A stretch of 64,000 nt of DNA, from NCBI GenBank assembly GCA_002256935.1, contig NCGL01000001.1:62001-126000 (forward strand), read 5' to 3'. This DNA comes from Bdellovibrio sp. 28-41-41 (GTDB lineage Bacteria; Bdellovibrionota; Bdellovibrionia; Bdellovibrionales; Bdellovibrionaceae). Shown here one piece after another: positions 1 through 64,000 of the stretch; the stretch's first letter is position 1; each line of letters opens with the position of its first letter. Under the pieces are notes generated by a model that worked only from the letters and a program-made list of their open reading frames with translations, searched no databases and was not told the origin of the DNA. The translations under genes were made by a program, and so were the position numbers.

Positions 1-834
1 ACCAAATCCCCCCATTTTTGGCAAACCCTTACCCTTTAATCTTAAAGCCTGACCAGTATGAGTTCCTGGAGGAATTTTAATTAAAACTCGACCAGTGAGT
101 GTCGGGACTTCTAACGAAGTTCCTAAAATCGCATCGATGTAAGATACTGGAAGCTCTAAAACAATGTCGTTTTCATCACGTTTAAACAGCGAGTGCTCTT
201 GGATTTGCAGAATCACATACAAATCGCCAGATGGACCAGTTGACGAACCATCTCCTTCGCCAGTTAGTTTTAACTTTTGATTATCTTTTACGCCAGCAGG
301 AACAGTGACCGCTAGTTTTGCGTTCTCTTCCTTGCTACCAGTGTTACGCAAAAATGAAATTACTTTCTCGCAGCCCGCCGCCGCTTCTTCTAAAGTGATG
401 CTCAGTGTGTAACGTAAATCGGCGCCTTTTTGATTGCGCTGACGAGGACGAGGACCGCCTTTAGAGGCACCAAAAACTTCACCGAATACATCGCCAAAGA
501 TGTCTTGGAACGGATCGCCACCGCCGCCGTTATTGCCCGAATAAGTTCGGCCAAAACCGCCACCAGCACCGCCGCCAAAGGGGCCACCGGCACCACCACC
601 AAACGGATTACCGCCTTGAGTGTGCCCAAATTTATCGTACATTTCGCGTTTCTTAGTATCGCCTAAGGTTTCATAAGCTTCGGTAATTTCTTTGAATTTA
701 TCCTCAGATTTTTTATCATCCGGATTACGATCAGGATGATACTGAATCGCAAGTTTGCGATACGCTTTTTTAATTTCCTCATCCGTAGCACTACGAGAAA
801 CACCTAGTAGCGCATAGTAATCTTGTTTAGCCAT
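1..834 (-). CDS. DnaJ-family (J-domain) co-chaperone without zinc finger, partial
   Basis: Co-chaperone that would stimulate the ATPase of a DnaK-type Hsp70. The frame is open from an ATG at 834 to the window edge (278 codons), so the C-terminus is missing. The J domain fills about residues 4-70, with the HPD motif at 33-35. A Gly/Phe-rich stretch follows, then the two C-terminal beta domains. The CxxCxGxG repeats of classical DnaJ are absent: the only cysteine seen after the G/F region is a lone one. The layout is therefore that of class B J-proteins such as CbpA. It starts 2 bp after the grpE stop, so the two are probably co-transcribed. A canonical dnaJ may exist elsewhere, so I give no symbol. 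Confidence 0.9.
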
Positions 835-836
835 TA

Positions 837-1376
837 TTATGCATCCAATTTTTGAGCCACAACGACTTGGCCAGTACGAATCAATTTATCATGAAATTTA
901 TAAGGTTTTTGAAATACACGTGAAATATGGCCAGGAGGAACTTTATCGGTAGCCTCAGCGCTCAGAGCCTCATGAACAGCAGGGTCAAATGGCTGACCTT
1001 CACAGGCAACCTCAGTGATAGAATGTTTACCCAACAAGGTTTTGATTTCACTAGACGTCATTTCAACACCTTTAACAAAGGTAGGATAATTCTCAGCGGT
1101 TACTTTCATGCTTAATGCGCGCTCGAAATTGTCTAAAACAGGCAGCAAGTCTTTTACAAATCGTTCGGCACCGTATTTTTGCAAATCAGAACGTTCTTTG
1201 ATGGCTTGGCGTTTGTAATTATCAAACTCTGCTCTCATGTAAAGCAGATCATTTCTGTTCTTCTCAGCTTCGGCTTTCAATTTATCAGAAATGGACTCAG
1301 GGCCTGCGCCATTCGCATTTTCTGCCGAGTTTTCTGGGTTTGCGTCTGAAGAGTTTGTTGATTTGTCAGATGTCAA
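837..1376 (-). CDS. grpE: GrpE nucleotide exchange factor
   Basis: Nucleotide exchange factor for DnaK. The 179-residue protein has a polar N-terminus rich in Ser, Asn and Glu (about 1-30). A long helical dimerisation segment covers about 30-90. The beta domain ends in the typical GrpE tail, [14 protein letters not shown]. The start appears to be TTG at 1376, because AGGAGC lies five bases upstream and no ATG fits. The next gene downstream is a J-domain protein, the usual Hsp70 partner arrangement. The genes hrcA and dnaK are not adjacent; hemW lies upstream on the same strand. Confidence 0.93.
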
Positions 1377-1418
1377 AATAAGCTCCTTTAAATTACTATA
1401 AAGATAATTAGGGGACGG

Positions 1419-2606
1419 TTAGGAAAAAGTCAATTTTTCAAAGACCCAATTGCTAATCAGCTTACCCTTTGAGGTAAGGGTGAATCCTAGGTCAGTGGGC
1501 TGGACCAGGCCGCGCTCTTTTAAGGAATTAAGTTCTTTATAAGCACTTGTTACGGACGGTGCGCTAAACTTAGCTTCTAAGTCTGTGTTTATTAAGCCTT
1601 TGGCGCGGCGTAAAGATGTATGGCAAAAGTCAGTCAATGACTGATTTTCTTTTAAGGTCTCAAAATAAATATCGGCTAACTGGGTCGGTAGCTCTAGTGG
1701 TTTCAGCGCGCCAATTTCTTGCTGATAAATTTTAATATTATTGGGATTCCAAAATCGATTTCCCCAGGGCGCTTCAGGGGATGATCGCAAATAAGAATGA
1801 CTACTCAGCCCTAGCCCCCAATAATTTTGGTCGCTCCAGTAGAGATAATTGTGTTTTGATTCATAACCAGGGCGTGCGTAGTTAGAAATTTCATAGCGGC
1901 TGTAGCCATTTTTTGAAAGTGTGTCTTCAATACGTTCAAACATAATCATTTGATCATCTTCCACTGGGCGATTCCTTGAAAGAGGGTGACCTTCTGGTAC
2001 GGTCAAATAGTAAGGACTAATATGCGGAGGCAGAATCTCAAGAGCTTGACTAAGGTCGTGACCAAGTTCCGCAACAGTTTGGTGAGGCATCCCAAATAGC
2101 AAATCAAAATTATAATTTAATTTGTAGCGCCCTAAAAGCTTCAGAGATTCTATGGTGTCATTGACAGAGTGTTCCCGATGCACACGTTTAAGGTGTGCTT
2201 GATTAAAGGTCTGTGCGCCAACACTAAAGCGATTAAAGCCGAGTTTTAAATACTCATTTAGTTTTTCTTCGTTCACTGTGCCGGGATTCAATTCCATTGT
2301 TAGCTCTGCGTCTGGACTCAGTGGATAGCCAGCACTTGCTAAGGCATTGATTATTTGTACAATATCTTTAATGGCAAACAAGCTAGGAGTTCCGCCACCG
2401 AAATAAAGAGTATCAATTGTTTGAGATTCTTTACCACGCAGAAAAATAGATTTCTTGAGTTCAATCTCGCGAATCAAAAGTTGAGTGTAATCGGTCGGAG
2501 GCAGGATCTTAGATTGCTCGTAGGTAGCGAAATCGCAATATGTGCAACGCTGAATACAATAAGGAATGTGTACATAAACGCCAAAAGATTTCGCAGCAAA
2601 CAACAT
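1419..2606 (-). CDS. hemW: HemW-type radical SAM protein
   Basis: Radical SAM protein of the HemW family, often annotated as oxygen-independent coproporphyrinogen oxidase-like. HemW is thought to act as a heme chaperone rather than as HemN. In 395 residues it carries the iron-sulfur motif CIQRCTYC (Cys17, 21, 24), the GGGTPS glycine motif near 95, and a C-terminal HemN-type domain. The ATG at 2606 has no convincing Shine-Dalgarno site. It lies only 16 bp from the divergent M16 peptidase start, so its promoter must lie inside that gene. Length and motifs fit HemW; HemN would be longer, with a different N-terminus. Confidence 0.88.
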   Translation of the reverse strand: MLFAAKSFGVYVHIPYCIQRCTYCDFATYEQSKILPPTDYTQLLIREIELKKSIFLRGKESQTIDTLYFGGGTPSLFAIKDIVQIINALASAGYPLSPDAELTMELNPGTVNEEKLNEYLKLGFNRFSVGAQTFNQAHLKRVHREHSVNDTIESLKLLGRYKLNYNFDLLFGMPHQTVAELGHDLSQALEILPPHISPYYLTVPEGHPLSRNRPVEDDQMIMFERIEDTLSKNGYSRYEISNYARPGYESKHNYLYWSDQNYWGLGLSSHSYLRSSPEAPWGNRFWNPNNIKIYQQEIGALKPLELPTQLADIYFETLKENQSLTDFCHTSLRRAKGLINTDLEAKFSAPSVTSAYKELNSLKERGLVQPTDLGFTLTSKGKLISNWVFEKLTFS

Positions 2607-2622
2607 AGGAGTGTATTAGAGT

Positions 2623-5226
2623 ATGTCCAAGAAATTTCAACTAAAAAATGGTTTAAAAGTGCTACTGATCGAAAGCCACAAATCCCCGGTTGTGTCTGTG
2701 CAAATGTGGGTAAAAACGGGTAGCGCCGATGAAGTCAAAAAGGAAGAGGGTCTATCCCATTTTATTGAACATCTAGTGTTTAAAGGCACAGAAAAGTTCA
2801 AAGTCGGCGAAATAGCCGCTCTGGTAGAAGGCTCTGGCGGAGAGCTCAACGCCTACACGTCGTTTGATCAAACGGTATTCTATGTAACGATTTCAAAAAA
2901 GTTTTCCAATGTTGGCTTAGATGTCATCAGCCAAATGATGGGATTTCCAACGTTTGATTCGACGGAAATTGATAACGAGCGTGAAGTCGTGATCGAAGAA
3001 ATCAAGCGAGGAGAAGATTCTCCGCAGCGACAAATCGGGCAATTGCTGTTCTCAACTGCGTATAAAAAACACGCGTACAAAGTTCCCGTGATTGGCTACG
3101 CGGATAACATTCGCAAAGTTTCTACCAAAACAATTAAAAATTATTTTGAAAGTCGTTATGTTCCTAGAAACATGTTCCTAGTTATTTCTGGCGATTTCAA
3201 ATCAGCAGAAATGAAAAAAGAAGTTGAAACGTATTTTGGTAAATTTAAAGACTTTAAAGTTAAAAAAGTAAAACGTGTAAAAGAGCCTGTACAAACAAGA
3301 CCAGCGATTACGATCAAGAAATCTGATTTCCAAGAAACTTTGACGTATGTGGCGTTTAAAGCTCCTAACGTTAAACACAAAGATATTCCGGGCCTTGATG
3401 TTTTAAGCTTAATTCTAGGTCAAGGCGACAGTTCGCGCTTAGTACACAAATTAAGAATTGAAGAAGCCATCGTAAATGGAACGGGTGCGTTTACATTTAC
3501 GCCACAAGATGATGGATTGCTTGCATTCTCTGGCAGTTTGCAGCCGGCAAATTTAGAAAAATATCTATCTATTTTGGCAAATGAAATTGCCGAAATTTAT
3601 CACAATCCGCCAACGTTTGCAGAAATTCAAAAAGCGGTAACAAACATCGCCAGTGAGCAAATTTACTCGGTTGAAACTGTCGACGGTTTGGCGCGAAAGA
3701 TAGGATCACAAGAGTTTTTTATGGATGACAGTGAGTATTTCAAAAAATACCTGGCTGCCATTTACGCTGTGAAGCCTTCGGATGTAATGAAGCTAGCTAA
3801 AAAATATTTCGATCCTAAGAAAATTACGATTACGGTATTGTCTCAACGCGCAGAATCCGAAGTTAAGAAAATCATAGCGCAGTTTATGAAAGACTTAAAA
3901 GTGGCGCTGAAAGATAAAAAAAGAGTTCATTCAAAAATTAAAGAAAAACCGCAAAAAATCCAGATGCTTAAATTCAAACAGGATTTGGCGGCGCAGTCTC
4001 CGAAAACTGAAAAAATTCATTTGAACAAAGGTGTAACATTGTATTTGCGCGAGCAAAGAGAAACACCTACGTGCAGTATCAAGATGGCATTTTTAGGCGG
4101 AACACGAATCGAAGGTGAAAAACTAGAAGGTTTGTCAGAGCTATATTCTCGGGTATGGCCGGCGGGATCTAAAAATTTTACGGAAAATGAAATTAATTTG
4201 AAATTGGACAATTTGGCATCTTCAATGAGCTGTTTTTCAGGACGAAACACGGTCGGTGTTTCGGGAGAGTTTCTGTCGACGTTCCAAAAAGACATGATGT
4301 CGATGATTACAGACACGGTTCAGTCGCCGACGTTTGATGCGAAAATAATTGAGCGTGAAAAGCAAATTCAGAAAAATCAGATTCAGTCGCAAAACGATAA
4401 TCCATCACAAGTTTGCATAAAAGAATTTATGAAGATGATGTTCTCGGATCATCCGTATTCTAGAGAAGTGCTAGGAACAAAAGAATCTTTGGATTTAATC
4501 ACACGCGATACGATGCTAAACTATCATAAAACTATTTTTAATCACAAAAACGTAGCGATCTGTGCCGTTGGTGATTTTAAAAAAGAAAATTTAGTAGATA
4601 GTTTAAATCAGTTAATCACTTCGATGCCTGAAGGAAAAAAGCAAGAAAGTGTGTCGGGTTTAAGTAAAATAGGATCAGATCAATTCTCGTTTAAAGAGCT
4701 TAAAAAAGAGCAGTCTCACATTATTGTGGGTTATCGCGGATTGAGCTTCAAAGATGAAGAGCGCTACACATTAGATGTGATTCAATCCATTTTGGCGGGC
4801 CAAGGTGGTCGGCTATTTTTTGAATTGCGTGACAAGAACTCACTAGCCTATTCCGTATCTCCGTTAAAAATGGCGGGAATCGAGACAGGTTATTTTGGGG
4901 CCTACATTGGATGTTCTCCAGAGAAATCTAAAAAGGCGATTCAAATGATTAAAGATGAATTTGCTAAGCTGTGCGCAACAAAAGTTGGCGCGGATGAATT
5001 AATTCGCTCACAACGCTACCTTGCGGGTAGAAACGATATCGATCTGCAACGTAAAGGCAGTATTTGCAATAGTATCTTGTTTGATGTTGTGTATGGACTG
5101 GATGCTGACGAAACATTCAAATCATCAAGTAGGTACTTTGAAGTCACAGCAGATGACGTTCAGGCCTTGAGCAAAAAAATATTCTCGCAAAATTCGGTTA
5201 TTTCAGTCGTGGGACCTAGCTTTTAA
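2623..5226 (+). CDS. M16 family zinc metallopeptidase, two fused units
   Basis: Insulinase-type (M16) peptidase of 867 residues made of two tandem M16 units. The N-terminal unit keeps the inverted zinc motif HFIEH at 46-50 and a third ligand Glu126, which gives the family spacing HxxEH-x76-E. The second unit begins near residue 455; the equivalent position reads GLSELYSRVW, so it is catalytically dead and probably helps close the substrate chamber. No signal peptide is visible. The ATG at 2623 has AGGAG at 2608-2612, directly beside the hemW start codon. Family members degrade peptides; the substrate here is unknown. Confidence 0.9.
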   Translation: MSKKFQLKNGLKVLLIESHKSPVVSVQMWVKTGSADEVKKEEGLSHFIEHLVFKGTEKFKVGEIAALVEGSGGELNAYTSFDQTVFYVTISKKFSNVGLDVISQMMGFPTFDSTEIDNEREVVIEEIKRGEDSPQRQIGQLLFSTAYKKHAYKVPVIGYADNIRKVSTKTIKNYFESRYVPRNMFLVISGDFKSAEMKKEVETYFGKFKDFKVKKVKRVKEPVQTRPAITIKKSDFQETLTYVAFKAPNVKHKDIPGLDVLSLILGQGDSSRLVHKLRIEEAIVNGTGAFTFTPQDDGLLAFSGSLQPANLEKYLSILANEIAEIYHNPPTFAEIQKAVTNIASEQIYSVETVDGLARKIGSQEFFMDDSEYFKKYLAAIYAVKPSDVMKLAKKYFDPKKITITVLSQRAESEVKKIIAQFMKDLKVALKDKKRVHSKIKEKPQKIQMLKFKQDLAAQSPKTEKIHLNKGVTLYLREQRETPTCSIKMAFLGGTRIEGEKLEGLSELYSRVWPAGSKNFTENEINLKLDNLASSMSCFSGRNTVGVSGEFLSTFQKDMMSMITDTVQSPTFDAKIIEREKQIQKNQIQSQNDNPSQVCIKEFMKMMFSDHPYSREVLGTKESLDLITRDTMLNYHKTIFNHKNVAICAVGDFKKENLVDSLNQLITSMPEGKKQESVSGLSKIGSDQFSFKELKKEQSHIIVGYRGLSFKDEERYTLDVIQSILAGQGGRLFFELRDKNSLAYSVSPLKMAGIETGYFGAYIGCSPEKSKKAIQMIKDEFAKLCATKVGADELIRSQRYLAGRNDIDLQRKGSICNSILFDVVYGLDADETFKSSSRYFEVTADDVQALSKKIFSQNSVISVVGPSF

Positions 5227-5234
5227 GTGCGGTC

Positions 5235-6329
5235 CTATTTTCTTTCGATAACAAATTCACGAGGCTCGGTAGCAACCGAGCCTTCAACGTTAAGGCTCAT
5301 CTGGGTGATTTCCTGGCCATGACTTGTTAGCACGTGCACTTGCCATTCTCCCGGTTGGTAGTTGGCCTTAAAGGCGTAGCCTCTAAATCCTGATTTTCTG
5401 CCCCCTACGACTTGGAGTGGAATTTTATCAGCGGAAACCCAATCACCTTTGTGGTTTTTTTGCGACCATTGAATATATATCTGATCTTGAAAGCGCGTCG
5501 GAGAGTATATTTGTGCGTAGTAAAATATTTTATCGCCCGGTCTAGCCACGAAATGTTGATCCCCCGAATGCCAAAAGTGCCACCAAGGTTTTTCGGTCGA
5601 TAGAAGGTATTCGCCGTTTTGCTTTTCAACGTTATGATAAATGCCATGTTCAACTACACTCAACGGAATTGGCGGAATCCAACCCATTACGTAGAATACT
5701 AAAAACAAACCAATAACGGATCCACTGGGAGCCAAAATAATTTTAGTAAGCGAATAGTGATCCGGAATTTTCTTGTGCAGCAGTCGATACATACCATAGA
5801 AAACCGCTGCCGTCGCTAAAATGGCTAATCCAAGCGGCGCCCAGCCCACAAAGCCCAGAGCAATTGGAAATAGAATAGAGAAAAAAGAAAAAATACAGAT
5901 ACCAAACATCCCGGTTTTGATGCTGATGTTGGATTTTTTAACTCCGGGTAATTCATTCGCGCACAGGACAAGAAGCATGACTCCTAAAAATAATAGACTA
6001 TGCAAAACGGATGCGCTCTTAATGTAAAACAAAGAATAGAGGCTTAGCAACGAACCCAGAATGAAATGCAGAATAAGGGTGCGGTATTCCCAAATGCGCG
6101 CTGTCTTTGTTCCCGGCTTCCATTTAAATTTGCGAAATAAAATTTCATAGTAAAGGATTGTGAAGACTATACTCAGGTAGATGACTTGTTGAAAAATAGA
6201 AAACAGATCATCTATGTCGGACATGGTAAGAATATCAAAAATAAAACCGCCGACAAAAACGACCACGTCTAGTTTAGTTTCATTCTCTTCATAATATTTC
6301 AAAAATTTATTTTTATAATCAGTGATCAT
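5235..6329 (-). CDS. Polytopic membrane protein with C-terminal DUF2914 domain
   Basis: Function unknown. The 364-residue protein has several hydrophobic helices between about residues 20 and 235. A soluble C-terminal region (about 245-355), rich in Trp, Tyr and Gly, resembles the DUF2914 domain (motifs such as WWHFWHSGDQ and GEWQVHV). The fold is probably periplasmic and beta-rich. The gene is convergent with the M16 peptidase, 8 bp apart, and divergent from the 6437 gene. I recognise the domain by its pattern only; no enzymatic residues are evident. Confidence 0.7.
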   Translation of the reverse strand: MITDYKNKFLKYYEENETKLDVVVFVGGFIFDILTMSDIDDLFSIFQQVIYLSIVFTILYYEILFRKFKWKPGTKTARIWEYRTLILHFILGSLLSLYSLFYIKSASVLHSLLFLGVMLLVLCANELPGVKKSNISIKTGMFGICIFSFFSILFPIALGFVGWAPLGLAILATAAVFYGMYRLLHKKIPDHYSLTKIILAPSGSVIGLFLVFYVMGWIPPIPLSVVEHGIYHNVEKQNGEYLLSTEKPWWHFWHSGDQHFVARPGDKIFYYAQIYSPTRFQDQIYIQWSQKNHKGDWVSADKIPLQVVGGRKSGFRGYAFKANYQPGEWQVHVLTSHGQEITQMSLNVEGSVATEPREFVIERK

Positions 6330-6436
6330 ATTCGCACACCCTGGTTGTTGATTTTCATTTAAGCCAATCTCTAGTTGAAAGTCTAGTTGGTTATTTCATC
6401 AAACTAGCCGATATCGTTCTGCTACAAGGAGACCAC

Positions 6437-6733
6437 ATGGCCAAAGATTCGATCAATTCATTGTCAGAGGCGATTGCAAAGCTAGAGTCGATATCGCAAT
6501 CAAAGACAGAGCTCATTCGTGAACATATCGAAAAAGACTATGAAGAAATCAAAAGTGCTCTTGAAGACATGCGGCCCTATTTTGATGAGATTAAAAATAA
6601 GGTTGAGCAAGAGGCAAAGAATACGAAGACCCAAGTGGAAACTAAGGTGAAAGAAAATCCTTGGATTGTAATTGGTGTCGTTGGCTTAATTGCTTTTTTC
6701 TTAGGAATATTTCTGGGACGAAAAGATAAATGA
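6437..6733 (+). CDS. DUF883/YqjD-ElaB-like membrane-anchored small protein
   Basis: A 98-residue protein with a long charged amphipathic helix (about 1-73, likely coiled coil) and one C-terminal membrane anchor. The helix ends in the family hallmark NPWIVIGVVG, and the anchor ends in a GRKDK tail. This is the layout of the YqjD/ElaB (DUF883) family, inner-membrane tail-anchored proteins reported to bind ribosomes in E. coli. That function is inference here. The start has AAGGAG at the right distance. It overlaps the next gene by 4 bp (ATGA), a layout like E. coli yqjD-yqjE. Confidence 0.75.
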   Translation: MAKDSINSLSEAIAKLESISQSKTELIREHIEKDYEEIKSALEDMRPYFDEIKNKVEQEAKNTKTQVETKVKENPWIVIGVVGLIAFFLGIFLGRKDK

Positions 6734-7080
6734 TTTTTAATGTTATTTCTCTCTTATTAAAAATATTTGAAGGTCATCGCTTGATCCAAGAATCTAAAAA
6801 GAAAGGTGTCTTGTTATACCTTAAGGTTCTTCAAGCTGTGCGCACCAGTATTGTTGGTGCATTGATAGTATTTTTTGCGCTTCAAATCTTTATAGTTGCT
6901 GTTGTTGGAATTGTGCTTACAGTCCTCTATTTAGTTCCTTTAGAAAATGAAACCAAGGCGTGGATCCTTTTAGGACTTTGTGGAACTATTGTACTCTTCG
7001 TAGCTCTAGTTCTAAATCATATTTTTTCTGAAAAAACCTGGTTTAAATACTCGGGTGCTAGTCAATTTATTCGAAAATGA
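6730..7080 (+). CDS. Small two-helix membrane protein, YqjE-like position
   Basis: A 116-residue protein with a basic amphipathic N-terminus and two strong membrane helices (about 38-63 and 75-97). It is placed like YqjE downstream of the YqjD-like gene, with a 4 bp overlap at each end. No catalytic motif is visible. YqjE proteins belong to a holin-like superfamily, but similarity here rests on size, topology and position rather than clear motifs. It is probably translated together with the 6437 gene. Confidence 0.6.
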
Positions 7081-7830
7081 AAACCATATTTGCAAGTGCA
7101 TTAGTATTTTTAGGTTTAGGATCTATGGCGGCTGAGTTTGACTCTGTTCAATCTGAACTGAGAAATAACTTGTCAAAAAGTATTGAAGAATCCAAAGCGA
7201 CACAAAGTGAAGCGAAGTTCATTTTATTGGCCGCGGGCATTGTTGGAGTCTTATTGTCCCTTTCTGTCGGCACCGAGTCTTCTAAAAAAATAAATGAAAT
7301 CATAGGGAGGATAGAAGATATATCATTTCAAACTAACCTTCTAGCATTGAACGCTCCTGTTGAGGCGGCCCGAGCTGGCGAACAAGGAAAAGATTTTGCT
7401 ATTGTCGCAGATGCGGTTCGATCTTTAGCGGCAAAGTCATCAGTAGCGGCCAAAGAAATTTCAAATTTGATTTCAGAGTCTAGGTTCGGTACAAAAACTA
7501 AGTGTTATCACTAGGGAAATTGCCGAAGGCAGTAAAGAACAATCTCAAGGCGTATGGGGCGATTATAAATTAAATGTCAACGTAGCGAACGTAACTGAAG
7601 ATGTAACAACGGGTGGAAATGTAAGCAGTACTAGTCCAATGTATGGTTTAACTTACATGGGTAAATTTGCTGACGGCACAATCCTACCAAGCATCAGCTA
7701 TCACAAGGTTGTGTTTCAATCTGAGACACAATCGTCCTCTATAATCCAATCGTATACTATCCATCATAATTTCTATCTGATCCTGACGTTATTTTTAGTT
7801 AATTTTATTCCGAAAAATTACTATAATTAA
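7077..7830 (+). pseudogene. Mosaic pseudogene: small membrane protein, chemoreceptor tip and porin-like fragment
   Basis: Three unrelated pieces in a row. The first about 65 codons encode a leader ([19 protein letters not shown]) and a membrane helix, as expected for a third operon member. From about 7280 the frame becomes a methyl-accepting chemotaxis signalling tip, with [20 protein letters not shown] and the following [13 protein letters not shown] helix. The frame then stops at 7514. The chemoreceptor sequence continues one frame over (about 7483-7547: [20 protein letters not shown]). That frame runs straight into a stretch that looks like outer-membrane beta strands (YGLTYMGKFADGTILPS) and ends at 7830. 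The original third gene may still yield a 145-residue product ending at 7514. The label of the last piece is tentative. Confidence 0.65.
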
Positions 7831-7845
7831 AGATAAGACGGGTTT

Positions 7846-8484
7846 ATGAGCACTGCTATAAAGCAAGAGTTAAACATTCTAATGAGTTCTAAGGACTATT
7901 TCGGTCAGGCCCTTGACGACGCCTTCAGCGCGCGAAAAATAAAAACAGAAAACAGAGTAAAAGGCTATCTTATCGAAGTACTCGAGTTTTATCTTGATGC
8001 TAAAAATTTATATGAAAAAGAAAAGACGGACGAAGCGGGCAAGCGTAAACCCAACACATTAGCAGAACTATATTTAACTGCAGCGAATGCAGAAACTCAT
8101 CAAAAAATTGAGTTGCTAAAAAAACTGGGCGATAAATCGCTCTACATCAGCGGATTTTTTGGAGACTCATTACAAAGAAAAATTGTGGATATAGATTACT
8201 ACGTCAATATGGGCGGAGCGGCTTATGGCACTCTGTCTAAAGCTGTCGACAGGCAAGACCCACTTCGCGATGTGTTCGAGACAATCTCGAAGCGATTTGT
8301 GGATTACGTCGAAGCACTTAGTTACATCAGCCAAAATTCGATGATTTCAAATAATCAAAGCTTACTTCGTTTGTACGACCGCTACCTTCAGACAGGTTCG
8401 ACCTTAGCTAAGGAAAAACTGATTGAAATGGGTATCGTAACATTATCTAGCGACCAGAAAAACCCGCTAAAACAAGAAAACTAA
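7846..8484 (+). CDS. Conserved-looking hypothetical cytoplasmic protein
   Basis: A 212-residue soluble protein, mostly predicted helical, with no signal peptide or membrane segment. Notable segments are LYISGFFGDSL (about 100-110) and VDIDYYVNMGGAAYG (about 114-128). I recall similar motifs in uncharacterised proteins of delta-proteobacteria and relatives, but have no function to assign. It ends about 100 bp before tatB, and its stop is followed by an A/T-rich spacer. Codon use looks like that of its neighbours. Confidence 0.6.
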   Translation: MSTAIKQELNILMSSKDYFGQALDDAFSARKIKTENRVKGYLIEVLEFYLDAKNLYEKEKTDEAGKRKPNTLAELYLTAANAETHQKIELLKKLGDKSLYISGFFGDSLQRKIVDIDYYVNMGGAAYGTLSKAVDRQDPLRDVFETISKRFVDYVEALSYISQNSMISNNQSLLRLYDRYLQTGSTLAKEKLIEMGIVTLSSDQKNPLKQEN

Positions 8485-8587
8485 ATACCTCAGTGACACT
8501 TAAATACAACGACACTATAATTTAAAGCAAAGACCTCAATTGGTTTGGCGTAAAAGCGCTTTTGATTGCATCAAAGTTGGGACGGAT

Positions 8588-9067
8588 ATGTTTGGCCTTG
8601 GAATGAGTGAATTAATATTATTAGGTGTTTTGGCGCTGATCTTAGTTGGTCCGAAACAACTACCAGAAGTCGCACGTACACTAGGGCGATTTCTTAATGA
8701 TTTAAAGCGCAGCGCTGAGGGCATAACAGAAGATATTAAAAAACAAGCACGCGTTGATTTAGATTTTGATAGTTTAGACCCAAGGAAACCACAAAAAGAA
8801 CCACCCCCAATTCCCATCATGAAAGATCCTCGTGTTAACAACACACCTCCTTCGGTTGAAGAAAGCAAACCAACAAGCGCCGCGGACTTCAAGATAGAGC
8901 CTCCGGATCAAATGACCTTTGCGTTTAATCCGACTCCGGATTCTAACCCAGCAACGCTAGCAGAGACTTTGGGCAACGGACACAGCAGTACATCGGATAA
9001 CCCACTTAATAATGGTCCCCATAGCACAACGACGAATTCACAAAATAACGGCGAGAAAAAAGACTAA
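8588..9067 (+). CDS. tatB: Twin-arginine translocase subunit TatA/TatB type
   Basis: Subunit of the Tat export pathway, which moves folded proteins across the inner membrane. The start is the ATG at 8588, giving 159 residues; the frame is open further upstream but without domain sequence. The N-terminal membrane helix MSELILLGVLALILVGPK leads into the LPEVARTLG amphipathic helix, typical of TatB (Glu8 and the GP-LP hinge). The C-terminal half is Pro, Asn, Ser and Thr-rich and probably disordered. Its TAA is followed immediately by the tatC ATG. TatA and TatB are hard to separate by sequence alone; no second TatA gene lies here. Confidence 0.88.
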   Translation: MFGLGMSELILLGVLALILVGPKQLPEVARTLGRFLNDLKRSAEGITEDIKKQARVDLDFDSLDPRKPQKEPPPIPIMKDPRVNNTPPSVEESKPTSAADFKIEPPDQMTFAFNPTPDSNPATLAETLGNGHSSTSDNPLNNGPHSTTTNSQNNGEKKD

Positions 9068-9823
9068 ATGGAAACTACTCCGAACGAAGACACAACTGAT
9101 CAGAACATGACGTTAACGGATCATCTGACTGAGCTGCGTAAGCGTTTGGTTTATAGTCTATATTCACTTTTGGTTTTTACGGCAATTGCGTATGATTACA
9201 GTAAAGAGCTTTTCGATTTTATTAGAAAACCAATTGAAAAATATTTGCCTTCGGGTGGCCTTGTTTACACGGCGCCAATGGATAAATTCGTCGCCCACTT
9301 TAAACTTTCTATTGTTGCCGGTGTAATTTGTTCATGCCCGTTTTGGCTATACCAGCTGTGGAAATTCATTGCTCCAGGCTTATATCGAAACGAGCGAAAA
9401 TACATGACGAGTTTTATTTCAATCGGATCGTTCTTGTTTATTTCTGGGGTTAGTTTTTCTTTTTACGTCGCTTTGCCAATGACTTTTGATTTCTTATTCA
9501 GTTTTGGCGGCGATCAAGATAAGCCTATGATTACAATCGATCACTATTTGGATTTCGTGAGTCAATTTGCGATTATGTTTGGTGTTTCGTTTGAACTTCC
9601 GCTGATTCTAACTTTGATGGCAATGGCCGGTATGGTATCACAGCGATTCCTTATTGATAAAGGGCGCTACGCCATTATGATTTTAGCGTTGATTGCTGCG
9701 TTGATCACACCACCAGATGTGATGAGTATGACGATCATGTTAGTTCCGATGATTGCTCTATATTACATCGGAATTCTTATGGTTGGATTCGTTCAAAAGA
9801 AAAAACCCAACCCAGAAGTATAG
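9068..9823 (+). CDS. tatC: Sec-independent protein translocase TatC
   Basis: Core receptor of the twin-arginine translocase, binding signal peptides at the inner membrane. It has 251 residues with six predicted membrane helices and the conserved N-terminal motif LTDHLTELRKRL. The first periplasmic loop and the F-A-P-G-L-Y segment (KFIAPGLYRNERKY) match the family. The start codon abuts the tatB stop, so the pair is translationally coupled. It is convergent with the prolyl oligopeptidase, 40 bp away. Confidence 0.95.
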   Translation: METTPNEDTTDQNMTLTDHLTELRKRLVYSLYSLLVFTAIAYDYSKELFDFIRKPIEKYLPSGGLVYTAPMDKFVAHFKLSIVAGVICSCPFWLYQLWKFIAPGLYRNERKYMTSFISIGSFLFISGVSFSFYVALPMTFDFLFSFGGDQDKPMITIDHYLDFVSQFAIMFGVSFELPLILTLMAMAGMVSQRFLIDKGRYAIMILALIAALITPPDVMSMTIMLVPMIALYYIGILMVGFVQKKKPNPEV

Positions 9824-9863
9824 CTAAAAGTGGATCTAATTAATCAGTTTAGTTAAAACATAA

Positions 9864-11966
9864 TTAAAACAATTTTTCTCTTAAGAAAATGTACTGCATA
9901 GTTAGGTATTCAGCCGCTTGATTTAAATCAGCTGTACGACCGTGTCCACCTTCCGTATTTTCGAAATACATATATTGTTTACCCATCGATTTTAGTTTTG
10001 CGGCCATTTTACGTGCGTGACCGGGATGAACGCGGTCGTCTTCAGTGGATGTCGTGATGAAAATCTCTGGATACTTTTCCGTCGATTTTACGTTTTGGTA
10101 AGGCGAGTATTTTAAAATATAGTCGCGCTCTGCCGGAACATCAGGAGATCCATATTCGGCCATCCAGCTAGCACCAGCGAGTAGTAAATGGTAGCGAGCC
10201 ATATCAAGCAATGGAACTTCGCACACGATAGCGTTAAATAAATCTGGTCGCTGAGTGAGCGCCACACCCATCAATAGACCGCCATTGCTACCGCCCATGA
10301 CACCTAAGTGTGCTGGTGAAGTTACTTTTGTTTTAATTAAATCTTCAGCCACTGCAAAAAAATCATCAAACGCACGCTGACGATTTAATTTTAGTGCCGA
10401 TTGATGCCAGCTTGGTCCAAACTCACCGCCACCGCGGATATTAGCAAGAACATAAGTTCCGCCGCTTTCTAGCCAAGCTTTGCCCATGACACCAGAATAG
10501 TTTGGTTGCATAGCGACCTCAAAACCACCGTAGCCATAAAGCAGAGTTGGGTTCTTAGAATCATCTTTTTGTTTTTTATTGCGAACGATATAGTAAGGAA
10601 CTTTTGTTCCGTCTTTGCTAGTAGCCCAACGCTGATCAACTACGATTCCGCTCGCGTTGAAAAATGCGGGCAGCGAGCGCAGCTTAGTCATTTGGCCTTT
10701 TTCAAAGCTGTACAACGTTGTGGGCTGACTGAAGTTTGAGTACGTCACAAGAATCTGATCAGAATTATCCGCTGTCGCCATTAAAGACGAGTTGCCCACA
10801 GAAGGAAGTTTCAGAGGTAACAACTTGTTTTTATCTGAAAGTTCAAAAACATTTGGGTTAACTTGATTCAGAACAGTTAACCAGCGCTTATCTTTTGAAA
10901 AATTGATGCTACTATAAATTTTTTTCGGTGTAGAAAGGAAAACCAATTCCGGTTCTACATTTCCAGTAGTACTTGTTAGAATTTTTGCGATAGAAACTTT
11001 AACTAAAGTGCCTGATTGAAATGTTTGCTTTTCTGTTTTTAGTTCGCTTTTGGTTAAGTAATAAATTTCTCCTTTAAAGATGCCATCAATATCGCTGTCT
11101 TTAGGAATCGGTAGTTTTTTAACTTTTAAATCGGGCGTCAATAGATAGCTATCTGATTCGTAAAAATTAATTCGGTCGTTGATGATAGTGTACGGCGTTT
11201 TGCCATCATGAATAGTCCACGTCCACATACCCATGTTTTTTACCGGTGATTCTAAAACCATTTTTGCGTCAGTTAGTGCCTGTTTGCGTTTTAATACTTT
11301 GGCAAAACGCGGATATCCTGAATCGGCCATAGAATCCGCACCGAAATTAGTTCCAACAATCAGCGTATCCTTATCAAACCAAGTCACTGTCATTTTTGCT
11401 TCGGGAAGAAAAAATCCGTCTGCGACAAATGATTTTGATGTTAGGTCGAACTCGCGCATCACCGTGGCGTCTTTACCTTTTCTAGAGAGGAACACTAGCG
11501 CGCGCGAATAGTCTGTTTTTAGAACTTGAGTACTTTTTAATACCCAGCTCTCGTTTTCGGCTTTTCCAAGCGCATCGACATCTATCAGGACTTCCCACGC
11601 GGGATCATGTTTTTGTATTTCAGAGATTTTTGCGCGTCTCCATAAACCGCGCGGATTTTTCTCATCTGTCCAGTGGTTATAAACGTATTCATCAACAATA
11701 GTGACGCCGGGAATTTTTTCTTTGCTGGCTAAGATGCCTTTGATGCTATCTTTCAAGGATGTAAACGCAGGATTCGCTTTTAAGTGTGAGCTTGATTGCT
11801 GATTTTCATTTTTCACCCAAGCCATAGATTCAGCCGACCGGATATCTTCTAATTTTATGAAGGGATCATTTACTGTAGCCGTAGTCTGTTTGGAATTTGT
11901 GCTAGAGCACGAAATGGAGAACATCAAAACAGCGGATGTTAGAACAAATAAAGCTCTAAAAATCAT
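9864..11966 (-). CDS. Prolyl oligopeptidase family (S9A) exported peptidase
   Basis: Serine peptidase that cleaves short peptides, usually after proline. The ATG at 11966 (700 residues) is chosen because GAGGAAACT precedes it and it begins a signal peptide; a longer frame reaches 12044. The signal peptide ends at FSISCSS, which could be a lipobox, though the residue three before Cys is Ser rather than Leu. An N-terminal beta-propeller (about 60-440) precedes the alpha/beta hydrolase domain. The likely triad is Ser560 in GGSNGG, Asp643/644 in TEDDRVHPG and His675 in EGGHG. It would act in the periplasm or at the outer membrane. Confidence 0.9.
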   Translation of the reverse strand: MIFRALFVLTSAVLMFSISCSSTNSKQTTATVNDPFIKLEDIRSAESMAWVKNENQQSSSHLKANPAFTSLKDSIKGILASKEKIPGVTIVDEYVYNHWTDEKNPRGLWRRAKISEIQKHDPAWEVLIDVDALGKAENESWVLKSTQVLKTDYSRALVFLSRKGKDATVMREFDLTSKSFVADGFFLPEAKMTVTWFDKDTLIVGTNFGADSMADSGYPRFAKVLKRKQALTDAKMVLESPVKNMGMWTWTIHDGKTPYTIINDRINFYESDSYLLTPDLKVKKLPIPKDSDIDGIFKGEIYYLTKSELKTEKQTFQSGTLVKVSIAKILTSTTGNVEPELVFLSTPKKIYSSINFSKDKRWLTVLNQVNPNVFELSDKNKLLPLKLPSVGNSSLMATADNSDQILVTYSNFSQPTTLYSFEKGQMTKLRSLPAFFNASGIVVDQRWATSKDGTKVPYYIVRNKKQKDDSKNPTLLYGYGGFEVAMQPNYSGVMGKAWLESGGTYVLANIRGGGEFGPSWHQSALKLNRQRAFDDFFAVAEDLIKTKVTSPAHLGVMGGSNGGLLMGVALTQRPDLFNAIVCEVPLLDMARYHLLLAGASWMAEYGSPDVPAERDYILKYSPYQNVKSTEKYPEIFITTSTEDDRVHPGHARKMAAKLKSMGKQYMYFENTEGGHGRTADLNQAAEYLTMQYIFLREKLF

Positions 11967-12078
11967 AGTTTCCTCTTTGTTTGGGTTGCTTAAAAATTTG
12001 TCGGAAAATGATACAGGTGTCAAGCAAAGCGCAGGACAAGGCACAGAGGATAAGGGTATTTAGGCGAGTGGATTTGTT

Positions 12079-12104
12079 AAGAGCGACACCTTCGTGTCAC
12101 TCTT
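12079..12104. terminator. Hairpin after the carboxylase operon
   Basis: An 11-bp inverted repeat with one C-A mismatch (AAGAGCGACAC, loop CTTC, GTGTCACTCTT). It lies between the prolyl oligopeptidase and the biotin-carrier gene, 11 bp past the latter's stop. The T tract is short on the minus strand, so it may be a weak terminator or an mRNA-end hairpin. Confidence 0.5.
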
Positions 12105-12114
12105 TATATGCAAA

Positions 12115-12639
12115 CTAAGATTCGAATTTAATTAGAACAGCACCAGATTCAACACTAGCGCCTTGCTTGATACAAATTTCTTTGATTTTAACTTCACGAG
12201 TAGATCGCATTTCGTTTTCCATTTTCATCGCTTCCATGATCAACAACGGTTTGTTTGGGGGAACAACGTCGCCTGGCTTAACAAAAATTTCAATTACTTT
12301 ACCCGGCATTCCTGATTTTAATTCATTAGTGCCAGATCCGCCGCCGCCTTTTTTCAATGATTCATGTAATAACATTTCATCATTGAAGATTTTGATGCTG
12401 CGAAAAGAGTTACGCACAAACACGGTGTAATCGGTGTCTTTTCCTAAAACGTCAATTAAGTACGACTGACCTTGAAAAAGAAAACTGATATACTCTTCTG
12501 CGGTTTTAAAATCACTTTTTGAAATATCTAGATGCTGCCAATCAGCACCGTGCGCCTGAAGCGACACTTTCCACGAATGGCGAGTCTCTGATACGTCTAC
12601 TTTATATTTTCGGCCTTGAATTTCTGCTTCAAAATACAT
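12115..12639 (-). CDS. Biotin carboxyl carrier subunit of acyl-CoA carboxylase
   Basis: Carries carboxybiotin between the two catalytic subunits of a propionyl- or acetyl-CoA carboxylase. In 174 residues the C-terminal biotinyl domain (about 105-174) holds the EAMKMENEM motif with the biotin-accepting Lys139. A Gly/Ser linker lies near 98-104. The N-terminal 95 residues look like the BT-type domain that docks the carrier in acyl-CoA carboxylase alpha subunits. It is the last gene of a three-gene operon and starts 10 bp after the carboxylase subunit ends. It is separate here, whereas many PccA proteins are fused. Confidence 0.88.
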   Translation of the reverse strand: MYFEAEIQGRKYKVDVSETRHSWKVSLQAHGADWQHLDISKSDFKTAEEYISFLFQGQSYLIDVLGKDTDYTVFVRNSFRSIKIFNDEMLLHESLKKGGGGSGTNELKSGMPGKVIEIFVKPGDVVPPNKPLLIMEAMKMENEMRSTREVKIKEICIKQGASVESGAVLIKFES

Positions 12640-12649
12640 TGCTCGGCTC

Positions 12650-14161
12650 CTATGTCAATCGCATCGACATTTTACGGCCGATACGTTTCCAGTTAGAGGT
12701 AATATTTAAATGTCTCACGTCTTTCGATTTCCTGCTGTTGTATGCATGAATCGCAGCCGCAATCAAAAACACGGGATCTTCGATTTGTTTAAACATCAAC
12801 GGTTCGATAACTTCGAAATTCTTCTCAATAAATTGAGTTGTGTACGAAGCATCTAAGAATGTTGGATGATCTAGAATCGTTTTATGTAGCACGATGTTAG
12901 TTTTAATACCGGTTAGAACGAATTCAGAAAGCGCGCGCTGCATACGTCTAATAGCCGCCTCACGGGTGTCACCCCAAGTGATTAGTTTTGCAATCATGGG
13001 ATCGTAATAGATCGGAACTTCGTAACCAGGGTAGGCGTAGGAATCCACGCGCATAAACGGTCCTTGTGGATGGCGACACGCGCGAATCACACCTGGATGT
13101 GGTTTATAGGTAACTGGATCTTCCGCACAGATACGTGTTTCAATTGCGTGACCTTTAATTTTAACGTCTTCTTGTTTAAAGCTCAGAGGACGACCCGCCG
13201 CCACGTAGATTTGCTCTTTCACTAAATCAATACCAGTGATGGCTTCCGTAATCGGATGCTCCACTTGCAGGCGTGTATTCATTTCCATGAAGAAGAATTC
13301 TTTAGTTTTGTTATCAAAAATAAATTCGATTGTACCGGCACCAACATAATCAATTTGTTTTGCCGCACGCACAGCCGCATCACCCATTTTTTGACGAACA
13401 GGCTCTGGTACTGAGGGCGATGGAGCTTCTTCGATAATTTTTTGATGGCGACGTTGAACAGAACATTCGCGATCATATAGATGACAAACATTTCCATGTT
13501 TATCGCCGAATACTTGGATTTCGATATGTTTAGGATCGTTTACAAATTTCTCCATGTACACGGTAGGATCTGCGAAATAATTCTGACCTTCTGAACGGCA
13601 GGCACGGAATGCGCTTTCTAGTTCAGAATCTTGACGCACAACCCGCATCCCTTTACCACCGCCACCAGCAGAGGCCTTGATGATCACTGGAAAACTGATT
13701 TCGCCCGCAATTCTGCGCGCGTCTTCGATGGTTTCGATGCCGCCATCGCTGCCAGGAACAGTAGGAACTTTAGCTTTTTTCATCAAGGCTTTAGCTGACA
13801 ATTTATCACCCATGGCTTCGATATTAGCAACGGTTGGGCCGATGAATGTAATGCCAGCATCGCCGCAGGCTTTTACAAAGTGTGAATTTTCAGAAAGGAA
13901 ACCATAGCCGGGATGAATAGCATCCACTTTAGCTTCCTTAGCCACTTCGATAATTTTTTTAATATTTAAATACGACTCTTTTGAAGGAGCCGGTCCGATA
14001 TTGTAAGCTTGATCGGCCAAGAACACATGAAGACTGTCACGATCCGCATCACTGAATACCGCAATAGACTGAATGCCAAGCTCACGGCACGCGCGGGTAA
14101 TACGAATGGCAATTTCGCCACGGTTCGCAATTAAAATTCTCTTAAAGGGTATTTTATCCAT
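12650..14161 (-). CDS. Biotin carboxylase subunit of acyl-CoA carboxylase
   Basis: ATP-grasp enzyme that carboxylates biotin on the carrier subunit using ATP and bicarbonate. The 503-residue protein shows the N-terminal biotin carboxylase domain (RILIANRGEIAIRI). The glycine-rich ATP loop KASAGGGGKGMRVV lies near 160-175. The catalytic MEMNTRLQVEHPITE region lies near 285-300, followed by the C-terminal domain. The closest fit is the alpha subunit of propionyl/acetyl-CoA carboxylases (PccA/AccC type) rather than fatty-acid-only AccC, because its neighbours are a PccB-like transferase and a BT-type carrier. The substrate acyl-CoA cannot be read from sequence. Confidence 0.92.
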   Translation of the reverse strand: MDKIPFKRILIANRGEIAIRITRACRELGIQSIAVFSDADRDSLHVFLADQAYNIGPAPSKESYLNIKKIIEVAKEAKVDAIHPGYGFLSENSHFVKACGDAGITFIGPTVANIEAMGDKLSAKALMKKAKVPTVPGSDGGIETIEDARRIAGEISFPVIIKASAGGGGKGMRVVRQDSELESAFRACRSEGQNYFADPTVYMEKFVNDPKHIEIQVFGDKHGNVCHLYDRECSVQRRHQKIIEEAPSPSVPEPVRQKMGDAAVRAAKQIDYVGAGTIEFIFDNKTKEFFFMEMNTRLQVEHPITEAITGIDLVKEQIYVAAGRPLSFKQEDVKIKGHAIETRICAEDPVTYKPHPGVIRACRHPQGPFMRVDSYAYPGYEVPIYYDPMIAKLITWGDTREAAIRRMQRALSEFVLTGIKTNIVLHKTILDHPTFLDASYTTQFIEKNFEVIEPLMFKQIEDPVFLIAAAIHAYNSRKSKDVRHLNITSNWKRIGRKMSMRLT

Positions 14162-14182
14162 AATGTCTCCTCCGCAAGTGTA

Positions 14183-15742
14183 CTAAAGGGGAATGTTGCC
14201 GTGCTTTTTAGCCGGATTTACATCTTTTTTATTTTTCAGCATCTCTAGCGCATCGATGATGCGTTTACGAGTTAATGCTGGTTCAATAACTTCATCTGTG
14301 TAGCCAAGTTCTGCGCTGACATATGGGTTGTTGAATTTTTTCTCGTATTCAGAAATCAAACGCGCGCGTTCTGCCACAGGATCTTTTGCTTTTTCAATTT
14401 CAGCTCTAGAAATAATGCTAACCGCGCCCTCAGCACCCATAACCGCGATTTCCGCCGACGGGTAAGCTAGGTTCACATCTGCACGCAATAATTTAGAACC
14501 CATAACGATATAAGCACCGCCGTAAGCTTTACGAGTAACTACTGTTACCTTTGGCACAGTGGCTTCTGCATAAGCATAAAGTAACTTAGCACCGTGAGTG
14601 ATGATACCGTTCCATTCTTGGTCTTTTCCAGGCAAGAATCCAGGAACGTCTACGAAGCTAACGATTGGAATATTGAACGCATCACAAAAGCGAATAAAAC
14701 GAGCCGCTTTTCTAGACGCTTCGATGTTTAGGCATCCCGCAAGAACTTGCGGTTGGTTGCCGACGATACCAACAGGACGACCGTTGAAGCGAGCAAAACC
14801 AACGACGATATTCATAGCGTAGTCTTTGTGTACTTCTAAGAAGTAGCCTTCATCTACGCACTCTGTGATAACTTGCACAATGTCGTAAGGTTTTTTTGGA
14901 TTATCAGGAATTAACGTATTTAAAGCTTCAACGATACGGTCAGGGCGATCATTCGTTGGCAAAATAGGAGCATCATCTAAATTATTAGCCGGTAAGAAGT
15001 TTAATAATTCGCGAATCATCAACAAGCAGGTTTTGTCATCATCAACGGCAAAATGAGCTACGCCTGATTTTTGCGAGTGCATAGTAGCGCCGCCTAAATC
15101 TTCTTTAGTTACATCTTCGTGAGTTACCGTTTTAATAACATCAGGACCAGTTACGAACATGTAACTTGATTTGTTAACCATGAAAACAAAGTCAGTAATA
15201 CTTGGAGAATAAACCGCCCCACCAGCGCACGGGCCCATGATGGCCGTGATTTGCGGGATCACTCCGCTGCTTGTTACGTTGCGAGTGAAAATATCAGCGT
15301 ATCCACCCAAAGATTCAATACCTTCTTGGATACGAGCACCACCCGAATCATTAATAGAAATTAAAGGAGCGCCATTTTTACCAGCAAGGTCCATTACTTT
15401 GCAAATCTTGTCGGCCTGAGTGCGTGACATAGATCCACCGAATACTGTGAAGTCTTGGCTGGAAACGTAAACTAACTTACCGTTTACGCGGCCGTAACCT
15501 GTGACAACGCCATCGCCCGGGATCAATGTTTTTTCCATGCCGAAGTTAGTACATCTGTGAGTCATCAAGCGATCTGTTTCCACAAAACTGCCTGGATCAA
15601 GTAGTACGTCTAAACGTTCGCGGGCGCTTAAGCGTCCACCTTTTTTGTGTTTAGCAACGCGGTCTTCACCGCCGCCCTTCATGGCTTCTTCATTTTTTCG
15701 CTCTAGCTCTTGAATTTTCAAGAGGTTCAAATTGGTTTCCAT
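14183..15742 (-). CDS. Acyl-CoA carboxylase carboxyltransferase (PccB type)
   Basis: Transfers the carboxyl group from biotin to an acyl-CoA such as propionyl-CoA or methylcrotonyl-CoA. The ATG at 15742 gives 519 residues. It is chosen because AGGAG lies just upstream and the protein then begins like PccB; the frame is open to 15868 inside asnS, but that extension is not family-like. Crotonase-type carboxyltransferase N and C domains are complete. Oxyanion glycines are visible in [13 protein letters not shown] (N half) and in GAYIVMGSK (C half). It is first in the operon with the carboxylase and carrier genes, suggesting odd-chain or branched-chain breakdown. Confidence 0.92.
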
Positions 15743-15795
15743 CGATACTCCTGGAACAAAGTTTAAAAATTGGAATTCAAAATCAAAAATAAAAC

Positions 15796-17085
15796 TTATG
15801 GATAACTGCGACCGTACAAACGAGGGAACGGAGCTGTCTCGCGAACATGAGGTAATCCGCAAACCCAAGTCACAGTACGTTCAAGGCCTAAGCCAAAACC
15901 GCTATGAGGGAATGAACCAAAACGACGAATATCCAAATACCATTGGAAATCTTTTTCATCTAGTTTGTGTTCTGCAATTTTAGCTAAAAGTTTTTGAATG
16001 CTTTCTTCGCGTTGACCGCCGCCAATAATTTCACCGTAGCCCTCAGTCGCTAACAAATCGCAACCCATCGCATATCCAGGCTCTTTAGGATCTTCCTTCA
16101 TGTAGAAGGCCTTAATAGCTTGAGGGTAGTGATGTACGAATACCGGCTTGTCAAATTTAGAAGAAACAATAGTTTCATCAGGCGCACCGAAATCATCACC
16201 AATGATGAATTCTGGATTTTCTTTTTTAATCATTTCCGCAGCTTCACGATAATGTAAGCGTGGGAAAGGACCTTTGATGTTTTCTAGTTTGCTCATATCG
16301 CGTTCGATCACGCGGAATTCTTCGGCGCGATTTTTAATTGTACGTTGAACGATGTACTCAACAAACTGTTCCGCTAATTCCATATTATCGTACATGTCGT
16401 TGAAAGCCACTTCGGGCTCAACCATCCAAAACTCGATCAAGTGACGGCGAGTTTTAGATTTCTCTGCGCGGAACGTGGGACCGAAGCAATACACTTTACC
16501 AAAAGCCGCTGCGGTTGCTTCCATATAAAGCTGACCCGATTGAGATAAGTACATTTTTTCGTCGAAATATTTAGTTTCAAATAAATTTGAAGTTCCTTCG
16601 CACGCGCTTGGAGTAAAGATTGGTGCGTCAGTCAAAGTGAAACCTCGGCCATCAAAGAAATCACGAATGGCAGAAATAATTTCATGGCGAATACGCATGA
16701 TCGCATGCTGACGTTTTGATCGCAGCCACAAGTGACGATTTTCCATTAGGAAATCAGTGCCGTGATCTTTCGGAGAAATAGGATAATTTTCAGACGCTGA
16801 GATAATTTCTAACGTCTTCGCGCCAATTTCAAAAACATTTTCATGTTTTGGATGTTTTTTGACTATGCCGGTAACCTTGACCGAACTCTCTTGTGTTGCT
16901 TTATCGAAAAGCTCAAGGGCCGCGTCTTCGGCTTCGCCTTTGAAAAATACGCAAGGAACAATTCCAGTTCCGTCACGTAATTCTAAGAATTTAACTTTTC
17001 CAGAAGAGCGGGCTTGGTAAACCCAACCTTTTAACTCAACTTGCTCACCAATATGATTCTTTAAATCACTAATAAAAAATCGCAT
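15796..17085 (-). CDS. asnS: Asparaginyl-tRNA synthetase
   Basis: Class IIb aminoacyl-tRNA synthetase charging tRNA-Asn. The 429-residue protein has an N-terminal OB-fold anticodon domain (about 1-110, with [15 protein letters not shown]). The catalytic core has class II motif 2 ([15 protein letters not shown]) and motif 3 ([16 protein letters not shown]). The FWMVEPE signature and overall length fit AsnRS rather than AspRS. It lies upstream of the carboxylase operon on the same strand, 53 bp apart, and may share transcripts with it. Confidence 0.95.
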
Positions 17086-17192
17086 AAAAACCTCGTTGCA
17101 ATTTTTTATATGATTTACGGGATTAATCCAATCAAAATCCCTAGGAAAATCCCAAGCCGAGCACCCCCTAGAGAGGGTTTTTGGCGCTGCGC

Positions 17193-18437
17193 TTAATGAT
17201 TTAAGTAATTGTAAGCCTTTAGTAAATTTAATCGACCACGAGAGGCCACGCGGAATTCATGATTTGGTGTGATATCCACAGAATTAATCAACGCTTCTTT
17301 GATCTGAGTCGATGTCGCTTTTGGAAAGGCGCTCATTAAAACAGCGACAGCGCCCGTGACAAACGGAGCCGCCATACTTGTACCTTTTAGGTAGTTGTAT
17401 TTTTCGCCAGGAGTTGTGCTCATGATCGAATCACCTGGGGCCGCTAGATGCACCAAATTGAAGCTGCTATTAGAAAATGACGTCATGTAGTCGTTAGCAT
17501 TCGAAGCACCTACGGTGATTTGTCCTGCAATACTAAATGCTGCAGGATAAGAAGGTTTTTCGTCTAAGTTGTTACCGTCGTTTCCCGCCGCAACAACAAC
17601 CAAAACACCTTTAGCCGAAATTTCGTCAAAAGCGTCCTTCAGAGTAGCCACGCACACACTGCCTCCCCAGCTGGCGTTAATGACTTTGGCACCACGTGAA
17701 ACCACGTAATTCATAGCATTAATAGCGTCACTTAAAGATCCAGATCCATCATTCGAGATAAAAGGAGCCGCCACGATTTTAGCATTGGGTGCCACGCCTT
17801 TCATAATTCCACTGTGGTCAGAGGCAATAATTCCGGCCACATGAGTTCCATGTTCGTTTTGAATTGTGTAACTCGCCACGCCCGTGAAATTCATGCTTGA
17901 ATAATCATCGACATAACCATTGCCGTCGTCGTCTTTACCGTTGTCAGGGATTTCTTTGGTGTTGATTAAGATTTGATTTTTTAGCTGTGAATGAGTCACA
18001 TCAACGTAAGAGTCAACAACTCCGACAATCACGCTTGTTCCCGTGGCATTTTTTTGCCAAACAGAATCAGCCTGAATCATGGTTTGACCCCAAGTTTGAT
18101 CGACTGTTGTTGTGTTTGTCGGCGTCAAAGGCTCTGACGTTCCGTGAATATCTTCCTGAGAGTAGAATTGAACTCTTTGGTCGTAGTGAATTTTTTTGAT
18201 CTGAGATAAATTCTTTTCAACGAATTCTTTTTTGAAGTCTTCTTTAGAAAGACCACTTTCTGTAGAAAAAGTGCCGTCTTCCCAACTGACTATGTACTGA
18301 TTTTCAATCGTCTTGGAATTGCAAGGGTTCGAAGATTTTTCAACGAAGACGCTGTCCGCTGTTTTGCCGCTTTCTTGGGCGCAGGAAATTAAGTAAATAG
18401 TAGACGCAATTAAAAATACAAGTCTTACAACATCCAT
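17193..18437 (-). CDS. Subtilisin-like (S8) serine protease, lipoprotein
   Basis: Secreted peptidase, probably anchored to the cell surface or outer membrane. The 414-residue protein has a lipoprotein signal with lipobox LISC (Cys19). A short propeptide-like region covers about 40-115, then the S8 domain. The catalytic triad is Asp142 (VDSYVD), His196 (HGTHVAG) and Ser354 (GTSMAAP), with the oxyanion Asn286 (AAGNDG). A calcium-type loop [10 protein letters not shown] is visible near 169-178. All key residues are present, so it should be active. A protease of this kind fits a predatory or protein-degrading lifestyle, but that is inference. Confidence 0.92.
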
Positions 18438-18772
18438 GATGTAACTCCGTGTGCGGTGGTCCCTGTATTGATGACTCTCAAGGGGCCTGTTCTGGTGAAC
18501 TCATCGACGTAAAACCCGCGCAGAAGGAGTCTATTATTGTAAAACTGGACTTCGATCGAGTCGCGGTATTGAGCAAAAAATCTGGTAGAAAAAAAGAAGA
18601 AAGTAATTAACCGGTTAGGAAAATCTGGTGTTGAAATTATTTTTGCGCCTAGGAAAAAATGTTCCTCTTAAAGATAGGACTAGCTAGTTTTTGGTAGAGT
18701 ACATTTGGAGCTAGATTGTGAAATCAGATCTGGTTAGAATGTAGATTCCAAACGTTTTTAGGAGCCACCACC
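18438..18772. other. Divergent intergenic region with possible gene remnant
   Basis: 335 bp between the subtilase and the S9 peptidase. The first 170 bp are richer in G+C than the rest. They hold open frames on both strands: plus 18449-18607 (GTG, 52 codons, ending in a Lys/Glu-rich tail), and a minus frame that reads toward 18425 with no usable start codon. Neither has a good ribosome site. The remaining A/T-rich part (18610-18770) should carry the promoter of the S9 peptidase; I cannot fix its boxes. Confidence 0.35.
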
Positions 18773-20653
18773 ATGAGACTTTTCCAGATCCTATTTGCTG
18801 TGATTTTAGCCGCACAGATTTCATTTTCTAAAAAAGACAGTTTGATTCCCTTAAGAGATTTTTTCAAAAATCCGGATTCAACTAATTACCAAATTTCACC
18901 GGATGGGAAGTGGATTTCTTATTTAAAACCATATGAACGTCGCATGAATATTCATATCAAAGAAAACAAAGATAGTGGACAAGAAGTCAGACTCACTGCT
19001 AGTGCCGATCGTGATATCGTAAACTATTTTTGGAAGGGAAATGGCCACGTAATTTACACTCGTGATTTTGGTGGTGATGAAAATTTTCACGTATTCACAG
19101 TGGATGTTCACGCTAAAACTGAAAAAGATGTCACTAACTTTCCCAACACCCGCGCAGAAATTATCGATTCGATGGAAAACGTCAGAGATGACGAGATCGT
19201 GATTTCGCACAACATGCGCGACAAGAAGGTATTCGATGTTTTTAGATTGAATATTAAAACTGGGAAACTGGTACTGCTGGCGCAAAATCCAGGATCAATT
19301 ACGGGCTGGGTGACAGATCATAACGGCAAGCTCAGAGTCGCCGTAGAATCTGAAGGTGTCGACTACAATATCTTGTATCGAGATTCTGAAGGTCAAAAAT
19401 TTTCGAAAATCTTAACGTATCCCTACAAAGACTCTTTCTCTCCACTCTTCTTTACCTTCGATAATAAAAATCTTTACGCAGCATCAAATTTAAATCGCGA
19501 TAAAGAGTCTATTGTTGAGTTCGACATGAAAAGCAAAAAGGAAACACGGATCATTTATCAACATCCTGATGTTGATGTGGACACATTGATGTATTCAAAA
19601 AAGAGAAAGGTATTAACATCTGCTCGTTTTGTAACTTGGAAAACGACGGCGCAGTTCTTTGATCCTGTGACTGAAGGAATTTATAACAAAGTCTCAGAAA
19701 AGTTAGTTGGCAAAGAAGTTCGTTTTGTATCGACAACTAAGAACGAAGATCTATTTATTGTACGTTCTGTCTCTGACCGTTCGCTGGGTGCTTTTTACCT
19801 TTATGATGCCAATCGCGATGAACTTAAACTTCTTGCGCAAGTGGCGCCGTGGTTAGATGAAGAAAAATTAAATCCCATGAAGCCTGTTAGCTACCAATCG
19901 CGAGATGGCTTAGTAATCAATGGCTACCTGACTCTACCAAAAAATAAAAAAGCTAAAAACTTACCTATAATCATAAATCCTCACGGTGGCCCGTGGGCAC
20001 GTGATATTTGGGGATACAATGCTCAGGTGCAGTTCCTGGCTAATCGTGGTTACGGAGTTTTGCAGATGAACTTTCGTGGATCTACGGGTTATGGAAAATC
20101 ATTCTTGCAAGCATCCTACAAACAATGGGGTTTAAAGATGCAAGAAGACATCACGGATGGAGTGAAATGGCTAGTCCAAGAGGGCATTGCGGACGAGAGC
20201 AAGATTTGCATTTACGGCGGATCTTACGGTGGCTATGCCACACTTTCAGGTTTGGTGAAGGATCCAAATCTGTATGCGTGCGGAGTCGATTTTGTCGGTG
20301 TTTCTAACTTATTTACGTTCATGAACACAATACCGCCCTATTGGACCGCAGAGCTTGAAAAATTTTACGAAATGGTTGGCCATCCCGAGAAAGACAAAGC
20401 TCAGTTTACGGCCACCTCGCCCGCTTTAAACGCGGAAAAAATAAAAGCCCCATTGTTAGTAGTTCAGGGCGCAAAAGATCCGCGTGTAAATAAAGTCGAA
20501 TCTGACCAAATGGTGCAGGCATTAGAAAAACGCGGCGTGAAAGTTCAGTACATTGTAAAAGACAATGAAGGCCATGGTTTTAGAAATGAAGAAAATCGCA
20601 TTGAGTTTTATGAAGCGATGGAAGCGTTTCTAAAAAAGCACATCGGAAATTAG
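18773..20653 (+). CDS. S9 family exported peptidase (acylaminoacyl-peptidase-like)
   Basis: Alpha/beta-hydrolase serine peptidase with an N-terminal beta-propeller. The 626-residue protein begins with a cleavable signal peptide (MRLFQILFAVILAAQISFS). The propeller region spans about 30-370. The catalytic domain holds Ser484 in GGSYGG, Asp569 in GAKDPRVN and His601 in NEGHGF. The layout matches the S9C branch (acylaminoacyl/dipeptidyl peptidases). The start follows TAGGAGCC. With the S9A enzyme at 9864 and the subtilase next door, this is the third exported serine peptidase within 11 kb. Confidence 0.9.
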   Translation: MRLFQILFAVILAAQISFSKKDSLIPLRDFFKNPDSTNYQISPDGKWISYLKPYERRMNIHIKENKDSGQEVRLTASADRDIVNYFWKGNGHVIYTRDFGGDENFHVFTVDVHAKTEKDVTNFPNTRAEIIDSMENVRDDEIVISHNMRDKKVFDVFRLNIKTGKLVLLAQNPGSITGWVTDHNGKLRVAVESEGVDYNILYRDSEGQKFSKILTYPYKDSFSPLFFTFDNKNLYAASNLNRDKESIVEFDMKSKKETRIIYQHPDVDVDTLMYSKKRKVLTSARFVTWKTTAQFFDPVTEGIYNKVSEKLVGKEVRFVSTTKNEDLFIVRSVSDRSLGAFYLYDANRDELKLLAQVAPWLDEEKLNPMKPVSYQSRDGLVINGYLTLPKNKKAKNLPIIINPHGGPWARDIWGYNAQVQFLANRGYGVLQMNFRGSTGYGKSFLQASYKQWGLKMQEDITDGVKWLVQEGIADESKICIYGGSYGGYATLSGLVKDPNLYACGVDFVGVSNLFTFMNTIPPYWTAELEKFYEMVGHPEKDKAQFTATSPALNAEKIKAPLLVVQGAKDPRVNKVESDQMVQALEKRGVKVQYIVKDNEGHGFRNEENRIEFYEAMEAFLKKHIGN

Positions 20654-20778
20654 GCATAGTGCTTGCTACTCCTTGAAGGCAACTTTGAGAGTTCGTTTTG
20701 CTGCACTTAAACCGGGGATCTTAGAAAGATTTACAGGAACGTGCCGTAAACAGACACTTTGGGCTTTATGGGGATGTT

Positions 20779-21279
20779 ATGCTGAGCACATTATTTATCA
20801 AAAAAATATTCTACTTTTTTACGACAGGAACATTGTTGTTTTACATCGTTTCGTTTGAAACCCAAGGACAAGCATCGGTCGGCGTTGAAGAAATTGCTCG
20901 TAAAGAGCTGATTCAGTGCCAAGAAAAAGTACGCGCCATGAATAGTGGTTATCCGTTTACATTAAAAAGCAAATTTCAAATTACCTATAAAAATATACTA
21001 AGACTTAGCCCTGCTGAACAAAAAGCAGTTTCGGCTTATTTAAAAGAAATTAAATCGTCTTTGGTTAAAGACGGCGATACGAATCCTTTAAAAGTGTCTG
21101 CGTATAAATTTGAAGGCAAAGCGCATGAAACTCTAGGATTTAAAGTCGTTGTGCAAACCTGGTCTGAAACAACTGACCAAATTACCTATTTCTTAGATAA
21201 AAACGCGCAGATTTTATTTAAACATGTTGATGGATTTGTTCCAGTTAAAAACTGGACATGTGAAAAGGACGCTAATTAG
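20779..21279 (+). CDS. Exported hypothetical protein
   Basis: Function unknown. The 166-residue protein has an N-terminal hydrophobic leader (about 6-27) that looks like a signal peptide or anchor. A lysine-rich mature part contains two cysteines (in LIQCQEK and NWTCEKD) that could form a disulfide. The ATG at 20779 follows a GGGGAT stretch. Its last 8 bp overlap the convergent gene at 21272. No domain recognised. Confidence 0.55.
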   Translation: MLSTLFIKKIFYFFTTGTLLFYIVSFETQGQASVGVEEIARKELIQCQEKVRAMNSGYPFTLKSKFQITYKNILRLSPAEQKAVSAYLKEIKSSLVKDGDTNPLKVSAYKFEGKAHETLGFKVVVQTWSETTDQITYFLDKNAQILFKHVDGFVPVKNWTCEKDAN

Positions 21280-21880
21280 AATAAAATTTTTCGCAGCTAT
21301 TCTGTCTTGATAGTGTGAGTGGCTTAATGTTTTGAGCATTGTATGTTTTGCGAATTTCAGAAAATTGCGCGTACGCTGACGAATCGTTTTTAATTGCCTG
21401 ATACAGCGAATATTTAGATTTTATCGAACCGTTGATTTGCTCCAATATGCCAAATATCTGAGATTCTATTTCATAGTTAGCTTCAGTCTTTTTTTGTTTC
21501 AGATACACGGCAGTTTCGTTTAATACGGTCGCTACATCAGAACTCTCTACACGAAGACCTGTTTCCCAAAGTGTAAATAGAGCGTACCACTTTTCTACCA
21601 GATTTTTGGATTTACCATAGACCTTGTCGTTCAGTTCGCCGCGCAGTTGAACTTCAGGGAATTGCTTTTTTATCTCTAAAGCCATTCCAACGTTGGCCAT
21701 TACATCGCCCCAGCCGCCGGTATTTTCGTGAGGTTTAAGGCCCATGCTTTCTAGAGCGTATTCAGGCAAAGTCAGTGGAACTCCAGAGACGACATTAACA
21801 GATTGGGCAGCTGGGCCCAAACTGTAAGAGCTAATAAAAGGGTAGAAATAAGAGTCCACAAACGGATCATGCGCATGCAT
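21272..21880 (-). CDS. Hypothetical protein, start uncertain
   Basis: Function unknown. The first canonical start (ATG 21880) gives 202 residues but has no ribosome site. The frame stays open upstream to a TAA at about 21941, with no ATG, GTG or TTG in between. The extra codons encode a hydrophobic segment (RPVGVYIAGFFMHA) that would make a plausible secretion signal. Either translation starts at an unusual codon or the gene has lost its beginning. It lies downstream of punA behind a hairpin, and converges with the 20779 gene. No catalytic motif is seen. Confidence 0.5.
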   Translation of the reverse strand: MHAHDPFVDSYFYPFISSYSLGPAAQSVNVVSGVPLTLPEYALESMGLKPHENTGGWGDVMANVGMALEIKKQFPEVQLRGELNDKVYGKSKNLVEKWYALFTLWETGLRVESSDVATVLNETAVYLKQKKTEANYEIESQIFGILEQINGSIKSKYSLYQAIKNDSSAYAQFSEIRKTYNAQNIKPLTLSRQNSCEKFYSN

Positions 21881-21932
21881 GAAGAAACCAGCAATATAAA
21901 CACCAACCGGGCGTGAATAAGAGGCGATTAAA

Positions 21933-21951
21933 CTGTTTAAGATTTAAACAG
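21933..21951. terminator. Hairpin after punA
   Basis: A perfect 8-bp inverted repeat CTGTTTAA-GAT-TTAAACAG, 8 bp past the punA stop, followed on the minus strand by TTTAAT. It is A/T-rich, so it is a weak candidate terminator for the deoC-deoA-punA operon. Confidence 0.4.
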
Positions 21952-21958
21952 AAAACAA

Positions 21959-22783
21959 TTAAAGGGATTCAATTAACTGGCGCATGAAATCAGAAAACTT
22001 TTGTTCAACTTTCTTTGCCGTTTCTGTGACTTCCTCATGAGATAACTTTTGTCGTGAGATCCCTGCCGCCAAGTTTGTAATACAGCTTAGAGCACCTACA
22101 CGTAAACCAAGGTGATTAGCCGCGATCGCTTCAGGCACTGTCGACATACCCACGGCTTTACCGCCTAGAAGCTTTAAATAACGGACTTCCGCGGGGGTTT
22201 CGTAAGTGGGTCCACTAACGCCGCAGTATATACCTTTGTGATATTTCGTCGCCATTTTTTGAAATATTTTTTCCATCTTTGCAATTAAAGAATGGTCATA
22301 CGCTTCTGTCATGTCTGGGAAACGAGGCCCGAGTTCTTTTATATTTGGGCCCATGAGAGGATTGCTACCCATTAAATTAATATGGTCTTCGATGATCATA
22401 AATTCACCAGCTTGCATTGTATCGCCAAAGCCACCTGCTGAGTTTGTAAGAATCAAAGTTTCGATTCCCAGAAGAGCCAGTGTCCGCGTCGGGAACACAA
22501 CGGATTCCATGCTATGGCCCTCGTAGTAATGATTGCGCCCTTGAAGAATGACTACGTTCTTGTTTCCAAGAGTTCCAAAAATTAGATTACCTTTATGGCC
22601 TTCCACAGTCGTCGACATGAAATGGGGGATATCGTTATAAGAAATCTTGCAAGAAACTTGAACTTGATCCACAAAAGCGCCCAAGCCAGAACCTAGAATG
22701 ATGCCGATCTGGGGCTTCACGGCCGTCTGTGTACGAATGTATTTAACGGCTTCTGTTAAGTTATCGATGACTTGGTTTTTCAA
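21959..22783 (-). CDS. punA: Purine nucleoside phosphorylase (trimeric PNP-I type)
   Basis: Cleaves purine (deoxy)nucleosides with phosphate to free base and (deoxy)ribose-1-phosphate. The 274-residue length fits the low-molecular-mass PNP family (PunA/XapA). Motifs are GIILGSGLGAFVDQV (phosphate loop, about 23-37), GRNHYYEGHS (about 83-92), LTNSAGGFG and VGMSTVPEAIAA (about 190). It is the last of the deoC-deoA-punA set. A 114 bp gap separates it from deoA, wider than the other junction. It may help recycle nucleosides from digested DNA. Confidence 0.93.
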   Translation of the reverse strand: MKNQVIDNLTEAVKYIRTQTAVKPQIGIILGSGLGAFVDQVQVSCKISYNDIPHFMSTTVEGHKGNLIFGTLGNKNVVILQGRNHYYEGHSMESVVFPTRTLALLGIETLILTNSAGGFGDTMQAGEFMIIEDHINLMGSNPLMGPNIKELGPRFPDMTEAYDHSLIAKMEKIFQKMATKYHKGIYCGVSGPTYETPAEVRYLKLLGGKAVGMSTVPEAIAANHLGLRVGALSCITNLAAGISRQKLSHEEVTETAKKVEQKFSDFMRQLIESL

Positions 22784-22897
22784 AATTACCCCTTATCCCT
22801 AGAGATTTCCATAATTTAATCACTAAAAAGGATAATAAGTCTAGAGAGTTTTTGGTTACAAAAAAATGCCATAACCAAAACACCGAAAGAAAATGGC

Positions 22898-24214
22898 TTA
22901 AGTGAAATGATGTAGAATCAATTTATCTTTTTTCGTTTTTGTACTTTTGGTAACAAAAGACGCTTCTAGATCAGGCACCGCATGTTTGAACAAATCCTGG
23001 TTATCGCCATGAATTGTGTAAACTACATCGCCTTTGTTAACAGCATCACCGATTTTACAATGGAATTCGATTCCCGCTGTGCCTTCGATAGTATCTTCTT
23101 TGATTCTGCGACCCGCTTTGATTTTGATTGCGGCTAAACCTATTTTCTCGACATCAAATGAATGGATGAACCCTTTTTTCTTTGCTTTAACTACAAGGGA
23201 ACTACTTGGCAGAGGCAGTTTTTCAATGTTTCCCGTGTGAAGCACGCAAAGTTCTTTGAATTTATCCCAAGCCTTTCCTGACTCCAAAATTTCCTTGGCG
23301 TGAGCGTAACTTTTTTCGCGATTTTTATATTTGCCCGTTAAAAACATCATTTCAGATGCAAGCACTAGGCTTAACTCGCGCGTGTCAGCATATGAATCAT
23401 AGCCGTACTTGTTGATGTGAGTTCTGTTTTTCAGGATCTCGACACATTCAAATACTTCTAAAGAATTTCCGGCGTAGCGACCCAGAGGCTGATTCATCGA
23501 AGTTATGTAAGCCGAGATTTTTTTCCCGTATCGTTTAGCAATTTTCATTAGGTACTTTGCCAAAATTGCAGCATCTTTAGATTTCTTCATGAAGGCGCCG
23601 GAGCCGTATTTAACATCTAGGACCAAGCCGTCGACACCTTCTGCTAATTTCTTTGACATGATACTAGCGCATATCAATGGAATGCAATCAACCGTCGCAG
23701 TCACATCTCGAAGGGCATATAGTTTTTTATCAGCTGGGCAAATTTCTTTAGTTTGACCAATGAAAGCAATTTCGTGCTTTTTAATAGCTTCAATAAACTG
23801 TTTCAAATTTAATTGCGTATTAAATCCGGGAATAGATTCAAGCTTATCCAAGGTTCCGCCGGTGTGACCAAGGCCACGACCAGAAATCATTGGAACGGGA
23901 ATTCCCGCAGCAGCGACGATTGGTCCTAAAATCAAACTTGTTTTATCGCCGACGCCGCCCGTGGAATGTTTATCCACTTTAAATTTTTTAATTTCAGAAA
24001 AGTCTACAGTGATGCCAGAGTTGATCATCGATTTGGTTAAACCGAAGGTTTCTTTCTCGGTCATACCGTTAAAAAATACGGTCATTAGCCATGCGGACAT
24101 TTGATAGTCGGGAACTTCGCCGCGGGTGTATGCTTGAATGAGACAATCAATTTCTTCTAGTTCGAGTTCGTGGTTGTCTCTTTTTTTCTTAATAATTTCA
24201 GTTTGTAATAACAT
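22898..24214 (-). CDS. deoA: Thymidine / pyrimidine-nucleoside phosphorylase
   Basis: Phosphorolysis of thymidine or other pyrimidine nucleosides to base and deoxyribose-1-phosphate. In 438 residues it shows the family signature VDKHSTGGVGDKTS (about 80-93), the SGRGLGHTGGTLDKLE segment and KKLAEGVDGLVLDVK. It carries the C-terminal PYNP domain with KAGRRIKED. Features are shared between DeoA and Pdp, so the substrate range is open. The start is 6 bp after the deoC stop, giving a tight operon. Confidence 0.92.
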   Translation of the reverse strand: MLLQTEIIKKKRDNHELELEEIDCLIQAYTRGEVPDYQMSAWLMTVFFNGMTEKETFGLTKSMINSGITVDFSEIKKFKVDKHSTGGVGDKTSLILGPIVAAAGIPVPMISGRGLGHTGGTLDKLESIPGFNTQLNLKQFIEAIKKHEIAFIGQTKEICPADKKLYALRDVTATVDCIPLICASIMSKKLAEGVDGLVLDVKYGSGAFMKKSKDAAILAKYLMKIAKRYGKKISAYITSMNQPLGRYAGNSLEVFECVEILKNRTHINKYGYDSYADTRELSLVLASEMMFLTGKYKNREKSYAHAKEILESGKAWDKFKELCVLHTGNIEKLPLPSSSLVVKAKKKGFIHSFDVEKIGLAAIKIKAGRRIKEDTIEGTAGIEFHCKIGDAVNKGDVVYTIHGDNQDLFKHAVPDLEASFVTKSTKTKKDKLILHHFT

Positions 24215-24220
24215 AATTTC

Positions 24221-24886
24221 CTAGTAGCTAGATTTTGATTCCATGCCTTGTACAAGGCCTACACCAGATGAAGTGCCTAATCGGTTGGCACCGGCTGCAA
24301 TAAATTCTAATGCTTGAGCTTTGTTTTTTATTCCGCCGCTGGCTTTGATTTTCATATGTGCGCCTAAATTCTGTTTAAATAAAACGATATCGTTGAGTTG
24401 AGCACCAGCCGTAGAAAATCCAGTAGATGTTTTCACGAACTGCGCGCCGGCAGATTCAATAATTTTACATGCGGACACTTTTTCTTCATCGGTGAGCAAA
24501 CACGTTTCAATAATAACTTTCAACGTGTTTCCTTGGCAGGCTTTGACAACCGTTTTGATATCTAATTCCGCCAATGCAAAATCTTTATCTTTTAGTGCGC
24601 CAATGTTGATAACCATGTCAACTTCGCGGGCGCCATGTTGAATAGCCCAATCAGCTTCAAATGCTTTTGTTGATGAATGACTTGCGCCCAGAGGAAAACC
24701 GACAACAGTACATACTTTTACATCAGTGCCCATTAACCACCGGGAACACGTCGGGACCCAATATGAATTTACACAAACAGAAAAGAAGTGGTGAGTCTTA
24801 GCCTCTTCGGAGAGCTTAACAAATTCAGCCATGCGGCTTTCCGGCTTTAAAAGGGTGTGATCAATGTATGAAGCTAGATTTTCCAT
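24221..24886 (-). CDS. deoC: Deoxyribose-phosphate aldolase
   Basis: Converts 2-deoxyribose-5-phosphate to glyceraldehyde-3-phosphate and acetaldehyde, feeding DNA sugar into glycolysis. The 221-residue TIM-barrel protein has IDHTLLKPES at the N-terminus. The Schiff-base lysine lies in FVKTSTGFS (about 150-158) and the second lysine in KIKASGGIK (about 179-187). It is the first gene of deoC-deoA-punA. A phosphopentomutase, needed to link the phosphorylases to DeoC, is not in this cluster. Confidence 0.95.
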   Translation of the reverse strand: MENLASYIDHTLLKPESRMAEFVKLSEEAKTHHFFSVCVNSYWVPTCSRWLMGTDVKVCTVVGFPLGASHSSTKAFEADWAIQHGAREVDMVINIGALKDKDFALAELDIKTVVKACQGNTLKVIIETCLLTDEEKVSACKIIESAGAQFVKTSTGFSTAGAQLNDIVLFKQNLGAHMKIKASGGIKNKAQALEFIAAGANRLGTSSGVGLVQGMESKSSY

Positions 24887-24952
24887 AAACTAGATTAAAT
24901 AGACAACAAAAGCGTTTGTCAAAAATGATTGTAACCGTTAGTGTTGATACTG

Positions 24953-25342
24953 ATGAAATTCTTGCAGATTTTTACAGCATTGATGTTTCTAGTAAGTGCC
25001 GTGCCTACGTGGGCACAATCACAGTCTACGTTTAAACGAACAACAGCAACCATTCTGTTTTCTAGCATCGGCGGCGGCATTCTAGGGCTAAGCACACTTA
25101 GCTTTTACGGTAAGCCTCAGGAGCACACGGATAATATCACTAATGGCGTCCTGATTGGATTAATAGCCGGCGTTAGTTATGTGTTGTATGATAATTACGA
25201 TCAGCGTTCAGCCGCAAATGACAATCGGTTGCCCCAGAAATTACAGCAGCAAGCTCTATTTCAAGCATCAGATCCATCTACAAATAAAAAAAGAGGCCCT
25301 GATTTAAGCTGGCCTCTTTTGTCGTTTCAATATCAATGGTAG
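24953..25342 (+). CDS. Small exported hypothetical protein with terminator in its 3' end
   Basis: Function unknown. The ATG at 24953 gives 129 residues with a clear signal peptide (about 1-22, cleavage after TWA). A GTG at 24941 is possible in frame. The mature part has two Gly/Ala-rich hydrophobic stretches, SIGGGILGLSTLSFYG and GVLIGLIAGVSYVLYD, which may insert in a membrane. The last 18 codons run through a strong hairpin (25289-25320). It stands alone between the divergent deoC and convergent pilT genes. Confidence 0.55.
   Translation: MKFLQIFTALMFLVSAVPTWAQSQSTFKRTTATILFSSIGGGILGLSTLSFYGKPQEHTDNITNGVLIGLIAGVSYVLYDNYDQRSAANDNRLPQKLQQQALFQASDPSTNKKRGPDLSWPLLSFQYQW
25289..25320. terminator. 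Bidirectional rho-independent terminator inside a coding end
   Basis: A perfect 10-bp stem (AAAAGAGGCC / GGCCTCTTTT) with a 12-base loop. It has A tracts on the left and T tracts on the right, so it could work for the plus gene and for pilT coming from the other side. It lies wholly upstream of the plus gene's stop codon at 25340-25342. Confidence 0.75.
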
Positions 25343-25362
25343 AAAATAACTAAAATAAGGAA

Positions 25363-26445
25363 TTAAGACGCAGGTCGTTTGACGGCATTGTTTGTCGCTG
25401 CTGTCATAGATTCCGTATCTTTGCCTAAGTACAATTTGGCATCGCTTGGAGCCACTTTCCCTTTTTTAACCAAGTCATCGATGTATTTCTCGAAAGAAAC
25501 CATGCCGGAACTTGAGCCCGTTTGGATCGCAGAAGGGATTTGATGAATCTTACCTTCACGAATCAAATTGGCCACGGCTTTTGTGCTTTTCAAAATTTCA
25601 TAGGCAGCGACGCGACCTTGTCCATCGGCACGTGGGAATAGCGTTTGGGCTACAACTCCACGCAAGCTCTCTGACAACATCGTTCTAATTTGCGCCTGCT
25701 GACCAGAAGGGAAAACGTCAATGATACGATCGATCGTTTTCGCCGCATTATTGGTGTGAAGAGTTCCAAACACGATATGACCGGTTTCCGCTGCTGTTAA
25801 GGCTAACGAAATAGTTTCTAAGTCACGAAGCTCGCCCACCAGCAAGATATCTGGATCTTCCCGCAGAGCCGCTTTTAGAGCGTTTGAGAAAGATTTGGTG
25901 TGTGAACCCACTTCGCGTTGGTTGATAACAGATTTAATATTTTGATGAACGAATTCGATCGGATCTTCAACCGTAATAATGTGCGATTCTGAAGTCATAT
26001 TAATTTCGTGAATCATCGCTGCGAGTGTCGTAGATTTACCTGAACCCGTTGGACCGGTAACAAGAATTAATCCGCGATCGCAATCGATCAAATCTAAGAT
26101 TCCTTGAGGTAAGTTCAATTCCTGAGCTGATTTAATTTTCTCGGGGATAATCCTGAATACGCCAGCTAAACCTTTTCTTTGCATAAATATATTACAACGA
26201 AAGCGAGCTAGGCCCGCCACGGTATAAGCGCAGTCTAATTCCCATTTTTCGATAAACGATTTTTTTTGTTTTTCTGTTAAGATTTCAAATAAAAGACCCT
26301 GAACTTCTTGGCTCGTTAGCTCTTTGTAGTTCAGCGGCATCATTTTACCGTGAAGGCGCAAATAGGGCGGGGCTCCGCTTGTTAAATGCAAATCGGACGC
26401 ATTCTGTTCCACCATGATTTTAAATAAGTCGTCTATTGCAGCCAA
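25363..26445 (-). CDS. pilT: Type IV pilus retraction ATPase PilT
   Basis: Hexameric cytoplasmic ATPase that powers pilus retraction and twitching motility. It has 360 residues. The N-terminal domain carries the usual ASDLHLTSGAPPYLRL motif (about 16-31). Walker A is GPTGSGKSTT (about 131-140). Asp and His boxes and Walker B (PDILLVGELRD) follow, along with the PilT-specific C-terminal motif VANLIREGKIHQIPS. It is monocistronic and divergent from rng. It fits the other pilus-related pieces in the window (PilF-like, prepilin-like). Confidence 0.95.
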   Translation of the reverse strand: MAAIDDLFKIMVEQNASDLHLTSGAPPYLRLHGKMMPLNYKELTSQEVQGLLFEILTEKQKKSFIEKWELDCAYTVAGLARFRCNIFMQRKGLAGVFRIIPEKIKSAQELNLPQGILDLIDCDRGLILVTGPTGSGKSTTLAAMIHEINMTSESHIITVEDPIEFVHQNIKSVINQREVGSHTKSFSNALKAALREDPDILLVGELRDLETISLALTAAETGHIVFGTLHTNNAAKTIDRIIDVFPSGQQAQIRTMLSESLRGVVAQTLFPRADGQGRVAAYEILKSTKAVANLIREGKIHQIPSAIQTGSSSGMVSFEKYIDDLVKKGKVAPSDAKLYLGKDTESMTAATNNAVKRPAS

Positions 26446-26616
26446 AACCCACTCCTTAGCAATTTCTAATCACCATTTGTATCGGCAGAGCCAGGAAAAA
26501 TATAAGGGAAAAACGGGTCTAAGTTATTAAAATTAATTTCTTTTGCTGGACTCCACTGGACTATTGTTTTAGAAAAATCGGTACACCGCTTGTGAAAGTA
26601 CTGTAAAGGAAAGACC

Positions 26617-28149
26617 ATGGCCGCTGAAATCTTGATCAATGTTAGACCTCATGAGACTCGCGTTGCCTACGTCGACAAAGGAATCCTAACCGACCTGAAA
26701 ATTGAACGTAAGACATCTCCGACCATGGTAGGGTCGATATTTCGCGGAGTGGTGCTGCGCGTACTTCCGGGCATGCAAGCGGCCTTTGTGGATATTGGTC
26801 TAGAAAAGGCGGCTTTCCTATATGTGGGCGATATTCGCGAAGACCTAGATTCTGACAGTTACCCAATTCCTGATTTAGACCGGGAAGAGCCATTAGAAGA
26901 AACTGTTTTTAATGAAGAAGGCATTCCTCAAAAAAGTGAAAACAAAACTCCTATTCAAGATTTAATTAAAGAAGGCCAAGCGCTGCTGGTTCAAGTAGCT
27001 AAAGACCCACTGGGTACTAAGGGCGCGCGTTTGACGACGCACATTTCTCTGCCGGGTCGATTCATCGTTTATCTACCGACGATTCGCCACCTAGGTATCT
27101 CTCGCCGAATAGAACATGAAGAAGAACGTGATCGTCTTAAAAATCTAGTTCAGAAAATTAATCCTCTAGGTGGTGTTATCGTGCGTACTGCCGGTGAGGG
27201 CGCTTCCGACGAGAATTTAAAATCAGATATCGACTATTTAGATCGTCTTTCAAAAGAAGTTTTGAAAAACTACGATAAAAAGAAAACGCCGGGATTGGTT
27301 CACCAAGAAATCGAAGTTGAGTTGCGTGCACTGCGCGATTTAATGAGCGAAGAAGTTGTCAGTGTTTGGGTGGATGACGCTGAAATTCATAAAAAAGTGA
27401 GCAAGTTCGTTACACAGCTAATGCCTAAGTATAAACAAAACATAATTTTGTACGAAGAGCCAAAGCCATTGTTTGATCTGTACGATGTGGAGCTAGAAGT
27501 TTCACGCTCACTAGATAGAAAAATCTGGTTAAAATCAGGTGGTTATATCGTTATTGATGAGGCCGAAGCTTTGGTCGTTATCGATGTGAACACTGGTCGA
27601 TTTGTAGGCAAAAAAGATCTTGAAGACACGATTCTAAAAACAAATTTGGAATCCGTGAAAGAAATTGCCCATCAATTAAGAATTAGAAATTGCGGCGGTA
27701 TCATCATTATCGATTTCATCGACATGGAAAAAGAAAGCCACCGTGAAAAAATTTTAGACGGGCTCAGGGAAGAAGTTTTAAAAGACCGCGGTAAAGTGAA
27801 TGTATTGTCGATGTCATCACTAGGTTTAGTGGAAATGACTCGAAAACGCACTAGACCTAGTTTAATCAAGATACTTTGTGAGCCGTGCAGCTACTGCGAC
27901 GGTCACGGGTATATCAAACGCAAATCAACTGTTGCGAATGAAATTTTCCGCGAACTAGAGCGTGAAATTGGAATGATCGACAATTCAAAAAGCAGCTTTG
28001 CGGTTCATTGCCGTAGTGAAATTGTGGACTGGATTTACGAGTTTGAGGGCAAAACACTAGAACATCTTGAAAAAAAGTTAAAGAAATCAGTTACTTTTAA
28101 GATTGAACCTAGCTATCATATCGAGCAATATGAGTTGTTCATAAAGTAA
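26617..28149 (+). CDS. rng: Ribonuclease G/E
   Basis: Endoribonuclease for rRNA and mRNA processing. The 510-residue length fits RNase G or a short RNase E without the scaffold tail. An S1 domain lies at about 37-155, with a variable acidic insert. The catalytic domain shows the metal-binding Asp in VVIDVNTGRF and IIIIDFIDME. The zinc-link is CEPCSYCDG. The start follows AAAGGAAAG. Upstream is pilT (divergent); downstream are rplU and rpmA, a common RNase G/E neighbourhood. Confidence 0.92.
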   Translation: MAAEILINVRPHETRVAYVDKGILTDLKIERKTSPTMVGSIFRGVVLRVLPGMQAAFVDIGLEKAAFLYVGDIREDLDSDSYPIPDLDREEPLEETVFNEEGIPQKSENKTPIQDLIKEGQALLVQVAKDPLGTKGARLTTHISLPGRFIVYLPTIRHLGISRRIEHEEERDRLKNLVQKINPLGGVIVRTAGEGASDENLKSDIDYLDRLSKEVLKNYDKKKTPGLVHQEIEVELRALRDLMSEEVVSVWVDDAEIHKKVSKFVTQLMPKYKQNIILYEEPKPLFDLYDVELEVSRSLDRKIWLKSGGYIVIDEAEALVVIDVNTGRFVGKKDLEDTILKTNLESVKEIAHQLRIRNCGGIIIIDFIDMEKESHREKILDGLREEVLKDRGKVNVLSMSSLGLVEMTRKRTRPSLIKILCEPCSYCDGHGYIKRKSTVANEIFRELEREIGMIDNSKSSFAVHCRSEIVDWIYEFEGKTLEHLEKKLKKSVTFKIEPSYHIEQYELFIK

Positions 28150-28160
28150 TGATTAAAATA

Positions 28161-28189
28161 TTGACAGACCGCAATCGGGATGGCATTTA
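28161..28189 (+). promoter_or_regulatory. Candidate promoter of rplU-rpmA
   Basis: Perfect -35 box TTGACA at 28161-28166, then a 17-base spacer and a poor -10 box CATTTA at 28184-28189. It lies in the 77 bp gap between rng and rplU. The weak -10 keeps this tentative. Confidence 0.4.
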
Positions 28190-28208
28190 CTTCGAGGTTT
28201 AATCCCGA
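28175..28208. repeat. Inverted repeat before rplU
   Basis: Seven-base arms TCGGGAT (28175-28181) and ATCCCGA (28202-28208) with a 20-base centre, just upstream of the AGGAG-like site of rplU. It overlaps the candidate -10 region, so it could be an operator, or a leader hairpin if transcription begins further upstream. Confidence 0.4.
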
Positions 28209-28226
28209 ATCCTGTGGAGGATAATA

Positions 28227-28820
28227 ATGTACGCAGTAATTAAAACTGGTGGAAAACAATACACCGTAAAACCTGGCGATGTAGTTCAAGTTGAAAAATT
28301 AGAACAAAACTTAGGAACTGAATTTGAGATAACTGAAGTTCTTGTTGTTGGCGGTGACACAACTGTTATTGGCCAGCCTCTTGTAAAAGGTGCCAAAGTA
28401 ACTGTAGTTGTGACTAAACAAGGTCGCGACAGAAAAGTGATCGTATTCAAAAAGAAACGTCGTCACTCTTTCAGAAAATTCAAAAATCACAAACAACCGT
28501 TCACAGAAATTTTTGTTAAATCAATCACTTCTGATGGCAAAACAGCAACTTCTGATTCTCAACCAGTTGTAACTGATATGGCCGCGGTAAGAGCACAAAG
28601 AATTCAAGATAAAGTTCAAGCACGTAGAGAACGTGTTGAAGCTAAAGTCGGCAGCAGCAAAGCGGTTTCTCATGAAGAAACAAAAACGTTAACTACTAAG
28701 AAGAAAGCTTCTAAGAAAGTAGCGAAAAAAGCAGCAGCAAAAAAAGTGTCTCCAAAGAAAGCCGCAGCTAAGAAATCAGCTAAAGCTAAAAAGACATCTA
28801 AAAAAGCAACTAAGAAGTAA
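28227..28820 (+). CDS. rplU: 50S ribosomal protein L21 with lysine-rich C-terminal extension
   Basis: Large-subunit ribosomal protein that binds 23S rRNA near L20. The first about 103 residues are normal L21 (MYAVIKTGGKQYTVKPGD at the start, RHSFRKFKNHKQPFTEI in the RNA-binding part). The protein then runs on to 197 residues. The extension has a Glu/Arg-rich helix-like part (about 115-145) and then a Lys/Ala/Ser/Thr-rich tail (about 150-197) resembling histone H1-like or AlgP tails. The frame is intact and has a good GGAGG site. L21 is usually about 103 residues, so nearly half of this protein is extra. Confidence 0.95.
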   Translation: MYAVIKTGGKQYTVKPGDVVQVEKLEQNLGTEFEITEVLVVGGDTTVIGQPLVKGAKVTVVVTKQGRDRKVIVFKKKRRHSFRKFKNHKQPFTEIFVKSITSDGKTATSDSQPVVTDMAAVRAQRIQDKVQARRERVEAKVGSSKAVSHEETKTLTTKKKASKKVAKKAAAKKVSPKKAAAKKSAKAKKTSKKATKK

Positions 28821-28846
28821 ACGGATTTAGGTAAGAGGGAGTTAGT

Positions 28847-29107
28847 ATGGCATCGAAGAAGGCAGGCGGTAGTACCAAGAACGGACGTGATTCAAACAGT
28901 CAACGTCTTGGCGTAAAACGTTTTGGTGGCGAAAAAGTTTTAGCTGGAACAATTATTGTTAGACAACGCGGAACTAAGTTTCATGTTGGTAATAACGTAC
29001 GCGTAGGCAGAGACTGGACAATTTATTCGACTATCGAAGGCGTTGTTAAATTTGAACGCGAGAGCAAGCTTAAACTAAAAGTTTCTGTTTACCCTAAAGC
29101 TGTTTAA
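28847..29107 (+). CDS. rpmA: 50S ribosomal protein L27
   Basis: Large-subunit protein whose N-terminus reaches the peptidyl transferase centre. In 86 residues it shows the family start [19 protein letters not shown] and the [15 protein letters not shown] core. No N-terminal extension of the Firmicutes cleaved type is seen. It follows rplU by 26 bp with AGAGGGAG upstream, and is closed by a strong terminator, making rplU-rpmA a short operon. Confidence 0.97.
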
Positions 29108-29140
29108 TTAAAACACGTATTTTTACATAGAGTTTTTACA

Positions 29141-29165
29141 AAGGGAGTTTTTAACTCCCTTTTTT
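29141..29165 (+). terminator. Rho-independent terminator after rpmA
   Basis: Nine-bp stem AAGGGAGTT / AACTCCCTT with a three-base loop, followed by a T tract. It lies 33 bp past the rpmA stop and separates the ribosomal operon from obgE. Confidence 0.88.
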
Positions 29166-29216
29166 CATATTTCCCATCTAGATAATACCTTCAAGTATTA
29201 CAAAGTAGTTCAAGTT

Positions 29217-30254
29217 ATGAGATTTATCGATGAAATTAGAATAGTGATTGGTTCCGGCCATGGCGGCCCGGGTGCAGTAAGTTTCCGTCGTGAGGCAATG
29301 ACTCCTCGTGGTGGTCCAGATGGCGGTGACGGCGGCAAAGGCGGCGATCTTATTCTAAGAGCGACTCCGCATTTGAACTCTTTAGTTGATTACCGTGCGA
29401 ATAAAAAATATATCGCAAAAAATGGTCTACCTGGCGAGGGGGCTAAATCTTCCGGCGCTAATGGCGACGACATGGTTTTGCTTTTGCCAAAAGGTACCAT
29501 CATCAGAAACATGGAAGGCCAAGTCCTAGCGGATCTTGCCGAAATGGACGAGCACACGCTTCTAAAAGGTGGGCGCGGCGGTAAAGGAAATCATTTCTTT
29601 AAAACTTCTGTTAATCAAGCTCCTGAGCACGCTCAGCCCGGTGAGGGCGGCGAAGAGATGGAAGTTACGCTAGAATTAAAACTAATCGCTGATGTCGGTA
29701 TCATTGGATTTCCAAACGCGGGAAAATCGACACTTATTTCTAGAATCTCGGCAGCAAAACCTAAAATCGCTGATTATCCATTTACAACCCTAGTTCCAAA
29801 CTTAGGCGTCGTTAAAGTCGCTGATTTTAAATCCTTTGTGGTCGCGGATATTCCGGGACTTGTAAAAGGCGCGCATCTAGGCGTTGGCTTAGGTATTCAA
29901 TTTTTAAAACATATCGAACGTACAAAATTCTTTATCCATTTAGTGGATGCCTCGGGTTTATCTCAACGTGATCCTCTGCAAGATTACGAAGATATTAATC
30001 ATGAACTAAAAATGTACGATGAGTCCAATAAAGACAAAGATGGCTTTTTCCCTTTGGCGAATCGAACGCAATTTGCAGTTTTAAATAAAATCGATACTTT
30101 GTCTGAAGCACAACTTACAAAATTAAAATCAGATTTTCAAAAACGATATAACGTTAAATTGATCGCAATCTCAGCATACACTGGCAAAAATATCGCCGAG
30201 CTTATGACGTTCTTAACTAAAAATCTTTTTGAACAGGAAGAGAACAACACATGA
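29217..30254 (+). CDS. obgE: Obg GTPase (ObgE/CgtA)
   Basis: Essential ribosome-associated GTPase for 50S assembly and stress control. The 345-residue protein has the glycine-rich Obg domain (about 1-158, with RGGPDGGDGGKGGDL). The GTPase domain has the P-loop GFPNAGKST (about 166), switch DIPGLVKGAH and NKID. The optional C-terminal OCT domain is absent. The ATG at 29217 has only a weak ribosome site. It overlaps the next gene by 4 bp (ATGA), which couples it to nadD-rsfS. Confidence 0.95.
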   Translation: MRFIDEIRIVIGSGHGGPGAVSFRREAMTPRGGPDGGDGGKGGDLILRATPHLNSLVDYRANKKYIAKNGLPGEGAKSSGANGDDMVLLLPKGTIIRNMEGQVLADLAEMDEHTLLKGGRGGKGNHFFKTSVNQAPEHAQPGEGGEEMEVTLELKLIADVGIIGFPNAGKSTLISRISAAKPKIADYPFTTLVPNLGVVKVADFKSFVVADIPGLVKGAHLGVGLGIQFLKHIERTKFFIHLVDASGLSQRDPLQDYEDINHELKMYDESNKDKDGFFPLANRTQFAVLNKIDTLSEAQLTKLKSDFQKRYNVKLIAISAYTGKNIAELMTFLTKNLFEQEENNT

Positions 30255-31261
30255 AAATTGGATTATTCGGTGGCACATTCAATCCACCTCACTTAGGACA
30301 TATTAACAGCATTGAAACTGTTAGACGTAAAATGGGTTTAGATAAGATTTTTCTTATTCCTGCCTTCCAGAACCCTATTAAAAAAGAATTAGACGGGCCG
30401 CCGCCAGAGCACCGCCTAAATATGGTTAAAGCGGCTGTACAAGGATATGAGAAACAGTTTGAAGTCGACACTCAAGAACTTACCCGCAAAGGTATGAGCT
30501 ACACGAAAGACACTATTGCTGAATACCGTAAAACGTATGAAGCAAAAGAGCTATTCTTGATCTTGGGCGCAGATAATTTAGATACCTTTGATAAATGGAA
30601 AGATTATAAAAAGATTCTAGAAGAAACTAATTTGATTATCACGACTCGTCCGGGTCACGATATACCTCATGAGAAATCTGACCTTCCAAAATTCTTGCAG
30701 GATCTAACTGCTGATTTGGAGTTTAACTTTATCGAGTTAACTACAGGTCGAAGTATCCAGTTTGTGACTTTGGATGATATCGAAGTTTCCTCGACCGAGT
30801 TACGCAAGAAATTGCGTACAGGTCGCCCAGTTACTAAGTATTTACCTTTGGCTGTGGAAAACTACATCAAGGAACATGGCTTATATCGCGATTTTGGCCA
30901 AAAAGTTAAAGACTACAAACAGTTCGCATTGTTTTGCTCGAATATCCTAGAAGACAAAAAAGGTATCATGACTCACAGCTATGATTTAACCAACATGTCG
31001 GCTCCTGCTGAGTACACGGTGATTTCATCAGGTACATCAACTCGTCATGCGGTTTCGTTAGCAGATTCTTTAACTGGGGCAGTAAAAGACGAATTCAATT
31101 TATTGCCTCAGAGTGTTGAGGGAACTGAAGAAGGTCGCTGGGTTGTTATCGATTATGGCGCTTTAATCGTTCATATTTTTTATGATTTCGTTCGCCAAGA
31201 GTACAATTTAGAGAGACTTTGGAAAGACGCTGTTCCATTAAAAAATAATTTATTAAAATAA
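30251..31261 (+). CDS. NadD-RsfS fusion: nicotinate-nucleotide adenylyltransferase plus ribosomal silencing factor
   Basis: A 336-residue protein with two domains usually found as separate neighbouring genes. Residues 1 to about 215 are NadD (GGTFNPPHLGHI nucleotidyl-transferase motif; ISSTxLR-type motif SSTELRKKL), which makes deamido-NAD from nicotinate mononucleotide. Residues about 221-336 are RsfS (DUF143/iojap): VISSGTSTRHAVSLAD, the EGRWVVIDYGALIVHIF core, and a C-terminal LERLW. RsfS binds L14 and blocks subunit joining. The frame is continuous with no stop or internal ribosome site noticed at the junction. The neighbours obgE and rlmH match the usual obg-nadD-rsfS-rlmH order, supporting fusion of adjacent genes. 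Confidence 0.9.
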   Translation: MKIGLFGGTFNPPHLGHINSIETVRRKMGLDKIFLIPAFQNPIKKELDGPPPEHRLNMVKAAVQGYEKQFEVDTQELTRKGMSYTKDTIAEYRKTYEAKELFLILGADNLDTFDKWKDYKKILEETNLIITTRPGHDIPHEKSDLPKFLQDLTADLEFNFIELTTGRSIQFVTLDDIEVSSTELRKKLRTGRPVTKYLPLAVENYIKEHGLYRDFGQKVKDYKQFALFCSNILEDKKGIMTHSYDLTNMSAPAEYTVISSGTSTRHAVSLADSLTGAVKDEFNLLPQSVEGTEEGRWVVIDYGALIVHIFYDFVRQEYNLERLWKDAVPLKNNLLK

Positions 31262-31287
31262 GATACTGACTAAAGAAGTTGGCGTAA

Positions 31288-31758
31288 ATGAAACTCGTTT
31301 TACTTAATTTTCAAACAAGTAAAGAACCTTGGTTTCAAAGTGCCAACGATGTCTACAGCGAAAAAATTTCGCATTTCCTGCCGTTCGAAGTTAAAACACT
31401 CAAGGCCCAAACCAATGATCGCGATCAGCGCGATGTTCGCGTCCGTAAAGAGGGCCAGGCGCTGCTAGATATTCTAAAACCGGATGATTTCTTAGTTTTG
31501 CTTGATGAAAAAGGGCAATCGATGGATTCGGTCAAGTTTTCCGAACACCTCAATCGAATTTTGGGCTCTGGGAAAAAACAGGTCTATTTTTTGATCGGCG
31601 GTCCTTATGGTGTCAGCGACGAAATTAAAAAACGTGCGTCTTTAAAAGTGAATCTATCGCCGTTTACCTTGAATCACTTAGTGGCTCAGGTTGTTTTGCT
31701 CGAACAAATTTACCGTGGCTTTATGATTTTAAAGAATCTTCCTTACCATAATCCTTAA
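31288..31758 (+). CDS. rlmH: 23S rRNA (pseudouridine1915-N3)-methyltransferase RlmH
   Basis: SPOUT-class methyltransferase that methylates pseudouridine 1915 in helix 69 of 23S rRNA. The 156-residue length fits. The knot region shows FLIGGPYGVS (SAM site) and LNHLVAQVVLLEQIYRGF. The C-terminus LPYHNP matches the family Tyr-His end. It follows the NadD-RsfS gene by 26 bp in the usual order. Confidence 0.93.
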   Translation: MKLVLLNFQTSKEPWFQSANDVYSEKISHFLPFEVKTLKAQTNDRDQRDVRVRKEGQALLDILKPDDFLVLLDEKGQSMDSVKFSEHLNRILGSGKKQVYFLIGGPYGVSDEIKKRASLKVNLSPFTLNHLVAQVVLLEQIYRGFMILKNLPYHNP

Positions 31759-31853
31759 ATTCAGCCAGTTATCGAAACTAGAATAGTGCGGCGGACACGG
31801 ACAGCGAGCCTGGGCAGCCTGATGTTGGCTATTGATTCGCAAAATATGGAAAA

Positions 31854-32486
31854 ATGTTTCCAGAATTTTTATCAATAGGGCTCCATTCCTGTTTGCATTG
31901 CGGCTCGTTCAGTGTTTGGGAATCATTATTATGTTTTCAATGTGAACGAAAACTGTTTGAAGTCTCTATGAACCAAATTGAATTCAGCCGCGAAGTTAAA
32001 AACATCACCTGCCTGTCATTGTTTCGCTGGCAGAAAGATCGCAATAGAATATTAAATAGGTTATCCATGGCTCTGAAGGGCCAATTTCAAGGACCGGCCT
32101 GGAACTACTACGCTGAGCGGTTTTTAGACGAATGGTTAAAGCAAGATACGCTCGCAATTTCAGCGGTTTTTGTGCCGTGTCCAGCGATCAACGATGCCCA
32201 CGATCATGCGTATTTGTTTGCTAAAGCTTTAGCAAAACTAACGGGTATCCCGCTTTTGAATGCCCTCCAGAGGGTAGATGTTAAGGAGCAAAAGCGGATG
32301 AGTCGTTTAGAGCGGCAACGCCTTTTGGAAACTAAGTTCGTTTTAAGACCAAATATAAATGAAAAATTTTCTCACGTTTACTTCGTGGATGACATAATAA
32401 CGACGGGAACCACGATTCAGGCGGCTAAAGAGCACCTAAAGAAGCTCGGCCATGTAAAAGCGTTATCGTTAATAATTAGAGAGTGA
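31854..32486 (+). CDS. comF: ComF family phosphoribosyltransferase-like protein
   Basis: ComF/GntX family protein linked to DNA uptake and competence in several bacteria; its biochemical role is unclear. In 210 residues it has an N-terminal zinc ribbon (Cys13, 16, 27, 30). The type I phosphoribosyltransferase fold has the PRPP loop YFVDDIITTGTTIQAA near the C-terminus. The ATG at 31854 lacks a strong ribosome site. The 95 bp gap after rlmH suggests a separate promoter. A predator rich in prey DNA could use it, but that is speculation. Confidence 0.85.
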   Translation: MFPEFLSIGLHSCLHCGSFSVWESLLCFQCERKLFEVSMNQIEFSREVKNITCLSLFRWQKDRNRILNRLSMALKGQFQGPAWNYYAERFLDEWLKQDTLAISAVFVPCPAINDAHDHAYLFAKALAKLTGIPLLNALQRVDVKEQKRMSRLERQRLLETKFVLRPNINEKFSHVYFVDDIITTGTTIQAAKEHLKKLGHVKALSLIIRE

Positions 32487-32517
32487 AAACCCTAAGTGTT
32501 TGATATATAAAGGTTTG

Positions 32518-33159
32518 ATGAAATTCATTTTGCCTTTTCTATCTCTTTTTACATTTTTCGCAAATGTAAGTGCTCAAGCTGCGCAGTCACCACTAGACGA
32601 AGTAGTTTCTAAATATCGCACTTCAAAATTAGTCAGCATGGATGTTGTGAAAACTGTGAAATCAAAAGTTCTTAGCAAAGAAACTAAATTTGTTGGAAAG
32701 ATCTATTTATCACAATCTAAATTTCGTTGGGACACGGATACGCCAGAAAAAACTCAAATTATTTTTGATGGCAAAACTATTTGGAATGTTCAACACCCAA
32801 GCGCGGAATTGCCGGGTCCAATTCAAGTGGCGAAATCTAAAGTTGATAAAAACACAAAGAAACAAATTTTGTTAGCGACCCTTTTGGGAACTTCTGAAGT
32901 GAAGAAGAACTTCAAAGTTTTAAAAACTGAAGTGCAAAAAGACGAGAAATTGTATTTCCTGGAACCTAAAGGCAGTGATTTGCAAGTTAAGGATCTGGTT
33001 ATTCATATCGCGAGTAAAAAAATTAGCGGGATTTCATTTAAAGATGATATTGGCAATCAAACAGATATGAATTTCAAAAATGTAGAATTTAGCAAAAAAG
33101 AAAAATCAAAGTTGTTCAATTACGCGCCTCCAAAAGACGCACAGGTGATTACGTTATGA
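32518..33159 (+). CDS. lolA: Outer-membrane lipoprotein carrier LolA
   Basis: Periplasmic carrier that ferries lipoproteins from LolCDE to the outer membrane. The ATG at 32518 (213 residues) is chosen because AAGG precedes it and it starts a signal peptide (about 1-22, MKFILPFLSLFTFFANVSA); a TTG at 32500 is also in frame. The mature part has the half-barrel pattern of LolA (SKFRWDTDTPEKTQIIFDG, FLEPKGSD). It overlaps rimO by 4 bp. Confidence 0.85.
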   Translation: MKFILPFLSLFTFFANVSAQAAQSPLDEVVSKYRTSKLVSMDVVKTVKSKVLSKETKFVGKIYLSQSKFRWDTDTPEKTQIIFDGKTIWNVQHPSAELPGPIQVAKSKVDKNTKKQILLATLLGTSEVKKNFKVLKTEVQKDEKLYFLEPKGSDLQVKDLVIHIASKKISGISFKDDIGNQTDMNFKNVEFSKKEKSKLFNYAPPKDAQVITL

Positions 33160-34556
33160 AACAGGTTGAAAGCAGCAAAGAAAACAAAGTCCACTTTATT
33201 AGCTTGGGATGCCCAAAAAATCTAGTCGACACAGAAATCATGGTCGGAACTTTAATGAAAGACGGCTACAGTATCGTTGGCGATGAAGAAAGCGCAGATA
33301 CAGTGATCATCAATACGTGCGGCTTCATTGAAGACTCAAAACGTGAATCTATCCAAAAAATTCTTGAAATGGGCGAGCTTAAAAAACAAGGTAAAATCAA
33401 ACGCCTGGTTGTTGCGGGTTGCTTAACTCAACGTTATAAATCAGACATCGTGGATGAATTACCAGAAGCGGACTTGTTCGTCGGCTCTGGAGAATTCCAA
33501 AATATCGACAAAATTCTAGATGAAAATAAGAAAGGCAGCGAAAAGAGAACATTCTTTAACTTGCCAACTTACTTACAAGATTCATCGACTCCACGTGTGA
33601 ATACTCAGCCAAAACATCGTGCGTATTTAAAAATTTCTGAAGGCTGTTTAAAACGTTGCGCATTCTGTGCTATTCCATTAATTCGCGGGAACTTGCAATC
33701 ACGCACAATTGATAACGTAGTGAACGAAGCTAAATTGTTAGTTGCTGGCGGCGTAAAAGAAATCATCATTATATCTCATGATTTTACAGATTACGGCTGG
33801 GACTTAAAACGTAAAAATTCCGAAGCTAAAGAATCTCCGTATGAATTACTACGGGCTCTTGACCAAGTTGAAGGTTTACAATGGATTCGTCTGTTGTACT
33901 TGTATCCAGATGGACTTGATATGGAGACTTTAAAACTAATTAAAAATTCTAAGAAAATTGTTAAGTACTTCGATATGCCTCTTCAGCACATTAACAATGA
34001 CGTACTTAAAAAAATGAATCGCAAAATGACTAAAGAAGAAATCTCTGAAGTTGTTAAAAATATCAGAACCCTGATGCCAGAGGCGATTATCAGAACTCAG
34101 TTTATCGTTGGTTTCCCAGGTGAAACTGAAGAGCAGTTCAATGAACTTGTTGAATTTATCATAGAAAATGAATTCGACCGAGTTGGTTGTTTCTCATACT
34201 CTCCCGAAGAAAACACGCCAGCTGGAAAAATGCTTGATCAGCTTGACGAAGAAACGAAGCAGCGTCGTCACGATGTCTTGATGAAAACTCAGCAGAAAAT
34301 TTCTAAGAAACTTCAACAGCGTATGATCGGCAAAGTATTAGACGTTATGGTTGAGGGTTTAAGCGAAGAGACAGATCTTTTATTACAAGGTCGCAACTCG
34401 CAGCAAGCGCCTGAAATTGACGGTGTAACTCTGATTAACTCAGGAACCGCCGATGTTGGTCAGATCGTTAAAGTTCGCATTACAGACAGCCTTGAGTATG
34501 ATTTGATCGGTGAGATTGTCGAGATCAGTGAGACTGGCGAGATAATCGAGTTATGA
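33156..34556 (+). CDS. rimO: Ribosomal protein S12 methylthiotransferase RimO
   Basis: Radical SAM enzyme adding a methylthio group to an Asp of ribosomal protein S12. The 466-residue protein has the N-terminal UPF0004 domain with three cluster cysteines (SLGCPKNLVDTE, INTCGF, VAGCLTQRY). The radical SAM motif is CLKRCAFC, and a C-terminal TRAM domain follows. The SLGCPKN start separates RimO from MiaB. It is coupled to lolA (ATGA overlap) and to the next gene (another ATGA overlap). Confidence 0.95.
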   Translation: MKQVESSKENKVHFISLGCPKNLVDTEIMVGTLMKDGYSIVGDEESADTVIINTCGFIEDSKRESIQKILEMGELKKQGKIKRLVVAGCLTQRYKSDIVDELPEADLFVGSGEFQNIDKILDENKKGSEKRTFFNLPTYLQDSSTPRVNTQPKHRAYLKISEGCLKRCAFCAIPLIRGNLQSRTIDNVVNEAKLLVAGGVKEIIIISHDFTDYGWDLKRKNSEAKESPYELLRALDQVEGLQWIRLLYLYPDGLDMETLKLIKNSKKIVKYFDMPLQHINNDVLKKMNRKMTKEEISEVVKNIRTLMPEAIIRTQFIVGFPGETEEQFNELVEFIIENEFDRVGCFSYSPEENTPAGKMLDQLDEETKQRRHDVLMKTQQKISKKLQQRMIGKVLDVMVEGLSEETDLLLQGRNSQQAPEIDGVTLINSGTADVGQIVKVRITDSLEYDLIGEIVEISETGEIIEL

Positions 34557-35092
34557 ATCTGTTTGTCTTGTGGACTGAGAGCTATGGTGAAGCGCTTAAT
34601 GTGTCTAATCAGTTGGCCGCGGCAGGTGGACATCTTTTAGATTGTTCCGTTATTGGCATATGGTCTCAAGTATTAGTTCATTTTGAAAACTCAAACGGCG
34701 AAAAACATATCGCTGATTTAAAATTAAAGCCGGGCCATAAAAAAACGTGGTTGCCAGGCTTAAAGCAACCCATCGTTGAAAGCTACTTAAGTTTAAGTTC
34801 AAACAAGGTCGCTGATTTTATTCTATCTATCGAGGCGTCGTTTATTGGCGATGTCTTCGATTTTTTACAAACCGTCGATCTTGAACAATACTCCATCGTA
34901 GATTTGCGTCTATTGCGCTTTAGCGAGCCGAAAGTTTTATTGCTGTTAACTGGGCCAGAGTCGCATTGCGATCAACTGCAGGTCATTTTAGAGAATAAGA
35001 AGGCCCAGGGAAAGATGGTGTTTGAATTCGAAATGGTCAAACCTATTGTTCCGGCTGTTAAAGAGCTTTTCCACCATTCAGAGACTAACTAG
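34553..35092 (+). CDS. Hypothetical protein coupled to rimO
   Basis: Function unknown. A 179-residue soluble protein with no signal peptide or membrane helix. The N-terminus alternates hydrophobic residues (MNLFVLWTESYGEALNV), and a central EASFIGDVFDFLQTVDLEQ segment is seen. The second half ends in a hydrophobic strand (PKVLLLLTGPE) and a helical tail. Coupled to rimO by a 4 bp overlap and convergent with the TPR gene by 4 bp. No family recognised; translation coupling makes it likely to be real. Confidence 0.6.
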   Translation: MNLFVLWTESYGEALNVSNQLAAAGGHLLDCSVIGIWSQVLVHFENSNGEKHIADLKLKPGHKKTWLPGLKQPIVESYLSLSSNKVADFILSIEASFIGDVFDFLQTVDLEQYSIVDLRLLRFSEPKVLLLLTGPESHCDQLQVILENKKAQGKMVFEFEMVKPIVPAVKELFHHSETN

Positions 35093-36291
35093 TTGCCGCA
35101 GATTTCAGACAAGACATCGAGCTTCTTAGCCCAGTCTTCTTGTTTTGTTTGGCGCGCAAAGGACGAAGCTTTACGGCCTAAAAACGAATGTTTTTTATTA
35201 AACCCACAGGCCTTTTTTAAACCGATCATCGTTTCCGCAAATTTTTGGATCTGGTAGCTTGCTGACGTATAGCCTACCCAACAGTTTTCGATAAATTCAT
35301 TCACTTTTACGCAGCGACCGTAGTATTTAAACGCTTCAATAAAATTTTTCTGTTCTTCTAAAAACTGTGCGTAGTTCAGTTGATTGATATCTGATTTAGG
35401 AAACTTATCCGCAGCGAATTGCAGCTGTAGCTTTGCTTTTGGCATATCATGAATATTTTTATAAACGATGCCTAGGTTCGAATAGTTTTCAGGAACGTTA
35501 GGTGATGCTTGAATAGCTTTACGGCAGTAGGTTTGCGCCTGATCGGTAATTCCATCCTTTGTGTTGATTTCACAAAGTTTTGTTAGAAACTCTGGCTTTT
35601 CTCCAGTGTGCTTTATCAAATCCAAGTAGATCAAACGCAGTTCATAGTAGTTATTATTTTTTTCATAAATTTCCACTAGACCATTGATTGCTGGTATGTA
35701 GGTTGGGTTAGCTTCATTAGCTCTTCGGAAATACTCTTTAGCTTCACGATCTTTCTTCTTTCTTAGCTGAGCTAAACCCAAATAAGTTAACGCTTCAAAA
35801 TTTTGATCATTCTTCGCCAAAACAAGATTAGCGGCTTTCATCGTTTCGAAATAGTCTTTGTTAAGGTAGTGAGCTTTCGTTAACAAAACCGTCTCTGATT
35901 CTGTGAGATGTTCGATGTTTTTCCACAGTAGCTCGGTCGCATTAGGGTATTTTTTTTCTAAGATAAATTTAGTAGCTTGAGTTGCATACGTCTCTTTTGC
36001 CGGTCCAGCGATAGGTGTTGGCGTCGCAGTAGGGACAGGGCTTGCTTTTGCAGCCGGCGTCTCAGGTTGAGGCGCGGCCGGCATAGGCGCGGCCGGCTGA
36101 GGCGCCTTGGTTGCCGGTTTCTCTAATGGGTTTGTCCTATTTTGAGGCGGAGGTGCCTGAATTTTTGCATCCTCGACCTCGTCTAGAACTAACTCTTCTT
36201 CTGAAAATGCCGAAATAGAGACGAAGACTATAGATAGAACAATCTTTAGACACGTGTTGGATTTTTGAGAATCGTAATTTAGTAGAGGCAT
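35089..36291 (-). CDS. Exported TPR-repeat protein with Pro/Ala-rich linker
   Basis: The 400-residue protein starts with a basic N-terminus and hydrophobic segment (about 15-30), a likely signal. A low-complexity Pro/Ala/Thr linker follows (about 45-100), then tetratricopeptide-like helical repeats (about 105-370). These include patterns such as NFEALTYLGLAQLRKKKDRE and NVPENYSNLGIVYKN. TPR proteins act as scaffolds. It diverges from the prepilin-like gene with 27 bp between start codons, so the two may be co-regulated and could act together in an envelope structure. Confidence 0.75.
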   Translation of the reverse strand: MPLLNYDSQKSNTCLKIVLSIVFVSISAFSEEELVLDEVEDAKIQAPPPQNRTNPLEKPATKAPQPAAPMPAAPQPETPAAKASPVPTATPTPIAGPAKETYATQATKFILEKKYPNATELLWKNIEHLTESETVLLTKAHYLNKDYFETMKAANLVLAKNDQNFEALTYLGLAQLRKKKDREAKEYFRRANEANPTYIPAINGLVEIYEKNNNYYELRLIYLDLIKHTGEKPEFLTKLCEINTKDGITDQAQTYCRKAIQASPNVPENYSNLGIVYKNIHDMPKAKLQLQFAADKFPKSDINQLNYAQFLEEQKNFIEAFKYYGRCVKVNEFIENCWVGYTSASYQIQKFAETMIGLKKACGFNKKHSFLGRKASSFARQTKQEDWAKKLDVLSEICGN

Positions 36292-36318
36292 TGGTATTAT
36301 TATACAAGAAAGCAGGTC

Positions 36319-37245
36319 ATGGTCGAGTCCAAATTTCTGTCCTCATCACGATTAAATCAAAAAGGGCAAGGTATGATTGAATACATACTGTTGCTTTTTA
36401 TTACGGTAACAATGATTTTGCTTGCGATGGCTAATCTGTTTAAACCAATGCAAAATTTTCTGCAAAATTTTATGGGTACCTATGTCGCTTGTTTACTCAC
36501 ATCTGGTGAACTTCCTGCTATTCGAGTTGAAAATACGATGAAAGATACAGACGCAAAATGTAGTTTCTCGATGACTGGTGGAAACGGGACTGTCAACAAT
36601 GGTGGACAAGGCTCAACAGGGGGAACAAGTACTAACGGCAGTAACGGAACAAATGGCAACGGTGGTACTAAAGGCTCTGAAAGTGACTCGGCCAAAGGGA
36701 ACAACCCTAACGGTAGTGGTTCAGGCGATGGTAGCAGCGTAAATGGCGGTGGAAACAGCTACGCCGGCTCACGCAGCCGTCGTGCCGGGTTTGGTAAAAG
36801 CACCTTTCTAAAGAGATCGTCGGATGGTGGCTCTGGTAACGCCGATTCTGACAGTGCGGGTGGTGGAACGCGGTATGTGAACAATCTTGATAAAAACAAA
36901 GACGATCGTTTTTATCGAACACGTCAGAAAACCTCTCAACTATCGAATCGAAACGGTCGTGGTGTGTACATCACTGGTATGACGGACGCCGAAGAAAAAA
37001 AAATAGAGAGAAAAATACAATCGTCACCCAGATCGGTACCGAAAAGTAGTGAAGAATTTTCAGTTCCCGGCAGGAAATCGATTGTCAAACCACCCCCCGA
37101 AACAAAGAAAAAAGTTCTAGCACAAGACGAGGAATCCTTTTCGCTAGGAAACCTTTTTAAGTATGCTTTGATAGCGATAGTTCTTCTATTGATCCTTATC
37201 TTGGGCGGTGGACAAGCCTTTGAGATGTCCAAAACCATGGAGTAG
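36319..37245 (+). CDS. Prepilin-like protein with Gly/Asn/Ser-rich linker and second membrane anchor
   Basis: A 308-residue protein. The N-terminus carries a type IVb (Flp/TadE-like) prepilin signature: KG then QGMIEYILLL, with cleavage expected after Gly16 and the conserved Glu at +5 (Glu21), leading into a hydrophobic helix (about 19-42). A short Cys-containing segment follows. The centre (about 94-180) is low-complexity Gly/Asn/Ser/Thr, then a basic region. A second strong membrane helix sits at about 278-297. True pilins have one helix and are shorter, so this may be a scaffold or minor pseudopilin. The 36-37 kb region is not otherwise a pilus operon. Confidence 0.65.
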   Translation: MVESKFLSSSRLNQKGQGMIEYILLLFITVTMILLAMANLFKPMQNFLQNFMGTYVACLLTSGELPAIRVENTMKDTDAKCSFSMTGGNGTVNNGGQGSTGGTSTNGSNGTNGNGGTKGSESDSAKGNNPNGSGSGDGSSVNGGGNSYAGSRSRRAGFGKSTFLKRSSDGGSGNADSDSAGGGTRYVNNLDKNKDDRFYRTRQKTSQLSNRNGRGVYITGMTDAEEKKIERKIQSSPRSVPKSSEEFSVPGRKSIVKPPPETKKKVLAQDEESFSLGNLFKYALIAIVLLLILILGGGQAFEMSKTME

Positions 37246-37335
37246 CTGCATGCTTAATTTCATGGCAACGCTGAGTGTCCACATTAAAAAATCTACAAAT
37301 TAGTATTTTACTCTACGTATTTCCTTGAAACAAAA

Positions 37336-37746
37336 ATGGTCCTCAGAGATAAGAATTTTGTGTCTACAATCTTCGCTATAAACAAAAAAAAATTGTTCAC
37401 TTTAGAAGAGGCAAATGAGCTTCTTCCACTAGTTATCAAACTAACGGAAGAATCGAGCCGAAAAGTAAAAAAGTTGATCAATCAATTGGAAGCTTTCCCA
37501 GATAAAAAAAATCAGAAGGCGCTTGAGCTTGAAGAGCAAGTAAACAAGTATATCGAGCTTTGGCAGACTAAAATAGAAAAATTAGGTCTTCGTCCAAAAG
37601 GCTTATGGCTTTGTGATTTTGACAACGGTGGTGGTTACTTCTGTTGGAAATATCCAGAAAGCAAAATCACTTTCTTTCATGGCTACAATGAAGGATTCTC
37701 TGGTCGCAAAAAATTAGAAATCGACGATTCCCACGCTACAATCTAG
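37336..37746 (+). CDS. DUF2203 family protein
   Basis: Uncharacterised small protein. In 136 residues it shows the DUF2203 pattern: FTLEEANELLPLV (about 21-33), a helical hairpin, and then GLRPKGLWLCDFDNGGGYFC and WKYPESKITFFHGYNEGFSGR. The ATG at 37336 has a weak ribosome site and the domain begins near residue 19, so a later start is possible. It stands alone; the downstream gene is convergent. Confidence 0.75.
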   Translation: MVLRDKNFVSTIFAINKKKLFTLEEANELLPLVIKLTEESSRKVKKLINQLEAFPDKKNQKALELEEQVNKYIELWQTKIEKLGLRPKGLWLCDFDNGGGYFCWKYPESKITFFHGYNEGFSGRKKLEIDDSHATI

Positions 37747-37777
37747 CAAATAAAATTTCAGAAGAATTTTTAAATTT

Positions 37778-38395
37778 TTATAGTTCAGCTAACCAATCTA
37801 ATTGTTTTGGTTGGCGAATGATTTGTGGGAAACGCGCTTCTGGACGACCTGTTAAGGCGACTAAGTTTTCTACTCTTGGAGCTTGTCCGCCTGAAGAAAT
37901 ACGATTTAGCAATTCGATAAATAATTTACCGCAATAAGTAGCATCGGCTTCGGCTCTGTGAAATTCTGAGCTTGGAATTTTTAAGTGTTGTACTAATGTT
38001 CCTAGTTTGTAGTTAGCTAATCCAGGAAGAATTTTTCTAGCGATTGGTAACGTATCTAGAATGATGCCTTTTGGTGCCGGTGTTTCAAATTTTTTAATAT
38101 CGCTAGTTAAGAACTGAGCATCGAAAGACGCATTATGGGCCACCATCGGTAGGTCTTCACAAAACTCGGCAAATGAGGCAAGGAGGTCTTCAATAAGAGG
38201 CATATTGGCAACCATTGCATCTGAAATTCCATTCACTCGAGACGCCGCTGCGGGAATTGGCTTTCTAGGGTTCACAAGTGTTGAATAGATGGCTTCAACT
38301 TGAAAATTATCAAAACGGACGGCTCCGATTTCAACGATAGAATCAGCGCCAGGTACTGTGCCCGTAGTTTCTAAGTCAAATGCGATAAATTTCAT
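37778..38395 (-). CDS. DnaQ-like 3'-5' exonuclease
   Basis: DEDDh-type exonuclease, related to the proofreading epsilon subunit of DNA polymerase III. The ATG at 38395 (205 residues) is chosen for its GGGAGC site and because the protein then begins MKFIAFDLETTG; the open frame reaches 38455. Exo I (Asp8, Glu10), Exo II (HNASFDAQFL) and Exo III (HRAEADATY) are all complete. It could be DnaQ itself or a stand-alone exonuclease; the absence of a C-terminal clamp or alpha-binding tail cannot be judged. It is the last gene of a minus-strand run. Confidence 0.85.
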   Translation of the reverse strand: MKFIAFDLETTGTVPGADSIVEIGAVRFDNFQVEAIYSTLVNPRKPIPAAASRVNGISDAMVANMPLIEDLLASFAEFCEDLPMVAHNASFDAQFLTSDIKKFETPAPKGIILDTLPIARKILPGLANYKLGTLVQHLKIPSSEFHRAEADATYCGKLFIELLNRISSGGQAPRVENLVALTGRPEARFPQIIRQPKQLDWLAEL

Positions 38396-38409
38396 TACAA
38401 GCTCCCGTT

Positions 38410-39612
38410 TTAATTCTGAACATAGAATGGATTCGTATAAATCCAAGTAATCCATTTAGTGGCGTCTGGCAACGGGAAATAGGGGCTCACGCGGACCTGA
38501 ACCCGGTAAACACCAGGTTGATTTATTTCGATTTCAGCTTCACTTTGGTTCACGGTTTCAAAGCGACTTCCGTTGCGATAGACAACCGTTTCGAAGAAAT
38601 AGTTTGGTCTTTGAGGCAATCGAATTTTCATCTTCATATTTTTCGTCAATTTAACTTTAGAGCCGATCAAAAAGGCTTTTGATCGATCTTCAAGAACGCA
38701 AGAAAAACCTTTTGGATCGCCTAGCATATCAAATGCAAGATAGAAATTTCCGCCCTTTAAAGCAGTTAAGATTTTCAATTTATCGCTTTTTACATTTCCA
38801 GTGAGTTCTGATTTTAACAAGACATGATTAGAAAACATTTCGAACGTTTTTTGATACGAGGGAAACTTAACTAAAAAACTGGCAATGGGCACCGCGCGCG
38901 CCGATGCTTCAGCCCCAGAAAATCCATAGTACTTTCCATATTCATGAGAACTATCTAACAAAGTTAGTTCTTCAGACGGCTCGTTAAATAGTCGAACAAA
39001 CGAGAGTGTCGGATTAAAGGGATAAACAAAAAGACTCCACAGCGGGGACAATTTAGATAAATCAAACGCGCGCTGGGAAAGACTTTTCAAATTAATGAGC
39101 TCGATGCCGTCAAGTCCTTGTGGCAGAGGACCTGTCCACGAAAATCCAGACTTAAATGGATGAGCTAGAATAATTAAAAAATCACTACTAGCTTCTTGAG
39201 ATAATAAATCCGCAAGTTTAACTTGTGCTTCGCCCAAGTTGCGACCAAGAGTTTGCTTTTGAAATGGCACGACCATGAATCGCGAATCTAAGTAGCTGAT
39301 CTTGCTGCCACTCATGATCAGAGTTTCGTCGAAATAACCTTCGACTAGATTTTTTTCTGAAAATTCGTTTAGGTCGGTCAAAATCATAAAATCTAGTTTG
39401 GCATTCTTTGCAGATTTAATAATTTGATTGATAGGACTTGAACCGATACTTAGATCGGAGTGGACGTTGATGATTCCCTTGTAGTCATAATAGCTGGATT
39501 CGGCCACTTTTTTCAAAGTCGGATTTACGACTTTCAAATCGTTTTGGGAAATGTAAAACCCGTAAACGAAGTAGGTCATGATTAGGAATGTTAGGAAGCC
39601 AAAAACCTTCAT
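38410..39612 (-). CDS. Membrane-anchored PHP-domain protein
   Basis: The 400-residue protein has a single N-terminal membrane anchor (about 3-22). A PHP-type phosphoesterase domain follows (about 45-280) with INVHSDLSIGSSP, FMILTDLNE and IILAHPF motifs. In the second motif the usual TDH reads TDL, so a metal-binding His seems to be missing and activity may be altered. The C-terminal part (about 285-395) looks like beta strands. It overlaps the GT39 gene by 4 bp (ATGA), suggesting a shared role in envelope polysaccharide or protein glycosylation. The substrate is unknown. Confidence 0.75.
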   Translation of the reverse strand: MKVFGFLTFLIMTYFVYGFYISQNDLKVVNPTLKKVAESSYYDYKGIINVHSDLSIGSSPINQIIKSAKNAKLDFMILTDLNEFSEKNLVEGYFDETLIMSGSKISYLDSRFMVVPFQKQTLGRNLGEAQVKLADLLSQEASSDFLIILAHPFKSGFSWTGPLPQGLDGIELINLKSLSQRAFDLSKLSPLWSLFVYPFNPTLSFVRLFNEPSEELTLLDSSHEYGKYYGFSGAEASARAVPIASFLVKFPSYQKTFEMFSNHVLLKSELTGNVKSDKLKILTALKGGNFYLAFDMLGDPKGFSCVLEDRSKAFLIGSKVKLTKNMKMKIRLPQRPNYFFETVVYRNGSRFETVNQSEAEIEINQPGVYRVQVRVSPYFPLPDATKWITWIYTNPFYVQN

Positions 39613-40922
39613 TCAAACTCCAGTTTTTCTATAACATAGTCTCGATCCATTTGATCTACAATTTCCATTTTTGGCTTTAACTTGTATACCCAATCTGGAT
39701 ATTCATTTGTCTTTTCTTTGAATACATAAATGGTTTTTTCAATTGGATGATTTTTTTTTAACGTATCAAAAAAATCAAAACGGCTGGCGCCTTCAATTTT
39801 GTATACTGGGGTTTTCGAAAAGTACCACAACGATGAAGAGATTTGGTAATTGATGCCATAAAGTGGTTTATATTGCTCTACCTTGTTTTTTTGGATTTCA
39901 AAGAAAAACGGTTCGAATATTTTCCCATGAGCGTAGTGACCAAAGAACATAGATCCAACCAAGGCTATGTTCAGAGTGGCGAGTCCTGCGATAACAATTG
40001 CCATTGTTCGCTTAGGAATATCCACAGCGGTCACTAATGCGAAGAATGTGGGAAACGCCATCAAAGTCCAATTCATTTCTACCGACGATCTAAAGCTTGT
40101 TAACAGGAAGAAACCAAGGATGCCCACAGTGAAATAATAAAGTGGTTTCAAATTTTCAATTTTTCTATTTTTGAAAAAATAAAAAGTAAGCGGTGGAATA
40201 AGCATAAAGAGCTGACCCACAACATATTCCAGTGGCCAGATCCATTTCCATTTATCCGCTTTTAATCCGTGCTGCAGCTGAAAGGCAAAGGATTGAAAAT
40301 TATTATTCACATTCCAAATTACGACCGGCATCGAAAACAACAATCCAAAGATAAACGTAAAACCGATGTACTTCCACCGAAACACGTCCCATTTTTTTTC
40401 GCAGGTTAAATAAATAATGGCACACACTAGAAACAGAACAATATGATATTTAGATAGAAATCCCAGGCCCAAACTTGTTCCTAGCCAAGCGTAGTTTGAC
40501 CAATTTGTTTGCTGAGTTACGCGGATGAAAAAATATAAACTCAGCGGCCAGAAAAACATCAAAGGCAAATCCGGTGTTAATATGACAGAACCAAAGCCAA
40601 GGTAGGGAACGAGTAATGTTAATATTAAAAATCTATGTAGAGACTCAGTCGAAAGCTTAAGCTCGCGAAATATTTCTTTCCACGTAATCAACGATAGGTG
40701 CAGAAAAATAACGGCCGGGTATCGAATGGCGTGCCCATAGGGTTCTAAGAAATGTCCGAAGCGAAAAAGCCAGGCGATCATTGGTGGATGATCGTAGTAA
40801 CTTAATTGCAAGTGATTTGACCACAGCCAGTAGTAGGCCTCGTCGGGCAATAGCGGTAGAAAGTAGGCTATTACTAATTTTACTAGTAATGAGAGCCAAA
40901 AAATCCGATAGAAAAGACTCAC
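39609..40922 (-). CDS. GT39-family (ArnT/PMT-like) membrane glycosyltransferase
   Basis: Polytopic glycosyltransferase of the GT-C fold that uses a polyprenyl-phosphate sugar. The 437-residue protein has about ten hydrophobic helices. The first periplasmic loop has the active-site motif DEAYYWLWS and then YYDHPPM, characteristic of ArnT/PMT relatives. The GTG start at 40922 overlaps the RodZ-like stop by one base (TAGTG). The acceptor is unknown: lipid A, protein or wall polymer are all possible. It is translationally coupled on both sides. Confidence 0.88.
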   Translation of the reverse strand: MSLFYRIFWLSLLVKLVIAYFLPLLPDEAYYWLWSNHLQLSYYDHPPMIAWLFRFGHFLEPYGHAIRYPAVIFLHLSLITWKEIFRELKLSTESLHRFLILTLLVPYLGFGSVILTPDLPLMFFWPLSLYFFIRVTQQTNWSNYAWLGTSLGLGFLSKYHIVLFLVCAIIYLTCEKKWDVFRWKYIGFTFIFGLLFSMPVVIWNVNNNFQSFAFQLQHGLKADKWKWIWPLEYVVGQLFMLIPPLTFYFFKNRKIENLKPLYYFTVGILGFFLLTSFRSSVEMNWTLMAFPTFFALVTAVDIPKRTMAIVIAGLATLNIALVGSMFFGHYAHGKIFEPFFFEIQKNKVEQYKPLYGINYQISSSLWYFSKTPVYKIEGASRFDFFDTLKKNHPIEKTIYVFKEKTNEYPDWVYKLKPKMEIVDQMDRDYVIEKLEFE

Positions 40923-42049
40923 TAAAAAGAGACTCGTTTCGGTTTCCCCAAGTCGCCAGGTACACCTAAATCTTTACCATTTACGATCAGATTTACAGCA
41001 CCACCATTACTGATATTTAATTTCACACCAGAAACAGTTTTGAACGTTTGTATTTGGCTCGGGGACATTTTAATACGTTCAACTTTGCCAGTTGATTGAG
41101 TCATTTCGATTTCTACGGTTTCAAATGCTTCGATAACTAATTCAATGTTCTTTGGTTTTGGTGGCGTCGGTGGAGTTACTACCGCTGTCGTCACCACTGG
41201 TTCCGCTGTAAGTGTAGTTGCCGGCTTTTCGGTTGCTGGCTTTGTAGTTGCCGCTGAAGCCGGAGGTGTTGTGGTCGCTGTAGGTGTTACGACGGGCTTG
41301 TTTGTATTCGTTGCAACGGGCGCTGTGACCGGGGGCTTAGTTGTTGGAGGAGTCGTAGTCGTTGCTACTGTAGGACCTGCGTGTGTCGGTTTTGTGGCTG
41401 CTGCGGCATTATCTGTAGTAGGTAGGACGGGCGGCGCGACTTTTACGTCGGCAGGAAGAGTTGTATCAGCGCTTGTCGGTTTAACTTCTGTTATAGGAGC
41501 TAAAGTAACAGGCGGCGGCGCTTGAGGAAGTTCAATTTTGTTGTTTGTTTTTAAATTCTCTTCTGTTTTAGCGACATCTACTTCAGCTTCTTTTTGATAT
41601 TTTTCGACAACTTTTCTAACAGCGATTAGGCTTAACAGCAAAACGAAAACAACAATACCGATTCCGATATTTTTGAATTCAAATTTTTCTTTTGTAAAAT
41701 TTTGACCCGTGTGGCGCTTAATTCCTAAATCATCTTTGTTTTCAGGATCATCAATTTCAAGACCAGCGCCGCGAATTTGTGGACCAGAAGCTAGACTGAT
41801 TTGGTTAGGCTTGGTTGTTCCCATTTCATCAGAAAATATTCTTAGAACCTCATTGGGATCAACTTTTAGGAATAATGCATACGATTGAACGAAACCGCGC
41901 AAGAACGTTTTAGCTGGTAAATTATTTTTGTCGCCCTCTTCGATTTGTTTAAGAATCTTAGGATTAATTTTTAAAGATAGTCCAATTTCATGAATGGATA
42001 GACCTTTATCTTCCCGTGCTTTTCTTAAAAATTCCCCAGTCTTCTTCAT
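40922..42049 (-). CDS. RodZ-like cytoskeletal adaptor / HTH-TM-DUF4115 protein
   Basis: The 375-residue protein has an N-terminal helix-turn-helix (HTH_25, about 5-75, GEFLRKAREDKGLSIHEIG). One membrane helix follows (about 127-147). A long periplasmic Pro/Thr/Ala/Val linker spans about 165-300. A C-terminal DUF4115 domain ends the protein (VEIEMTQSTGKVERI, INVNG-like LIVNGKDLGVPGD). This is the RodZ layout: the HTH binds MreB and sets rod shape. The linker is unusually long and repetitive. It is 6 bp from the PilF-like gene and coupled to GT39 by a one-base overlap. Confidence 0.85.
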   Translation of the reverse strand: MKKTGEFLRKAREDKGLSIHEIGLSLKINPKILKQIEEGDKNNLPAKTFLRGFVQSYALFLKVDPNEVLRIFSDEMGTTKPNQISLASGPQIRGAGLEIDDPENKDDLGIKRHTGQNFTKEKFEFKNIGIGIVVFVLLLSLIAVRKVVEKYQKEAEVDVAKTEENLKTNNKIELPQAPPPVTLAPITEVKPTSADTTLPADVKVAPPVLPTTDNAAAATKPTHAGPTVATTTTPPTTKPPVTAPVATNTNKPVVTPTATTTPPASAATTKPATEKPATTLTAEPVVTTAVVTPPTPPKPKNIELVIEAFETVEIEMTQSTGKVERIKMSPSQIQTFKTVSGVKLNISNGGAVNLIVNGKDLGVPGDLGKPKRVSF

Positions 42050-42054
42050 CGAGA

Positions 42055-42810
42055 TTACCTTTTTATAATATTTAACATACCCTTGGATTTGTCGGCGTAT
42101 TTTCCATTAGGGTAGAGCTTAATAACTTCTTCAAAGCGTGTTATTGATTTCTGTTTTTCGCCTAAGCGATAGTATGAAAGAGCACTAAAATAATGTGGCT
42201 CATCGATAAGTAATTTTTGACAGAACTCGATGGCTTTGTCTAAAGCAGTTACAGAAGCGCTATAATTTTTTAATTCAAAATATGATCGGCCGTAGTATGT
42301 ATTAGCGAAACAATTGTCAGGTTGAGTGTCGATGGATTTTGCAAAATTATCTTTCGCTTGTTCATATTTTTTCTGATTGAAATAATTTAAACCCATGTTG
42401 ATGTAAGCCCGTTCTTGAGCTGGGTACGTTAAATCGTTTATAACTATCGTTAGCATTTTTTCGGCATCGTGAAAACGACCGACTTCAGTGTAGGTGCGAC
42501 CCAAATTATTTCGAGCGTCTGTAAATTTAGGATCTAGCTCAACGGCTTTTTCAAAATGTTTAATCGAAGTCTGATAACGCTCTTTCATAAAGTACGTCAG
42601 ACCCAAACTATTTTGAATCGAGGCACTGTCCGGATCGTTAGCTTCAGCGGCCAGAAATTCTTTAAGTGCTAACGAGAAGTTTTGATTTTCATACAGAGAT
42701 TGCCCATTGGCCTGCAAGAGTGCTGCTTTTTCCTGATTTGCGCGCATAGAGACGCAACCACTTAGGAAAAAAATCACCATAAGAATGGGCAATGTACACT
42801 TTAATAGCAT
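42055..42810 (-). CDS. TPR lipoprotein, PilF/PilW-like
   Basis: Outer-membrane lipoprotein with tetratricopeptide repeats; PilF/PilW relatives help assemble the pilus secretin. The ATG at 42810 (251 residues) starts a lipoprotein signal with lipobox LSGC (Cys18). A longer frame opens at 42882 inside the upstream gene. About six TPR units follow, with consensus Gly/Ala/Pro positions (SIQNSLGLTYFMKERYQTSI, DARNNLGRTYTEVGRFHDAE). No strong ribosome site is visible for either start. A neighbouring RodZ-like gene fits the common pilF-rodZ order. Confidence 0.78.
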   Translation of the reverse strand: MLLKCTLPILMVIFFLSGCVSMRANQEKAALLQANGQSLYENQNFSLALKEFLAAEANDPDSASIQNSLGLTYFMKERYQTSIKHFEKAVELDPKFTDARNNLGRTYTEVGRFHDAEKMLTIVINDLTYPAQERAYINMGLNYFNQKKYEQAKDNFAKSIDTQPDNCFANTYYGRSYFELKNYSASVTALDKAIEFCQKLLIDEPHYFSALSYYRLGEKQKSITRFEEVIKLYPNGKYADKSKGMLNIIKR

Positions 42811-42820
42811 CCATTTAAAG

Positions 42821-43996
42821 TTAGTGGGTTGTCGTATGGGTGTCAATCTTATCGATCGAGAATTCCACAACAGTTTCAACATGTTCGGTCTGGGGGAACA
42901 TGTCCAGAGTTTGGACTGTTTCTAGACGTAAAGAGAGGCCCCATTTCACAGCGGTTTCTTTAAGCAAACGCAGATCTCGGGCCAGAGTTGTTGGCTCACA
43001 GCTGATATAAACAACTTTCTTTCTAGCGGACGATCCTAACACGAACATAGCCTTAGGGTCACAGCCCGTTCTTGGCGGATCTAAAAGTACGGTATCGGTC
43101 GCATTTAATGACACAGTTTCCAGGTAGTTTTCCACAGAGGACTGAACATAATTTGCGTTTAATTTCTGCTCAGCAATTTCCTTGCGACCAAGCCGAACTA
43201 AGCCGGGATTCAGCTCAATTCCGACGATTTCATTTTTAGGTAATTTTTTAGAAATAGCGGCTAAGAAATTTCCATCACCAGAATAGAAATCATAAACTTT
43301 TGCTTTTGGCTGAAAGCGGACAACTTTTTCCACGACAGAATCTACAAGCAGTTGATTAGCAAAACGATTTACTTGTGAAAACATCACCGGTTGACCTTGA
43401 GAATTTAGATCGCGCTGATGAACCTGTAAATTCTTATCAATCAGCAATTCAATTTTTTCAGCATTTTTGACAGCATCGGTATTTTTCAACTCTGTCAGCG
43501 CCTTGTTTAGTGCCGGTTCTGCGATCTTACAGTTTTCAATCGGTACAATTGTGTTTGAATTTCTTTTGTTAAAACCAACCTGATTATTTTCAATGTGAAC
43601 TTGAATGCGATTGCGATAATTCCACTCCAGAGGAGAGGCAATAGGAGATAAAAAAACCTTTTCGTCTATCGGTCCAAGTGCGCGGCTTAGAGTTTCTTTA
43701 ACTAATTGATCCTTGATAGTCACTTGAGTTGAGTACGCCAAATGTTGAAAGTGACAACCACCACATTCAGAAAAATACACGCAAGCCGGCTTCACTCGAA
43801 GCTCGCTACCTTTTACGATTTCAACGATTTCAGCATCGATAAAGTTTTTGCTCACTTTGGTCGCTTTTACCATTAACACGTCTTGCGGAGCCGAGTAGGG
43901 AACAAAGACCACTTGGTCATTGATTCGACCCAGACCTTTTCCTCGATTTGCCATTTTTTCGATTGTGATTTGAAACTGATCGCCGACTTTATACAT
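42821..43996 (-). CDS. 23S rRNA (uracil-5-)-methyltransferase, RlmD/RumA-like
   Basis: SAM-dependent m5U RNA methyltransferase. The start is most likely ATG 43996 (391 residues), after GGCGGGTAT; the frame opens at 44026. An N-terminal TRAM domain (about 1-60) is followed by an iron-sulfur cysteine set (CVYFSECGGCHF near 78-89). The Rossmann domain has a SAM motif (VYDFYSGDGNF), the DPPRTGCD motif and the catalytic Cys in YISCEPTTLARDL. The four-cysteine cluster puts it with RlmD/RumA, but target base assignment (RlmD, RlmC or TrmA-like) is inference. Confidence 0.88.
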   Translation of the reverse strand: MYKVGDQFQITIEKMANRGKGLGRINDQVVFVPYSAPQDVLMVKATKVSKNFIDAEIVEIVKGSELRVKPACVYFSECGGCHFQHLAYSTQVTIKDQLVKETLSRALGPIDEKVFLSPIASPLEWNYRNRIQVHIENNQVGFNKRNSNTIVPIENCKIAEPALNKALTELKNTDAVKNAEKIELLIDKNLQVHQRDLNSQGQPVMFSQVNRFANQLLVDSVVEKVVRFQPKAKVYDFYSGDGNFLAAISKKLPKNEIVGIELNPGLVRLGRKEIAEQKLNANYVQSSVENYLETVSLNATDTVLLDPPRTGCDPKAMFVLGSSARKKVVYISCEPTTLARDLRLLKETAVKWGLSLRLETVQTLDMFPQTEHVETVVEFSIDKIDTHTTTH

Positions 43997-44062
43997 ATAC
44001 CCGCCAATAGCTGGCGAATATGCCATATGCTAAGATTGAGGACCAGATATTCATTTTAAAAA

Positions 44063-44128
44063 GGTGCCAGGCTACTTTTCTGGCAGCGGTGCGTCCGGAA
44101 AAGTGGACTAGCCGCCCGCCCTGGCACC
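44063..44128 (-). terminator. Long imperfect hairpin after ndk
   Basis: Outer 9-bp arms GGTGCCAGG (44063-44071) and CCTGGCACC (44120-44128) enclose a second, imperfect stem with matching GAAAAGT / ACTTTTC arms. On the minus strand it is followed by five Ts, so it can serve as the terminator of sucC-sucD-ndk. Its 66-base size and nested structure are unlike a simple terminator and suggest an interspersed repeat. Confidence 0.65.
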
Positions 44129-44140
44129 CAAAAAAATTAA

Positions 44141-44566
44141 TTAAGAGTTAGCGAATTCGTGTTTGTCGAAGAAAATTGCTAGTTCGCGTTTTGCTGATTC
44201 AATAGAATCTGAACCGTGAACTGCGTTTTCGCCGATGTTGTCGCCGTGCTTAGCGCGGATTGTGCCGGCGTTAGCTTTTTTAGGATCTGTTGCACCCATA
44301 AGGTCGCGATTTTTTAGAACTGCGTTTTCACCAGATAAACACATAAGAACAACAGGACCTGAAGTCATGAAGCTTACTAGTTCACCGAAAAATGGACGCT
44401 CTTTGTGTTCAGCGTAGAATAATTCACATTTTTCTTTTGATAAAAGAGCTAACTTCATCGCAGCAATGCGAAGACCGTTCTCTTCAAAGTGTTTTACGAT
44501 ATCACCGATAGCGTTTTTCTTAACTGCGTTTGGTTTAATGATAGAAAATGTTCTCTCTAAAGCCAT
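44141..44566 (-). CDS. ndk: Nucleoside diphosphate kinase
   Basis: Transfers gamma-phosphate between nucleoside triphosphates and diphosphates. The ATG at 44566 (141 residues, [15 protein letters not shown]) is chosen because GGAG lies at the right distance; an earlier ATG at 44578 would add four residues. The active-site histidine is in [12 protein letters not shown] (about 115-126). The Kpn loop and Arg residues are in place. It follows sucD by 64 bp. Confidence 0.95.
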
Positions 44567-44630
44567 TGTAATCTCCATGAGTTTTTTGGTTTATAGGGTG
44601 GTACTAGCACCCTATTTCCGATTTTTAAAG

Positions 44631-45500
44631 TTATTTTAGCATTGATTTCAAAGTCGTGCCCATATCGGCCGGACTTCTAGAAATTTTGCAACCCGCATCT
44701 TCTAAAGCTGCGAATTTCGCTTCTGCCGTACCTTTTCCGCCGCTGATAATCGCGCCGGCATGGCCCATACGTTTTCCTGGAGGCGCAGACGCTCCTGCGA
44801 TAAACGCGGCTACTGGCTTTTTGAATTCTTTTTTAATGTAAGCAGCTGCTTCTTCTTCCGCTGATCCGCCGATTTCACCAATCATGATTACAGCGTCAGT
44901 ATCTTTATCTGCATTGAACAATTTCAATACATCGATAAAGTTTGTACCATTCACTGGATCGCCGCCGATACCTACGCACGTCGATTGACCCAAACCAAGT
45001 TGAGTTAATTGAAATACAGATTCGTAAGTTAATGTCCCTGAACGAGAAAGAACGCCGATACGACCAGGTTTATGAATGTGACCTGGCATGATACCGATCT
45101 TGCATTGTCCAGGAGTAATAACGCCCGGGCAGTTAGGACCGATCAAACGAGTGTGACGACCTTCCATAAATCTTTTTACACGAACCATATCCAAAACAGG
45201 GATGCCTTCAGTAATACAGATAACTAAATCTAAATCTGCATCTACGGCTTCCATAATTGAGTCGGCAGCACCCGCTGGAGGAACGAAAATCATAGATACG
45301 TTAGCGCCTGTTTGTTTTTTAGCGTCTAAAACAGTGTTGAATACGGGAAGACCGATATGAGTTGATCCACCTTTACCCGGAGTTACGCCGCCAACCATTT
45401 TGGTTCCATAAGCTGCGCACTGCTCAGAATGAAAAGTACCTTGAGCTCCTGTGAAGCCCTGACAAATAACTCGTGTGTCTTTATTAATTAGAATTGCCAT
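44631..45500 (-). CDS. sucD: Succinyl-CoA synthetase subunit alpha
   Basis: ADP-forming succinyl-CoA ligase of the citric acid cycle, CoA-binding subunit. In 289 residues it shows the N-terminal CoA fold ([19 protein letters not shown]), the [10 protein letters not shown] motif and the phosphorylated His in [15 protein letters not shown]. It begins 14 bp after sucC and uses a good ribosome site. It is a strict pair with sucC. Confidence 0.97.
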
Positions 45501-45514
45501 AGTGATTTCCTTTC

Positions 45515-46678
45515 TTAGCCTTTAGCCGCTGCAACTGCTTTTTTGGCTGCATCTGTTAAGTCATCTGCGGGAGTGATATTTAAACCGCTTTCTTTTAATA
45601 ATTTCTTACCTAATTCTACGTTTGTACCTTCAAGACGAACAACCAAAGGAACTTTTAATCCTACTTCTTTAGAAGCAGCGATAACACCTTCAGCAATAAC
45701 GTCACACTTCATGATACCACCGAAGATATTCACTAGGATCGCTTTTACATTAGGATCTTTTAGAATAATTTTGAATGCTGCTGTTACTTTCTCTTTGTTA
45801 GCGCCCCCGCCCACATCAAGGAAGTTCGCTGGTTGGCCGCCGTGCAATTGGATAATATCCAAAGTCGACATCGCTAAACCCGCACCGTTCACTAGGCAAC
45901 CCACAGAGCCATTCAATTTGATGAACGCTAAGTCAAATTTTGAGGCTTCAATTTCTGCTGGATCTTCTTCAGCTAGATCGCGCAATTCCATAACTTCTGG
46001 ATGACGGTAAAGAGCATTTGAATCGAAATTCATTTTTGCATCTAAAGCAAGAACATCGCCTTCTTTAGTAACAACTAAAGGATTGATCTCTGCACTTGAG
46101 CAATCAGATTGAATAAATGCTTGGTATAAACCAACAAAGAACTTAGTCGCTTTAGAAACGATCTCTGGTGCCATTCCGATTTCGAAAGCCAATTGACGAG
46201 CTTGAAAACCAGCTAAGCCAACCACCGGATCAATGGTTACTTTTTTAATTTTTTCTGGACTATGTTCAGCGACTTCTTCGATGTCTACGCCACCTTCAGA
46301 AGATGCCATCATCGTCACGCGACCAGTAACGCGGTCAACAAGACACGCCACATAGTATTCTTTTAGAATGTTGCAACCTTGTTCGATAAAAACTTTTTGT
46401 ACAAGTTTACCTTCAGGGCCTGTTTGATGAGTGACTAATGTCATTCCGATCATTTTTTTTGTGAAATCTTTAACTTCGTCTAAAGATTTTGCGACTTTTA
46501 CACCGCCACCTTTACCGCGACCACCAGCATGAATTTGAGCTTTGACAACCCAAACTGTGCCGCCAATTTCTTTGGCTGCCTGAACTGCATCGTCGGCATT
46601 AAATGCTACTTTGCCTTTCAGCGTAGCTACGTTAAATTTTCTCAAGATTTCTTTTGCTTGATACTCGTGAATGTTCAT
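45515..46678 (-). CDS. sucC: Succinyl-CoA synthetase subunit beta
   Basis: Nucleotide-binding subunit of succinyl-CoA ligase. The 387-residue protein starts [15 protein letters not shown] and has an ATP-grasp domain with [17 protein letters not shown] (about 45-61). The succinate-binding GGxANFLD-type motif reads [14 protein letters not shown] and the C-terminal region includes [11 protein letters not shown]. It leads the minus-strand run sucC-sucD-ndk and diverges from the lone ABC ATPase gene at 46794. Confidence 0.97.
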
Positions 46679-46712
46679 TCGTTTTCACTCCTACATTTGG
46701 TCAAAATCACGT

Positions 46713-46743
46713 TTGACATTTTCTCTTTTAGAATCGGTAATAT
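46713..46743 (+). promoter_or_regulatory. Candidate promoter before the lone MlaF-like gene
   Basis: Perfect -35 box TTGACA at 46713-46718 and TAATAT at 46738-46743, with a 19-base spacer (longer than ideal). It lies in the 115 bp divergent gap between sucC and the ABC ATPase. Confidence 0.35.
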
Positions 46744-46793
46744 ATCTAATCTGAAAATGTGAATTCTTACAAGTCAGGTTGAGGCGAGTCATA

Positions 46794-47564
46794 GTGAATC
46801 CATTGATAGAACTGCGAAATTTATCTGTCCGGTTTGATGATCAGGACGTGTTAAAAAATGTAGCACTGGCTATTCAGCCAGGGGAAAGTTTTGGCCTTGT
46901 GGGCCCCAGCGGCCAGGGGAAAACTCTGCTTTTGAAATTGATCGCTGGCCTTATCGAGCCAACGTCAGGAAACGTATTCATCGAGGGTAAAACCTGGCAG
47001 GAGCGTTCAGATGCAGATAAACTCGTTTTGCTGAAGAAAATGGGGATGCTTTTCCAAAAAAATGCTCTGTTTGATTCACTGACATGCTTAGAAAATATTA
47101 GTTTTGCGTTAAGAGAAAACACTAAAAAATCAGAACAGGAAATTACAGAAATCGGGGAGCACTACCTAAACGCGGTGGGTATCAGTCACGCTCGCAATTT
47201 GCTTCCGGACGAAATCAGCGGTGGGATGCAAAAGCGCCTAGGAATTGCGAGGGCTTTAGCTCTAGATCCCAAAATCGTATTGTATGATGATCCTACTGCG
47301 GGTTTAGATCCGATCACTTCAAAGAAAATCATAGATTTGATTGAGGATTTAAAAGTTAAAAATAAGTCCACGATCGTGGTCATCTCAAATGATATGAATC
47401 GAGTTTATCAAATCGCGGATAAGATCGGAATGGTCTATCAAACAGATTTAATTTTAACGGGAACGGTTGAGGAAACTAAAAAGTTTGATCACCCTGCTGT
47501 TCAGCAATTTATAAAAGGGGACATCAATGGTCCCCTTACGGCTAATCGGCTTCAGGATCTATAG
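46794..47564 (+). CDS. Lone MlaF-like ABC transporter ATPase
   Basis: ATPase of the MlaF/Ttg2A family, which powers lipid transport between the inner membrane and an MCE protein. The GTG at 46794 (256 residues) is chosen because GAGG precedes it; a TTG at 46779 is in frame. It has Walker A GPSGQGKTLL, signature ISGGMQKRLGIARAL and Walker B KIVLYDDPTAGLDP. No permease lies next to it; the full Mla operon with its own ATPase starts 3.5 kb downstream. Its last 23 bp overlap the convergent 926-residue gene. Confidence 0.8.
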   Translation: MNPLIELRNLSVRFDDQDVLKNVALAIQPGESFGLVGPSGQGKTLLLKLIAGLIEPTSGNVFIEGKTWQERSDADKLVLLKKMGMLFQKNALFDSLTCLENISFALRENTKKSEQEITEIGEHYLNAVGISHARNLLPDEISGGMQKRLGIARALALDPKIVLYDDPTAGLDPITSKKIIDLIEDLKVKNKSTIVVISNDMNRVYQIADKIGMVYQTDLILTGTVEETKKFDHPAVQQFIKGDINGPLTANRLQDL

Positions 47565-50322
47565 GGATACCATATTTTACCGCCGGATCATCAGATGCCG
47601 GTACGGGTGCTGCTGAATCTTTCGGTTTGATTCTGGCCAATGCACGATCACGTTCTGTGTTGATTTGAGTGATCAGCTCTCCCAGCGCTTCTTTCGCTTC
47701 AGCTTCGAATTCGGTCCCCGCGCTGTTTTCAACTGTTTTTACTTTTACCCTGAGCTCATCTGCACGATCTAATATTTCCGCTTCCGTTTTCAATTTAGAA
47801 AATTCGTTGCGAATAGAATTCGGCGTTTCAGTCAGTTTTTGAACCACTATAGCAGAAGCTTTGATCGTATCCAGGTCATACCGTTGTCCTTTGGCGGCGT
47901 CGGATGTTTGTTCGATTTGCTTGTTAGTCGTCACTGAGCCGATATCTGAATAAATTGAGCGTTCTAATACAAGGCCAACGGCGCCGGCTGCTGTCAGAGG
48001 CGCACCCCGTTCCTTTAAAACGAATGTTGAGGGATTTGTATTCGGAGTAGAAATATACCGAGTGTTAAATCGAGTGGCTGTTCCCGTTGCCGAGTTTTCA
48101 GTGACACGAACAATATCATGCATAGCATGAGCTTGCTCAGCGTTAATTAGTCCCTTTTTATAGAGATTTTCAATTTCGCCATGTCTTCGTAGCGCATCCT
48201 TAGAAATGGCACGGTTACTTTGATTAGCCCAAACCGATGAGCGTGCTGTGGCTGCTGGATTAGCCGCCGCCGCATTGGCACGAGCTCGCGCCTCAAATGT
48301 CTGAACACTATCAATTTGCTGTTGAAGGGTTTTATTAATTTTCGTAGTCGAGTTCGTAATAGCTTTAATGTCTACCTTAGGAATGCTATTGATGAACGAT
48401 TCTGCTGTATTGGTGAAGCCCGAAGTAGTTGTGGATGCAGTAGCCGTACCCACAACCGCTGTTGATCCCGTAGAGCCTGCTGTGCTGGCTGGTGCCGTCG
48501 GGATAGTAGTGTCGATAGCTTTCGTCGTAGCCGCCGTTAGATCTGCCGGCGCAACACCTGTTGCCGCCGTACGAGCTGCGGCTCCAGCCGATGTTGAGGC
48601 CACTTTCTTTTCTGGCACTCCCAGACGCGCACGAATTCTTATTAGTGCATCGTCAATATTATCTAAAATTTCTCGCGCTTGGTCTGATGGTAGTTTTGCT
48701 GCTCTCGCACGACGAACTTTTGCCGCGTCTTCAATAATCTGCATTTGTTGACTTGGCGATTTACCCTTCAGTCTTGATGGTTTTACAAAGAGACTTTCTG
48801 GGGCATCCACCGCGCGTGTGCCACGTGTCGCGTACATCGCTTTATATTCTGAACTTCTAAATGCACGAATACTTTTTTCGATTTTGCCCATAGATTTAGC
48901 TGTCATACCAGCCCCTGAAGATGCGACAGAAGTGGCTCTTGAGCTAGTTTGAATTGCAGCTGTGGCGCCGGCTGAAGTCGCTGTTTCGGTAGCGGCGACT
49001 GTCACCGAGGCGTTTGGACCCCAACCGGGTTCAATACGATTCGTAAGACTTTGTCTTGTGATGCCCTCTTTCTCTCTTAATTTGCGGACGCGCGCTGCAA
49101 CCGATTTACTAAAATCCGCTACCGGTTTTAATGCCGCCGCTAAATGTGAGGCGGACCTTTTGGCAGCCGCACGCGTAGCTGTTGAAGTGGCAGTGGTTGT
49201 TCCTTTGCCAGTTGTTTTCTTCAGTTTAGAAGCCATTTGAGCTATTTTAGGATTGGAAGTAACCATGCCTTTAGCGATGGCCGCCATATCTTTAACCCCG
49301 GCTTTCATTAGTTGAGCTAAAAATCCTGCGCCTTTAGCAACGCCTCCACCGACAATGAAATCAACGGCGATACTCGAGGCTAATTTACAGGCTTGATCTA
49401 ATTTGTACTGACCGGTAAAGCAGCTGGTAGACGCCGTAAATTGATTTCCCATTTGTTCCATCATTGCTTCTAACAAAGATAAAACGGCATCTTTTAGTTT
49501 TGAGACTTCGAGGTTCCGAATCATTCTCCATGTTTCAGTATTTGTTCCAACTTCCCAAAGTGCTTTTGCAGTTTTAAACCACTTCATTACCGCTTCAGCA
49601 ATCCCAAGTGCAACATTTTTTATGCAACCGCCGACCCCCGACGAAAATCCTTTAACCTGATTTCCAGGACGCGTTCTTTTGTAACATTCTTTTTGAAGTT
49701 CAGTGTCGTTCATGTCACCAAACTCAACCGTATAGAAGCCGCGTAAAACTTTATAAGCCGCGCCGTCATCGGTGTTACAGCATTTATCACTATTGTTGGC
49801 GCCAAGTTCTTCAGTAAACTCTTGTATATTAGTTAAAGTCTTAATGGATTCGCATGACTTAACACCATTTTTTTCTACACATTCTGTTGTCAGTTTTTTA
49901 ATTCGACTTGCCGATCGATCGATAAGGGTTTTGCTGGCGTGGAACTTCTCCCAAAGGTCATCATCGCAACCAGGCGGCTTTATACTTGGAACCTCGCCAT
50001 TGTCTCCTGCACACGTTGATCTGGCTAAACGACCAACCCAATACTCGGTTGCATCTTCATGAGCTTTTTTGTGAAGCAAACTTAAACATTCAAAGTTTTT
50101 TACTTGGGGTGGCTGGCCGCTCAACAATTCATTTTCTAGAGCGCCGACAATTCTGTCAAAATTATAAGTTTTTCCACCGGCAGAAGGATTATTTAAAGAA
50201 CCTGCGACGACAAATTTCTTCACATCAATAACGCTATCGCATTCTTCACGATTATAGACATCGGCAGCGTAGGATACGAAAGACGTTAAAAATAATGATA
50301 GTAAAATTGCGGTTTTCAACAT
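47542..50322 (-). CDS. Large exported Ala/Thr-rich protein of unknown function
   Basis: A 926-residue protein with a signal peptide (about 1-19, cleaved after SYA). A Cys-rich N-terminal domain covers about 25-300, with at least ten Cys including the pair KCCNTDD. A Gly/Ala hydrophobic stretch lies near 315-335 (FIVGGGVAKGAGFLAQL). Long Ala/Thr/Ser-rich linkers with scattered basic helices follow (about 350-720), then a helical C-terminus rich in charged residues. No enzymatic motif is seen. The stop/start overlap TAATG with the upstream 50879 gene means the two are translated together. The layout is that of a large surface or secreted protein. Confidence 0.65.
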   Translation of the reverse strand: MLKTAILLSLFLTSFVSYAADVYNREECDSVIDVKKFVVAGSLNNPSAGGKTYNFDRIVGALENELLSGQPPQVKNFECLSLLHKKAHEDATEYWVGRLARSTCAGDNGEVPSIKPPGCDDDLWEKFHASKTLIDRSASRIKKLTTECVEKNGVKSCESIKTLTNIQEFTEELGANNSDKCCNTDDGAAYKVLRGFYTVEFGDMNDTELQKECYKRTRPGNQVKGFSSGVGGCIKNVALGIAEAVMKWFKTAKALWEVGTNTETWRMIRNLEVSKLKDAVLSLLEAMMEQMGNQFTASTSCFTGQYKLDQACKLASSIAVDFIVGGGVAKGAGFLAQLMKAGVKDMAAIAKGMVTSNPKIAQMASKLKKTTGKGTTTATSTATRAAAKRSASHLAAALKPVADFSKSVAARVRKLREKEGITRQSLTNRIEPGWGPNASVTVAATETATSAGATAAIQTSSRATSVASSGAGMTAKSMGKIEKSIRAFRSSEYKAMYATRGTRAVDAPESLFVKPSRLKGKSPSQQMQIIEDAAKVRRARAAKLPSDQAREILDNIDDALIRIRARLGVPEKKVASTSAGAAARTAATGVAPADLTAATTKAIDTTIPTAPASTAGSTGSTAVVGTATASTTTSGFTNTAESFINSIPKVDIKAITNSTTKINKTLQQQIDSVQTFEARARANAAAANPAATARSSVWANQSNRAISKDALRRHGEIENLYKKGLINAEQAHAMHDIVRVTENSATGTATRFNTRYISTPNTNPSTFVLKERGAPLTAAGAVGLVLERSIYSDIGSVTTNKQIEQTSDAAKGQRYDLDTIKASAIVVQKLTETPNSIRNEFSKLKTEAEILDRADELRVKVKTVENSAGTEFEAEAKEALGELITQINTERDRALARIKPKDSAAPVPASDDPAVKYGIPIDPEAD

Positions 50323-50879
50323 TATTTTATCTCCGATTTAAACGTGACGTTTTCGAATTCAGCTCGGGCTTTCTTTACCAAACCGGCATTAGACTTAGCC
50401 GTCCAATCTAGCGTCATTAGAATAAACCCATAAGGCGTCATGTAATATTTTTCGATGAAATGTTTTTTCTGCGAATCTTCCGTGAAACTACCACTTAGCT
50501 CCAAAATAATTTCTTTGTCAGATTTTTTTTCCAATTTCTTTTCAGCGGTCCAATTTTTAACACCTGAAATTTTGTGAACTGTTTTCTTTCCACCGATTAG
50601 TTCTTCAAATATTTTTTCTTTATCCATAGTATTCACTGTTTCCCATAAAAATTCATTACCAACCTGAACAGAAGCTAAACGTAAACCTTCCGTTTCATCT
50701 AGATTATAAACTTGCATACCAGAAACGATATCTTCACCCGTTGATTGCTTCCAATTTAATTTTGACGGAAGCGCGTACGAAAGGATGGCTTTTTTCCCTT
50801 CACTTCTACTGGTTTCAGACGAAACGTTAAAACTTAAAAAAAGCACGATAAAAATTGTAAAAAATGTTTTCATATCCAT
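50322..50879 (-). CDS. Exported hypothetical protein, partner of the 926-residue protein
   Basis: Function unknown. The 185-residue protein has a signal peptide (about 1-21, FTIFIVLFLSFNVSSE). The mature part is lysine- and glutamate-rich with beta-like segments (VHKISGVKNWTAEKKLEKK, EIILELSGSFTED, YYMTPYGFILMTLDW). Its TAA shares one base with the next gene's ATG, and the next gene has GGAGAT within this one. Upstream spacing of 174 bp to the divergent mla operon leaves room for promoters of both. Confidence 0.6.
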   Translation of the reverse strand: MDMKTFFTIFIVLFLSFNVSSETSRSEGKKAILSYALPSKLNWKQSTGEDIVSGMQVYNLDETEGLRLASVQVGNEFLWETVNTMDKEKIFEELIGGKKTVHKISGVKNWTAEKKLEKKSDKEIILELSGSFTEDSQKKHFIEKYYMTPYGFILMTLDWTAKSNAGLVKKARAEFENVTFKSEIK

Positions 50880-51012
50880 AGCTTATCTAGTTTTCGGTCT
50901 ATTTAGAATATTATGAATTGTTTCTGTGAAAATTAGGACATCAGCCAAGGACATTTTCAGGACTAACTTCTACGGACAAAGGTGCGTATTTTCTGATGTT
51001 CAATACAATACT

Positions 51013-51041
51013 TTGAAGCTGCTGATTTAATTTTTTATCCT
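51013..51041 (+). promoter_or_regulatory. Candidate promoter of the mla operon
   Basis: -35 TTGAAG (51013-51018), a 17-base spacer and -10 TATCCT (51036-51041), 12 bp before the mlaF start. The leader would be nearly absent, so translation may start close to the transcript end. Read by eye only. Confidence 0.35.
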
Positions 51042-51053
51042 ATAGGCTAACGC

Positions 51054-51788
51054 ATGATTAAGTATAAGAAATTAGTGAAATCATTTGGAACCCGAACGGT
51101 GTTAAAGGGGATCGACCTGCATATAAAAGCAGGCGAGATCGTTTTTATATTGGGGACCTCTGGAACTGGAAAGTCTGTTCTACTGAAAAACACAGTAGGC
51201 TTGATGAAGCCAGACTCTGGTGAAATTTGGATTGATGGAGAAAACGTATCTAATTTCTCGGAACAACAGTTTTTGCCCATTCGAAAAAAGTGCGGAATGG
51301 TGTTTCAGCATCCGGCGCTATTTGACTCTTTAACTATCTATGAAAATATCGCTTTCGGACTAAGGAAACATTTTAACTTAGACGAAACCGAGATTTTGAA
51401 GCGTGTGGAACAGGCGTTAAGTCTTGTGAATCTAGAAAACATACTGACTAAACGGCCAGGTGAAATTTCATACGGAATGCAAAAGCGAGTTAGCTTGGCT
51501 AGGACAGTTGTTTTGCAGCCAAAAGTACTGCTTTTTGACGAGCCAACGACAGGTTTAGACCCCGTAACTACAAATTCTATTAATACATTAATTCAAAACT
51601 TATCTCGAAAACTAAATACGACATCGATGGTGGTTAGCCATGATATGCAGTGTGCGCTTAAGATTGCGGACCATATTGTAGTTTTAGATCAGGGGCAGAT
51701 TGTAGATCAAGGAACTCCAAAACAATTGCTACAGTCTCAGGTTCCCCTTGTTCGTGATTTTCTAGCGGAAGCCCGGGATTTATTATGA
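51054..51788 (+). CDS. mlaF: MlaF-type ABC transporter ATPase
   Basis: ATPase for MCE-type lipid transport. In 244 residues it has Walker A GTSGTGKSVL, Walker B VLLFDEPTTGLDP and the H-loop VVSHDM. The ABC signature reads ISYGMQKRVSLART, with Tyr where Gly is usual (SGGMQ), a notable deviation. It is the first gene of mlaF-mlaE-mlaE-mlaD with an ATGA overlap to the first permease. Family members move phospholipids at the outer membrane; direction and cargo are not readable here. Confidence 0.88.
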   Translation: MIKYKKLVKSFGTRTVLKGIDLHIKAGEIVFILGTSGTGKSVLLKNTVGLMKPDSGEIWIDGENVSNFSEQQFLPIRKKCGMVFQHPALFDSLTIYENIAFGLRKHFNLDETEILKRVEQALSLVNLENILTKRPGEISYGMQKRVSLARTVVLQPKVLLFDEPTTGLDPVTTNSINTLIQNLSRKLNTTSMVVSHDMQCALKIADHIVVLDQGQIVDQGTPKQLLQSQVPLVRDFLAEARDLL

Positions 51789-52558
51789 AATCGACCGCAC
51801 TATTTTTTAATCGTTTGGGCGAAATTATGCTGTTTTTGAAGGACGTACTGACGACATTGTGGGTGCGTCCTTGCCGACTAGAATTAGTAATGGAACAAAT
51901 TTGGCACGTCACCGTTCAAAGTTTTCCGACAACAGCCATGGCCGGATTTTTTGTCGGCGGAATTATGACGGTTCAGTTTTCGATGCAAGTGAATGAGTTT
52001 GGTGCTGCCGCCTATCTTGGGGGACTAGCCACCAGTGCGACGATCCGGGAAGTTGGACCGATGCTGATCGCATTTATGTTGTCAGGTAAAGTCGGCGCAT
52101 TTACGTCCGCGGAACTGGGAACTATGAAGGTCACGGAACAAATAGATGCGATTCGATGTTTGGGTGCTGATCCTATTCAAGAAATTATTTTGCCTCGATT
52201 TCTGGGAATTATAATCTCGTCATTTTTCTTACTAACGGTTGGTTTGATGTTGTCTGTTATTGGCGGAGCCACTCTAGGAGTTGTTTTTGCGGGAATTAAT
52301 CCACAAGAATATGTGCGCCATATCCCCACTATATTGGGAATTCCATCAATGATTAGCGGACTAATTAAATGTATGTCATATGCCCTGGTACTTGCGACTA
52401 TTTGTACCTACATGGGGTATTTCACTACGGGCGGAGCCAAAGGTGTTGGCCGCGCGGTAGTTAGTACTTCGGTTTTAACCATGGTTTCGATCGTCGTTTT
52501 TGATTGGGGAACCAGCTTTTTAGGACAATTACTGCAGTCCTGGTTTGCGGTAGGATAA
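51785..52558 (+). CDS. mlaE: MlaE-type permease, first copy
   Basis: Inner-membrane permease of the MCE transport system. The 257-residue protein has about five to six helices and conserved MlaE motifs: EVGPMLIAFMLSGKVGAF, ELGTMKVTEQIDAIRCLGAD and LPRFLGIII. It starts within the mlaF stop (4 bp overlap) and ends one base before the second mlaE. MlaE usually works as a homodimer; here two different copies suggest a heterodimer. Confidence 0.9.
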   Translation: MKSTALFFNRLGEIMLFLKDVLTTLWVRPCRLELVMEQIWHVTVQSFPTTAMAGFFVGGIMTVQFSMQVNEFGAAAYLGGLATSATIREVGPMLIAFMLSGKVGAFTSAELGTMKVTEQIDAIRCLGADPIQEIILPRFLGIIISSFFLLTVGLMLSVIGGATLGVVFAGINPQEYVRHIPTILGIPSMISGLIKCMSYALVLATICTYMGYFTTGGAKGVGRAVVSTSVLTMVSIVVFDWGTSFLGQLLQSWFAVG

Positions 52559-53371
52559 ATGACAACAAAGCCGGCAACAAACTTACTGACACACAATCCA
52601 TTCTCGATTTTCGGTCACTTCGTAATTGTTACTTATAAAAATGTGAGCTCATTCATCCAATTGGTAGCTTCAACAATGGTGCAGTTATTTGCGCATCTTC
52701 CCCGCAGAAAAGAGACGATTCAGCAGTTATATTTCGTTGCTAACGGAAGCTTGTGGACTATTGCATTTTGTGTGACGTTTGCATCGATCGTTACTATTTT
52801 AGAGTCGTCTTTCCATATGAAGATCGTTATTCAAAACGATTCCATGGTCCCCGGTTTCGCATCTTTACTTATCTTAAGAGAATTAGGTGCAGTAGTAACG
52901 GCGTTATTGCTGACCTCTAGAATCGGTGCGGGCATGGCGGCTGAAATCGGTTCAATGAAAGTCACTGAACAAATTGATGCTCTTAAAATGTTAGGAATAA
53001 ACCCGGTGCGATTTTTGATTGTTCCGCGGTTGATCGCTTCGACTATTGGCTGTGTATTATTAAGTATCATTGCAAACATGATTTGCATTTTCGCCGCGAT
53101 GATCGTGGCAGATAAGTTCTTGGGATATCCCGTCGGCGTTTTCCTTACAGCGATGAGGCGTTTCGTGGATTTTCAAGATATCGTTTTTGCTTCTATAAAA
53201 GCGTTTTGTTTTGGATTTGTGATTCCATTGGTAAGTTGCTATTTCGGTTTCCATTGTAAAACGGGTGCCGACGGTGTGGGTCGGGCAACCACCCAAAGTG
53301 TAGTCTTTTCTTCAGTGGCGATCATAGTTCTTGATTTTATACTGTCATATACGTTTTCATATTTTTACTAG
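52559..53371 (+). CDS. MlaE-type permease, second copy
   Basis: Second MlaE paralogue, 270 residues, with the same core: LRELGAVVTALLLTSRIGAG, EIGSMKVTEQIDALKMLG and VPRLIAST. An N-terminal extension of about 40 residues precedes the first helix. The start directly follows the first mlaE stop (TAAATG). Sequence divergence from the first copy shows an old duplication rather than a recent repeat. A heterodimeric permease is the simplest reading. Confidence 0.88.
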   Translation: MTTKPATNLLTHNPFSIFGHFVIVTYKNVSSFIQLVASTMVQLFAHLPRRKETIQQLYFVANGSLWTIAFCVTFASIVTILESSFHMKIVIQNDSMVPGFASLLILRELGAVVTALLLTSRIGAGMAAEIGSMKVTEQIDALKMLGINPVRFLIVPRLIASTIGCVLLSIIANMICIFAAMIVADKFLGYPVGVFLTAMRRFVDFQDIVFASIKAFCFGFVIPLVSCYFGFHCKTGADGVGRATTQSVVFSSVAIIVLDFILSYTFSYFY

Positions 53372-53379
53372 GGGAATAA

Positions 53380-54159
53380 ATGAAAGTTGAAACTAAAGTT
53401 GGGTTACTGTCAGTTTGCGCCATCGTTTTGATATTCGTTTTTGCCTATTTAGTCGGTTTGATTTCCCCATTTAGTGATTCTTATAATTTAAATGTAATGT
53501 ATAACTTTGCAGGTGGTATCGAACAAGGGTCACCAGTGCGAGTTATGGGTATTAAAGTAGGGAAAGTTAAAAGCATTACATTTGTTCCTGATTTTAAAAT
53601 GCCAGGCTCTAGCGAGGAAGTGAAGCTGCAGGTGCAAATCTCTGTGGATAAGAAAGCTTGGAAAACAGTCCGCCAAGATTCTAAGTTTTTTATTAATCTT
53701 GCAGGTGTTATCGGAGAAAAATTCTTAGAAGTTTCTCCGGGCGGGTTAGATCAGCCAGAACTTCAGCATAATGGATTCGTTCGCGGTGAAGATCCACCTC
53801 GAATTGACCAGTTAATTTCGCAAAGTTATGGTTTGGCCGGAAAAATAATAGAATTGGTGAACAAAAACGAAGGCTCGATGGGCAGTATTATTTCCCAGAT
53901 GGATAAGCTACTTAGTAATTTCAACAAAACACTGAGTCTGTTGGAAAAAACATCGAAAAATAAAGAAATGGGCCGGTTATTAGATAACTTTGTTAAAATC
54001 AGCGATGATTTGGCTTATTTAACTACCGGGTTACGATCTAAAAAAGCAGAAGAGAGCTATGATTTAATCCATAAATTACTTTTTCGCTTAGAACCGCTTG
54101 ATGGTCCACAAATCCGCAAGTTCCTTCAGCAAGAAGGTATCAAAGCTAAAATTCTGTAG
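53380..54159 (+). CDS. mlaD: MlaD-like MCE-domain protein
   Basis: Periplasmic, membrane-anchored lipid-binding subunit. The 259-residue protein has one N-terminal anchor (about 8-30). A single MCE domain covers about 37-130 (YNFAGGIEQGSPVRVMGIKV, FINLAGVIGEKFLEVSPGG). A helical coiled-coil tail follows (about 140-230), probably forming a hexameric tunnel. It is the last gene in the operon; no mlaB or mlaC is seen, so the partner soluble carrier is elsewhere or absent. Confidence 0.88.
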   Translation: MKVETKVGLLSVCAIVLIFVFAYLVGLISPFSDSYNLNVMYNFAGGIEQGSPVRVMGIKVGKVKSITFVPDFKMPGSSEEVKLQVQISVDKKAWKTVRQDSKFFINLAGVIGEKFLEVSPGGLDQPELQHNGFVRGEDPPRIDQLISQSYGLAGKIIELVNKNEGSMGSIISQMDKLLSNFNKTLSLLEKTSKNKEMGRLLDNFVKISDDLAYLTTGLRSKKAEESYDLIHKLLFRLEPLDGPQIRKFLQQEGIKAKIL

Positions 54160-54263
54160 TCTAAGGCATTTCAGTGAAGTAATCACTGTTTAAGATCATG
54201 ACAGTGGTTGTTTTGCTATTTTCAGCCTATGTTGGCTCCTCATTTTAAAAATAAGGAGCAGCT

Positions 54264-54902
54264 ATGATAAAAAACTTAGTAATCACCAGTCTTTTTGTAG
54301 GTCAGGCGCTATTGGCGGCGGAAGGTGACGTAAGCACAGTCATTAAATTAGCTAACACAGTTAAAAGTGTGGCTCAAACATCCGAAGCATCACAAGAAAA
54401 CATCGATGAAGCCGAAGTTAAACTACGTGAAGCTATTGAGTTATTAACATCAGGATCCTCATCTGGTGGCGGTAGTAGCCACTCTGGCAGCATTGATTTT
54501 GTAGCGTGCTATGATTTCTCTTATCAAAAGTATTATTCAGGGTTGTCTTCAACGGCTGCGGCCGATAAAGCATCGGCAGCTTGTAAAGGTGGCGTGGATT
54601 TAGAAATCACAAAATTCTTATTCGAAAAGTACTACAGTGGCTTGAGCGCTGTAAACGCAATGGATAAATCGGCTGCGGGTTCAGGAAAAAATCTGCGTGG
54701 GAAGTTAACATTAATCAAATTTATGTATGAAAAATACTATTCTGGAATGAGTTCTGTGAATGCGGCCGATAAAGCTGTTGAAGGCGCGGAAAAATTAAAG
54801 AAAAACAGCCTGGGTTGTTTAGAAAAACTATATCCTAACTACTACAGCTCTCAGAGTTCCGTTAATGCTATGAATAGCGCCGTTGCGGGTTGTGCAAAGT
54901 AA
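54264..54902 (+). CDS. Exported YYSG tandem-repeat protein
   Basis: Function unknown. The 212-residue protein has a signal peptide (about 1-19). A helical Glu/Ala region follows (about 22-62), then a Gly/Ser linker (about 63-76). Four imperfect repeats come next, built on KYYSGxSxxNAxDKAxxG. Their YYSG (last YYSS) cores lie at residues 90, 123, 158 and 193, spaced 33-35. Cysteines at 82, 107, 185 and 210 could brace the first and last repeats. The start has AAGGAG, and a 104 bp gap after mlaD suggests its own promoter. No known domain matched from memory. Confidence 0.72.
   Translation: MIKNLVITSLFVGQALLAAEGDVSTVIKLANTVKSVAQTSEASQENIDEAEVKLREAIELLTSGSSSGGGSSHSGSIDFVACYDFSYQKYYSGLSSTAAADKASAACKGGVDLEITKFLFEKYYSGLSAVNAMDKSAAGSGKNLRGKLTLIKFMYEKYYSGMSSVNAADKAVEGAEKLKKNSLGCLEKLYPNYYSSQSSVNAMNSAVAGCAK
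54507..54893 (+). repeat. Four-unit protein repeat in the YYSG gene
   Basis: Repeats of 33-35 codons encoding aromatic, Gly and Ser-rich units with the core YYSG and a following NA-DK motif. The DNA copies are diverged, so this is a protein-level repeat, not recent DNA slippage. Confidence 0.8.
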
Positions 54903-55113
54903 TACTAAGTAGTTATTTTTCTAATATTTGAAGCTTCGAGATGGTCGCAGTGGTGAAAAACGGCAATTTCGATGCCAAAATGATCCTTTTGTGACTAAAT
55001 TAATGAGAGAGCACGCAATCTCAGTCAAAAGTTCTGGACGATTCGAGAAAATTTTGATTAGAGATGGGCTGTAACTCAGGAATTTAGTCCATACTTTTAC
55101 AAAAGGATCTTCT

Positions 55114-55725
55114 GTGAAGACATTAATTCTAATTTTCTCGCTGATTTTTACTCAAATATCTCAAGCTCAAGAAATTTCGACAGTAGAAATCACGCCGAAT
55201 AGATCATCGAAGACACAAAATGAGACATCGACACCGTCTTCGAACACATATAATTCGAATTGGGATATGCGTGATCACCGAAAATTAGGCGCCGGAATCG
55301 GATTAGCGGGAGTTTTTGGACAAATCGGCGGCGTTGCTGACATAAATTTTGACGCACAAAACGCGGCGCAGGTCGGATTTGGTAATGGATATGGGTTTAA
55401 TACGTTTTTCGCGGGCTGGAAAACGAGTTTCGAAAGTCAGTTTGTGTCTCCCTACATCACACTCGGATATTCTCGTTGGTACAATTCAGACAGTGTCGAT
55501 CTTCGTGGTAACTCATATATTTTGGATCAAGTTTTATCAAAAAAGGAATTAGCGAATGGAAAAATCGGAGTCGATTTTCTGCTGGCGAATTTAGGTGTTC
55601 AGTACAATCAATTAGACACTGAGTGGATTGGAAATTCGTTCTTTTTAGAATTTAATTTTCTTTACAGTACTAGTCGGGGAGCCTTGCTACCAGCGGCTTC
55701 TGTGGGATCGATCTATTACTTCTAG
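55114..55725 (+). CDS. Probable outer-membrane beta-barrel protein
   Basis: The 203-residue protein has a signal peptide (about 1-18, SQA cleavage). A Ser/Thr/Asn linker follows (about 25-48), then alternating amphipathic strands rich in Gly and aromatics (VSPYITLGYSRWYNS, NSFFLEFNFLYSTSRG). It ends in phenylalanine, as Omp barrels usually do. The start is a GTG with AAGGATC upstream. It is followed by a strong terminator. A small barrel of about eight strands is plausible; no specific family is recognised. Confidence 0.65.
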   Translation: MKTLILIFSLIFTQISQAQEISTVEITPNRSSKTQNETSTPSSNTYNSNWDMRDHRKLGAGIGLAGVFGQIGGVADINFDAQNAAQVGFGNGYGFNTFFAGWKTSFESQFVSPYITLGYSRWYNSDSVDLRGNSYILDQVLSKKELANGKIGVDFLLANLGVQYNQLDTEWIGNSFFLEFNFLYSTSRGALLPAASVGSIYYF

Positions 55726-55742
55726 ATCTATTTAGACCAAAA

Positions 55743-55769
55743 AAAACCCTCAGTTACCTGAGGGTTTTT
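55743..55769. terminator. Bidirectional terminator between the barrel gene and the lysine peptide gene
   Basis: Perfect 11-bp stem AAAACCCTCAG / CTGAGGGTTTT, loop TTAC, with A and T tracts on both sides. It serves the plus gene ending at 55725 and the minus peptide gene ending at 55790. Confidence 0.9.
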
Positions 55770-55789
55770 AGATTATTAGCCGGAGCTAA

Positions 55790-55864
55790 CTATCTTTTTT
55801 TAGAAGCTTTCTTTTTAGTAGCTTTTTTCTTAGTAGCTTTTTTTGCAGCTTTCTTCTTTGCCAT
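55790..55864 (-). CDS. 24-residue lysine-rich basic peptide
   Basis: A tiny open frame (ATG 55864, TAG 55790) coding MAKKK, then Lys/Ala/Thr repeats to KKASKKR: 13 Lys, 1 Arg, 6 Ala, 2 Thr and 1 Ser of 24 residues. A strong AGGAGGAGC site is placed correctly, a bidirectional terminator lies 20 bp downstream, and a leader with an inverted repeat lies upstream, so it looks like a complete gene. The composition resembles histone H1-type or AlgP tails and the C-terminal tail of L21 (28227) in this window. A nucleic-acid-binding role is plausible but unproven. Confidence 0.7.
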   Translation of the reverse strand: MAKKKAAKKATKKKATKKKASKKR

Positions 55865-55893
55865 GTGCTCCTCCTGGAGATTATTAAAATGAT

Positions 55894-55911
55894 GTAGTGT
55901 TAATTCACTAC
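55894..55911. repeat. Inverted repeat in the leader of the lysine peptide gene
   Basis: Perfect 6-bp arms GTAGTG / CACTAC around TTAATT, 29 bp upstream of the peptide's ATG. A second short palindrome, CTATACTTATAG, lies just beyond and overlaps likely -10 sequences (TATAGT on the minus strand). It may be an operator or a leader hairpin. Confidence 0.45.
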
Positions 55912-56003
55912 AAACTTAAAACTATACTTATAGTCTTCCCAATGCGACAAAGTTCGTCAACAAAAAAAAATCACTTGCACAGAAATTGATACGATTTTCT
56001 TTC

Positions 56004-56756
56004 ATGATGCTATCAATGGTTGTTTCATTTTCGATTTCGCTTCTCGGATTTTTAATTCTAAAGCATGAGATTCACGAATTCTTTTTTAATTTCGGTCTTA
56101 ACACTTCAATTTTCAATTTCATCATGTATTTTTTGGTGTCTGTTGTTTTAATTGTGACTCATTTTACATTCGAAACTCCGACCATCGTGTGGTCTTTCTA
56201 TTTTTTTCTGATCATCATCGCACGATTCTTGCCACACTTGGCACGAAGTTTATTTGAAACTGAAATTCAGAATGAAAGTCTAAACTTTTTAGACAAAATA
56301 ATTCTGGGAGTGTCTGCTGGGATCGCCTTAAGATCTTCCATGGACAAGTCACTTGAGGATATGACCGGTTGGCGACGTCGTCAGTTCCATGATTTGATTC
56401 GGACGGTGAATTTGGGGCAGAATGTTTCGAAAATCGTGTCGCCGACACTTAAAAATTTGGCGGAGGAGTTGTTATTTGTGCAATCATCACAAGTTAAAAC
56501 ACTCGAACAACTTCAAAAACTGCGCCGGAATATAAAATTGCGACTAGATTTGAGACATAGGTCGAGACAAGTGGCGCTAAATATGAATGTGCAAGCCGGA
56601 TTTTTGATTTTCGTTTTCTTCGGAGTCAGTTTTTTTTCGTATTCCAACTATGAGACAAAGTTATTTCTAAAATATCTCCTGCCGGCGACCATTTGGTTCA
56701 GTTTTGGCTGCCTAGGTTTGTTTTATTTGCAAAGGAATCACAAATGGAAGATCTAG
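56004..56756 (+). CDS. TadB-like (type II secretion F domain) membrane protein
   Basis: The 250-residue protein has hydrophobic helices at about 3-23, 38-75 and 203-245 and a cytoplasmic helical bundle between. The core pattern (FLDKIILGVSAGIALRSSMD, then VKTLEQLQKLRRNIK) fits the TadB/T2SF family that forms the pilus inner-membrane platform. The ATG at 56004 is chosen; a TTG at 55986 is in frame. Neither has a clear ribosome site. It is followed by a TadC-like gene with a 13 bp overlap. No tadA, tadZ or flp gene is adjacent. Confidence 0.55.
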   Translation: MMLSMVVSFSISLLGFLILKHEIHEFFFNFGLNTSIFNFIMYFLVSVVLIVTHFTFETPTIVWSFYFFLIIIARFLPHLARSLFETEIQNESLNFLDKIILGVSAGIALRSSMDKSLEDMTGWRRRQFHDLIRTVNLGQNVSKIVSPTLKNLAEELLFVQSSQVKTLEQLQKLRRNIKLRLDLRHRSRQVALNMNVQAGFLIFVFFGVSFFSYSNYETKLFLKYLLPATIWFSFGCLGLFYLQRNHKWKI

Positions 56757-57193
56757 CGCCGCCACTTGAGCTGTTGTTGCACGTGAAAAGTAGTATTGAA
56801 AAAGGAAAATCTATCCAAGATGGAATTAAACGCTATCTTACAGCACACAATGGCCACGCATTTGCTAATCATATGTTTGTTAAAGCCACACGCCAGTGGT
56901 TCATTTTAATCGAACGTCAGCTTCCTACACACGAACATGTAGTGGGTGTGAAATCTATTTATCGTCGACAAGTGCTACAGTTGCTGGAGAAAGGGATTAA
57001 GAAAGAGCCGATCTACAATCAGATTCTCATACTCGAACACGAGATTTATCAGGCGTGTGAACGCGAGATCCAAGAAAAGTTAATTAAACTTCCCTACTTA
57101 GTGATGATTCCCGTCCTATTTTTCCAGTTTCCCGCGCTCTTAACTGTAATTTTTGGGCCCCTTTTGCAAAATTTTATTGAAAGTTTAAGATGA
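56744..57193 (+). CDS. TadC-like T2SF membrane protein
   Basis: The 149-residue protein has a cytoplasmic helical domain (about 1-115) and one or two C-terminal helices (about 118-148). The ATG at 56744 has AAAGGAA upstream. Together with the previous gene it resembles a TadB-TadC pair, though both are shorter than classical members (usually near 300 residues). The pair could be a reduced platform for pilus-like assembly. Assignment rests on layout and weak pattern matching. Confidence 0.5.
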   Translation: MEDLAPPLELLLHVKSSIEKGKSIQDGIKRYLTAHNGHAFANHMFVKATRQWFILIERQLPTHEHVVGVKSIYRRQVLQLLEKGIKKEPIYNQILILEHEIYQACEREIQEKLIKLPYLVMIPVLFFQFPALLTVIFGPLLQNFIESLR

Positions 57194-57228
57194 AGTAGGC
57201 GAAAATAGATAAAACGGGGGCGCGTTTG

Positions 57229-57480
57229 GTGTTTTGCAAAGAAAAAAATCTTCTGAAATCTGCTAGCGACAAAATCAATTTGTCTTTGCGAGGGGCGGAA
57301 TCAAAACTGGAACTCTATCGGCTTTTGGTCGATGAGCTTATTAAAGATGCTCCTGATAAAGTCAAAGTTCGCGATTACTGTAAATTTCTTAAAATCCCCT
57401 ATTCATTGAACTCGGCGACACAGCTAGGAACGGTTTTTAATCGGTTGCAGTCCTTAAATCGCCAAGCTATTAATGAATAA
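57229..57480 (+). CDS. Hypothetical small protein upstream of the transsulfuration genes
   Basis: The GTG at 57229 gives 83 residues (a TTG at 57226 is alternative). It is soluble and mostly helical, with a Lys/Glu/Leu pattern. No family recognised. It overlaps the next gene by one base (TAATG), so it may be translated together with the PLP enzyme. The ribosome site (GGGGG) is weak. Confidence 0.4.
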   Translation: MFCKEKNLLKSASDKINLSLRGAESKLELYRLLVDELIKDAPDKVKVRDYCKFLKIPYSLNSATQLGTVFNRLQSLNRQAINE

Positions 57481-58529
57481 TGTCTAAGATTAAAAACTCT
57501 ATTATTGAAACCATCGGCAATACGCCGGTCATTAAACTTAACTCTATAACAAAAGATTCAATTCACGATTTTTATGTGAAACTTGAATATTTCAATCCTG
57601 GTGGCAGCGTAAAAGATCGTATTGCTATCGCATTGATTGAAGGCGCGGAAAAACGAGGGGAACTAAAGCCCGGCGGCACTATCGTCGAAGCGACTTCGGG
57701 CAATACGGGATTGGGATTAGCATTCGTAGCCGCAAGTAAAGGTTATAAATGTATTTTCATCATGCCAGATAAGATCAGCGAAGAAAAACGCGCGATTTTA
57801 GCTGCATTTGGTGCCAAAGTTTTGATTACACCAACAGGGGTTGAGCCGACAGATCCAAGATACTACGTAAATGTCGCCAAAAAGGTCGCCGATAACACAC
57901 CAAATTGTTTCTACGCGAATCAATATCACAACATCGACAATCGTGAACGCCATTATAAATCAACAGGTCCTGAAATTTGGGAACAAATGGACGGAAAACT
58001 TGACGTATTCGTTGCCGGTGCGGGAACGGGCGGCACTATTTCTGGTGTTGGTCGCTATTTAAAAGAAAAAAACCCAAATGTTAAAATTGTGTGTGCAGAT
58101 CCAGTAGGAAGTATTCTATACGATCTATTTTATCACAAAAAAGTTATCGATCCGCCGGCATCATATAAAGTAGAAGGTGTTGGAGAAGATTTCTTGCCTG
58201 AAAACGTGGAACTTCAATACATGGATGATTTTGAAAAGGTGAATGATAAAGAATCATTCTTAATGACGCGTGAATTAATCCAAAAAGAATCTCTATGCGT
58301 TGGTCCATCTAGCGCGATGGCTTTAGTAGGCGCGATTAATTACGGCAAAAAAATCAAAGAAAAGAAGAGATTCCTGGTGATGTTGCCTGATAGTGGAAAG
58401 GCGTATTTGAGCAAAGCGTTCAACAACAAATGGATGATCGACAACGGTTTCCTAACTGCGGATGAAATTGGGAGCGTTTTTAATAAAATTGAAGACTACC
58501 AAACGTATTATAAAGAAATTGGAATTTAG
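57480..58529 (+). CDS. Cystathionine beta-synthase / cysteine synthase family PLP enzyme
   Basis: Fold type II PLP enzyme. In 349 residues it shows the PLP lysine in NPGGSVKDR (Lys45), the substrate loop TSGNTG and the phosphate-binding GTGGT. The extra sequences KISEEKRAILAAFGAKVLI, and length over plain CysK (about 310), lean to cystathionine beta-synthase without regulatory CBS domains. With the next gene it would convert homocysteine to cystathionine and then cysteine (reverse transsulfuration). OAS sulfhydrylase activity cannot be ruled out. Confidence 0.87.
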   Translation: MSKIKNSIIETIGNTPVIKLNSITKDSIHDFYVKLEYFNPGGSVKDRIAIALIEGAEKRGELKPGGTIVEATSGNTGLGLAFVAASKGYKCIFIMPDKISEEKRAILAAFGAKVLITPTGVEPTDPRYYVNVAKKVADNTPNCFYANQYHNIDNRERHYKSTGPEIWEQMDGKLDVFVAGAGTGGTISGVGRYLKEKNPNVKIVCADPVGSILYDLFYHKKVIDPPASYKVEGVGEDFLPENVELQYMDDFEKVNDKESFLMTRELIQKESLCVGPSSAMALVGAINYGKKIKEKKRFLVMLPDSGKAYLSKAFNNKWMIDNGFLTADEIGSVFNKIEDYQTYYKEIGI

Positions 58530-58556
58530 GTTTAGTTAAACCTATAGAGGTATTAA

Positions 58557-59717
58557 ATGAAATACAAAGACACAAAAGTTAATTTTGCCACAAAAGCAAT
58601 CCATGCGGGTCAACAACCTGACCCAACGACAGGGGCGATCATGACTCCTGTTTATTTAACATCGACTTACGTACAAGAATCTCCTGGAGTCCACAAAGGG
58701 TGGGAGTATTCGCGTACTCACAATCCCACTCGCAAAGCGTATGAAAATTGTATGGCCGCTTTGGAAAACGGAACTCACGGGTTTGCGTTTGCTTCTGGCT
58801 GCGCGGCAACGACTACAATTTTAGCTTTATTGAAAAATGCTGATCACGTCATCGCGATGGATGATATGTACGGAGGTACATTTCGACTATTTGATAAGGT
58901 GCTGCGACCGATGGGTTTAAATTTTTCATACGTTGATTTAACTCAAGTTAAGAATTTTGAAGCAGCGATTACGCCAGCAACAAAAATGGTTTGGCTTGAA
59001 ACACCAACAAACCCGACTTTAAAACTAGCCGACATCGAAACTATTGCAAAAATCGCACATCAAAAGGGAATTTTGGTTGTTGTGGACAATACGTTTATGA
59101 GTCCGTTCTTTCAAAGACCACTCGATTTAGGCGCGGATATCGTTGTTCACTCGGCAACAAAATACATCGGTGGTCATTCGGATATGGTGGGCGGCATTGC
59201 CGTTACTAATAAAGCCGAACTCGCAGAACGTATGGCATTTTTAAGCAACTCAATGGGAACAATCCAAGGTCCATTTGATTCGTTTTTAGCCCTTAGAAGT
59301 TTGAAAACGTTGCCTCTAAGAATGAAAGCTCACGAAGCCAACGCTATACAAGTTGCCAATTTCTTGGCGTCACACCCAAAAGTAGAAAAAGTAATTTACC
59401 CAGGTTTAAAATCTCATCCTCAGCATGACTTAGCTAAACGCCAAATGCTGGGATTTGGTGGAATGATCACGTTTTTCATCAAAGGCGGCCTTCCGGCAGC
59501 TAGAAAGTTTCTAGAAAGCGTAGAAATCTTCGCTTTAGCTGAAAGTTTAGGCGGAGTAGAATCTTTGGTAGAGCATCCGGCGATCATGACTCACGCGAGT
59601 GTCCCTGCAGATAAGCGTAAAGAGCTAGGAATCGATGATTCATTGATCCGTTTATCGGTAGGAATCGAAGATATTGATGATCTAATCAAGGATTTGGAAA
59701 AAGCTTTTAACTCTTGA
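58557..59717 (+). CDS. Cystathionine gamma-synthase / gamma-lyase (Cys/Met metabolism PLP enzyme)
   Basis: Fold type I PLP enzyme of the Cys/Met family. The 386-residue protein has the N-terminal FATKAIHAGQQPDPTTGAI, the PLP lysine in HSATKYIGGHSD, and EHPAIMTHASVP near the C-terminus. Members interconvert cystathionine with cysteine or homocysteine; which direction is used is not visible. The CBS-like neighbour favours gamma-lyase. The start follows AGAGG by 8 bases. The stop codon overlaps a perfect TTGACA box. Confidence 0.9.
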   Translation: MKYKDTKVNFATKAIHAGQQPDPTTGAIMTPVYLTSTYVQESPGVHKGWEYSRTHNPTRKAYENCMAALENGTHGFAFASGCAATTTILALLKNADHVIAMDDMYGGTFRLFDKVLRPMGLNFSYVDLTQVKNFEAAITPATKMVWLETPTNPTLKLADIETIAKIAHQKGILVVVDNTFMSPFFQRPLDLGADIVVHSATKYIGGHSDMVGGIAVTNKAELAERMAFLSNSMGTIQGPFDSFLALRSLKTLPLRMKAHEANAIQVANFLASHPKVEKVIYPGLKSHPQHDLAKRQMLGFGGMITFFIKGGLPAARKFLESVEIFALAESLGGVESLVEHPAIMTHASVPADKRKELGIDDSLIRLSVGIEDIDDLIKDLEKAFNS

Positions 59718-59743
59718 CAAGATATTTACTGGAAGGTTACTAA
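59714..59743 (+). promoter_or_regulatory. Promoter of tRNA-Phe
   Basis: TTGACA at 59714-59719, overlapping the preceding gene's TGA stop, an 18-base spacer, and TACTAA as -10 at 59738-59743. The tRNA begins 25 bp further on. Confidence 0.6.
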
Positions 59744-59768
59744 AGTGGCTTCGGAAAATTAAAACCGA

Positions 59769-59844
<76 letters not shown>

Positions 59845-59856
59845 TTTTTTATTTTT

Positions 59857-59894
59857 AAAAGACCCAAAATTTTTTTTGATTTTGGGTCTTTTTT
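59857..59894 (+). terminator. Terminator of tRNA-Phe
   Basis: Perfect 14-bp stem (AAAAGACCCAAAAT / ATTTTGGGTCTTTT) with an 8-base loop and a T tract, 13 bp past the CCA end. Confidence 0.92.
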
Positions 59895-59987
59895 CGTTTC
59901 AAACCGCCACCTATCAGCCAGACAATGATGATTTCTTTTCTAGACAGCACTCCTAAGTTTTTTAACAAAATGGATGTGGGGGTGTGG

Positions 59988-60363
59988 ATGTATATAAAAT
60001 TTATTACGGTAGTTATTCTATTTTTATGGAATTCAATAGTCTTGCGAAGGTACTTCTTGCAAACGCCAAATTCATATATATGGAGGCGATAAAGGAGATC
60101 CATATAGTATTTCAATGATTGCACACAATGCGAAGCCTCCGGACTCAACTGACTCTGGTGCAATTTTGGCAAAAAAAACCATAGGACTTTGGGAGCAGGT
60201 CAGCTAGATGAATTCTTTTAAAATCAACAATACCTAACGTTCTATTTTGAGAATGCCTTAGAAAGCAAACAGCATGACCAACTTTCTTTTGGAAATGCGA
60301 AAATTTTAACTCAAGTTTTTGTCGCAAACCCTTTATTTAGTAATTTTGAAAACTTGTTGCCCT
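59988..60363 (+). pseudogene. Possible decayed gene in a non-coding stretch
   Basis: In about 550 bp without an intact gene (59895-60451), plus-strand pieces look protein-like but are split by stops and frame changes. A leader-like start (MYIKFITVVILFLW, from 59988) is followed by a run ending in a stop (AHNAKPPDSTDSGAILAKKT, about 60120-60207). A piece in another frame ends at 60363 (QLSFGNAKILTQVFVANPL). No ribosome site or known domain is seen. It could be chance; codon bias and spacing only suggest a remnant. Confidence 0.35.
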
Positions 60364-60451
60364 AAAAACACTCGGTTTTAAGAAAATCTAAATTAATAGG
60401 GCTCCATAGCCTGGGGTCCTATTTTTCAGTAACAATCTGATTTGGAATAGT

Positions 60452-61579
60452 TTATTCTCCCGCAACCAGCTGTTTATCAATTTTAATATTCAGGATTTTA
60501 CCAATTTGATCAATCGGTTCGATGAGCTGCTCACTCAGGCCTTTAAGGATCATCGAGTCTTGAGTCAACTGTTCTGAACTATTCAAAATTTGTTCAGAAC
60601 TATTTTGAATAGCCGCTATACCTTGATTGATTTCACGAACACCGATTTCTTGTTTCAGAGCCGCATTCGAAATTTGCCCAGTCATTTGTGAAACAATCGT
60701 AAACTGAGTCACAATTTCTTCGATGGCATCAGCTCCTTCACGAGCCTGAGTTTCCCCAATGAGACTATTTCGATCAGCTTTTTTGACCAGATCTGTCAAA
60801 TCAGTCTTTAGACGTGAAACCATTTCGCTCGATTCAGAAACACTGGCATCAAGGATGGTATCAATTTCCAATGCGGCCTCTCCCGATGAAACCGCAAGCT
60901 TTCCGATCTCTTCGGCCACCACCGAAAAGCCTTTGCCCTGTTCACCGGCTCGGGCGGCCTCCACCGACGCATTGAAGGACAACAGTTTTGTCTGAAACAC
61001 GATGTTTTTAATGAGAACTGATTTTCCTCTGATCTCTTCAAGTCGCTGTAATATTTTTTCAATCTGTGCGAATTTTTCTTCGACAGTCTTGGATAAAATT
61101 AACGACGAGGATCTGATTTCTGAAATACTTTCTGAAATCATCGTCATTGCTCGCTGCCCTTGATTGATAGCCTGATCCGCCGTTTGCGTGGCCCCGACCA
61201 AGTTTCGCACATTTTCAGACGTATGAGCGACCAGCGACGATATTTCTTTCAGAGCAGAGCTGGACTGGGCAACAGCGACTGATTGCCCGGCCGACTGTTT
61301 CGATAATTGCTCATTCGATGAAAAAATATTTCGCGATTTTTCTGCGACGGTTTCAGAAGAATCATAAATCAACTGCAAATATTTTCGTCCACCTTGATTG
61401 GTTTTAGTTCGGCGCATTGTGACCGCAATGCCGACCGCTAAACCCAAAGAGTTGATCAGCACTTCAAGGTAGTCTTGAAAATAAAATCCATGGCCGATAC
61501 CAATGACAAGCAGCACGCGGACTAAAAATGGGCCCCAAACACTTAACTTTAAATAATTTGCCACTATCGCTGTCTCCAT
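60452..61579 (-). CDS. Methyl-accepting chemotaxis-like receptor, short, no sensor domain
   Basis: The 375-residue protein has two membrane helices near the N-terminus (about 10-52) with almost no periplasmic loop. A signalling coiled-coil hairpin follows (about 85-360), with the tip [20 protein letters not shown] and [11 protein letters not shown]. The tip keeps the CheW/CheA contact pattern but differs from consensus at several places (FQTKLLSFN for QTNLLALN). With no large external domain it may sense membrane or cytosolic states. It stands alone in a gene-poor zone. A related tip fragment lies in the 7077 pseudogene. Confidence 0.88.
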
Positions 61580-61641
61580 TAATCAATTAAGCAGAGGTTG
61601 CTTCAGACCTCTGCAAAAAATTTCCTGTCGATTGCAGTTTT

Positions 61642-61785
61642 TTAAGTTGATCCAAAAAAACTCGGGACGGCGAAAATAAAACCAGTCTTTAAATCGACTT
61701 CGCCTTTTTTAAGATAGAAAATTTCACCGACGAGTGCCGTGGAACCTACGATAAATAAGGAATAAGCCGTGACGGTTACTGGATT
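61642..61785 (-). pseudogene. TauE/SafE transporter C-terminal remnant
   Basis: The frame encodes about 47 residues resembling the middle of TauE/SafE-type (sulfite exporter-like) membrane permeases: NPVTVTAYSLFIVGSTALVG, then YLKKGEVDLKTGFIFAVPSF. A stop follows, where the family would continue. Upstream of 61785 the sequence changes abruptly. A fragment of a much larger gene; no promoter or start is seen. Confidence 0.55.
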
Positions 61786-61934
61786 CGTATATTGGTGGCT
61801 TTTCGAAGGCCAGCAATGTCCAAGGCTTGAACGGTTTAGACCTTGAAGTTGCATTTACTGACGGCAGGGGTAATTGGGATAGTAACTTTGGTAGAAACTA
61901 TTCATTTCATTTTGATCAACGACATTTGTACTAG
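61773..61934 (+). pseudogene. Remnant resembling a carbohydrate-binding module
   Basis: Open plus frame of about 53 codons ending at a TAG. The centre reads LEVAFTDGRGNWDSNFGRNY, a WD-N-G-NY pattern reminiscent of starch-binding CBM25/26-like modules of secreted glycosidases. It abuts the TauE-like remnant of the opposite strand at about 61783 and has no start. Function call is tentative. Confidence 0.4.
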
Positions 61935-62278
61935 CTGAGGCGGTAACCAATGTCCGTGGGCCCGATCTTGCGTATGAGTTGAGTAAACCAATTCAGGCGG
62001 GCGAGCGTATAAACATTAAGCTCAGCGGCAACAAGAAAATTGAAGTTCATAGAGTTGCCGGTGTTTTGCTTTCTCCTATCGCAGAAAGACAACAGCGCGA
62101 AGATTCGTTTCAACTTTTCAGCAAAGTCAATTTTTTGAAAAGGGCCGAGACCGATGACACCATCGTCGCAGTTAACAAAGGGTATTTATCGAAGTGGAAA
62201 CGGGGATCGTACACTCCGAAGGCTGCCTTAATCAGGCCGCATATTTTGTTTTTTCGTGTTGAAAAGTGGAATTGTTGA
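61916..62278 (+). pseudogene. Unidentified gene remnant
   Basis: Open frame of 120 codons without a good start or ribosome site (first TTG at 61979). It holds protein-like sequence such as AGERINIKLSGNKKIEVHRV and ETDDTIVAVNKGYLSKW but no recognised domain. It follows the CBM-like remnant in a different frame. It may be a single broken piece or coincidental. Confidence 0.35.
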
Positions 62279-62488
62279 CGACAGAATAACTCATCCACAG
62301 GAATCCAGTGGAAGGATCTTTAGTTACCGATGGATCAAAGATTCCGCCGGCACTGACGCCAGGAAAGGTAAGCTGCGTGGCCTGAACGCCAGAATCAGGA
62401 GACGCTGGGCTATCAGAAGAAGATCCACTGCAATTATTAATAAATACTAAGCAAAGGGCACAAAAACGAGCGCTAAATGCGCGCGCAT
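62232..62488 (-). pseudogene. Frameshifted lipoprotein N-terminal remnant after ptsI
   Basis: The ATG at 62488 directly follows the ptsI stop (TAAATG). It reads MRAHLALVFVPFA then TAG. One frame over, the sequence continues as a lipoprotein signal end and mature protein: LVFINNCSGSSSDSPASP, then FDPSVTKDPSTGFLWMSYS. This stops at 62232 well short of a full protein. The DPSVTKDP and GFLWMSYS patterns recall exported sialidase-like propellers. Both the frameshift and the truncated end mark a pseudogene. Confidence 0.6.
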
Positions 62489-64000
62489 TTAGCTAAGCTT
62501 CGTATTAGTCTGTCCATCATCGATGCTTGCAATTGCTTTACGAGCTTCTAGTACATGCTGAGCTGTCATACTTAGGTCGTCCACACCGCATTCAATTAAA
62601 AATGGCATAATTTGTGGGTGATGGGCGATCGATCCGCACACACCGACATGCAGTCCGTAGGTTTTTGATTCTTGAATGATAAATTTCAGAAACCTTAGGA
62701 AACCTGGATGATTAGGTGAAGAAATCGAGCCTAAGTCGGCATTCATGCGATCACACGCGTTTGAATATTGGAATAAATCGTTAGTGCCAATGCTGATAAA
62801 CGACACTTCATTAGCCACTTCTTTTAACATGAAACCTAACGACGGAACTTCCATCATTACGCCCAGTTCAATTTCAGTGCTGTAAGGAATTTTCTTTAAA
62901 CTTAGTTCTTTTTGAACTTCCGCAAAGATTTTTTTGCTCTCGGTGATTTCCTCAATCGTAGATACCATTGGGAACATGATTCCAAGGTCTGTTGCATGAA
63001 CGGATGCTCTTAAAACAGCACGTAGCTGGTCTTTAAAAAGATCTTTGTATTTCAAGCATAGGCGAATTCCGCGAACACCAAGAAATGGATTTTCTTCTTT
63101 TTCTAAGTCCAAATAGGAAATAACTTTATCACCGCCGATATCGAGCGTTCTTAAAATGATCCGTCTATTTGGCAGACCTTCGAATACTTTTTTATAAACT
63201 TCGAATTGTTCATCTTCTGTGGGTGCTTTCACGCGATCTAAAAACAAAAATTCAGTTCTGTAAAGACCAACTAATTCTGCGTCGTTTTTTAAAACAGAAT
63301 CTACGTCTTGCGGACCAGAAATATTAGCACCAAGTGGTACTAAGCGGCCTGATTTAGTTTTGGTCGCTTGGTTTCTGAACGACTGCAATAATTTTAACTC
63401 ATTGATGTAGCTAACACGTTTAGCTTCCAGTTTTGCTTCCACTTGCGAATCTGGATTTAAATATAAATCCCCTGCGATAGAATCTAGAAAACCGACGTTG
63501 TTACCGCCCTGAGTATCCATATCAACAGCTGTGCGCACAATGCATGGAATTTCTAAAGAGCGGCAAAGAATAGAGGTATGAGATTGCGTACTGCCGTTCT
63601 TAAGAACAACACCCAAAACTTTAGATTTATCTAGGCTTAGCAACTGAGACGGACTTAAATCATCCGAAACCAAGATAGACGGCTGACTTAAAGATATATT
63701 TTCGTAAGCTTCAGTTGGATTTGCGATATAGAACAATACCCGTTTAGAAACATCGTCCAAATCATGAACTCTTTGTTTCATGTATTCATCATCAAGCTGG
63801 GCAAAAAGAGTTCTGAATTCTTCTACAACAGCGGTATATGCTTCAGTTGAAGAAAATCCATTTTCAATTTTACCAAAAACTTGATCTTGAACTTCAGGAT
63901 CTTCTAGAAGCTGAAGATGTGCTTCGATAACTTCGCGGCCTTCAGAATGTGATTTATCCATTCGGGCGATCAATTGGTTTAGATCGGTTTGAGACAAGAC
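62489..64000 (-). CDS. ptsI: Phosphoenolpyruvate-protein phosphotransferase (enzyme I), 5' end outside the window
   Basis: First enzyme of the phosphotransferase system; takes phosphate from PEP and passes it to HPr. The frame is open to the window edge, and comparison with family length (about 570 residues) suggests that about 50 residues are missing. The active His lies in SHTSILCRSLEIPCIV. The PEP-binding barrel shows GLYRTEFLF, GGDKVISYLD and GIMFPMVSTIEEI, and the catalytic Cys is in HVGVCGS. The upstream context (HPr and EIIA partners) is not visible; sugar transport or nitrogen-type PTS are both possible. Confidence 0.93.
   Translation of the reverse strand, partial: VLSQTDLNQLIARMDKSHSEGREVIEAHLQLLEDPEVQDQVFGKIENGFSSTEAYTAVVEEFRTLFAQLDDEYMKQRVHDLDDVSKRVLFYIANPTEAYENISLSQPSILVSDDLSPSQLLSLDKSKVLGVVLKNGSTQSHTSILCRSLEIPCIVRTAVDMDTQGGNNVGFLDSIAGDLYLNPDSQVEAKLEAKRVSYINELKLLQSFRNQATKTKSGRLVPLGANISGPQDVDSVLKNDAELVGLYRTEFLFLDRVKAPTEDEQFEVYKKVFEGLPNRRIILRTLDIGGDKVISYLDLEKEENPFLGVRGIRLCLKYKDLFKDQLRAVLRASVHATDLGIMFPMVSTIEEITESKKIFAEVQKELSLKKIPYSTEIELGVMMEVPSLGFMLKEVANEVSFISIGTNDLFQYSNACDRMNADLGSISSPNHPGFLRFLKFIIQESKTYGLHVGVCGSIAHHPQIMPFLIECGVDDLSMTAQHVLEARKAIASIDDGQTNTKLS

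Follow-up and report, generated by a model that had tools for sequence, protein, structure and literature searches.

A lysine-rich micro-gene and its surroundings

A 24-codon open reading frame runs from ATG to TAG on the minus strand at positions 55790..55864 of the window, by which we mean the whole 64-kb stretch of DNA analysed, and encodes the peptide MAKKKAAKKATKKKATKKKASKKR. Lysine and arginine account for 14 of the 24 residues (58%), and the frame lies exactly where a preliminary description of this DNA had placed a complete micro-gene for a lysine-rich peptide with over half Lys or Arg. A frame of 24 residues is far below the reach of ordinary gene finders. The window contains 504 ATG frames of 18–60 codons, eight of which have a strong ribosome site; the micro-gene was the most basic of them all, and the second most basic frame with a ribosome site reached 32% Lys/Arg.

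The frame is flanked by expression signals, which were compared in relatives using a set of 61 orthologues that were extracted and aligned and that underlie the counts for the ribosome site, the terminator and the TTGACG element. The Shine-Dalgarno sequence is a perfect AGGAGG (55870..55875, minus strand) at ideal spacing from the start codon (AGGAGGAGCAC-ATG), and a ribosome site was present in 61 of 61 orthologues. Downstream is an intrinsic terminator with a 12-bp stem followed by a T run (AAAAACCCTCAGGTAACTGAGGGTTTTT, 55742..55769, minus strand). A strict terminator test was passed by 59 of 61 orthologues; the remaining two had a long-loop or a more distant terminator-like hairpin. The excellent ribosome site and strong terminator noticed earlier were thereby confirmed, as was a leader with inverted repeats, since the leader hairpin or inverted repeat TGTAGTGAATTAACACTACA was found at 55912-55893 (minus strand). 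Same-genus relatives kept an inverted repeat in the leader with different letters, and (CAA)n leaders replaced it in many other genera. Between the stop codon and the terminator lies a small hairpin, TTAGCTCCGGCTAA (TTAGC-TCCG-GCTAA; 55776..55789, minus strand). Relatives had hairpins of differing sequence at the same post-stop place, and the post-stop hairpin was weakly above shuffles (median p 0.07). The weak but recurrent hairpins in both untranslated regions look like mRNA stabilisers and may act as such. An Rfam search of the region gave sub-threshold chance matches only.

The micro-gene has a sigma70-like promoter, with no resemblance to those of FliA. It consists of a -35 element, TTGACG, with a T tract before it (55955..55960, minus strand), and a -10-like hexamer, AAGACT, 17 nt past TTGACG (55932..55937, minus strand). 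TTGACG was located 79–109 nt upstream of the ATG in 56 of 61 orthologues, and the -10-like hexamer was conserved in relatives as AAGACT, AACAAT or AACACT. Overlapping the -35 element is a GAC-N7-GTC inverted repeat (55946..55958, minus strand) that was kept in many relatives, with TC at the spacer position in 45 of 50 distinct promoters. This repeat is a candidate operator and possibly the binding site of some regulator. When the pattern TTGACG-N17-AASAMT was searched genome-wide in two genomes, the handful of matches was roughly equal to that of a reversed control, and thus the pattern was uninformative on any regulon.

The convergent neighbour codes for a predicted secreted or outer-membrane beta-barrel-like protein (55114..55725, plus strand), sits downstream of mlaD, and was syntenic in most relatives. 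The divergent neighbours, also syntenic, code for membrane proteins (55986..57193, plus strand) that we call TadB/TadC-like by resemblance. The micro-gene occupied the slot between the convergent outer-membrane-type gene and the divergent tadB-tadC in nearly all genomes of the family and in many others of the order, including members of further families, and in several genomes tadB-tadC was followed by the cysteine synthase gene, cysK. In one genome from another order of the class, the micro-gene was accompanied by tadB-like and tadC-like genes, assigned by position and resemblance, with cysK further on. Elsewhere in the window (54264..54902, plus strand) is a gene whose product looks secreted and contains several diverged repeats resembling 'KYYSGLSSxNAxDKA'.

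Conservation across genomes

Because the peptide is too short to give good E-values in a single-protein search, relatives were searched with DNA patterns, and reversed patterns served as controls and gave 0 matches. Searching relatives for MAKKKA-type frames with a ribosome site, as had been proposed in the preliminary description, yielded matches in 42 of 66 family genomes and 16 of 20 genera. The pattern is blind to the MAKKA form found in the Bdellovibrio genus, which contains B. bacteriovorus HD100. A DNA query was used there and recovered the full micro-gene at the syntenic place in 22 of 24 genomes. Both exceptions were drafts; in G021 the gene was cut by a contig end, and G019 gave paralogous Lys-rich matches only. 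Another two genera proved to have MAKKA forms when their loci were read. Overall, the micro-gene was recovered in nearly all of the 66 family genomes, every same-genus genome among them, and family genomes G041 and G043 gave no match. Five same-genus relatives had a peptide that was identical or 96% identical. The HD100 orthologue (genome G003) has 43 residues and is located at about 3,670,617-3,670,748 on the plus strand, and at this locus a further two genomes of the Bdellovibrio genus share with it an identical stretch of 332 nt.

The tadB and outer-membrane neighbours were often only 22–45% identical to the proteins of the window, and the micro-gene was still recognisable, so its frame outlasts the flanks. 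This is the opposite of a frame that is lost while its flanks are kept, the outcome that had been named as one that would speak against the gene. Since the same chromosomal spot is kept across nearly the whole Bdellovibrio order, the micro-gene is almost certainly real. It is a genuine gene of the order Bdellovibrionales, probably expressed from a transcript of its own.

Stand-alone frames of 20–29 residues with a ribosome site and a terminator were also found in other classes of the phylum, in unrelated contexts. In the class and phylum scans with a stop-anchored pattern, some of the matches were out-of-frame stops inside longer genes, and those tallies were therefore not taken as micro-gene counts. 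In public genomes, similar free frames of 20–30 residues occurred, among the matches listed, in Planctomycetota, Omnitrophota, Acidobacteria and others, where they were selected by the search pattern itself.

Selection on the peptide

Codon alignments from six genera gave pN/pS values of 0.066 (the source genus), 0.122, 0.123, 0.097, 0.103 and 0.142, and most changes fell at third positions; the pairwise counts share ancestry and are not independent, and the direction was identical in every genus. The codon evolution of the micro-gene is strongly protein-constrained, and with 61 aligned orthologues and a frame-consistent codon pattern its conservation is far above chance. Order-wide synteny and codon-level purifying selection bear out the earlier proposals of a complete micro-gene and of a family of small peptides. 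The present analysis establishes gene structure, conservation, synteny and selection on the protein as those of a protein-coding micro-gene, with purifying selection on the frame and a conserved promoter, ribosome site and terminator.

In the 61 copies the composition was 53% Lys, 25% Ala and 13% Thr. The length ranged from 23 to 55 residues in the aligned copies and from 21 to 116 residues at the syntenic locus elsewhere in the order. Changes in length were by whole codons, and the Lys-Ala-Thr composition was kept, a combination of Lys-rich repeats and whole-codon length variation that is also the mark of Hc2/H1-like proteins.

A possible histone-H1-like polycation

The product of the micro-gene would be a minimal, probably disordered Lys-Ala-Thr polycation. 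Many copies of the peptide would bind to nucleic acid through its phosphate backbone, in the nucleoid and/or as RNA, with no sequence specificity, and the bound peptide would neutralise charge and help to compact or organise the nucleic acid, most likely much as chlamydial Hc2 or the histone H1 C-terminal tail does. Expression of the micro-gene, abundance of the peptide and nucleic acid as its ligand are inferred here. In the micro-peptides charge and composition are kept and length is free by whole repeats, a pattern to be expected of a nonspecific electrostatic polyanion binder such as the C-terminal domain of histone H1 or chlamydial Hc2. Hc2 varies in the number of its Lys-rich repeats and binds both DNA and RNA (PMC2848022). 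A chromatin- or RNA-binding role is plausible from the composition and the repeat-length plasticity, and we give a nonspecific nucleic-acid binder resembling the H1/Hc2 tail about an even chance of being the right description. At physiological salt, however, a peptide of 24 residues may have too little affinity for DNA.

The micro-peptide shares with Hc2 (HctB) and other bacterial H1-like Lys/Ala-rich proteins the Lys-rich repeats of low complexity, the lack of a folded domain, the length changes by whole repeats and the very high positive charge. However, the known members are far longer, Hc2 having 165–237 aa (PMC2848022), and the micro-peptides match no curated model. There was no match in Pfam and one unrelated sub-threshold match in NCBIfam, with no histone-like model among them, and the longer syntenic homologues did not match a curated family either. 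By strict membership the micro-peptide therefore has no place in a curated H1-like family, and it may represent a new, minimal form of the histone-H1-like kind. In the literature searched, no paper contained the peptide strings. The Bdellovibrio histones Bd0055 and Bd3044 (HBb) are also small, occur in the same bacteria and are proposed nucleoid organisers (PMC10627809, PMC11318664), but they have a histone fold, which the micro-peptide cannot form.

The best-surviving alternative, which we nonetheless consider unlikely, is that the peptide associates with the ribosome or with RNA, as a free counterpart of the Lys-rich L21 tail or as an analogue of tiny basic ribosomal proteins, and acts on rRNA or ribosome assembly and not on DNA. 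Ribosomal protein L21 in the window (197 aa; 28227..28820, plus strand) matches the Pfam L21 domain with residues 1-100 and has beyond this conserved domain a C-terminal tail of roughly 95 residues that is rich in Lys, Ala, Thr and Ser. The earlier link between this tail and the micro-peptide held with regard to composition, but the similarity was limited to composition and common descent was unsupported. In the L21 tail, as in the Lys-rich N-terminal tails of SWIB-domain proteins of the order, amino-acid composition and repeat style are as in the micro-peptide, but there the polycation is a tail on a folded protein, whereas in the micro-gene it is the whole product. The bTHX protein of Thermus and similar tiny ribosomal proteins have about 25 residues and are very basic. 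They resemble the micro-peptide in size and basicity, and a sigma70-like promoter without FliA character, in a cassette that looks constitutive, would also suit a ribosomal function. However, a sequence relation was not found in the PDB, where phmmer gave 0 matches at E<=10 (a weak test with a 24-residue low-complexity query), and lengths between 21 and 116 residues at a single locus would be odd for a structural component of the ribosome that occupies a defined site. This H1/Hc2-like length plasticity is the reason why binding of nucleic acid is favoured over a ribosomal role and over the binding of polyphosphate.

Partnering of the polycation with polyphosphate or storage granules appears distinctly less probable still. 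The H1-like protein AlgP is reported to affect polyphosphate granules in Pseudomonas (PMC9239181), so Lys-rich H1-like proteins can act on such granules, and length plasticity fits nonspecific binding to any polyanion. Against this, the locus has no link to polyphosphate genes and the sequence contains nothing specific to such a role. It is also quite improbable that the RNA is the functional product, as a small or dual-function RNA with an incidental or secondary frame. The transcript would be short with a strong terminator, and hairpins recur in the leader and after the stop codon with different sequences, but those after the stop codon exceed shuffled sequences only weakly, and the codon evidence, with pN/pS of 0.07–0.14, a preponderance of third-position changes, lengths that vary by whole codons and an invariably present ribosome site, conflicts with an RNA-only role.

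Predators are numerous in the order, and a cationic peptide might be secreted to act on prey cells. This is very improbable, as the sequence has no signal peptide and no hydrophobic stretch, and similar frames occur, among the matches listed, in further phyla that include Planctomycetota and Omnitrophota. A lysine-codon-sensing attenuator leader, suggested by a peptide rich in one amino acid ahead of a terminator, is refuted by gene orientation, since the micro-gene converges with the gene that comes after it and diverges from the tad genes, a layout that holds order-wide and leaves no co-directional downstream gene.

Returning to the nucleic-acid-binding polycation, the HD100 locus is absent from the list by Karunker et al. 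of eight small RNAs specific to the attack phase (PMC3627812), and thus a role in attack-phase-specific compaction is not supported. The identity of the micro-gene with an HD100 attack-phase sRNA was rejected because the coordinates do not match. In the course of its life cycle B. bacteriovorus strongly remodels its chromosome, and according to a review further unidentified proteins may participate (PMC11318664). A tiny, conserved polycation that escapes gene callers is a concrete candidate for such remodelling, and the micro-gene lets one ask what minimal length of an H1-like tail is still kept by selection. Small proteins are under-represented in the published proteome (PMC12546842), and the micro-peptide would be hard to see by tryptic proteomics since over half of its residues are cleavage sites. 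A broader reading, tentative and on balance doubtful, is that stand-alone Lys-Ala-Thr peptides of 20–30 residues are widespread unannotated bacterial nucleic-acid condensers and the smallest chromatin-type proteins known. They would be near-universal and vertically inherited at one locus in Bdellovibrionales, with forms from 21 to >100 residues depending on lineage, and the frames in Planctomycetota, Omnitrophota and others would be analogous.

Additional observations

The SWIB-domain proteins with Lys-rich N-terminal tails in the repeat style of the micro-peptide were seen at L174:1595-2143 and L181:2178-2702, where the domain was confirmed by Pfam, and in L304, L306, L307 and L312, where it was assigned by resemblance. 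In HD100, a c-di-GMP-I riboswitch was found inside the published merRNA coordinates. APsRNA5 of HD100 (605,441-605,617, minus strand) is 5295-fold up in the attack phase (PMC3627812). It contains a 29-codon frame, MAKKHVVRKEYIWNREIRELALLTETGPP (L095:310-399; HD100 605,509-605,598, minus strand), preceded within a few bases by an AAAGGAG ribosome site, and the published sRNA may thus be the mRNA of a micro-protein. Finally, a separate gene in the Bdellovibrio genus (L006:1512-2141 and L007:1513-2094) codes for a charge-dipole protein of about 200 aa, with a Lys/Pro/Ala-rich N-terminal half and a very acidic, Asp/Glu-rich C-terminal half.
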